A DNA stretch of 26,037 nt from IMG/VR virus record IMGVR_UViG_3300032731_000147, positions 1 to 26,037 of that record. The stretch is one strand, 5' to 3'. Of the stretch, positions 1-26,037 are shown piece by piece; positions within the stretch are counted from its first letter, which is position 1; every line of letters begins with the position of its first letter. A model generated the notes under the pieces. The model did not search any database. It was not told the origin of the DNA and was given only the letters and a program-made list of their open reading frames with translations. The DNA is from a virus. Made by a program: the position numbers and the translations under genes.

Positions 1-40
1 GGGCGATTATCGCCACAAGGAAAAAGCCTGTTTTCTTCAT
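1..40 (-). CDS. Start of a secreted protein (partial)
   Basis: Only the first 13 codons are in the window. They read MKKTGFFLVAIIA, a short basic N-terminus followed by a hydrophobic run, as in a Sec signal peptide. A GAAGGGAACC ribosome binding site precedes the ATG at a suitable distance. Two other genes at the opposite end of the window also begin with signal peptides, so this may belong to the same group of exported phage proteins. The remainder of the gene lies outside the window and no function can be given. Confidence 0.6.
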   Translation of the reverse strand, partial: MKKTGFFLVAIIA

Positions 41-132
41 CTTTCGGTTCCCTTCGTTTTTGCGTTCCATGTCGTCTTTCTTGTCGGTCCTTCGTCGGTC
101 GTGTGCTGAAAATCCTACGCTATGCCAGGGCC

Positions 133-354
133 TTATCCCGCCAGGATCGCCTTGATGATCGCGGCCTTGTTCATCCCCTTCGTGACGACCGGGGGAGCCA
201 TCTTCGCGGCCCGATCCTTCAGGACCTTCACCGTCAGGGCGGACAGGTCTTCCGTCCCGGCGTCGTCGGTCTTGGGCGTCCCCGCGGCGGGCTTCGCCTT
301 CTTCGCGGCTTCCGCCTTGATTCGGCGGGCCCGGTTAAATGCTGCAAGTCCCAT
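133..354 (-). CDS. Small basic protein with SAP/HeH-like C-terminus
   Basis: This 73-residue protein follows the major capsid gene. Its first 30 residues are rich in Ala, Lys and Arg. The last 35 (about 40-73) have the helix-turn-helix spacing of HeH/LEM or SAP-type small DNA- or protein-binding folds, including KVLKDRAAK and NKAAIIKAILA. Small proteins of this kind are often found beside phage capsid genes and are thought to act in head completion or head-tail joining, which is an inference here. A GGGGGAACAG ribosome binding site supports the ATG at 354. Confidence 0.65.
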   Translation of the reverse strand: MGLAAFNRARRIKAEAAKKAKPAAGTPKTDDAGTEDLSALTVKVLKDRAAKMAPPVVTKGMNKAAIIKAILAG

Positions 355-427
355 CTGTTCCCCCTTGTCTATTCAGGCGCGGGGTCCGGAAGAAGAAAGT
401 TCCCCTTCCGGGCCCCGTCCTGAAGGT

Positions 428-1435
428 CTAGCCGTTTGTCTTGAGACACGCCAGGCGGACGTTCTTCCGCTCATAAACGCGATTCCAGTTCACCGCCAGG
501 GCCAGGTTCGCGTTCGACGGATTTTTCGGCGACGTGTTGCTGTTCGTCGTGTCCGTCCAGGCGATCCCGCGCGGATGCAGAATCATGTGTCGGCGCGTAA
601 TGATGTAATCCTCACCAGCCAGGGTGTCGCGATCTGTCTCGATAGGAGCCTTCGGGGACCCTTCGCCGCGGGCGATCGCGCCCAGGCCGAAGATATAATT
701 CGTGTACTCGTAACCGGACAGCCCGGCCCCGGCTTGCGCGGTCCGCGGACAGGTGTCGTCCACAATCACCGTCAGGCCCATAAAAGACCGCTTGATGATC
801 TGACCCACGGAGTCCTTTTCGTATTCGATCAGATCGCGCTTCGCCATCCCGGCTTCGACGACGGAATGGACGAACATCGCGGTCAGCTTGTCCTTCGCGT
901 CGCCCATCGTCTGACAGGCGTCGATTACCGTTTCGCCCGTGACCAGGTTGTCGTTCGTCGCGTTCAGACCATCGTCGATCGCTACGTCGTGAATCATGTC
1001 CCCGGCGTCGTTGTCCGCGTTGTCCGCGAATACGCCCGCCAGGATGTTGATCAGGGCAGTCTGTTCGCGCCGGGCCCAGTATCCTGCCAGAAGGTCCGCG
1101 ATCGCCGCCAGGGGATCGTCCCCTGCAAGGGCGGATGCAAGGTCGTTTGCACCGAAGGCGCGTCCGCGCATGATCAGGACCGCCTGGTCCTGTCCGGTAC
1201 CAATCGATCCGGGCGTCAGGGATCCGGAGTCCTGAAGGGCTTCGTCGTCCCCCGTCAGGTCGGACCAGAAAGGCATATCGATCAGGCGTCCGCCCTTCTG
1301 GGCGAGTACGTTCAAGGCGTCGTCCTGTGAAATCAGTCCCGCCTGTACCAGGGCCGAAAGGACCGCGGTCCGTTCGATCATATACGGATTGAACACTTCG
1401 GGGACGACGATGTCAGTCACTTTTGTCGCGGCCAT
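428..1435 (-). CDS. Major capsid protein
   Basis: This 335-residue protein is the likely major head subunit. It starts with MAATKVTDIVVPEVFNPY, contains MPFWSDLTGDDE at about 54-65, and has a long mixed alpha/beta body, a pattern I recognise from HK97-fold coat proteins of siphovirus- and podovirus-like phages. Its position supports this: the genes upstream are terminase, portal and scaffold, the classical head order. No N-terminal delta domain is visible, which fits the separate scaffold gene. The ATG at 1435 has a GAAGGACCAA ribosome binding site. The exact capsid family cannot be assigned without a profile or structure search. Confidence 0.85.
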   Translation of the reverse strand: MAATKVTDIVVPEVFNPYMIERTAVLSALVQAGLISQDDALNVLAQKGGRLIDMPFWSDLTGDDEALQDSGSLTPGSIGTGQDQAVLIMRGRAFGANDLASALAGDDPLAAIADLLAGYWARREQTALINILAGVFADNADNDAGDMIHDVAIDDGLNATNDNLVTGETVIDACQTMGDAKDKLTAMFVHSVVEAGMAKRDLIEYEKDSVGQIIKRSFMGLTVIVDDTCPRTAQAGAGLSGYEYTNYIFGLGAIARGEGSPKAPIETDRDTLAGEDYIITRRHMILHPRGIAWTDTTNSNTSPKNPSNANLALAVNWNRVYERKNVRLACLKTNG

Positions 1436-1468
1436 TTGGTCCTTCTTTCCTTTGTTCGTGGGGCGGCG

Positions 1469-2176
1469 TTATGCCGCCAGTTCAGCCTTCAATTTCTTCG
1501 CCAGTTCCGGGTCTTCCTTCGTGATCTGTCCCTGAAGGGTCAGATTGAAGCTTTCCTTCTTCCAGGGGTTTTTCACCGTGACGCCCTTGAACGTCAGTCG
1601 ACGATTCGGATCGCCGCCGGACCCGTGTCCGGACAGGTCAGCCAGGACCGCTTCGTTCGCGACCCTGAAGCTTTCGACGATCGGGGTCGTGATCTTGTCG
1701 TCGTCCAGGTCTTCCGGGTTTAATTCGGTGAATTTCGACTTGAAGACCGAAAGCATCGCTTCGCCGTCGACGCCCTTTTCCAGGAAAGTAATCTTGTGCT
1801 TTGCGACCAGGGCGTTCACCTTCGCGTCACGCGTAAGCTTGACCGTGTCCGCCTTCATCGTTTCCGCGGACGCTTCCATGTCGGCGATCTTGACCTTCAG
1901 GCGTTCATTCTCCGCCTTCAGGCGATCCAGTTCGGGCTTATCCTTGTCGGCGACCTGTGTCGCGGCTTCCTCCAGTTCGCGGACCTTCGCTTCCGCCGCG
2001 GTCTTCGCATCTTCCGCCGCCTGGGCCCGTTCTTCGGCCTTGCGTCGGGCGTTCGCCGCGGATTCGTCCAGGGCCTTTTGCAAGTTCCCGGAGTCCGCCA
2101 GGAAAGCCTTTTCGTCGTCGGTCAGGGCGTCAAATCCTTCCGCCTTGATCTTCGCCAGGATTGCCTTCAAGTTCAT
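1469..2176 (-). CDS. Scaffold protein
   Basis: This 235-residue protein lies between portal and major capsid, the usual place of the assembly scaffold. Residues about 30-115 are a highly charged Ala/Glu/Lys/Arg coiled coil with leucine heptads, followed by a compact C-terminal part (about 120-235). Phage scaffolding proteins of the GPO or minor structural GP20 type look the same: a helical rod with a basic C-terminus that binds the capsid protein and is lost as the head matures. The C-terminal stretch contains several Lys/Arg pairs that could contact capsid. The ATG at 2176 is preceded by a run of G residues acting as the ribosome binding site. No protease motif is seen, so a fused maturation protease is unlikely. 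Confidence 0.8.
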   Translation of the reverse strand: MNLKAILAKIKAEGFDALTDDEKAFLADSGNLQKALDESAANARRKAEERAQAAEDAKTAAEAKVRELEEAATQVADKDKPELDRLKAENERLKVKIADMEASAETMKADTVKLTRDAKVNALVAKHKITFLEKGVDGEAMLSVFKSKFTELNPEDLDDDKITTPIVESFRVANEAVLADLSGHGSGGDPNRRLTFKGVTVKNPWKKESFNLTLQGQITKEDPELAKKLKAELAA

Positions 2177-2265
2177 CGACCATTCCCCCCAGTTTCAGGA
2201 TTTTACGGATCCAGATCCGCAACGCGGAAGACGTTCAGCGTTCCGCGACGCCGCTTTGTTCACAA

Positions 2266-2283
2266 TCGGCCAGGATTTCCGGA
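2266..2283 (-). repeat. Intergenic repeat, copy A (TTCGGCCAGGATTTCCG family)
   Basis: The plus strand reads TCGGCCAGGATTTCCGGA just beyond the portal stop codon. The same 15-17 bp core occurs after the terminase stop, at the end of the HTH gene and after the gene at 25614. It is not a good inverted repeat, so it is not an obvious terminator. Confidence 0.7.
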
Positions 2284-2286
2284 CCG

Positions 2287-3768
2287 TCAAATCGCGGGTT
2301 CGGCGACGACGGACGCCGCGATCGCGTCCAGGTTGTCGAATTGCATCGCGTCAATTTCTTCGTCGATGGTCTTCAGGACTTCCGGGTCGATCGTCAGCAT
2401 TCGGGACAATCCCTTGACCTTGACCCGCATGATCTGTTTCAGCATGGTCGGCGTTACGTTCGCGGATTGTTCCAGTTCCAGGGCGGTCCGCATGTTCGCG
2501 TCGATGTCGGGAAGGTCGAATGTCCGGGGATACTTTGGGACATACTCCGGGAAGGACGTGTCCAGAAGGCGGGCCTTCGCGACCGCCTTCCTTTCGGCGT
2601 CTTCCAGGGTGTCGGCGTGATCCGCCAGGGTCGCTTCGATGTCGCGATTATCCCAGGCTTTCGATTCGGCGGATTGAACCTGCTTCGAATCGGACTTCAG
2701 GGCTTGTCCGGCGATCTCGAAAAGTTCCTTCCGCCGCCGCATGATTTCATTCGGAAGCGGGTCGATCGCCCCGGAATCCGGTGAAATGATCCTTGTCAGT
2801 CCGTTTGTTTCCGCCGTTTCAAAAAGCGGATATTCGATCCCGCGGACCAGTTCGATCGCGTCGTCGAAGGACCGCCCGGACTTCGCCATGATTTCATCGA
2901 TCAGTCCGGTCGAAATTACCAGTTGCGGGAAGACCCCTTTCAGAAGGTTTTCGTCGTGTGCCGATTCGAGTTGAAGAAGCGACGCCTGGACGCGTTCGGC
3001 GTCGTCAAACCAGTGGGGCTTCGCGGAAGGCTTTCCGATCAGGACCCAGGGGATTATGTTCGCCGACAGGGTGAAGGGTTCTTCCCGTTCAATTTCGTGT
3101 GCGTTGTCGGACTTCAGGTAAAGGCGCGTCCCGCCGCCGGGCGTCCATAGCGTCCGGACGACCTGGGTCTTTGCTTCGGCTTCCGGGTCTTCGTTGTCGT
3201 AAAGCGTTTCCTGGGACAGAAGCCAGGATAGGCTTCCGGTCGTGTCGAATCGCCAGTCGACGACTTCGGTCGATCGCCACAAGGAAAAGAAGATCCGGTC
3301 CCCGGCGTCCAGCCTGTCCTGGACGGAACGGACGGACGGTAACCCGGTCGAAGGATCCATCCCTGGGGATCCGCGGTCGACCTGAATCCAGGCCCATTGT
3401 CCGGTGATATACGCCCGACAGGCTTCCTTGAAAAATGCCGTTATCGATTCGTTTGTCTTCGTCGCGTCCTGGGCGAAGTCCGGATCGATGCCTTCGCGGG
3501 GGACGTCCTGGGCGAAGATCAGTTGAACGATCTTCGTCACGATCCGGGAAGCGTAGTTGACCAGGGCCGCGCGTTCCTTCCGGGATTTGATCTCCCCATC
3601 CTTCGAGCCTTCCCACGAAAGGTTTGATTCGGAAGGGAATTTCGAGAGTCTGGCGTTAATGTAGGGCTCCCCCCCGGCGTCAACAAGTTCGTTCCGGTGA
3701 AGTTGCCGAAGACGTTCGGCGAGAATCGCGTGTTTGCGCGTTGCGCGTCGATCGGGTTCTTTTGCCAT
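2287..3768 (-). CDS. Portal protein
   Basis: This 493-residue protein sits between terminase large subunit and scaffold, the place and size expected of a portal. Its N-terminal part contains ERAALVNYASRIVTKIVQLI, and the body has mixed alpha/beta segments with tryptophan-rich stretches such as WRSTEVVDWRFD. The 330-410 region is helical and charged, like the stem and wing of portal proteins. It resembles the SPP1/DUF4055-type portals. The portal forms the dodecameric ring at one head vertex through which DNA is packaged and ejected. The start at 3768 has an AGAGGGGG ribosome binding site. A portal role is secure from context; the subfamily is inferred. Confidence 0.82.
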   Translation of the reverse strand: MAKEPDRRATRKHAILAERLRQLHRNELVDAGGEPYINARLSKFPSESNLSWEGSKDGEIKSRKERAALVNYASRIVTKIVQLIFAQDVPREGIDPDFAQDATKTNESITAFFKEACRAYITGQWAWIQVDRGSPGMDPSTGLPSVRSVQDRLDAGDRIFFSLWRSTEVVDWRFDTTGSLSWLLSQETLYDNEDPEAEAKTQVVRTLWTPGGGTRLYLKSDNAHEIEREEPFTLSANIIPWVLIGKPSAKPHWFDDAERVQASLLQLESAHDENLLKGVFPQLVISTGLIDEIMAKSGRSFDDAIELVRGIEYPLFETAETNGLTRIISPDSGAIDPLPNEIMRRRKELFEIAGQALKSDSKQVQSAESKAWDNRDIEATLADHADTLEDAERKAVAKARLLDTSFPEYVPKYPRTFDLPDIDANMRTALELEQSANVTPTMLKQIMRVKVKGLSRMLTIDPEVLKTIDEEIDAMQFDNLDAIAASVVAEPAI

Positions 3769-3787
3769 CGATGCCCCCTCTTTTACA

Positions 3788-3804
3788 TTCGGCCAGGATT
3801 TCCG
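3788..3804 (-). repeat. Intergenic repeat, copy B
   Basis: The 17 bp TTCGGCCAGGATTTCCG lies between the terminase large subunit stop and the portal ribosome binding site. It matches copies at 2266, 5931 and 25592. Confidence 0.7.
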
Positions 3805-3806
3805 CG

Positions 3807-5366
3807 TCAGCGTCCGCGGATTTGATGATAGAATTCAGGCGAAGCGATCCCGTCCCGGTCCTTCGTGAAGGCGTGAAACATGACGGCGGTCGCGTCGACC
3901 GGGTCGTCCTTCCCGCCCGCGGGGAAGTCGCCGAAGCATTTGACGAAGAACGGATTCCATTTCGGATCGCGAAGGACGTGGACACGGCCCGCCGCCATCG
4001 GGACTTCAAGCGGTTCGGCCTTGACGACCTTATCCCCTGGAAGCTTTTCCCCCTGGACCGATACGACCCCGGACAGAAGACGCTTCAGCTTCGCGGACGT
4101 GTCCTTGTACGCGCCGAAGTCTTCGACGTGTTGGGATACCCTTCGACCGTCCTGAATCACCGTGTCGACGATCCTGGCGTCCCGTTCCGGTGCTTCCGCG
4201 CGGATCGCGACCATGTCGGCGACCCAGACTTCGAACGACCGAAGAAGAAGCCCTTCGCGCCGGATCGATTCTTCCCGGACGAATCCCAGGACCCCGCAAG
4301 TCCAGTCCGGATTCTGTTTCTCCGTCTGTTTCTCCGACGACGCCAGGTCCCACCCCCGGCGATATCCTGGAAACTGGAATGCTCCATCCGGGCGGCGGAT
4401 CGCGTTCGGGAAGTCCGCGGGCGAATCGTGAAAGACGATCTGATCGACCTTGAACCTGTTCCCGCCTTCGACCGCTGGATCGCAATCAAGCAAAGCGGGC
4501 GCAAAGGCCCCTTGGGATGAATACTGTTCACGATACCAGATCGCCGGAAAGCGTTCTTCGAACAGGAAGGATCCGTCCCATTGCCCCGTTTTCGGGTCCA
4601 TGTTCCGCGCGGGGAAGCGTAATTCCTGGAACCTGGGGAAGTCCGGGTCTTCCTGCATCTTCGCCAGGGTCCGCCCGCGGACGTCGTCGACGTGCCAGGG
4701 CGTAGCGGTCAGAAGCGTTATCGATACCGGGGCCCGCCTGGACAGGGCGTCCAGGAATCCGTCCCAGGCGCGATTCCGATATGTTTCCGACCGGGCTTCG
4801 AATCGGTTTTTGCAATAGTCGTCGACGTTCAGAAGGGACGCCCCCTTCCCGGTCAGGGCCCCGCCCATCCCCGCCGCCGTGACCCGGCTTCGCGAATTCG
4901 TGACGGACCAGGATCCGACATTCGCCCGGCCCCGTTCAAGTTGCGTATCCGGAAACAGGACTTCGAACGGCTTTGACCGAATGATGTCGTGACAGTCCGC
5001 CGAATATCCTTCGACCAGGTCTTGACCGTAACCCGTGAGAATCACGTCCGGGGACATATCGGAACAGGTCGCCAGGAAATAGGGCGGGAAGGCCCTGGAA
5101 ACCAGATCAGATTTCCCGTGTCGGAACGGAACCGCGATCAGGAGGAAGGTCGAAACTCCGCGGCGATAGTCGGCGATTGCTTGATCCAGGGCGTCGCATA
5201 TCGCCCTTGTGTGTCGCCCGACGATCAGGTCCCAGGGGTTCCACCATACGAAATGAAGGAAGTCGATCAGGCTTTCGCGGGCGCGGGTCCGCCTGGACAG
5301 TTCGCGCTTGATGCTACGCCGGACCCTGGCGATCCTGACGTCTTCAGTCGTCGCCTTTGCCCGCAT
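3807..5366 (-). CDS. terL: Terminase large subunit
   Basis: This 519-residue ATPase-nuclease drives DNA into the prohead and cuts the concatemer. The Walker A motif is VPFRHGKSD (residues 79-87) and Walker B is LLNVDDY (178-184). The coupling motif LLTATPWH is at 218-225. The RNase H-fold nuclease begins at GWDLASSE with Asp340, and the C-terminal GGKDDPVDATAVM carries the late acidic residues. I chose ATG at 5366, with a GGGGAAGG ribosome binding site 8 bases upstream. An in-frame TTG at 5384 would add six residues. The start overlaps the terminase small subunit gene by 23 bases, so translation is probably coupled. The DNA packaging type cannot be read reliably from this sequence alone. Confidence 0.95.
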   Translation of the reverse strand: MRAKATTEDVRIARVRRSIKRELSRRTRARESLIDFLHFVWWNPWDLIVGRHTRAICDALDQAIADYRRGVSTFLLIAVPFRHGKSDLVSRAFPPYFLATCSDMSPDVILTGYGQDLVEGYSADCHDIIRSKPFEVLFPDTQLERGRANVGSWSVTNSRSRVTAAGMGGALTGKGASLLNVDDYCKNRFEARSETYRNRAWDGFLDALSRRAPVSITLLTATPWHVDDVRGRTLAKMQEDPDFPRFQELRFPARNMDPKTGQWDGSFLFEERFPAIWYREQYSSQGAFAPALLDCDPAVEGGNRFKVDQIVFHDSPADFPNAIRRPDGAFQFPGYRRGWDLASSEKQTEKQNPDWTCGVLGFVREESIRREGLLLRSFEVWVADMVAIRAEAPERDARIVDTVIQDGRRVSQHVEDFGAYKDTSAKLKRLLSGVVSVQGEKLPGDKVVKAEPLEVPMAAGRVHVLRDPKWNPFFVKCFGDFPAGGKDDPVDATAVMFHAFTKDRDGIASPEFYHQIRGR

Positions 5367-5910
5367 CGCCGCCGCCTTCCCCAATCAGTTCGTTCAGTTC
5401 GTCGTCCGGCATATCTTCCAGGCGACCGCGGCGGATCCTGACGTCCTTCGGGGCTTCCCATCCTTCAAGCTTCGCGATCGTTTCGATCAGTTCGCGGAAC
5501 GAATGAAGGCGGACCGTCGAAGCCTTCCCGTTTTCGTAATTGACGACTTCCCGGATCGCATGGATCAGGTCGGGATTCGCTTTGATAACGGCGGGGTCTA
5601 GACTTATGATTCCCCCGGCGTTGACGCGCATCGCCTTGCGGAAGATTTCGAAGGACGTCTTGACGCCGACGGTCAGCATTTCCAGGGCTTCCGTCTTCTT
5701 CAGGATGTTCCGGCGCGATACCTTCCCGCCCAGTTCGGCGACCCGCTGTATCACTGTCCGCCCCTTGATGTCGGGTCGGTTCGCTACCTTCGAAGCCTCC
5801 GACTTCGACTTCCCCTTGAACCCGGCGCGGCGATAGGCTTGACACTCCGAATCCCCTAAAAACATCCGTTGCGCCATCTTTTCACGGCGCGGGTCTTTCA
5901 ATGCTGGCAT
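5344..5910 (-). CDS. terS: Terminase small subunit
   Basis: This 188-residue protein resembles the Terminase_2 family. It opens with a helix-turn-helix-like segment that recognises the packaging site: residues about 8-60 include MFLGDSECQAYRRAGF and a region matching the usual 'A..AG....A...A..L' pattern. A helical middle and an acidic tail (EDMPDDELNELIGEG) follow, as in proteins that oligomerise and hand DNA to the large subunit. The adjacent, overlapping terL confirms the assignment. The ATG at 5910 has a GGTAAGGGGGG ribosome binding site. The gene follows an HTH protein gene by only 15 bases. Confidence 0.88.
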   Translation of the reverse strand: MPALKDPRREKMAQRMFLGDSECQAYRRAGFKGKSKSEASKVANRPDIKGRTVIQRVAELGGKVSRRNILKKTEALEMLTVGVKTSFEIFRKAMRVNAGGIISLDPAVIKANPDLIHAIREVVNYENGKASTVRLHSFRELIETIAKLEGWEAPKDVRIRRGRLEDMPDDELNELIGEGGGDAGKGDD

Positions 5911-5925
5911 GGTGTCGATCCCCCC

Positions 5926-6441
5926 TTACCTTCGGCCAGGCTTTCCGACCGTCTTTTTCGCCCTGCGATAGGCCCGGATCTGTAAGGCTTCCCCCAGGGC
6001 AGGCCATTCCCGCCGCGCCTTGTGTAAGCGATCATGGGCCGTAGAAAGCCCGATCCCCAGGCGTTCGGCGATCTCCCGGAACGGACATCCTGGATTCGCG
6101 ATCCGTTCCATGACGATTTCCCGCGTCGTCACGTCCAGGGACAGGACGGTCTTCATCGCATAGGACAGGACCGCGAACGGGGATTCCGGATCCGGTCCCG
6201 CGGATTCTTCCGCCGCGCATTCGTGAACATTCGGACAAAACGAAACGTGCGTCCGGCCCGCGTGTGACCGTTGCCCTTCGAATTGATCAAGATTCTTGTT
6301 CGCCTTCCTGGTCGACATACATCGGGCGCAAGGGGTCTTCTTCCAGGGCGTCGTCCTGTACTCCCCCGCGGCGATCTTCAGGGAAACCGGACACTTGTGA
6401 CAGGCTGAACCGTTCGCGTCAGATTTGGATTTCTTTGACAT
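5926..6441 (-). CDS. Zinc-binding HTH regulator, sigma region 4-like
   Basis: This 171-residue protein has two parts. The N-terminus carries paired cysteines (C14, C17, C38, C41, with C69 and C75 further on) that could hold zinc. Residues about 100-150 form a helix-turn-helix like sigma-70 region 4 or LuxR-type domains: LDVTTREIVMERI, then FREIAERLGIGLSTAHDRLHKARREW. Proteins of this kind are common just before terminase genes in phages and are presumed to switch on late transcription; here that is inference. The ATG at 6441 lies 23 bases inside the RusA gene, with AGGGGCGATG as a ribosome binding site. Its C-terminus runs into one copy of the intergenic repeat found at three other places. 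Confidence 0.75.
   Translation of the reverse strand: MSKKSKSDANGSACHKCPVSLKIAAGEYRTTPWKKTPCARCMSTRKANKNLDQFEGQRSHAGRTHVSFCPNVHECAAEESAGPDPESPFAVLSYAMKTVLSLDVTTREIVMERIANPGCPFREIAERLGIGLSTAHDRLHKARREWPALGEALQIRAYRRAKKTVGKPGRR
5931..5947 (-). repeat. Intergenic repeat family, copy C (within gene end)
   Basis: TTCGGCCAGGCTTTCCG, one mismatch from copies A, B and D. Here it forms the last codons of the HTH gene, immediately before the terminase small subunit ribosome binding site. Confidence 0.6.
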
Positions 6442-6925
6442 TGATCATCGCCCCTTCCGCGTTATTGTCGAAGCGTTTTTCCGCGACGACGCGGACGACC
6501 TGGGCGTCGTCGTGAAAGACGACCCCCGTCAGAGAGTCCAGGACGTTCCGGATCAGCTTGTCGATGTCCGGCTTCCCGGTTGCGGAGTGTGGCGCGGCCT
6601 TCCGGAGTCCGGCGGATCCGCTTTCCCGGTCGGGGATCCCGGCTAGAATGCGGAAGTGATTGTCGGGGCGGCGGACGAAGAATTCGATGGACACTTCGAC
6701 GGGGATCCCGGCGGGGATCGGCGGGCGTCCCCGCATTCCTTCCCGCGCGAAGACCTTGACCAGGTGTCCGAAGTGTTCGCTTCTGGGGTTGTCGGGAATC
6801 AGGCGCGTCACGTTGCGCCCGGCCCTGGTCTTCCCGTTGATAGGCTTCCAGGATCCCTTCGGTTGCGCCTTCCCGCGGGCGTAGAATGTCACTTGCAAGA
6901 CGTCGCGGCCCCGTTCCCGCGTCAT
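6419..6925 (-). CDS. rusA: RusA-like Holliday junction resolvase
   Basis: This 168-residue protein is a RusA-family endonuclease, which cuts four-way DNA junctions with Mg2+ as cofactor. The hallmark is KPDIDKLIRNVLDSL (residues 118-132) followed by GVVFHDDAQVV (134-144); the aspartates at 120, 122, 130, 139 and 140 correspond to the acidic active site and the conserved DD of the family. The N-terminal YARGKAQPKGS also fits RusA. It lies just before the terminase genes, where phage resolvases often remove branches from DNA before packaging. The ATG at 6925 overlaps the preceding stop as ATGA and has an AGGGGGAAAG ribosome binding site. Confidence 0.92.
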   Translation of the reverse strand: MTRERGRDVLQVTFYARGKAQPKGSWKPINGKTRAGRNVTRLIPDNPRSEHFGHLVKVFAREGMRGRPPIPAGIPVEVSIEFFVRRPDNHFRILAGIPDRESGSAGLRKAAPHSATGKPDIDKLIRNVLDSLTGVVFHDDAQVVRVVAEKRFDNNAEGAMINVKEIQI

Positions 6926-7095
6926 TTATTCTTTCCCCCTGGAAGGACGTAGATCGTCGCGACGTCGGTCGCTTCCGGATATTTCTCCCGGATCGATCGG
7001 GCGGCGTCGCCCGCGCCTTCAGGTCCTTCGCCGATGATAACCGTTTCCTGGCGGACCGTTTCGTCTATGGTGAATCTAACCCTGGCGACTGCCAT
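6922..7095 (-). CDS. Small protein of unknown function, 57 residues
   Basis: The protein reads MAVARVRFTIDETVRQETVI at the start and ends in IYVLPGGKNK. It is a compact alpha/beta sequence with no Cys and no membrane segment. The ATG at 7095 has a GAAGGGGG ribosome binding site and the TGA overlaps the RusA start as ATGA, which supports real translation. It is the first gene after the candidate promoter at 7141-7169. I do not recognise the family. Confidence 0.7.
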   Translation of the reverse strand: MAVARVRFTIDETVRQETVIIGEGPEGAGDAARSIREKYPEATDVATIYVLPGGKNK

Positions 7096-7140
7096 TTGTG
7101 CCCCCTTCAGGTTTCGCGTGTGTTCGTCGTTGAGTCTTTG

Positions 7141-7169
7141 ATCATGGTCCCGCGGCGTCGATTCGTCAA
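7141..7169 (-). promoter_or_regulatory. Candidate sigma-70-type promoter before the RusA-terminase operon
   Basis: On the minus strand TTGACG (7169-7164) and CATGAT (7146-7141) are separated by exactly 17 bases, 5/6 and 4/6 matches to the consensus boxes. The site lies between the stop at 7175 and the ribosome binding site of the gene at 7095, so it could drive RusA, HTH and terminase expression. The leader contains AACACACGCGAA, similar to a motif seen in other leaders of this phage. Confidence 0.5.
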
Positions 7170-7174
7170 GCGTT

Positions 7175-7408
7175 CTAGTCGACGAAGGGTCGGTCGACGT
7201 GGGGACATTGCGGTTGAAGCGGACGATTGAATGTCAGAACGCTCCACCATATACGCCCGCGGAAGAAGACCTTGAACCGTTCGCTCCATGTCAGAGCCCA
7301 ACATGAAACGACTTCCCCGTCGTCCGCCCTGAAGACTGGAAGCGGAAGATATTCCGGTTGGTCCTCCGCCAAAACGCAATTCACTTCCGGGAATTCAATC
7401 GGCTTCAT
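7175..7408 (-). CDS. Conserved phage protein of unknown function, 77 residues
   Basis: The protein begins MKPIEFPEVNCVLAEDQPEY and contains paired tryptophans (WALTWSERFKVFFRG, then RIWWSVLTFN). I recognise this opening and the 'LTFN.PLQPQ' ending from small uncharacterised phage proteins found in many tailed phages. No function is known to me. The ATG at 7408 overlaps the upstream stop as ATGA. Confidence 0.75.
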   Translation of the reverse strand: MKPIEFPEVNCVLAEDQPEYLPLPVFRADDGEVVSCWALTWSERFKVFFRGRIWWSVLTFNRPLQPQCPHVDRPFVD

Positions 7409-7845
7409 CCTTCGTTCTCCTTTTTCGCTTCTTCGATCATCGCTTCCATGTCGGCGACGCTAACCCCTGGACACTGTTTTTCAAAGAACGCCCGGAACCG
7501 CGCCGGGTCGCTTGCGTAGGCTTCGACCGGATGAAGCTTCGCGAAGATTTCGAACGCCCGACGATCGGACAGGTCTTCGGACGTGTTCGTTTCGTGGAAT
7601 GCTTCTTCCAGGGCTTCCCGGATGTCGCTATCGCCCCAGGCTTCCGTCAGGGCGCGATTATAATCCCCCCAGGGGATCCCCGCTTCCCCTATTGCCCCCA
7701 ACATGATCGCGCCCCGTTGCGCGTCCGTCAGGGCTTCCCAGGGGACGGGGGATTCGAACCCTGGAATCCCTGCGGCGTTCCATTCGGCAAGGCTTCGCTT
7801 TCCCAGGGATACCAAAGCGCGATAAAGCATTTCAAACACGTTCAT
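7405..7845 (-). CDS. Hypothetical protein, 146 residues
   Basis: This is an acidic, mostly helical protein (MNVFEMLYRALVSLGKRSLA at the start, ending DMEAMIEEAKKENEG). I see no catalytic motif, membrane segment or Cys cluster. It is the first native phage gene after the repeat at 7854-7916, and that repeat supplies its leader. The ribosome binding site is AAGGGGGTGG. It overlaps the next gene as ATGA. Confidence 0.7.
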   Translation of the reverse strand: MNVFEMLYRALVSLGKRSLAEWNAAGIPGFESPVPWEALTDAQRGAIMLGAIGEAGIPWGDYNRALTEAWGDSDIREALEEAFHETNTSEDLSDRRAFEIFAKLHPVEAYASDPARFRAFFEKQCPGVSVADMEAMIEEAKKENEG

Positions 7846-7853
7846 AATTCCAC

Positions 7854-7917
7854 CCCCTTCTCGTCGGCGTTTCCGTCTAGTCAGTATTACGGCTTTCCGC
7901 TCAGTAAACTGTTGGGG
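7854..7917. repeat. Acceptor-like repeat, copy 1
   Basis: Bases 7869-7916 match 14213-14260 at 47 of 48 positions, and 7854-7885 match 15696-15727 exactly (32 bp). The plus strand ends in GTTGGGG, a near match to the integron core GTTRRRY, exactly where the foreign-looking island 7918-8703 begins. It contains an imperfect hairpin (TTACGG...GTAA with a bulge) and a degenerate RYYYAAC-like box GTCTAGT at 7875-7881. It also carries the leader of the gene at 7845. Confidence 0.7.
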
Positions 7918-8115
7918 CTACCTGATTTGATCTTGCGCCTCATTCCAATCGAATCCTTCCGGGGCCTGCAACAGCCCGAAGTCCCCAGTCTGCTGTTGGT
8001 AGTCCTCCAGCGACCCAGAAACAACCGGCTTGCTGTCCGTCCCAGGGCACTCATCTTGATGCACGGTGTAGTGACAATCGTAATACGTGTTGCATATTCC
8101 GCAGTATCCAGCCAT
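7918..8115 (-). CDS. Small zinc-finger-like protein in cassette-like island
   Basis: The 65-residue protein starts MAGYCGICNTYYDC, with C5, C8, C14, H19 and C23 forming a likely zinc-binding knuckle, followed by an acidic, glutamine-rich tail. I chose the ATG at 8115 because a strong GGAGGATGAG ribosome binding site precedes it; upstream in-frame ATGs lack one. The stop codon directly abuts CCCCAAC at 7917-7911, and GTTGGGG lies upstream at 8139-8133, so the gene sits between two integron-core-like heptamers. Its codon use differs from the native phage genes. Function unknown. Confidence 0.65.
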   Translation of the reverse strand: MAGYCGICNTYYDCHYTVHQDECPGTDSKPVVSGSLEDYQQQTGDFGLLQAPEGFDWNEAQDQIR

Positions 8116-8132
8116 CTCATCCTCCATTTCTG

Positions 8133-8192
8133 CCCCAACAAAGGGCTGCAATCTACCTCGTTACACTCGGAGCTTGAGCCCCGGCGTTGGCG
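8133..8192. repeat. Degenerate attC-like site
   Basis: On the plus strand CCCCAAC (8133-8139) and GTTGGCG (8186-8192) bracket a 60 bp stretch with an inner stem GGGCT/AGCCC. The spacing resembles the better sites at 14661-15476, but both core boxes deviate from RYYYAAC/GTTRRRY. The preceding gene stops inside it, as at the better sites. Confidence 0.35.
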
Positions 8193-8560
8193 GCACGCAA
8201 TGCGCCCAGTGTCTTGGACGTGGCCGCGCACAGTTCCGGGTCGTGCCCGTAGGCCGCGCCGTAGTTGATGCGCTGCACGACGCGGACGGCCGTCGCGATC
8301 TCCGCCGCCGCGTTGGGCGTCAGGCGGTCGATCAGTTCGCGGTCTTCCGCGTCCGACATCGCTTGCAGTTGCTTGTCCATGCTCTCCTTTGCTTCGCGCT
8401 CCGCGTTGGCGTTGTGATCGCACGTCATGCACGGTTCCTCTTGGTCTGTGCATTCGCTGTTCTTGCAGCAGCAGCACGGCCATGCCACGTCAAACGCGAC
8501 GTGCTCTTCGGGGTCCAGTTCAAACTTGTCTCGCGCTTTCGCGTAGTCTCGTAGGCTCAT
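8153..8560 (-). CDS. Cysteine-rich hypothetical protein, 135 residues
   Basis: After MSLRDYAKARDKFE the protein has a cluster of four consecutive cysteines (29-32) and further Cys at 37, 44 and 47 with His49, suggesting a small metal-binding domain. The rest (about 55-135) is helical and Ala-rich. The ATG at 8560 has an AGAGGAAG ribosome binding site and overlaps the upstream stop as ATGA; a longer in-frame start exists but lacks this support. It ends inside the attC-like site at 8133-8192. Codon use is unlike that of the native genes, which suggests acquisition. Function unknown. Confidence 0.7.
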   Translation of the reverse strand: MSLRDYAKARDKFELDPEEHVAFDVAWPCCCCKNSECTDQEEPCMTCDHNANAEREAKESMDKQLQAMSDAEDRELIDRLTPNAAAEIATAVRVVQRINYGAAYGHDPELCAATSKTLGALRAANAGAQAPSVTR

Positions 8561-8703
8561 GCTTCCTCTTTTGGGTGTAGGTGTCTGTGTTTTTGCCACA
8601 GCACAACCCCGTCTTCTTTCAGTCCGATATGTAGGGTGGTATGCTCATCGCCGTATACATCCCCCCAAACCATATACGGGAACTGTATCCATTCTGTTTT
8701 CAT
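8557..8703 (-). CDS. Small hypothetical protein, 48 residues
   Basis: The protein begins MKTEWIQFPYMVWGDVYGDE and ends HRHLHPKEEA. It is rich in Trp, His and acidic residues, with no Cys pair. A strong AGGAAGGGGAGGGG ribosome binding site and ATGA overlaps on both sides support translation. Codon use is like the two genes that follow and unlike the native gene before it, so the foreign block probably begins here. Confidence 0.65.
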   Translation of the reverse strand: MKTEWIQFPYMVWGDVYGDEHTTLHIGLKEDGVVLWQKHRHLHPKEEA

Positions 8704-8906
8704 CCCCTCCCCTTCCTGAATTCGTCCGCCTTCGGACACGTCGCGAAGTGCGATTCGTATCCGGCAAGAAGTCGCCATTCTTCGGCGACCTGGACCCAGA
8801 ACCGCCTGACCGATACGTCGACCGGATGGGGTTTCCCCCGCGGCGTCTTGATGAACATAATCTGTTCCCCGCATCCCCGACAGGCGACCTTGGGTTCATG
8901 TGACAT
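8700..8906 (-). CDS. Phage zinc-ribbon protein, 68 residues
   Basis: The protein carries C9-x2-C12 (ACRGCGEQIMFIKTPRGK) and H53-x3-C57 (SHFATCPKADEF), a zinc-binding arrangement I recognise from small uncharacterised phage proteins in which the middle reads 'G...PVD....FW'. Its role is unknown; DNA or protein binding is plausible. The start overlaps the upstream stop by 11 bases and codon use is native. Confidence 0.75.
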   Translation of the reverse strand: MSHEPKVACRGCGEQIMFIKTPRGKPHPVDVSVRRFWVQVAEEWRLLAGYESHFATCPKADEFRKGRG

Positions 8907-9417
8907 TTTCAGTTCGGTCCTTCCCGTCGGGATCTTCTGGCGTTCCGGGCTTTTCCGGCGTCGTCAGGAAACACTTCCACCATTCAAGATCGCGCCGTTC
9001 TACCCTGTAGGAAGTGACCAGGTCGAAAGTTCGAAGTCGCCCTTCAAATCTCCCCCCCCTGGTACTCTTGAACGCGTCTTCCACTCTCCGAAGATAGTCT
9101 TCCGAAAGGTTTCGGTCGGGGAAGACGTCGACCATTTCGTTCGGGTCGGCTTCGTTCGGATCCGGAATCTGTAAGACGTCCAGGAATCGGATCATCTTCG
9201 GGACGAATGTTTCGACAGACCCGTCTTCCAGTTCGATGATCGCGACCGTAAAGTTCCCAGGTCCGCTTTCGAATTCTTCGAAGTCTTCCCCCCATCCGTG
9301 AAAGATCCCCTCCCGCCCCGATTCGATTTTCTGGAAGACCCCGGCCCCATCAATTTCCATTTCGTAGATGGCGACAGGTCGCGTCTTACAGGCAAGGCTA
9401 ATCGTGTTCGGCTTCAT
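8896..9417 (-). CDS. Hypothetical protein, 173 residues
   Basis: This acidic protein begins MKPNTISLACKTRPVAIYEM. The first half is strand-rich (FTVAIIELEDGSVETFVPKM), the second helical and charged. No catalytic signature is visible. The first half could be a small beta barrel, but this is only an impression from residue pattern. It is translationally coupled to both neighbours (ATGA at 9417, 11-base overlap at 8896) and lies in the replication operon. Confidence 0.7.
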   Translation of the reverse strand: MKPNTISLACKTRPVAIYEMEIDGAGVFQKIESGREGIFHGWGEDFEEFESGPGNFTVAIIELEDGSVETFVPKMIRFLDVLQIPDPNEADPNEMVDVFPDRNLSEDYLRRVEDAFKSTRGGRFEGRLRTFDLVTSYRVERRDLEWWKCFLTTPEKPGTPEDPDGKDRTENVT

Positions 9418-9614
9418 GTGAAGTTCCCCTTCATTCGCGTTTCGTCGATGATCATGGTCAGGATCGTTTTCGCTTCTTCCCGCCTATGGATCAGGATCGT
9501 CACGTCAAACCTTCGCCCGTCCGATCTGGCCCGTTCGATCTGAAGATCCAATTCCTGAATCCGTCCGCTGATCAGTTGCAACACGAAAGAAGCCGTGTTT
9601 TGACAGATCGTCAT
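9414..9614 (-). CDS. Small helical protein, 66 residues
   Basis: The protein starts MTICQNTASFVLQLISGRIQ and is a single amphipathic helical stretch with many Arg and Glu residues, possibly a short coiled coil. The ATG at 9614 overlaps the stop of the replication protein as ATGA and is preceded by AAAAGGATGG; a longer in-frame start would overlap that gene more deeply. Function unknown. Confidence 0.65.
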   Translation of the reverse strand: MTICQNTASFVLQLISGRIQELDLQIERARSDGRRFDVTILIHRREEAKTILTMIIDETRMKGNFT

Positions 9615-10306
9615 GGATCCACCATCCTTTTCTTCAGTTTGTTCGCCAGGACCGCCCCAGGGTTTTTGATGTCGTCCGTTTTCAGTTCCCCCCATAGGGT
9701 CGCCAGAACTTCCCGGAAGGCGACGTCCCCGATTTCCTTGATCGCCTTTTTATAGAACCCTTCCGCCCTGGGGGAATAGGCTTCCCCTGTGATCCTGAAG
9801 GCAAGGGCGACAGGCGAAGCCTTCCCGTCCATTATCCCCGAATAGTCGTCGATCGATTTATCATCCGAAGCGTTTGACGGCCTCGCGCGCGTCTTCGTCT
9901 TCGGTTTAACGTCTCCGTCTACGTCTACGTCTACGTCTACGTCTACGTGCGCTATAGACCGTCGCTTGACCGTCGCTTGACCGTCGCTTGACGGAAATCG
10001 GCTTTCTTTCTGCCGTGTCCGTTGGTCCCATCGGTGCATTTGAAGGTACAAACGACCGTCGGATTCGGACGTGTAAACGACTATCAGCCCCGCCTTTTCG
10101 ATCCCTTCCAGGTCCCGCGCGATCCGCGTCGTGTTGACATTGTCGAAGGGATAGCATCCCGACTTTACCAGGCGCGGGTCGCCGTGATATCTTCCGAAGT
10201 CGTCGCAAACCGTGATCAGAAGAACGAAGGTCCTGAATTCGCCGTCCTTCAGCCTGGCGATCCGTTCGGAATCCCGAAGCCCATCCCGCAAGATCCTATT
10301 CGGCAT
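9611..10306 (-). CDS. Phage replication initiation-type protein
   Basis: This 231-residue protein starts MPNRILRDGLRDSERIARL, then FVLLITVCDDFGRYHGDPRL at about 28-47, a pattern I know from phage replication proteins with an N-terminal winged helix (DnaD/replication protein O-like). The middle (about 105-140) is a low-complexity linker with VDVDVDVDVDG, encoded by hexamer repeats. The C-terminus (150-231) is helical and could be a DnaD-like or helicase-loading domain. Iteron-like repeats lie inside the gene, so it may bind its own coding sequence to start replication, as lambda O does. The start overlaps the previous gene by 11 bases, with an AAAGGGAAAG ribosome binding site. Confidence 0.8.
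   Translation of the reverse strand: MPNRILRDGLRDSERIARLKDGEFRTFVLLITVCDDFGRYHGDPRLVKSGCYPFDNVNTTRIARDLEGIEKAGLIVVYTSESDGRLYLQMHRWDQRTRQKESRFPSSDGQATVKRRSIAHVDVDVDVDVDGDVKPKTKTRARPSNASDDKSIDDYSGIMDGKASPVALAFRITGEAYSPRAEGFYKKAIKEIGDVAFREVLATLWGELKTDDIKNPGAVLANKLKKRMVDP
9911..9992. repeat. Iteron-like tandem repeats; candidate replication origin
   Basis: Three perfect tandem copies of the 11-mer CGTCGCTTGAC occupy 9960-9992. Beside them, five perfect copies of the hexamer GTCTAC lie at 9917-9946 with a degenerate sixth (GTCTCC) at 9911. The 11-mer is read in three different frames within the gene, so its conservation is not explained by the encoded protein. This arrangement inside a replication protein gene is typical of phage origins. 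Origin function is inferred. Confidence 0.55.
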
Positions 10307-10712
10307 TACTTTCCCTTTCTTCCCGGAGTCTGAAGAACCCGTACAGATCCGGAACGATCGACATCGCCCATATCGCCAGGCGTCGCTTCCAGTTATTATT
10401 GACCTTGAATCCTTCCGCGTCAGGCCCGTCCTTCAAAGCCTGTTCCCATCGAATCTTATTGATAACCGCTTCGATCGAAAAGCGGGTCCATCCCCGGCGT
10501 TTCATTTGAAGCGAATATCGAACGACCAGGTTCGAAATCTCCCGTCCGGCGGGCGTGTGCCGCCAGACTTCGAATAAGATCCAGTCGTCAAGGTCGATCG
10601 TCATGGAAGACCCGTCGGATTCAAGGCGTTCCATTACGATCTTCCAGAAGGCGGACGATGAAATGTCGACGTTCTTCGTCCAATCGAACAGGTCCGGGCC
10701 TTCAGTCGTCAT
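10296..10712 (-). CDS. Conserved phage replication-region protein
   Basis: This 138-residue protein starts MTTEGPDLFDWTKNVDISSS. Its second half, GWTRFSIEAVINKIRWE then FKVNNNWKRRLAIWAM and LYGFFRLRE, matches a small conserved phage family usually found in replication regions; I know no experimentally proven role. I chose ATG at 10712 over upstream in-frame starts because AAAGGGAAG precedes it and it overlaps the upstream stop by 11 bases. It ends 11 bases inside the replication protein gene. Confidence 0.75.
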   Translation of the reverse strand: MTTEGPDLFDWTKNVDISSSAFWKIVMERLESDGSSMTIDLDDWILFEVWRHTPAGREISNLVVRYSLQMKRRGWTRFSIEAVINKIRWEQALKDGPDAEGFKVNNNWKRRLAIWAMSIVPDLYGFFRLREERESNAE

Positions 10713-10881
10713 GGACTTCCCTTTCGCACACGTCGCACACAAGACCCGCTTCGATACAGGCGGAACAGGGCGGAGATATGAAACAAGTACAATTCTCGAC
10801 TTTCGCTGGGACCAGTGTTCCTTCACACCCATTTTCACCGCAAGCGTCGCCTTCTTCCTTCCCAAGATAATCAGTCGTCAT
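10702..10881 (-). CDS. Cysteine-rich mini-protein, 59 residues
   Basis: Translation from ATG at 10881 gives a protein starting MTTDYLGKEEGDACGENGCE with eight cysteines (14, 19, 31, 33, 39, 42, 49, 52), ending CEREVHDD. The spacing suggests one or two zinc-binding knuckles. It starts within the end of the nuclease gene and ends within the start of the next gene. Both junctions use the same 11 bases, ATGACGACTGA, so all three genes look translationally coupled. Function unknown; a role with the neighbouring nuclease or replication protein is only suggested by position. Confidence 0.7.
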   Translation of the reverse strand: MTTDYLGKEEGDACGENGCEGTLVPAKVENCTCFISPPCSACIEAGLVCDVCEREVHDD

Positions 10882-11968
10882 TTCCGGACCCCCCCGCGGA
10901 CAGTTCCGCCAGGGACAGGATCTTCTTCGTGACCGACTTCGCGCCCTTCTTCGCGACGATCCCGAATCCCTGGGTCAGGATGGTCTTCGTCGTTCCGACG
11001 GGTTCGTCGATCAGGATCGCCTTGACGTGATCGCCGATCTTCGCGTTCGCTTCTTCGTATGCCTTGCGGGTTTCCGCGCATTCGAAGAACGTCTGACAGT
11101 GAAGATTCAGAAGGGCGTCGTCCATCCGGTCGATGATCCCTTGTGCCCTGGTTATATCGGGGACACACCACGGACAGAAATCGCATTTCCCGCAAGTGTC
11201 CGGATGATAGTCGACCCGGTCGGGGAACAGGGCGTCCGCTTCGGACAGGAAGTCCCCGGTCGTCCCGGCGACCTTCATCTTCGTCCTAAGCTTTTCGATC
11301 GACGTCACGCGGCCTTTCAGCCTTGCCGCTTTCTGAAGAAGTCCTTCGACATATTCCAGGTGATCATCATACCGGACGACGATCTGGCGGTCCGCGAAGG
11401 TCGTCGGCTTCCGGATGTAGATCATCCCGACGTCGACCTGGCGGAAGTGACAATACGTCAGGATTTGCCCCGGATAACATCGAAGATATGCCTGGGGCGC
11501 GTCCAGAAGGAAGACGATCGCGTCCGCGTCTTCTTCGGGAAGCTTGTCGAAGGTGTATTCGTTCATCGACTTCGCTTCGACCGGGATCGTCAGGGGACGT
11601 GCCGCGGGCGTTTCCCGGACAGATATCGCGAAGTCTATCCTTCCGCCGATGTCGAATTCGTTCGGCGGGATGTTCGTTTCCTGTTCGACGACGTCGACCC
11701 CCTTCTGCTTCAGGGAGTCCCTTGCTTCCTGGGCGATGTCTTCGCCGATCAGTCGCCCGCGGCGGAAGATCCCCATAAGCCCCGCGCCTGGTTTCGGAAG
11801 AAGGTCCCAGGCGACGCGAAGATATGTCAGATATCGTTCGCAAGGGTGCCCCAGTTTCGAAGCGTAGGTCGACCGGACAGGCCGGGTCCCCGCGTTCGCG
11901 TTCCGGTTTTCGATGATCGCCCCGACGATGTCGGGAATAATGCCTTCAGGAATCCGCGTCATGTTCAT
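10871..11968 (-). CDS. Cas4/AddB-like iron-sulfur PD-(D/E)XK nuclease
   Basis: This 365-residue protein is a probable phage exonuclease of the PD-(D/E)XK superfamily. Visible motifs in order are an N-terminal helix with SKLGHPCERYL (Cys43), IGGRIDFAI (Asp112), the catalytic PVEAKSM (Glu131, Lys133), the GQILTY motif (Gln168, Tyr172) and the cysteine cluster CGKCDFCPWC (259, 262, 265, 268). One early Cys plus a late Cys cluster is the layout of Cas4 and AddB nucleases, which hold a 4Fe-4S cluster; here Cys43 would pair with three of the four late ones. Such phage enzymes resect DNA ends for recombination. The ATG at 11968 has a GGGGGAC ribosome binding site. No CRISPR genes are near, so a CRISPR role is not indicated. 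Confidence 0.85.
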   Translation of the reverse strand: MNMTRIPEGIIPDIVGAIIENRNANAGTRPVRSTYASKLGHPCERYLTYLRVAWDLLPKPGAGLMGIFRRGRLIGEDIAQEARDSLKQKGVDVVEQETNIPPNEFDIGGRIDFAISVRETPAARPLTIPVEAKSMNEYTFDKLPEEDADAIVFLLDAPQAYLRCYPGQILTYCHFRQVDVGMIYIRKPTTFADRQIVVRYDDHLEYVEGLLQKAARLKGRVTSIEKLRTKMKVAGTTGDFLSEADALFPDRVDYHPDTCGKCDFCPWCVPDITRAQGIIDRMDDALLNLHCQTFFECAETRKAYEEANAKIGDHVKAILIDEPVGTTKTILTQGFGIVAKKGAKSVTKKILSLAELSAGGSGNDD

Positions 11969-12002
11969 GTGTCCGTCCCCCTGATCCCGACGATTCGAAG
12001 AA

Positions 12003-12034
12003 GGCCCGGCGGGCGGGATCATCGCCGCCGGGCC
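12003..12034 (-). terminator. Terminator-like hairpin
   Basis: The stem GGCCCGGCGG/CCGCCGGGCC (10 bp, 12-base loop) lies between the FtsK-gamma-type gene and the nuclease gene. On the minus strand the stem is followed by TTCTTCG, a short U-rich tail. It may terminate or attenuate transcription, or define an mRNA end. Confidence 0.5.
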
Positions 12035-12054
12035 CGTGTGAGTCTGTCCCGTTT

Positions 12055-12960
12055 CTACTCCGCGCCATTCTCCGCGTCAAGCGTTTCCAGATCGACCAGG
12101 ATTTCCCGCGGGGCCCCGGTCCCGTCCGCGGGCCCGACGATCCCCTTCGCTTCAAGGGCGTCCATGATCCGGGTTGCCGTCGTGAACCCGACCTGAAGGC
12201 GACGCTGAATCGTCGTCGTCGACGCCCGCTTCGTGTCCTTCAGGATGTCGATCGTCTTCGCGAAGTCGTCTTCCGAAGGCCCAGGATCGCCGTCAGGCAT
12301 TCCCGGCGCGGATCCCGCGCCTTCGCCCTGCCCCGGTTCCCCGTCGCCCGTGTCGCCCGCCTGGGCCCCGTTCATCGCCGCCATATACGGGAACAGGCGC
12401 AATTCCTGGACCCGTTCATCGTCCGACATCCGGCGGGAATCGATCATGTCGTTCGTGTCGGTCCTGAATTCCTGGACCTTTCCCAGGTCGAAGTCCAGGG
12501 CCCGGACACATTCCACGGGGCGGATCTCATATCCGTTTCGGATCGTTTCCGACCTGGACGCGATTTCCGCCTTCGCGCCTTCGATCTGTCCCTGAAATTG
12601 CTTCTTCAGGGACGCCAGGTCCGCTTCGTACCCCTGAATCCTGGCGATCGCGTCGGCGACATAGTCCCCGGCCTTGATCTTTTCCGCGTCGGTCAGCTTG
12701 ACGCGAAGGGGAAGGGTCGTCTTCTTCCGTTCGATCGACCGCGGGAAAAGTCGGTCAGAAGTGACCAGTTCCGCGGTCCCTTCCACGTCGATCCCGACCA
12801 GGATCCGAAGGTCTTCGTCCAGTTCCGGGGTTTCGATCCCTACCCTGACGATCCGCTTTTCCCCGTCCTGGTTCACGTGAACCATTTCCACGCAGGGCGC
12901 GTGAGTCTTGATCCATTCTGCCAGGCGTTCCTTCGCTTCCGTTTTCTTCGTCTTCGGCAT
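12055..12960 (-). CDS. Phage protein with C-terminal FtsK gamma-type winged helix
   Basis: This 301-residue protein has three parts. Residues 1-100 are an alpha/beta domain of unknown fold. Residues 100-190 hold a coiled coil and a segment (YEIRPVECVRALDFDLGKVQ, then RRMSDDERVQELRLF) seen in coiled-coil phage proteins sometimes annotated as nuclease-inhibitor-like. After a Gly/Pro/Asp-rich linker, residues 233-290 match the FtsK gamma winged helix: ILKDTKRASTTTIQRRLQVG, then RIMDALEAKGIVGPADG and PREILV. In FtsK/SpoIIIE this domain reads KOPS/SRS DNA sequences. No translocase motor is present. I chose ATG at 12960 (AAGGATGGG ribosome binding site) over 12969. It lies between an SSB-tipped protein and a nuclease, so a DNA-binding adaptor role is likely, as inference. 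Confidence 0.75.
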   Translation of the reverse strand: MPKTKKTEAKERLAEWIKTHAPCVEMVHVNQDGEKRIVRVGIETPELDEDLRILVGIDVEGTAELVTSDRLFPRSIERKKTTLPLRVKLTDAEKIKAGDYVADAIARIQGYEADLASLKKQFQGQIEGAKAEIASRSETIRNGYEIRPVECVRALDFDLGKVQEFRTDTNDMIDSRRMSDDERVQELRLFPYMAAMNGAQAGDTGDGEPGQGEGAGSAPGMPDGDPGPSEDDFAKTIDILKDTKRASTTTIQRRLQVGFTTATRIMDALEAKGIVGPADGTGAPREILVDLETLDAENGAE

Positions 12961-12972
12961 AATTCCCATCCT

Positions 12973-12998
12973 TCTGTTCCGTCATTCTGTTCCGTCAT
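12973..12998. repeat. Tandem 13 bp repeat in leader
   Basis: TCTGTTCCGTCAT occurs twice head to tail immediately upstream of the ribosome binding site of the gene at 12960. It could be an operator or a translational control element, or simply a slippage duplication. Confidence 0.5.
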
Positions 12999-13005
12999 TC
13001 AAAGC

Positions 13006-13038
13006 GAACGGCGGCGGGATCCTTGTCCGCCGCCGTTC
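13006..13038 (-). terminator. Terminator-like hairpin
   Basis: A perfect 12 bp stem GAACGGCGGCGG/CCGCCGCCGTTC with a 9-base loop follows the gene at 13070. The minus-strand transcript continues GCTTTG, so the U-tract is weak; it may be a processing or attenuation hairpin rather than a full terminator. Confidence 0.5.
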
Positions 13039-13069
13039 CTGTGCGTGTGTTGCGATCCAGGCGGCGGCG

Positions 13070-14083
13070 TCAGGTATAGGGAAGATCGTCCGGATCGCCC
13101 TTGCCGTCGCCGCTTCCGCCCTTGCCGTCCTTCGCCCCGGCCCCGTTGCCCCCTTTCCCGTCCCAGGTCGCCCCGTTGTATGTTTCCCAGACCTTCTTGA
13201 TATCCCCGAAGGTCCTGTTCATCCCCTTTTCGGATATCCGCTTGATCGACGACCATCCATTAAAGTCGCCGTTTGCCGTGATCATCTTACAAACCTGGTC
13301 GACCGTCGTCGGTTCCGGGGATCCCGGAAGCGACCATCCGGACGACAGAAGATCCCGGCACATAATCTCTATTTCCGCCCGCCTGTCCGCGCCTTCCTGG
13401 GTGTCGGCATTCCCGCCCGACTTCCCCTTCTGGAATGTATGTCCGGCGAAGCCCTTCGCGTCCTTCCCGACGCGAGCCATTTCCGCTTCCGACCCGTCCC
13501 CTGACAGGCCCAGAAGCGACAGGATTCCCTTCTTCCGGCATTCGGTCGCCGCCATTTGACGGACGAAGCGTTCGTCGACCTGGTCGACTTCCAGCTTCCC
13601 ACCGCGGGACAGAAACTTGTCCCTGGACGACGCCGCGCCTGAACATTCGACTTCGACCCCGGCGACGGACGCCGCGCCGAAGCATTCATAGAGATAATAC
13701 GGACCCTTGTCGTCCTGGAAGTTTGTCCGCGTGAACAGGGGACGCCCGTCCGGATCCTTCAGGTACCGGAACGAAGCCCCGATCGTCGCCGCTACGATGT
13801 CCGCGTAATTCTTATTACGCCTGACCGTGATCGACGTCGACCCGTCTTGCTTCCGGTCTTCGAATCGGTCGAAACAGTCACCGCCGACCCTGGCGTCGAT
13901 AATCTGTTTGATCCGGTCCAGGACCTGGACGCGTCGATCGACGCCCTTTTCCAGGCGTTCCAGGGCGGCGTCGTCAATCCCGCCGCTTTCCCCGACGTAG
14001 ATCAGGGCCCCGCCTTCGCGCGGTCTTTGGATTTCCGCGGGTACTTGCGCCCCGCCCGTCCCAGTGTGTCCCGTTGTCTTCAT
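13070..14083 (-). CDS. Probable single-strand annealing/binding protein with SSB-like tail
   Basis: This 337-residue protein sits between a Rad50-like ATPase and the FtsK-gamma-type protein. The central region includes YYLYECFGAASVAGVEVECS and MAATECRKKGILSLLGL, an arrangement loosely like phage annealing proteins, but I cannot assign it to RecT, Erf or Red-beta. The C-terminus is Gly/Asp/Lys-rich and ends DGKGDPDDLPYT, close to the acidic DDLPF-type tip by which SSB proteins recruit partners. An annealing or ssDNA-binding role is therefore inferred from tail and context. I chose ATG at 14083, preceded by CGAAGGGGGACGGGAAC; in-frame upstream starts lack a ribosome binding site. The leader carries CACACGAA repeats. 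Confidence 0.65.
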   Translation of the reverse strand: MKTTGHTGTGGAQVPAEIQRPREGGALIYVGESGGIDDAALERLEKGVDRRVQVLDRIKQIIDARVGGDCFDRFEDRKQDGSTSITVRRNKNYADIVAATIGASFRYLKDPDGRPLFTRTNFQDDKGPYYLYECFGAASVAGVEVECSGAASSRDKFLSRGGKLEVDQVDERFVRQMAATECRKKGILSLLGLSGDGSEAEMARVGKDAKGFAGHTFQKGKSGGNADTQEGADRRAEIEIMCRDLLSSGWSLPGSPEPTTVDQVCKMITANGDFNGWSSIKRISEKGMNRTFGDIKKVWETYNGATWDGKGGNGAGAKDGKGGSGDGKGDPDDLPYT

Positions 14084-14096
14084 GTTCCCGTCCCCC

Positions 14097-14144
14097 TTCG
14101 TGTGTCGCCAGGTTCCAGGGCCCCGGCTTCGTGTGTTTCGTGTG
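14097..14144 (-). promoter_or_regulatory. Leader with three CACACGAA motifs
   Basis: On the minus strand CACACGAA occurs at 14144-14137, 14135-14128 and 14104-14097, the last fused to the AAGGGGG ribosome binding site. The same motif precedes the genes starting at 17859 (17879-17872) and 19784 (19803-19796), and a variant precedes that at 7095. It may be a shared translation enhancer, operator or RNA-binding site. Confidence 0.5.
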
Positions 14145-14165
14145 CCCCCTGGGACAAGTCTGTTC

Positions 14166-14201
14166 AGTGAACCAGTTTCGCCTGACGATCGCAAGCGGTT
14201 T
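14166..14201 (-). promoter_or_regulatory. Candidate promoter/operator for recombination operon
   Basis: The 17 bp at 14185-14201 (plus strand ACGATCGCAAGCGGTTT) match 15 of 17 bases at 18513-18529. It contains TTGCGA on the minus strand as a possible -35 box, with TTCACT 17 bases downstream (14171-14166) as a weak -10. It lies upstream of the SSB-tipped protein gene. A regulator-binding site is equally possible. Confidence 0.4.
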
Positions 14202-14210
14202 CTTCTGGTT

Positions 14211-14261
14211 CTGTTTCCGTCTAGTCAGTATTACGGCTTTCCGCTCAGTAACCTGTTGGGC
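14211..14261. repeat. Acceptor-like repeat, copy 2, bordering the cassette array
   Basis: Bases 14213-14260 match 7869-7916 with a single mismatch. The plus strand ends in GTTGGGC (14255-14261), a perfect integron core GTTRRRY, at the exact border between native phage DNA (lower coordinates) and the cassette block. No good RYYYAAC partner is present, only GTCTAGT at 14219-14225. A lone core site next to the first cassette is the arrangement of an attI-type or secondary acceptor site. Confidence 0.65.
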
Positions 14262-14349
14262 GAGAGAGGAATGCGCCTCCCCCGCCCGTGGTTTCAGTCT
14301 GCGTGAGTTCCTTCAACGTCCCGCGCTTCCCTGTCCTTCGTGCGCTGGT

Positions 14350-14610
14350 CTAACGCCGCCAGAGCCGCGCCGCCATCACGGCACGCGCTTGGCGCAGAAA
14401 CTCGTGGTAGCGATCGCGCCACTTCTCGGCAGACGTGCGCCACTCGCCGCTCGCTAAATCCCAGTTGCCGCCGTTGGCGTTGGCGATCAGCACCCACGCC
14501 ATTTCAAGGTGGTCAAACATTTCGTCTCGTTCCTCGCTCACGGCCTGAAGCAGTCCTGCAACCTGCGGCACGGCTTCGTACTCAACTCCGTCAATTTCAA
14601 TCTTGCTCAT
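14350..14610 (-). CDS. Cassette gene, helical protein of unknown function
   Basis: The 86-residue protein starts MSKIEIDGVEYEAVPQVAGL and continues as a long charged helix with LLQAVSEERDEM and WRDRYHEFLRQAR. This looks like a small coiled-coil protein; similar openings occur in uncharacterised phage and mobile-element proteins. A very strong AAGGAGACAGAGAG ribosome binding site supports ATG at 14610. Upstream lies the core GTTGGGC of the site at 14661-14720; downstream, after 88 noncoding bases, lies the GTTGGGC core at 14255-14261. Codon use differs from native phage genes. Confidence 0.7.
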   Translation of the reverse strand: MSKIEIDGVEYEAVPQVAGLLQAVSEERDEMFDHLEMAWVLIANANGGNWDLASGEWRTSAEKWRDRYHEFLRQARAVMAARLWRR

Positions 14611-14660
14611 CTCTCTGTCTCCTTGCCCCGTGTTGTTTTTGCTCCGGTCGGGATGGGGAC

Positions 14661-14720
14661 GCCCAACCAGAGCGTGCAGTGTACGCGGACAAGCCGCGCC
14701 ACTGACGTTAATCGTTGGGT
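14661..14720. repeat. attC-like site 4 (60 bp)
   Basis: On the plus strand GCCCAAC (14661-14667) and GTTGGGT (14714-14720) are the complementary R boxes. Inside, GCGTGCAGTG/CACTGACG pair with one unpaired extra base, and the loop holds a further hairpin CGCGG/CCGCG. This is the R-spacer-L-loop-L-spacer-R layout of integron attC sites. Its interior differs from the three sites at higher coordinates, so it is not a simple duplication. Confidence 0.8.
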
Positions 14721-14900
14721 TTAATACTTGTCCGCGTCAAAATACTCCTCCGCTTCTTCCTTCGTCATGGGTTCAGACGCATATCTGTTTGCCCACGTTT
14801 CATCTTCCTTGCTTGGGTTTGTGTCGCGTCCGAAGCAATTCGGGCAGGCCCGCAGTTTCCCTTGGAACACGTTTCCGCATGTGTTGCACTTCATTCTCAT
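14721..14900 (-). CDS. Cassette gene, zinc-ribbon mini-protein
   Basis: Translation from ATG at 14900 gives 59 residues starting MRMKCNTCGNVFQGKLRACP with a second pair at CPNC: C5, C8, C19, C22, a classic zinc ribbon. The rest is acidic (KEDETWANRY, MTKEEAEEYF). The stop TAA begins at the base next to attC-like site 4, and the start lies 18 bases from site 3, so the gene fills its cassette. The ribosome binding site is AAAGGGGGAAG. A nucleic-acid or protein-binding role is plausible; no specific function is known. Confidence 0.8.
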   Translation of the reverse strand: MRMKCNTCGNVFQGKLRACPNCFGRDTNPSKEDETWANRYASEPMTKEEAEEYFDADKY

Positions 14901-14917
14901 GTCTTCCCCCTTTCAAA

Positions 14918-14971
14918 ACCCAACCAGCAAATGGAGCGTACGGAATACCGCCGCTCATTTAATCGTTGGGT
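14918..14971. repeat. attC-like site 3 (54 bp)
   Basis: ACCCAAC (14918-14924) and GTTGGGT (14965-14971) are perfect 7 bp complements. Between them lie a 4-base unpaired spacer on each side (CAGC, AATC), inner arms AAATGGAGCG and CGCTCATTT with a single extra G in the left arm, and a 13-base loop. This matches attC architecture in full. Confidence 0.85.
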
Positions 14972-15139
14972 TTACGTATGTCGCCCGTTTGCAATGTCTA
15001 TCGCCTCCATGTCTGTCAGTCCGTGCTTTTCGGCAAACCGCTTGACACACGCCTTCCACTCTCCGATGGTCTTCAACTTGGCAATCTTCGCCTTCAGTGT
15101 GGATATGTCGCCCAATGTAATTGTGTCTGTGTTGCTCAT
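14972..15139 (-). CDS. Cassette gene, small helical protein
   Basis: The 55-residue protein begins MSNTDTITLGDISTLKAKIA and ends DIANGRHT, mostly charged helix. I chose ATG at 15139 because AAGGATGAG precedes it; an upstream in-frame ATG lies inside the attC-like site. The stop TAA directly abuts site 3. The leader AAGGATGAGATGAGC is the same as in the next cassette upstream. Function unknown. Confidence 0.7.
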   Translation of the reverse strand: MSNTDTITLGDISTLKAKIAKLKTIGEWKACVKRFAEKHGLTDMEAIDIANGRHT

Positions 15140-15163
15140 CTCATCCTTTCCGCCGATTGGCTC

Positions 15164-15215
15164 ACCCAACCAGCAAATCGAGCGCACGTTACCGCCGCTC
15201 ATTTAAGCGTTGGGC
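15164..15215. repeat. attC-like site 2 (52 bp)
   Basis: ACCCAAC (15164-15170) and GTTGGGC (15209-15215) flank arms AAATCGAGCG and CGCTCATTT with one extra C in the left arm. The stop codon of the gene at 15203 lies inside the site. It is close to sites 1 and 3 in sequence but differs in the loop (CACGTTACCGC). Confidence 0.85.
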
Positions 15216-15400
15216 AACACATCTGGGACGGAATCCCATAGTGTAGCCGCCCGTTCATGCACGTCCATCAGCGCCTTGATGCTGCGTGCGTATGTCGTGG
15301 ACTTGTCGCCAAGCCGATCATACGAGCGGTGACACAGAGACACCCTCTTGTGTGCCTCGCGTCGGTAATCCTTGACGCTCACAGTGTAAACCTTGCTCAT
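15203..15400 (-). CDS. Cassette gene, hypothetical protein, 65 residues
   Basis: The protein starts MSKVYTVSVKDYRREAHKRV and is basic and helical in the first two thirds, ending DVLPNA. The last codons CCC AAC GCT TAA are part of attC-like site 2, a usual feature of integron cassette genes. A GGGAAGGATGAG ribosome binding site precedes ATG at 15400. I see no recognisable domain. Confidence 0.75.
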   Translation of the reverse strand: MSKVYTVSVKDYRREAHKRVSLCHRSYDRLGDKSTTYARSIKALMDVHERAATLWDSVPDVLPNA

Positions 15401-15423
15401 CTCATCCTTCCCGCTGATCAGTC

Positions 15424-15476
15424 ACCCAACCAGCAATTGAGCGTACGGAATACCGCCGCTCATTTAATCGTTGGGT
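15424..15476. repeat. attC-like site 1 (53 bp)
   Basis: ACCCAAC (15424-15430) and GTTGGGT (15470-15476) are perfect complements. The inner arms AATTGAGCG and CGCTCATTT pair with a mismatch in place of the extra base seen at sites 2-4. The loop is the same as in site 3. The stop codon of the upstream gene lies inside the site. Confidence 0.75.
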
Positions 15477-15685
15477 GTGTCTAGCTCCGGTCGGGATTGG
15501 CATGATTCGCCGCGAGCCGCGAGCCATAGCCCGACTAGCGCATGCACTACCAGTAAGCAGAACGCAGCAATAAAGCACTGCCTCGGCAATACGATCATGG
15601 ATGTTAAACACAAGCTTATGATCGCCAAAGCCAATGAGAACCGTCCGATATGTCTAAGCTTGTCATAATTCGTCATCCGATTCAT
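15464..15685 (-). CDS. Cassette gene, two-helix membrane protein
   Basis: The 73-residue protein starts MNRMTNYDKLRHIGRFSLAL and has two hydrophobic segments (about 15-33 and 37-57), so it probably spans the inner membrane twice. The end (ELDTPND) is encoded by attC-like site 1. The ATG at 15685 overlaps the preceding stop as ATGA. The ribosome binding site GGGGAGGAT lies directly beside repeat copy 3. Function unknown; small membrane proteins are common among cassette genes and in phage lysis or exclusion systems. Confidence 0.7.
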   Translation of the reverse strand: MNRMTNYDKLRHIGRFSLALAIISLCLTSMIVLPRQCFIAAFCLLVVHALVGLWLAARGESCQSRPELDTPND

Positions 15686-15897
15686 CCCCTATCCTCCCCT
15701 TCTCGTCGGCGTTTCCGTCTAGTCAGTCCCTCACTTCCGGCGTTCGATTTACGATGATTCCCATCCCACACGACGAACGCAAGGCCCAGCATCGCCCCGC
15801 CTGACATCCACCTGTAGAACGGGACATCTTGCACACCCATGAACGACAACCCGACCGTCCAAAGGACGAGGCCGACCAGAAATCGAATAATCCTCAT
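15682..15897 (-). CDS. Small membrane protein with repeat-derived C-terminus
   Basis: This 71-residue protein begins MRIIRFLVGLVLWTVGLSFM, with two hydrophobic segments (about 3-20 and 29-43) and then a strongly basic tail LTRRKRRREGEDRG. The tail is encoded by repeat copy 3, the same DNA that is noncoding leader at 7854-7885. The gene may therefore have been extended or truncated when that repeat was joined to it. The ATG at 15897 has a GGGAAGG ribosome binding site; an upstream in-frame ATG would overlap the previous gene. Confidence 0.65.
   Translation of the reverse strand: MRIIRFLVGLVLWTVGLSFMGVQDVPFYRWMSGGAMLGLAFVVWDGNHRKSNAGSEGLTRRKRRREGEDRG
15696..15727. repeat. Acceptor-like repeat, copy 3 (partial)
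   Basis: These 32 bases are identical to 7854-7885. The match stops sharply at AGTCAGT; the ATTACGG hairpin and GTTGGG core found in copies 1 and 2 are missing. The repeat lies at the high-coordinate edge of the cassette block and is coding here. Confidence 0.7.
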
Positions 15898-15913
15898 TCT
15901 CGACTTTCCTTCC

Positions 15914-16342
15914 CTACATCCAGGATGTTCGTCGTTCGTTGACATCCGCGAAGACGTCGTCCATTTCTTTCTTAAATTCGAAGTCCGGCTTCGCTATCGG
16001 GACGGGAATTCCCTTCAGGCGTAACCCGGCCATAATGCAAGCGGGACAATCGTTCGCCGCGTCCCGGAGTCCCGGAAGGGCCTTCAGAAGGCGTTCGCGG
16101 AATTCGTTCTGATCCAAACCCCTACCAGGTTCCCATTCTTGCGTGAACAGGTCCCCAGGATCCGGAAGCGTTTTCAGAAGGTCTTCCGTCGGAGTCTGGG
16201 CGTTATCCAGAAGATCGCACACTCGACACTTACGATCCGGGTTCTTCGTGCAAGATGATTCGTGAACCTTCATCGATCCGACCGAATACTTCCGGCGACC
16301 GCAAAAGTCGCATTCATACCGCTTGACCAGTTTCGTTTTCAC
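15914..16342 (-). CDS. Zinc-finger protein of unknown function, 142 residues
   Basis: The N-terminus RYECDFCGRRKYSVGSMKVH contains C11, C14, H27 and C31, a C2H2/C2HC-like finger, followed by C39-x2-C42. A third pair, C99 and C102 (NDCPAC), lies in the helical second half. The start codon is GTG at 16342, overlapping the ATPase stop. Coupling to the Rad50-like gene suggests a role in the same DNA-processing module, but no enzyme motif is visible. Confidence 0.7.
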   Translation of the reverse strand: MKTKLVKRYECDFCGRRKYSVGSMKVHESSCTKNPDRKCRVCDLLDNAQTPTEDLLKTLPDPGDLFTQEWEPGRGLDQNEFRERLLKALPGLRDAANDCPACIMAGLRLKGIPVPIAKPDFEFKKEMDDVFADVNERRTSWM

Positions 16343-17859
16343 AAAAGCCGCCCTTCCTTCGCCGCCTGTGCCCGGATCAGGGCCGCGGGATCGTCAGCCT
16401 GGGGTTTCGCCGCGGCCTTCTTCGCGGCCTTCTTCGCGGCGACTTCCGCGCGGGCCCGCCCGATTTCATCGTCGCCCGGATCCCCGCCTTCGGATTTCAC
16501 GTCCGCCCCTTCGGATTTCACGTCCCCGAATGACGCGACCCCGTCGGACACTTCGACGATGATCCCGCTTTTCGGGGCGACGATCCTTTCGATCCAGACT
16601 TGCGCCCCGGCTTCCGCCGCCGTGTCCGCGATGATCTTCAGATTTCCGGCGTCCAGGTCGTTCCCGGCCTTGATCAGAAGGACCTTCAGGCGCGGATTCA
16701 TCGACAGGGCGATCTGGGTCGCGACCCGAAGACGCTTCCCGGTGCCCAGGTCCGCCAGGGGGAAGCCTTCGAAGGTCAGTCCCTTTTCAGAATCGAACCC
16801 GATCCCTTCCAGTCCCGCCGGAAGGTTTGCTTCCGCGATCCGGGTTCGCTTCACTTCGTCAAACGCCCGAAGGTCGTCGGTCAGGAATTCCGCCTTCGCC
16901 TTCATGTCGGCGATCGATTTCGCCAGGGCGTCCGACGCCGCGCGGGCCCGGACCTTTTCGTTTGTCGTGTTCACGTTCCGGATCTGTTCCCGGATCGGTT
17001 CCAGGTCTACGTCGACCAGGGCGGCGACCGCGGCTTCCGTTTCCGCCAGGCGTTCGCGCCCTTCCGCCTTCATCTTCCGAAGGTCGTCCAGGCTGATTCT
17101 CATCGCGTCTTTTTGCGAGTTCAGTGTCTGGATCCGTGCGTCGATGTCGGCAACGCCTGAAAGGGTTTCTTCGATGTCGCGTTCGACGCCGACAAGGCGT
17201 TCCTTGATCCGGGGAAGATTCCCCCGCTTGTTTTCGTTGTCCCTGTTCGTCGCCTGGGCGTCTTCCTGTGCGTTCAGAAGGTCTTCGACGTCGACTTCCT
17301 TGTCCGGGACCGACTGTTCCACGTGGAACGATGTCAGCGTCCCCTCTTTGTCCCGGATCGCCCGGTTCAAGTCGGCGCGTTTCTGATACGCGACCGCGGC
17401 CTTCGCGTCGATGTCGGCGAAGTCGATTCCCAGGGCCTTCCGGACGACTTCCGCCTGTTCGAGTCCGTCCATGTTCGCCAGGGCGGCGGGATCCATCCCC
17501 AGGGCCCCGACAATCGACGTCAGGGTCCCCTGGTTCCCGGACATCCCGTCGGCGGTCTTGACGACCAGGCGGGGATTCTGTCCTTTCTTGAAGACCTTCC
17601 TGACGATCAATTCCGGTTCCTGGTCCCCTAGCGTGATCCGGATTTCCCCGGATTCCGCCCCCTTCCGAATCATGTCGTCAGGAAGACGCCCGCCCGCAAG
17701 GCCCCAGATAAAACAGTCCAGGGTCGTCGACTTGCCTTCGTCGTTATTCCCGACGACGAAGATCGGGTCCTTCGCGTTCGGGTCGATCTGGATCCGCGCG
17801 ATGTTCAGCCGGCGGATCTGTTCCGCTTCCAGTGATAAAACCTTCATTCCGTCCTTCAT
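16339..17859 (-). CDS. Rad50/SbcC-like ATPase
   Basis: This 506-residue protein is an AAA/ABC-type ATPase like Rad50, SbcC or RecF. The Walker A motif GNNDEGKST is at 37-45. Residues about 150-330 are long charged coiled coil. The C-terminal half has LADLGTGKRLRVATQIALSM, the counterpart of the ABC signature helix, then PRLKVLLIKAGNDLDAGNL, where the usual Walker B acidic pair is degenerate, as I recall for related phage proteins. An Ala/Lys-rich tail follows. Such proteins act with a nuclease to process DNA ends; the Fe-S nuclease at 10871 is a candidate partner. I chose ATG at 17859 with GAAGGGGAACGG upstream; its leader carries CACACGAA. Confidence 0.8.
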   Translation of the reverse strand: MKDGMKVLSLEAEQIRRLNIARIQIDPNAKDPIFVVGNNDEGKSTTLDCFIWGLAGGRLPDDMIRKGAESGEIRITLGDQEPELIVRKVFKKGQNPRLVVKTADGMSGNQGTLTSIVGALGMDPAALANMDGLEQAEVVRKALGIDFADIDAKAAVAYQKRADLNRAIRDKEGTLTSFHVEQSVPDKEVDVEDLLNAQEDAQATNRDNENKRGNLPRIKERLVGVERDIEETLSGVADIDARIQTLNSQKDAMRISLDDLRKMKAEGRERLAETEAAVAALVDVDLEPIREQIRNVNTTNEKVRARAASDALAKSIADMKAKAEFLTDDLRAFDEVKRTRIAEANLPAGLEGIGFDSEKGLTFEGFPLADLGTGKRLRVATQIALSMNPRLKVLLIKAGNDLDAGNLKIIADTAAEAGAQVWIERIVAPKSGIIVEVSDGVASFGDVKSEGADVKSEGGDPGDDEIGRARAEVAAKKAAKKAAAKPQADDPAALIRAQAAKEGRLL

Positions 17860-17904
17860 TGTCCGTTCCCCTTCGTGTGTTCGATGTTCCATCCGTCCCG
17901 ATTG

Positions 17905-18084
17905 CTACCAGTCGCGCGGATTTTCCGCAATGTTCGAAAGGGACGCTTCCTGCCCTTCCGTTATGAACCCGTTTTCCTCAAACCACTCCCGGACACTGGC
18001 GACAAAATCGCTATCAGGGAACGCGTCTTCCGCTTCCTGTAACAGTTCCAGTGTTTCCTTTTGCGTCAGTTCAGACTTCGCCAT
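17905..18084 (-). CDS. Small acidic protein, 59 residues
   Basis: Translation from ATG at 18084 gives MAKSELTQKETLELLQEAED, ending NIAENPRDW. It is an acidic helical protein with no Cys and no membrane segment. A GAAGGGGGCG ribosome binding site supports it. The gene ends 45 bases before the ATPase start. Function unknown. Confidence 0.65.
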   Translation of the reverse strand: MAKSELTQKETLELLQEAEDAFPDSDFVASVREWFEENGFITEGQEASLSNIAENPRDW

Positions 18085-18096
18085 TTGCGCCCCCTT

Positions 18097-18264
18097 CTAT
18101 ACCAGGACCCCGACCAGGATCCATCCCAGGACCGCGACCGTCCATCCGACGACCGCAACCACTATCAATGCCCGCCTTGACATTTCCCGGCGCGGCTTCG
18201 CCCAGGATTCCAGATCCGGCCCCGTGACGACGCAATCCCCATATCGAAACGCGGATCGCTTCAT
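18097..18264 (-). CDS. Small single-pass membrane protein, 55 residues
   Basis: The protein starts MKRSAFRYGDCVVTGPDLES and has a hydrophobic C-terminal segment (about residues 31-55, RALIVVAVVGWTVAVLGWIL), so it is probably anchored in the inner membrane with its N-terminus in the cytoplasm. The ATG at 18264 overlaps the upstream stop as ATGA; a longer in-frame start exists but lacks that coupling. Function unknown. Confidence 0.65.
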   Translation of the reverse strand: MKRSAFRYGDCVVTGPDLESWAKPRREMSRRALIVVAVVGWTVAVLGWILVGVLV

Positions 18265-18464
18265 TTCGCCCCGCCTTCCGTCCTGGGAAACGTCCGTTCC
18301 CATTCTTCCAGGATCAAGGTCCGGATCAGTTGCGTCCGCGCCTTGAATCCCCGCTTTGTCTTCAGGCGATCCAGTTTCCGGATCAATATCTGATCCGCAT
18401 GGTCGTGTGTGATAGCAAGCCCGATCGTCGTCGTGACCCGTCCCGTTTTCGTCGTCGTCGTCAT
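18261..18464 (-). CDS. Ribbon-helix-helix-like protein
   Basis: The 67-residue protein has a short beta-like start (TGRVTTTIGLAI) followed by two helices (HADQILIRKLDRLKTK, then ARTQLIRTLILEEWE), the layout of Arc/CopG/MetJ-type DNA-binding dimers. The candidate promoter upstream and the position at the head of the recombination region make a regulator plausible. The ATG at 18464 has a GAAAGGGGG ribosome binding site. The assignment rests on pattern only. Confidence 0.6.
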   Translation of the reverse strand: MTTTTKTGRVTTTIGLAITHDHADQILIRKLDRLKTKRGFKARTQLIRTLILEEWERTFPRTEGGAK

Positions 18465-18510
18465 GGTGTCGTGTGCCCCCTTTCGTGATCTCGTATTTTC
18501 AGCCTGTAAT

Positions 18511-18539
18511 AAACTATCGCAATCGGTTTATATCGTCAA
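18511..18539 (-). promoter_or_regulatory. Candidate promoter/operator
   Basis: On the minus strand TTGACG (18539-18534) is followed after 17 bases by TAGTTT (18516-18511). The core 18513-18529 (plus strand ACTATCGCAATCGGTTT) is 15/17 identical to 14185-14201. It overlaps the last codons of the gene at 18514 and would serve the RHH gene. Confidence 0.45.
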
Positions 18540-18720
18540 GGTCTTTTCCGCATTCCGATTCTTTCCCCGTGAAAAAATCCTCAAACTTCGTCCATATCCA
18601 AACCGCCAGGATCCCGACCGCCAGGATCCCGGCCACGATGAACCCCAAGGTTATGCGGACGGCCACGTATGCGGTTAGCAGGGCGGTTCGGATGGTCAGT
18701 CGATCAGGCGGCTTGTTCAT
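18514..18720 (-). CDS. Small membrane protein, 68 residues
   Basis: The protein starts MNKPPDRLTIRTALLTAYVA and carries one long hydrophobic stretch (about 14-43), then a charged tail ending DLDDINRLR. An AAAAGGGGG ribosome binding site supports ATG at 18720. It could be a holin- or lysis-associated protein, but its position away from the lysis-like genes does not specially support that. Confidence 0.6.
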   Translation of the reverse strand: MNKPPDRLTIRTALLTAYVAVRITLGFIVAGILAVGILAVWIWTKFEDFFTGKESECGKDLDDINRLR

Positions 18721-18748
18721 TTCGACCCCCTTTTCTTCTTCGCCGTCG

Positions 18749-18850
18749 CTACCACGATCCAATCATTGCCCCAAAGCGTGCGGCAAGCATTGCAAGCGCA
18801 ACCATAGCCGCGCCAACTGTTAGCGCGAATCCCCAAGATTCGTACATCAT
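18749..18850 (-). CDS. Membrane mini-protein, 33 residues
   Basis: The sequence MMYESWGFALTVGAAMVALA continues hydrophobically to GAMIGSW. It is a single transmembrane helix. The ATG at 18850 overlaps the stop of the preceding gene as ATGA and follows a run of nine G residues that can act as ribosome binding site. Existence rests on coupling and hydrophobicity only. Confidence 0.5.
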   Translation of the reverse strand: MMYESWGFALTVGAAMVALAMLAARFGAMIGSW

Positions 18851-19086
18851 CCCCCCCCCGCTTTTGCCATATTGACCAGTCCGCGCCGATACGCTTCCGC
18901 CGGGTCGATCAGGACCGCGGACTTCTCCGTCCGCCCGGCTTCCCGGATCGATATCAGGTCTTCCCCGCCGATCGTGATCAGGGAAACGACCAGACGTCGC
19001 CCCGCCGGATCCGGCCAGGTCCCGGAGATCGCGATCCTGAACGCCTTCCGAGTCCGTCTTGAAACCGTCTTTCCGAAGTCCGTCAT
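18847..19086 (-). CDS. Small basic protein, 79 residues
   Basis: The protein starts MTDFGKTVSRRTRKAFRIAI, has a strand-rich middle (RRLVVSLITIGGEDLISIRE) and ends in a helix and Gly tail. I chose ATG at 19086 with GGAAGGGG upstream; an in-frame start at 19197 would read through the hairpins. Function unknown. Confidence 0.6.
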   Translation of the reverse strand: MTDFGKTVSRRTRKAFRIAISGTWPDPAGRRLVVSLITIGGEDLISIREAGRTEKSAVLIDPAEAYRRGLVNMAKAGGG

Positions 19087-19141
19087 TTTCCGATTGCCCC
19101 TTCCGCGCGTTTTCGATAACCTGTCCCCTCTGTCCGTCGGT

Positions 19142-19191
19142 CCCCGTTTTCGTGTACGGGGATCCGGGGCCCTGGGGTTCATCCCCCAGGG
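19142..19191 (-). terminator. Two tandem hairpins
   Basis: CCCTGGGG/CCCCAGGG (8 bp stem, 6-base loop, 19170-19191) and CCCCG/CGGGG (10-base loop, 19142-19161) lie in the 128-base gap after the gene at 19215. Neither is followed by a U-tract on the minus strand, so they may be attenuator or RNA-processing structures rather than simple terminators. Confidence 0.45.
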
Positions 19192-19214
19192 TCCCACCCT
19201 TCCCCCCTTCCCCC

Positions 19215-19784
19215 CTACCAGGGCAAACCCTTTCGCGTCGATTCCTGGCGTCGCCAGGCCCCTTCGTCAGGGTCCAGGTCTTCGGCGTTGATGTGAACCA
19301 GGGGCGCGGATTCCTGGGGCGTTGTGGCGACGACAGGGCGAAGCCGGATCAGGGCGAAGGACGATCCCCCCGCGGGCGGGCGGACGAAGATGTTTCGCGC
19401 CCCGTTCGCGTAGACTTCGACGGACCCCAGAAGACCGCCGATCCCCGCGGCGTCGTGAAAGAACGTCATGTCTTCGGCGTCGTTCGGGGGACGCGCGTCG
19501 ACGCATTCGACCCCGACGATCCATTCGCGACATATAGCCCGGTTGTTCCGTTGAGCGACAAGCGGATCGATCGCCGTTTCCGGATCTTCGAACGCCAGGA
19601 CTTCGATCATCATTGTCCCCGCGTCCGTCGTGATCGTCCGCGGGGTCGCCAGGACTTCGCCCGCGCGGACCTTCCCGCCCGGCCCCGTGTCCTTCTGGAT
19701 CCCCGCGATGTCCCGGTCCCGTTCCCAGTCGGCCCCCGCCGCTTCTTCGCGTTCCGCCGTCTTCGATCCCATTTCCTTCTTCAT
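19215..19784 (-). CDS. Hypothetical protein, 189 residues
   Basis: The protein begins MKKEMGSKTAEREEAAGADW, charged and helical, followed by a strand-rich body (TMMIEVLAFEDPETAIDPLV, NIFVRPPAGGSSFALIRLRP) that looks globular and soluble. No family is recognised. I chose ATG at 19784: the candidate promoter at 19827-19854 would place the transcript start near 19820, so the longer ORF upstream is unlikely and ATG at 19817 would be almost leaderless. GAAGGG lies upstream, fused to a CACACGAA motif. Confidence 0.6.
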   Translation of the reverse strand: MKKEMGSKTAEREEAAGADWERDRDIAGIQKDTGPGGKVRAGEVLATPRTITTDAGTMMIEVLAFEDPETAIDPLVAQRNNRAICREWIVGVECVDARPPNDAEDMTFFHDAAGIGGLLGSVEVYANGARNIFVRPPAGGSSFALIRLRPVVATTPQESAPLVHINAEDLDPDEGAWRRQESTRKGLPW

Positions 19785-19826
19785 CGCCGCCACCCTTCGT
19801 GTGTTTCCGATCTTCATTCTTTCGAG

Positions 19827-19854
19827 ATCATACCATCCCCCCACGGGACCGCAA
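19827..19854 (-). promoter_or_regulatory. Probable sigma-70-type promoter
   Basis: TTGCGG (19854-19849) and TATGAT (19832-19827) on the minus strand are separated by 16 bases. The -10 box matches 5 of 6 consensus bases and the -35 box 4 of 6. It follows terminator-like hairpins and precedes the gene at 19784, so it is the best promoter in the window and probably opens the 19784-17905 operon. Confidence 0.6.
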
Positions 19855-19931
19855 GTCTTTTTTTGCTTTTCTTTATTAAATCTTTCATGGGTCAAACGTG
19901 CGTCTTTATTGGAGATTATCGCGGAAGGAAG

Positions 19932-19976
19932 GCGCGGAGTCGCGCAAGGGTAAGAAAAAGGGGGGGACGCCGCCCC
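19932..19976 (-). terminator. Terminator-like hairpins after the papain-like gene
   Basis: On the minus strand GGGG-CGGCGT-CCCC (19976-19963) is followed by CCCTTTTTCTT, a real U-tract. A second hairpin GCGCG-ACTC-CGCGC lies at 19945-19932. Together they probably end the 22222-19994 transcript before the promoter at 19854. Confidence 0.6.
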
Positions 19977-19993
19977 GTGTTCGCCTGGACGGA

Positions 19994-20599
19994 TCAGGAC
20001 AGAAAAAGGCGCGTCCCCGGATGTTCATCGACGACGATCTTCGACGGTCGACCGTGAAAGCGGACGAAAAGTCCTTCGGGCGTCAGGTCCTTCCCGGCGT
20101 CCGCGGGGACCAGGGGATGAATCCCGGCCAGGCATAGGGTCGCGAATTCGTTACAGGTGAACCGCCGCGGATTGTCCAGGCGGAACAGGCGTTTTGCCGG
20201 ACCCTTCTTCATTACGCGATTCCATATCAGATAAAGAAGGATCAAGCGGTTGTCGTATGCTTTCCCGTGTGTCGCCTTCGCCCGCTTCCAGATTTCCGCC
20301 TTCTGTTCCGGCTTCAGGTCCAGGGTCTTCGAAAAGATCCGAAGAACGCGTCCATCCTGGAAGGCGTCAAGAAGGTGCGAATAGGGTGACGGATAGACCC
20401 CGGCCTTGTGTGATTCATAGATCCAGGACGGGGTTTCGCTTGTGAAGGTGAAATGAATCAGAACGTGATTTATCGCGGACGGGATCATCGCCCCTTCCCA
20501 GGACGCGCGGTCGTTCGCCCGGATCATCTTGCAAAGAAGATTTGTTCCGGCGGTGAATTCGATCGCGATCTGGTCGATCCGGTTCGTCATTGATTCCAT
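19994..20599 (-). CDS. Papain-like (NlpC/P60, YiiX-type) protein, putative peptidase/amidase
   Basis: This 201-residue protein shows the permuted papain-like order in which the His motif comes first: INHVLIHFTF (His45), WIYESHKAGV (Glu62), then the Cys motif RFTCNEFATLC (Cys149). YiiX/YebB-type relatives read '.SHvgi...' then 'C.Ef'. Such enzymes cut amide bonds in peptidoglycan or lipids; with the lipoprotein and transglutaminase-like genes beside it, a role at the cell wall during entry or lysis is plausible but inferred. I chose ATG at 20599 (GGGGGGAAG ribosome binding site), not the ORF start at 20845, which lies inside the lipoprotein gene. Confidence 0.6.
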   Translation of the reverse strand: MESMTNRIDQIAIEFTAGTNLLCKMIRANDRASWEGAMIPSAINHVLIHFTFTSETPSWIYESHKAGVYPSPYSHLLDAFQDGRVLRIFSKTLDLKPEQKAEIWKRAKATHGKAYDNRLILLYLIWNRVMKKGPAKRLFRLDNPRRFTCNEFATLCLAGIHPLVPADAGKDLTPEGLFVRFHGRPSKIVVDEHPGTRLFLS

Positions 20600-20618
20600 G
20601 ATCTTCCCCCCCGGTGTC

Positions 20619-21533
20619 CTATCGTCCCGACCCTGTCCCGTCCGCGCCGTTCGCCAGGGCGGCTTGACCGCGGGCCCGGTCGGCTTCGCCCCCGGCGTCC
20701 GCGCCGTTCCCCTTCGGGTTCGAATGTCCATGTTCGAAGGCAACGAAAAGCTTCCCCGCGGGATGTAGGATCTTGACCGCTTTCGCCGTGTCCTTCGCGA
20801 CAGTTGCGGCGGACGCGGACGCGGCGACCTGTCCGAAGTGTCCATCGGCCCCGACCTTCAGGGCGCGGGCGGCGTCGGTCCGGGTGAAGTGACAGAAGAC
20901 CGGGGTCGACGTCGCGGCCTTGATGTGTGCGATCAGGGCGGCGTGATTCGCGTCGTTCTTCAGCGTCGCGTCTTCGTTCGCTTCCAGGTCGGACGTCCAG
21001 GCGTCGACCAGGTCCCCGAATGCGGCGTTCATCTTGTCGAAGTGAACGATTTTCTTCGCCAGTGGGGCCCGGTCCGCGGGCGGGGAATCGTCGGTTTCCA
21101 GAAACAAGTTGATCCGCTTCCCTTCGGCCCGCCGCCCCTTGAGGATCCCCCGGACCCTGGCGACTTCCGCGGGATCCAGCGTCCCGGCGAATCCGTCGGA
21201 ATAGGGGGAAGCGTCCCCGAAGGGACCGTCCCCGGCATTGAACAGGACGAAGGTTTCCCAGGTCGTCCCGTCCCGCCAGGCGTCGATCGTTCCGGCGACC
21301 CCTTCCGGCATTGTCCTGGAAAGGCGGTTCATCCCGTAGACCCGCGCCCCGTCCCACCAGTTGCGGGCGTTGTAGTCAAATCGCGCTTCAGGCGTCGGTC
21401 CAGGGTCCGGGACAGGGCTTGCCGGGCCTTCAGGCGTTCCGGGCGTCGGTTCTACCGGGACGATCAGGTCGCGAAACGTCGCGCATCCTGGGGCCAATAA
21501 TGCCAGGGAAAGGATCAGGACGCGGATTTTCAT
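20619..21533 (-). CDS. Putative lipoprotein, possible TIM-barrel-like
   Basis: The 304-residue protein starts MKIRVLILSLALLAPGCATF. The hydrophobic core plus LAPGC resembles a lipobox with lipidated Cys17, although Ala rather than Leu precedes Pro-Gly, so it is imperfect. A Pro/Thr/Gly linker (about 28-50) follows. The body contains alternating strands and helices (TFVLFNAGDG, KRINLFLETDD, STPVFCHFTRTDAARALKVG, AGKLFVAFEHGHS), suggestive of a TIM barrel, with no catalytic residues I can assign. It overlaps the upstream gene as ATGA with a GGAGATC ribosome binding site. Lipoproteins in phages may act in lysis or superinfection exclusion; that is inference. Confidence 0.65.
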   Translation of the reverse strand: MKIRVLILSLALLAPGCATFRDLIVPVEPTPGTPEGPASPVPDPGPTPEARFDYNARNWWDGARVYGMNRLSRTMPEGVAGTIDAWRDGTTWETFVLFNAGDGPFGDASPYSDGFAGTLDPAEVARVRGILKGRRAEGKRINLFLETDDSPPADRAPLAKKIVHFDKMNAAFGDLVDAWTSDLEANEDATLKNDANHAALIAHIKAATSTPVFCHFTRTDAARALKVGADGHFGQVAASASAATVAKDTAKAVKILHPAGKLFVAFEHGHSNPKGNGADAGGEADRARGQAALANGADGTGSGR

Positions 21534-22222
21534 GCTTTCGATCTCCTTTGTCCGATCTTGACCCGACCGGACAGTCGAAGTCCGTCGGGTTCGTGTGTCC
21601 AGGAATACAAATCGTTAAACGAAAACCAGACCCGGTTCCCGAAATGGTATTCGGGGCGAAGCCTGACCGGAAGTTTGTCTTTGACCGGGGACGATTCGTC
21701 GGAGAAATAACACCAGTCCAGGGCGATCCATTCATTATCTGATTCCCGGAGATATGTCGCCCAGGCGTGACCCCCGTCCGCGGCCCCCGCCCCAGGGCGG
21801 ACCATCCCGGCGGCGACCCTGATCCGGTGAAGCGGGATCCCCAGGTTCGCGCAAAGGGAAGCGATCAGGATCGCGCCGTCTTCACAATCCCCGACCCGGC
21901 GGGCGATCGTTTCGGCGGGGAAGGTCCAGAATTCTTGAATCTGTTTCCCCTGGATCGTTTCGTCCCCGACATATTGGATCATCCGGCAAACGGCGACCTG
22001 GACGAAGTACGCCCGCGCGTCGTTGTCGGTCGCGGCCCTGGCGTTATCGAATGCGGCGCCGGACAGGATCCCCTGAAGGACGACGTCGTCGGACCAGAAG
22101 AACCTGCGGACGTCCATCGCGAACATTCGGGTCGATCCGGGGATCGGGCGTCCTTCGTAAACGATCGGGGCGCGGGGATGTTTATCGTTCCAGAATTCGG
22201 CGTCGCCTGTGCGGTCGATCAT
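21530..22222 (-). CDS. Transglutaminase-like protein
   Basis: This 230-residue protein has the papain-fold triad of transglutaminase-like proteins: RVGDCEDGAILIASLCANLG (Cys113), GGHAWATYL (His152) and EWIALDW (Asp169). In bacteria such domains act as cysteine peptidases or amidases, and phages encode them as accessory or structural proteins. There is no signal peptide. It is co-transcribed with the lipoprotein and the papain-like protein. The ATG at 22222 has a GGGGGATG ribosome binding site. Substrate unknown; cell wall or virion protein processing are both possible. Confidence 0.75.
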   Translation of the reverse strand: MIDRTGDAEFWNDKHPRAPIVYEGRPIPGSTRMFAMDVRRFFWSDDVVLQGILSGAAFDNARAATDNDARAYFVQVAVCRMIQYVGDETIQGKQIQEFWTFPAETIARRVGDCEDGAILIASLCANLGIPLHRIRVAAGMVRPGAGAADGGHAWATYLRESDNEWIALDWCYFSDESSPVKDKLPVRLRPEYHFGNRVWFSFNDLYSWTHEPDGLRLSGRVKIGQRRSKA

Positions 22223-22243
22223 GTATTCATCCCCCGCGATTCA

Positions 22244-22618
22244 TCATCTGACCCTGGACAGAAGTTCCTTGATGTCCCTTCGCCCTTCAGCCTGGGACAC
22301 AAGGACGGTTTCGACCATCGCTTCGACGCGGGACTGGGCCCGCTTCATTTCGACCAGGTCCTTCGCCATCGCGTCGCGACAGGCGCGGGCTTCCTTTTCG
22401 ACGCGGCGGATCTCCACGGCGTTCGAACGGATTTCGCTGTCGTTCGTTTTTATGTTCGATTCGCAAGCGACCAGTCGGTTCGTGTCCTGTCCGTAAATCT
22501 TGATCGGACGCCAGACCAGATTCAGGATCGTCAGTCCGGCAATTACCGAAGCGACGAGTCCGCTTGCCGTCCAGATTTTCGCCCTGTTATTCATGCCGCC
22601 ATTTTCGCCGTTCCCCAT
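22244..22618 (-). CDS. Membrane-anchored coiled-coil protein
   Basis: The 124-residue protein has one hydrophobic segment (about 16-36, WTASGLVASVIAGLTILNLV) followed by a charged coiled coil to the end. The N-terminus is short. This shape fits an inner-membrane spanin component or a holin-like accessory protein, although the coiled coil is longer than usual for holins. The ATG at 22618 has GCGGGGG upstream; an internal ATG at 22594 is a less supported alternative. It lies in front of cell-wall-type genes, which fits a lysis role. Confidence 0.6.
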   Translation of the reverse strand: MGNGENGGMNNRAKIWTASGLVASVIAGLTILNLVWRPIKIYGQDTNRLVACESNIKTNDSEIRSNAVEIRRVEKEARACRDAMAKDLVEMKRAQSRVEAMVETVLVSQAEGRRDIKELLSRVR

Positions 22619-22646
22619 GCTGACCCCCGCAAGTCCACACGCATTT

Positions 22647-23105
22647 TCAAGGCATCGCTATGCTGTCGCCGTCGTGATATGCCGCGCTTGCCGTGTACCA
22701 GAACTCGATTTCGTGTATGGCAAACCAGGTGTTCAGCTCGTCGTCGTCAGAAAACGAAACGCGGATTCGCAAAGGAGCGTTGCTGCCATCGGTCACCGTG
22801 TATTCGTGATATCCCGCCGACACGGTTGTGATTAAGCCCACGGCACCCCATGCGATACCGTTCCACCATTCGACCGTCAGAATGCCGTTGACGGCATCAA
22901 CATAGGTTGCGGGCGATGTCAGTTTCAGAACGACCTTTTCGCAGACCGCTTCTCGACCATGCCCCCACGCAAGGTCAAAGTCCGCTACGTCGGTCGAAAG
23001 CATCCCGCCGATCGCGAACGTCGCCGGATTGCCGTCACACATAAAGGGGGACGCAACGCCAACAGTTGTGTCCGCGATCAGTTTCCCCTTTCTAATAAGT
23101 GCCAC
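22647..23105 (-). CDS. Small beta-rich protein, 152 residues
   Basis: The protein begins MALIRKGKLIADTTVGVASP. Much of it is beta-strand-like, with YHEYTVTDGSNAPLRIRVSF and a final TWFAIHEIEFWYTASA. The pattern resembles discoidin/F5-8C-like carbohydrate-binding modules often attached to fibre proteins. Start codon is GTG at 23105 with AGGGGGTGAAC upstream. It follows the fibre gene and another small gene, and its codon use is unlike that of native phage genes. Glycan binding on the virion is a reasonable guess. Confidence 0.6.
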   Translation of the reverse strand: MALIRKGKLIADTTVGVASPFMCDGNPATFAIGGMLSTDVADFDLAWGHGREAVCEKVVLKLTSPATYVDAVNGILTVEWWNGIAWGAVGLITTVSAGYHEYTVTDGSNAPLRIRVSFSDDDELNTWFAIHEIEFWYTASAAYHDGDSIAMP

Positions 23106-23115
23106 TGTTCACCCC

Positions 23116-23517
23116 CTAGTCAGGCCATGCAACGGAACCATAATCGAATCCAGCTTCCGGTGTCGGGTCATCGTTCGCTTCAACGGCAGCAACAACTTCC
23201 GCCACCGTCAACGCCGTTGGCGTCCCTTGAAGAATTGCGTCGAGGTCGTTCATGTCGAAGGCGGCGAACGCCCCGCCCGCCCGGTGATAATGATGCAGCC
23301 GCCGCATGATGGACATGCACTTCTTGTACAGCGGCGTCGCTGTCGTGACTCCGGGATTAACGAAACGCTCGATGATCTTTTTCATTACGATGCATCGAAC
23401 CAGCTCGTTCTTCGCTACGTTCACACAACGGCCCGAATCGCGAATGATGTCCGCGATCTTCGCTCTGTTGCCATACAGGTTTGCTACGAATGCTTCTTGT
23501 TCTGGTGTGAGCGCCAT
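23116..23517 (-). CDS. Hypothetical protein, 133 residues
   Basis: The protein starts MALTPEQEAFVANLYGNRAK, helical with several basic residues, and ends in an acidic strand-like tail DDPTPEAGFDYGSVAWPD. Short proteins with the MALTPEQE opening occur near tail fibre genes of other phages, function unknown to me. The ribosome binding site AAGGAGAACG is excellent. Codon use resembles its neighbours on either side, all probably exchanged together. Confidence 0.6.
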   Translation of the reverse strand: MALTPEQEAFVANLYGNRAKIADIIRDSGRCVNVAKNELVRCIVMKKIIERFVNPGVTTATPLYKKCMSIMRRLHHYHRAGGAFAAFDMNDLDAILQGTPTALTVAEVVAAVEANDDPTPEAGFDYGSVAWPD

Positions 23518-23528
23518 AATCGTTCTCC

Positions 23529-25139
23529 TTATTCAGCTTCAGGCCAGGTGCTGTACGTCCACGTGTGACGCTTTGGCCAGACAGCCCACACGTTGGTTGT
23601 GATCCCGATGAACTCGATGGCTGCGTACGGAAGTCCGTTCACGTCCATCGCGCCGGAGTAGATGCAGGCGTTCGTTCCTGGTCCATACTCTTCCAGATAG
23701 TTGCCGGTGGCAGGCCAGACTCGCAGAACATTGGTCGTCACGTTTTCCATTCGGTACGACGCCCCGATCAGCAATGCGCTGAGAGGCGGCAGATAGTAGT
23801 CCGAAGATTCGGCGGCGGGATTCGCAATGATCAGCACCCCGGCGAGGTTCTGTGTGATTGTGAGATTGGTGCTGGTAGTTGAGAGCGTTCCTGACGTGAC
23901 GTTTGTAACACTTCTTCCGCCCATATCCAGGTCACCGCTCATCGTCCCGCCCGTGCGCGGGAGGTAGTTCGTCGTAGAGTCCGCCACGGCCCATGTGCCC
24001 GTTCCAAGGTATCCCGCAACGGAATGATCGCCCCAGCTGTATGCCCAATCCCACAGCGACGGGTTGGCAGTCTCTTCATCCAGTAGCCTATACGGAGTTC
24101 CAAAAGGGCCAGCCCGGAATAGGAAATCGGACTCACCATTGTATCCCAGCCCATTCGTAACGGTTTCCCCCGCAAACCCATTTCCCGCCCGAAACTTGAT
24201 CTGGAATGACAGCGCGGCAAACGCATTAGACGAGCGGTCCATCGTGAGATTGTTGGTCATGCTGCGCTCACCGCCCGGGAGTATGGCGAAGGGGTCAACC
24301 TCAGCAGAGAGGTATCCGGATTCCGCATGGTCGCCCCAGCCATAGGCAAGCTCCCACTGGCCGACCTTCGCGCTTGTGATGTCTTCGCCGTCAGTGAATA
24401 CTAGAGAGTTGGTGGCTATGTTGGTAACGCTACCTCCGCCCATGTCGAGATTGCCGCTTGTCAGTTCCACGCGGTCGAATCGTCCGGTCGGGGATGTGAG
24501 CCCGCTTCTTATTCTCCATTCTCCGAAAAGGTCGTGGTCGTCGAAGTCTATGTGTAAAAGCCCATCGCGCCATAATCCGGATTGATTGATCCACGTCCCC
24601 GCCGCCCCGCTGAATCTAATTTGCGCGATGTTCGTCGAATTTTGCCCGCCGTGATCCAGGTTGCCCGTCATTGGATACGTGCCCGCCCGAAGAAGATAGT
24701 CGGACGCCGCCGTCGCCAGGACGCCGGAAGACGTGATCCCGGAGTCGATCGTCAGGATCCCGCGTGCAAGTTCGATCAGGTCGTCGCCGTCGTCCAGGAC
24801 GACCTGACACACGAATTCGCCGTTCGTCGCAACCTGAAGTTTCGAAGGCGCGATCGTGACGACGTTAGAAGTCGCGGAAGAAGAATCGACCGAAACCGAC
24901 CAGGCTGCCCCGGACCAGGATTCGGCATAGTACAGGCGACCCGTGTATCCCGTGACAAGGAAGTCCGCGCCGTCGTCCAGGCAATAGAAGTCCCATCCCT
25001 TCGTCGTCCCCTGGACGGTCCGAAGGTCGCAAGGGCGAAGCGGTTCCTGGATATCGACGGTGATCGAAGCATTCCCCGCGGCGAAGACCGCCGCCGCCGT
25101 AAGCATGAACGCGAAGACCGAAATCCTAAAAACCTTCAT
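23529..25139 (-). CDS. Tail-fibre-like protein with signal peptide
   Basis: This 536-residue protein has a signal peptide-like start (MKVFRISVFAFMLTAAAVFA), a beta-rich N-terminal domain (about 25-135) resembling BppU-type baseplate domains, and a fibre body. The body has repeats: MTGNLDHGG (157), NLDMGGGSVTNI (230), MTNNLTM (294), MSGDLDMGG (400), and twice a WGDH..GYL motif (268, 370), all common in phage fibres. The C-terminal 100 residues probably form the receptor-binding tip. Codon style changes near residues 158-175, suggesting a swapped C-terminal part. A signal peptide on a virion fibre is odd; it could instead be an exported host-surface protein. The ribosome binding site is AAGGAACAC. 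Confidence 0.75.
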   Translation of the reverse strand: MKVFRISVFAFMLTAAAVFAAGNASITVDIQEPLRPCDLRTVQGTTKGWDFYCLDDGADFLVTGYTGRLYYAESWSGAAWSVSVDSSSATSNVVTIAPSKLQVATNGEFVCQVVLDDGDDLIELARGILTIDSGITSSGVLATAASDYLLRAGTYPMTGNLDHGGQNSTNIAQIRFSGAAGTWINQSGLWRDGLLHIDFDDHDLFGEWRIRSGLTSPTGRFDRVELTSGNLDMGGGSVTNIATNSLVFTDGEDITSAKVGQWELAYGWGDHAESGYLSAEVDPFAILPGGERSMTNNLTMDRSSNAFAALSFQIKFRAGNGFAGETVTNGLGYNGESDFLFRAGPFGTPYRLLDEETANPSLWDWAYSWGDHSVAGYLGTGTWAVADSTTNYLPRTGGTMSGDLDMGGRSVTNVTSGTLSTTSTNLTITQNLAGVLIIANPAAESSDYYLPPLSALLIGASYRMENVTTNVLRVWPATGNYLEEYGPGTNACIYSGAMDVNGLPYAAIEFIGITTNVWAVWPKRHTWTYSTWPEAE

Positions 25140-25174
25140 TGTGTTCCTTTCCGCTTCCGCCTGGATCCGCCCCG

Positions 25175-25555
25175 TCAGTCTAAAAACAGTATCACATTCC
25201 CGACCAGGTTCGTATCGAAAACGTCAAAGCGGACCGCGTCGCCTGGGAAAGCGTAAAGGTAAACGGACGGCGACCACTGTTCGAAGGCGTCGTCGCCTTC
25301 CAGGGTGTCGACGTCGTTCGTCACTGATCCGGACACGAAGGAAACCGTCGTCGTGTTGTCGGTCGCCGCGTCCCAGGTGATCAGTCCGGACATTACGCCC
25401 GCGACCCGGTCGGCTTGACCGACGTCGTCGGCGTCGAAGGTGATCGTCCCCGTCCCGTTCGAAATGGTCCCAGTGACCCGCTTCGCGCCCGCGGCCAGGA
25501 CGGAACCCGCGGCCAGGACGCCGATCGCCAGGAAAAGAAGGATTCGTCGGTTCAT
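25175..25555 (-). CDS. Secreted beta-rich protein, 126 residues
   Basis: The protein starts MNRRILLFLAIGVLAAGSVL and has a clear signal peptide with probable cleavage after LAAG or VLA. The mature part is Thr/Asp-rich and strand-rich (ITFDADDVGQADRVAGVMSG), with no motif recognised. A GGGGGAAC ribosome binding site supports ATG at 25555. Together with the fibre-like gene it may form a periplasmic or surface-exposed module. Confidence 0.6.
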   Translation of the reverse strand: MNRRILLFLAIGVLAAGSVLAAGAKRVTGTISNGTGTITFDADDVGQADRVAGVMSGLITWDAATDNTTTVSFVSGSVTNDVDTLEGDDAFEQWSPSVYLYAFPGDAVRFDVFDTNLVGNVILFLD

Positions 25556-25591
25556 TTGATGTTCCCCCAGATTTTTCTTCGATCTTCTATC

Positions 25592-25609
25592 TTCGGCCAG
25601 GATTTCCGG
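25592..25609 (-). repeat. Intergenic repeat, copy D
   Basis: TTCGGCCAGGATTTCCGG lies just after the stop of the gene at 25614. It is identical to the 17 bp core of copy B. Here it sits far from the head genes where the other three copies occur. Confidence 0.7.
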
Positions 25610-25613
25610 AAGA

Positions 25614-26003
25614 TCATTTCATCCGGAAACCATCTTCAACGTCCCACTTCAGGACCCAGGTCCCGCCATCGGTCGCCCATCCACGCGAGTTCGTCCCGGA
25701 CCCGTAGGGGATCGTAAGGGGAAGGATCCCGTCCAGGATGTTCGTCCCCTTCGCGGTAGCGAACGTGTCGATGTAAGATAGTCGATGTCCGTCGTCGTCG
25801 GTCCGGGGATCCCCCAGGTCTTCGAACGGGGATTCCGGTTCCCATTCGATCAGGGTGTCGTCGAAGTCGGTCGAAACGTCGGTCGCCCGGATGTATATGT
25901 CCTTTCCCGATTTGCGGTCGTTCATCAAGGCGTCGATCATTCCGCCGCGCCATCCGGTCCCGACGGGCCCGGTCCTGTGCGCCTGGGGCCCCCGGAAGTC
26001 CAT
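25614..26003 (-). CDS. Hypothetical protein, 129 residues
   Basis: The protein begins MDFRGPQAHRTGPVGTGWRG and is acidic and soluble, with ATDVSTDFDDTLIEWEPESP and a Trp-rich end WATDGGTWVLKWDVEDGF. An in-frame stop lies just upstream (26019-26021), so the gene is complete. The ribosome binding site is weak (GGAAACATC), and ATG at residue 22 is a possible alternative start. No family recognised; location suggests a virion or accessory protein. Confidence 0.6.
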   Translation of the reverse strand: MDFRGPQAHRTGPVGTGWRGGMIDALMNDRKSGKDIYIRATDVSTDFDDTLIEWEPESPFEDLGDPRTDDDGHRLSYIDTFATAKGTNILDGILPLTIPYGSGTNSRGWATDGGTWVLKWDVEDGFRMK

Positions 26004-26037
26004 CGCGATGTTTCCGTTCTATCGGCGAGCCCAGACC

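Follow-up and report, generated by a model that had tools for sequence, protein, structure and literature searches.

The window, the whole 26-kb stretch of DNA analysed here (26,037 nucleotides; IMG/VR virus record IMGVR_UViG_3300032731_000147), is identified as phage by its capsid, portal, and terminase genes, and nearly all of its genes lie on the minus strand. The gene content includes a major head protein, a portal, a large terminase, and a RusA-like resolvase, along with a replication initiator, a Cas4-like exonuclease, and an SbcC-like ATPase. Two loci in this window, array B and locus A, combine small genes with integron-type attC sites.

Array B (14,213-15,727) opens on the plus strand with an entry sequence (14213-14255) of 43 bp that is common to locus A, with 1 mismatch over a 48-bp repeat, and that occupies an attI-like position. 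It ends in an attC-like L'-R' half (14241-14261, plus strand; CCGCTCAGTAACCTG^TTGGGC), which lacks R''-L'' and is similar to the corresponding half of the attC sites in the array itself (CCGCTCATTTAATCGTTGGGT). The four attC sites of the array, s4 (14661-14720), s3 (14918-14971), s2 (15164-15215), and s1 (15424-15476), are on the plus strand, and the genes between them are on the minus strand. In order of position, these cassette genes encode an 86-aa protein with no assigned function (14350-14610, Shine-Dalgarno AAGGAG), a 59-aa zinc ribbon with CxxC..CxxC (14721-14900; phrog_6586, E 6e-4), a helical protein with no assigned function of 55 aa from an ATG with a Shine-Dalgarno (14972-15139), and a 65-aa protein whose C-terminus, ..VLPNA*, is encoded within s2 (15203-15400). 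Next comes a gene for a small membrane protein of 73 aa (15464-15685, minus strand) ending ..TPND* within s1, which may be either a cassette or a disrupted phage gene. PADLOC detected nothing among the cassette proteins of the window. The right edge of the array (15696-15727, plus strand) is a 32-bp segment identical to 7854-7885.

Likewise, locus A presents on the plus strand an entry sequence (7854-7917) that repeats the left edge of array B and ends ..CCGCTCAGTAAACTG^TTGGGG, then a cassette different from those of array B, and finally a fifth attC site (8133-8192, plus strand; CCCCAAC..GTTGGCG) with an extra base on the plus-strand 5' arm. The gene of this cassette (7918-8115, minus strand) encodes a Cys/His-rich protein of 65 aa from an ATG with GGAGG, and its open frame reaches 8151. 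The half-site at which both loci begin is the same, with the end G^TTGGG, and the 43-bp common sequence lies upstream of it. A 17-bp repeat, GTTTCCGTCTAGTCAGT, is present at both edges of array B (14213-14229 and 15711-15727) and in locus A (7869-7885), and on the minus strand its copies are just upstream of three different genes. As the core at 15711-15727 recurs at 14213, array B has direct repeats on both flanks, which suggests another recombination event there; the repeat may have a regulatory role in the phage or serve as a core for recombination. The entry sequence was found in no other viral contig, and the 17-bp core, searched elsewhere as a 16-mer, matched unrelated DNA.

Regarding the surroundings of array B, the ATPase and 374-aa genes on either side of it also occur in two related phage contigs (L005 and L006) with no array between them, so that array B was either inserted in a variable slot or lost there. 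The 374-aa protein of these relatives is only 55-59% identical to that of the window phage, and the comparison therefore does not give a clean empty site. A search for further phage relatives through the Cas4-like protein returned the same two only, plus two distant ones. In collections of phages and plasmids, the array had no DNA relatives beyond short chance matches, and two exact-pattern scans of 84,980 species for a bacterial integron with matching attC sites gave 0 matches and then 16 by chance, none of them surrounded by attC sites.

Identity of the attC sites

The sequence-only reading had placed four attC-like sites in array B, and its coordinates for them were exact: RYYYAAC/GTTRRRY ends are present, and the perfect or near-perfect pairing it described amounts to 6/7 or 7/7 in s1-s4. 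The fifth site, in which the ends include GTTGGCG, pairs at 6/7. The single extra base claimed for three sites was confirmed in s2, s3, and s4, each time on the plus-strand 5' arm, and unpaired spacers accompany this extrahelical base of the L stem; s1 has a mismatch in place of a clean bulge, and the scanner treats this mismatch as a bulge. L stems of the four array B sites measure 8-10 bp. The strict motif with its stem was observed 4 times on the plus strand, against 0.001 expected per 26-kb strand according to 1000 first-order Markov sequences of the window's composition. Approximately 0.1 half-sites of the similarity seen at the array B entry are expected per 26-kb strand.

A covariance model, R1, was made for this analysis and is distinct from that of IntegronFinder; it was built from 17 bacterial attC sites taken from integrase-anchored loci of Pseudomonadota genomes, none of them from the window, which avoids circularity. 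At E<=10, R1 yielded exactly five matches in the window, all on the plus strand and zero on the minus strand, with scores of 21.8-26.7 bits (E 6.6e-5 to 1.2e-3). Specifically, s1 scored 21.8 bits (E 1.2e-3), s4 22.7 bits, s3 24.2 bits, the locus A site, which had not been listed before, 25.6 bits (E 1.3e-4), and s2 26.7 bits (E 6.6e-5). These values overlap with the 22.6-33.4 bits that the same model gave on genuine integron sites of a Providencia genome (L150). Among other viral loci, 432 kb in total, R1 scored highest on attC-like sites in three further phage contigs, L016 and L054/L055. The sequence-only reading would have been given up had covariance scores fallen below threshold on both strands, and this equivalent search returned the opposite on the plus strand.

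No integron integrase was detected in the 26-kb record, possibly a fragment, with TIGR02249 or tblastn. Together, the R1 matches and this search support integron-type attC sites between small genes, without an integrase, in a phage. Both features that define a CALIN were found, namely at least two attC sites recognized by a covariance model within a few kb (four in 816 bp, and one 6.5 kb away) and no integron integrase nearby in the record, which is possibly a fragment. The loci do not make up a complete integron (intI, attI, Pc), since no intI was detected in the record and the entry sequence is attI-like in position only.

Gene direction relative to the attC strand

Of 20 strict sites in bacterial arrays anchored by an integrase, 19 have the extra base in the 5' arm of the cassette-forward strand, so that attC polarity can be read from it. 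Both this rule and the strand of the R1 matches assign the attC top strand of the window to the plus strand. The same control overturned the minus strand as attC top strand, and an interpretation of the left repeat of array B as a truncated last attC was dropped after it. The cassette genes of the window, in turn, are all on the minus strand with Shine-Dalgarno starts, as is the rest of the phage; the window cassettes are therefore reversed, in contrast to canonical cassettes, whose gene runs along the attC top strand. Being inverted with respect to attC polarity, these genes share the direction of the phage operon. Stop codons do fall in or next to the sites, as noted earlier, but they belong to genes that read attC backwards, and neither this antisense direction nor the second locus nor the half-site start repeated at both loci had been recognized.

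The direction of cassette genes was then surveyed by running two attC-shaped patterns over viral contigs and scanning the fetched loci with R1, a procedure that covers two attC sequence types only; outside the window, ORFs were called by a simple Shine-Dalgarno rule and not by a trained gene finder. At the cassette level, counting viral contigs with at least two sites and excluding isolate contig L264 (4 forward, 1 reverse), 29 cassettes were reverse and 3 forward, whereas in integrase-anchored bacterial arrays the same rule scored 18 cassettes as forward, 2 as reverse, and 10 as ambiguous (Fisher p 5e-9). When independent viral contigs were counted, 17 were reverse and 3 forward (L182, L272, and L273). 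A second bacterial sample, not selected by intI and composed of R1 matches in 200 Pseudomonadota genomes, contained 24 forward, 4 reverse, and 2 ambiguous cassettes (Fisher p 1.1e-6 for the two sets). The bacterial polarity controls with usable matches are nearly all Pseudomonadota; in Bacteroidota and cyanobacterial integrons intI was found, but only 5 attC matches were obtained, too few for a control. As a separate observation, 85 of 297 sampled genomes of the Bacteroidota, the phylum of G463, bear an integron integrase, and the Pseudomonadota-trained model recognises almost no attC near the fetched loci.

Reversal thus recurs in most other metagenomic phage contigs checked and is rare in bacterial integrons. 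Given that most other attC-bearing metagenomic phage contigs share it, the reversed layout looks like a phage-specific form and no accident, although it is not universal, as L182, L272, L273, and the published phage TJE1 are forward.

Other phage contigs and known cassette systems

Among the other contigs, L268 (IMGVR_UViG_3300032053_001104) carries terminase and portal genes and, at 3540-8160, about ten attC sites with every callable cassette reversed. One of these reversed cassettes encodes a MazG-like pyrophosphohydrolase (reverse frame, E 1e-18) of certain reading frame, and zinc-ribbon proteins occur among its small reversed cassettes. L268 is the clearest example of reversal and suits better than the window as a model case. 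Contig L192 (IMGVR_UViG_3300042988_001306) has six attC sites at 1044-3340, most of them near-identical; its consecutive genes extend through the attC sites and end in a common attC-encoded C-terminal tail, PNARDHRAPEGRSGASTCWA, and one of the cassettes is a DNA methyltransferase. In an unrelated phage, L016 (IMGVR_UViG_3300033064_000832; 930-970, 640-712), the 26-nt L'-R' end of s2, TTACCGCCGCTCATTTAAGCGTTGGG, was found again, and a reversed cassette is flanked by a half-site and a full attC. Half-site starts were found in both L192 and L016. In L054 (9783-10423) and L055 (11076-11716), distant relatives of the window phage with 28% identity in the Cas4-like protein, there are two attC-like sites of 85 bp, and the genes with them are reversed. 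Genes ending inside attC hairpins (..PNA*, ..DA*) were observed in many phages. The search for cultured relatives of the L268, L192, and L270 arrays gave nothing useful.

When compared to known systems, the window resembles the CALINs reported by Qi et al. 2023 (PMC9892861) in 17 phages, where IntI1 recombined 5 of 6 phage sites tested. Those of Tetrasphaera phage TJE1, Pseudoalteromonas phage PH101, and Polaribacter phage P12002L are, like the loci described here, integrase-less attC clusters with small genes mostly of no known function. Because of that report, integrase-less cassettes in phages are no longer novel, and the earlier statement that they are not a standard finding holds only in part. 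The reported cassettes of TJE1 and PH101 follow one direction, in a typical structure, and divergent sites occur in one phage; in TJE1, as checked here, the genes run along the attC top strand, whereas those of the window run against it, and the window also differs in having two loci with one common entry sequence. Systematic reversal relative to attC is not described in PMC9892861, and a literature search, with subscription journals mostly outside its coverage, returned no report of it.

Sedentary chromosomal and class 1 integrons share with the window the attC architecture (R'', L'', L', R', and the extrahelical base) and head-to-tail small cassettes. In contrast, the window has no intI in its record, its genes are antisense to attC, and its entry is a half-attC in place of an attI beside intI. 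The attI/delta-attI and attG insertion sites (PMC12901181 and the attG work cited there) likewise present a core from which the first cassette begins although no complete, folded attC is there; the putative entry of the window differs in retaining an attC-like L'-R' half and in occurring twice in the phage.

Origin and significance of the reversed arrays

We consider it likely that the window loci are reverse-polarity CALINs, presumably moved in trans by a host IntI and probably read by phage transcription. In this proposal, the host would provide an integron integrase that recombines the attC sites in the form of folded bottom strands, and the half-attC entry with a G^TTRRR core at which each locus begins may be an attI-like end where cassettes join. 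Expression of the cassette genes would depend on phage transcription, whose direction they follow, and not on an integron Pc. The recombinogenic bottom strand would then be the coding strand, that is, the non-template strand of transcription, and it would also be the lagging-strand template if the genes run with replication. For a chromosomal array, inversion that places attC bottom strands on the lagging-strand template is reported to raise cassette excision (PMC8946536, PMC11023631); given that geometry, reversed arrays may be unusually mobile, if their genes run with replication. If a host integron took up a reversed cassette, the cassette would be antisense to Pc. More tentatively, phages may possess a cassette system of their own, with reversed genes expressed by phage transcription and silent in host integrons, a recombinogenic strand presented where it is most often single-stranded, and the SOS-induced integrase of the host as helper.

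Several other explanations were weighed against reverse-polarity CALINs. The array could be a fossil, a piece of host cassettes acquired by homologous or illegitimate recombination whose sites are unused and whose reversal reflects the ligation direction that let the genes be read. In favour of this, the 17-bp direct repeat flanks array B on either side and recurs in locus A, no integrase was detected in the record, and the half-sites resemble broken attC sites. Nevertheless, either ligation direction leaves the polarity of gene against attC unchanged, as the reversal lies within each cassette; moreover, two separate loci hold different cassettes behind one common entry sequence, and the intact 6-7/7 end pairing of all five sites argues for upkeep, which together make a fossil array improbable. 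Less probable still is that the hairpins, descended from or resembling attC, today have a role at the RNA level between phage genes, in termination, processing, or stability. A hairpin does regularly follow each small gene, and genes end within hairpins in many phages, but RNA function would need neither RYYYAAC/GTTRRRY ends with an extrahelical base nor the AACAA/GCGTT asymmetry on which the strand preference of the attC-trained model is based, and an Rfam search had no match at array B.

It is very unlikely, finally, that the polarity was misread because the opposite arm carries the extra base in the source lineage, with the cassettes being ordinary forward ones. In favour of this, that lineage was not found among the 84,980 species scanned, and the non-Pseudomonadota integrons yielded too few matches to serve as a control; against it, the locus A site and many viral sites are textbook attC (for example GCCTAACAA..GGCGTTAGG) of the kind that reads forward in bacteria, and several independent phage lineages agree.

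Earlier descriptions treat phage cassettes as fragments similar to bacterial arrays. If gene direction in phages is consistently reversed, contrary to the rule in bacteria, this would mean that phages shape or keep a cassette pool of their own. Such arrays can be sought by a sequence mark, genes antisense to attC that often end ..PNA or ..DA at the site. Reversal, if true, would also make the passage of cassettes between phages and integrons, a route that has been proposed with little shown, directly testable.
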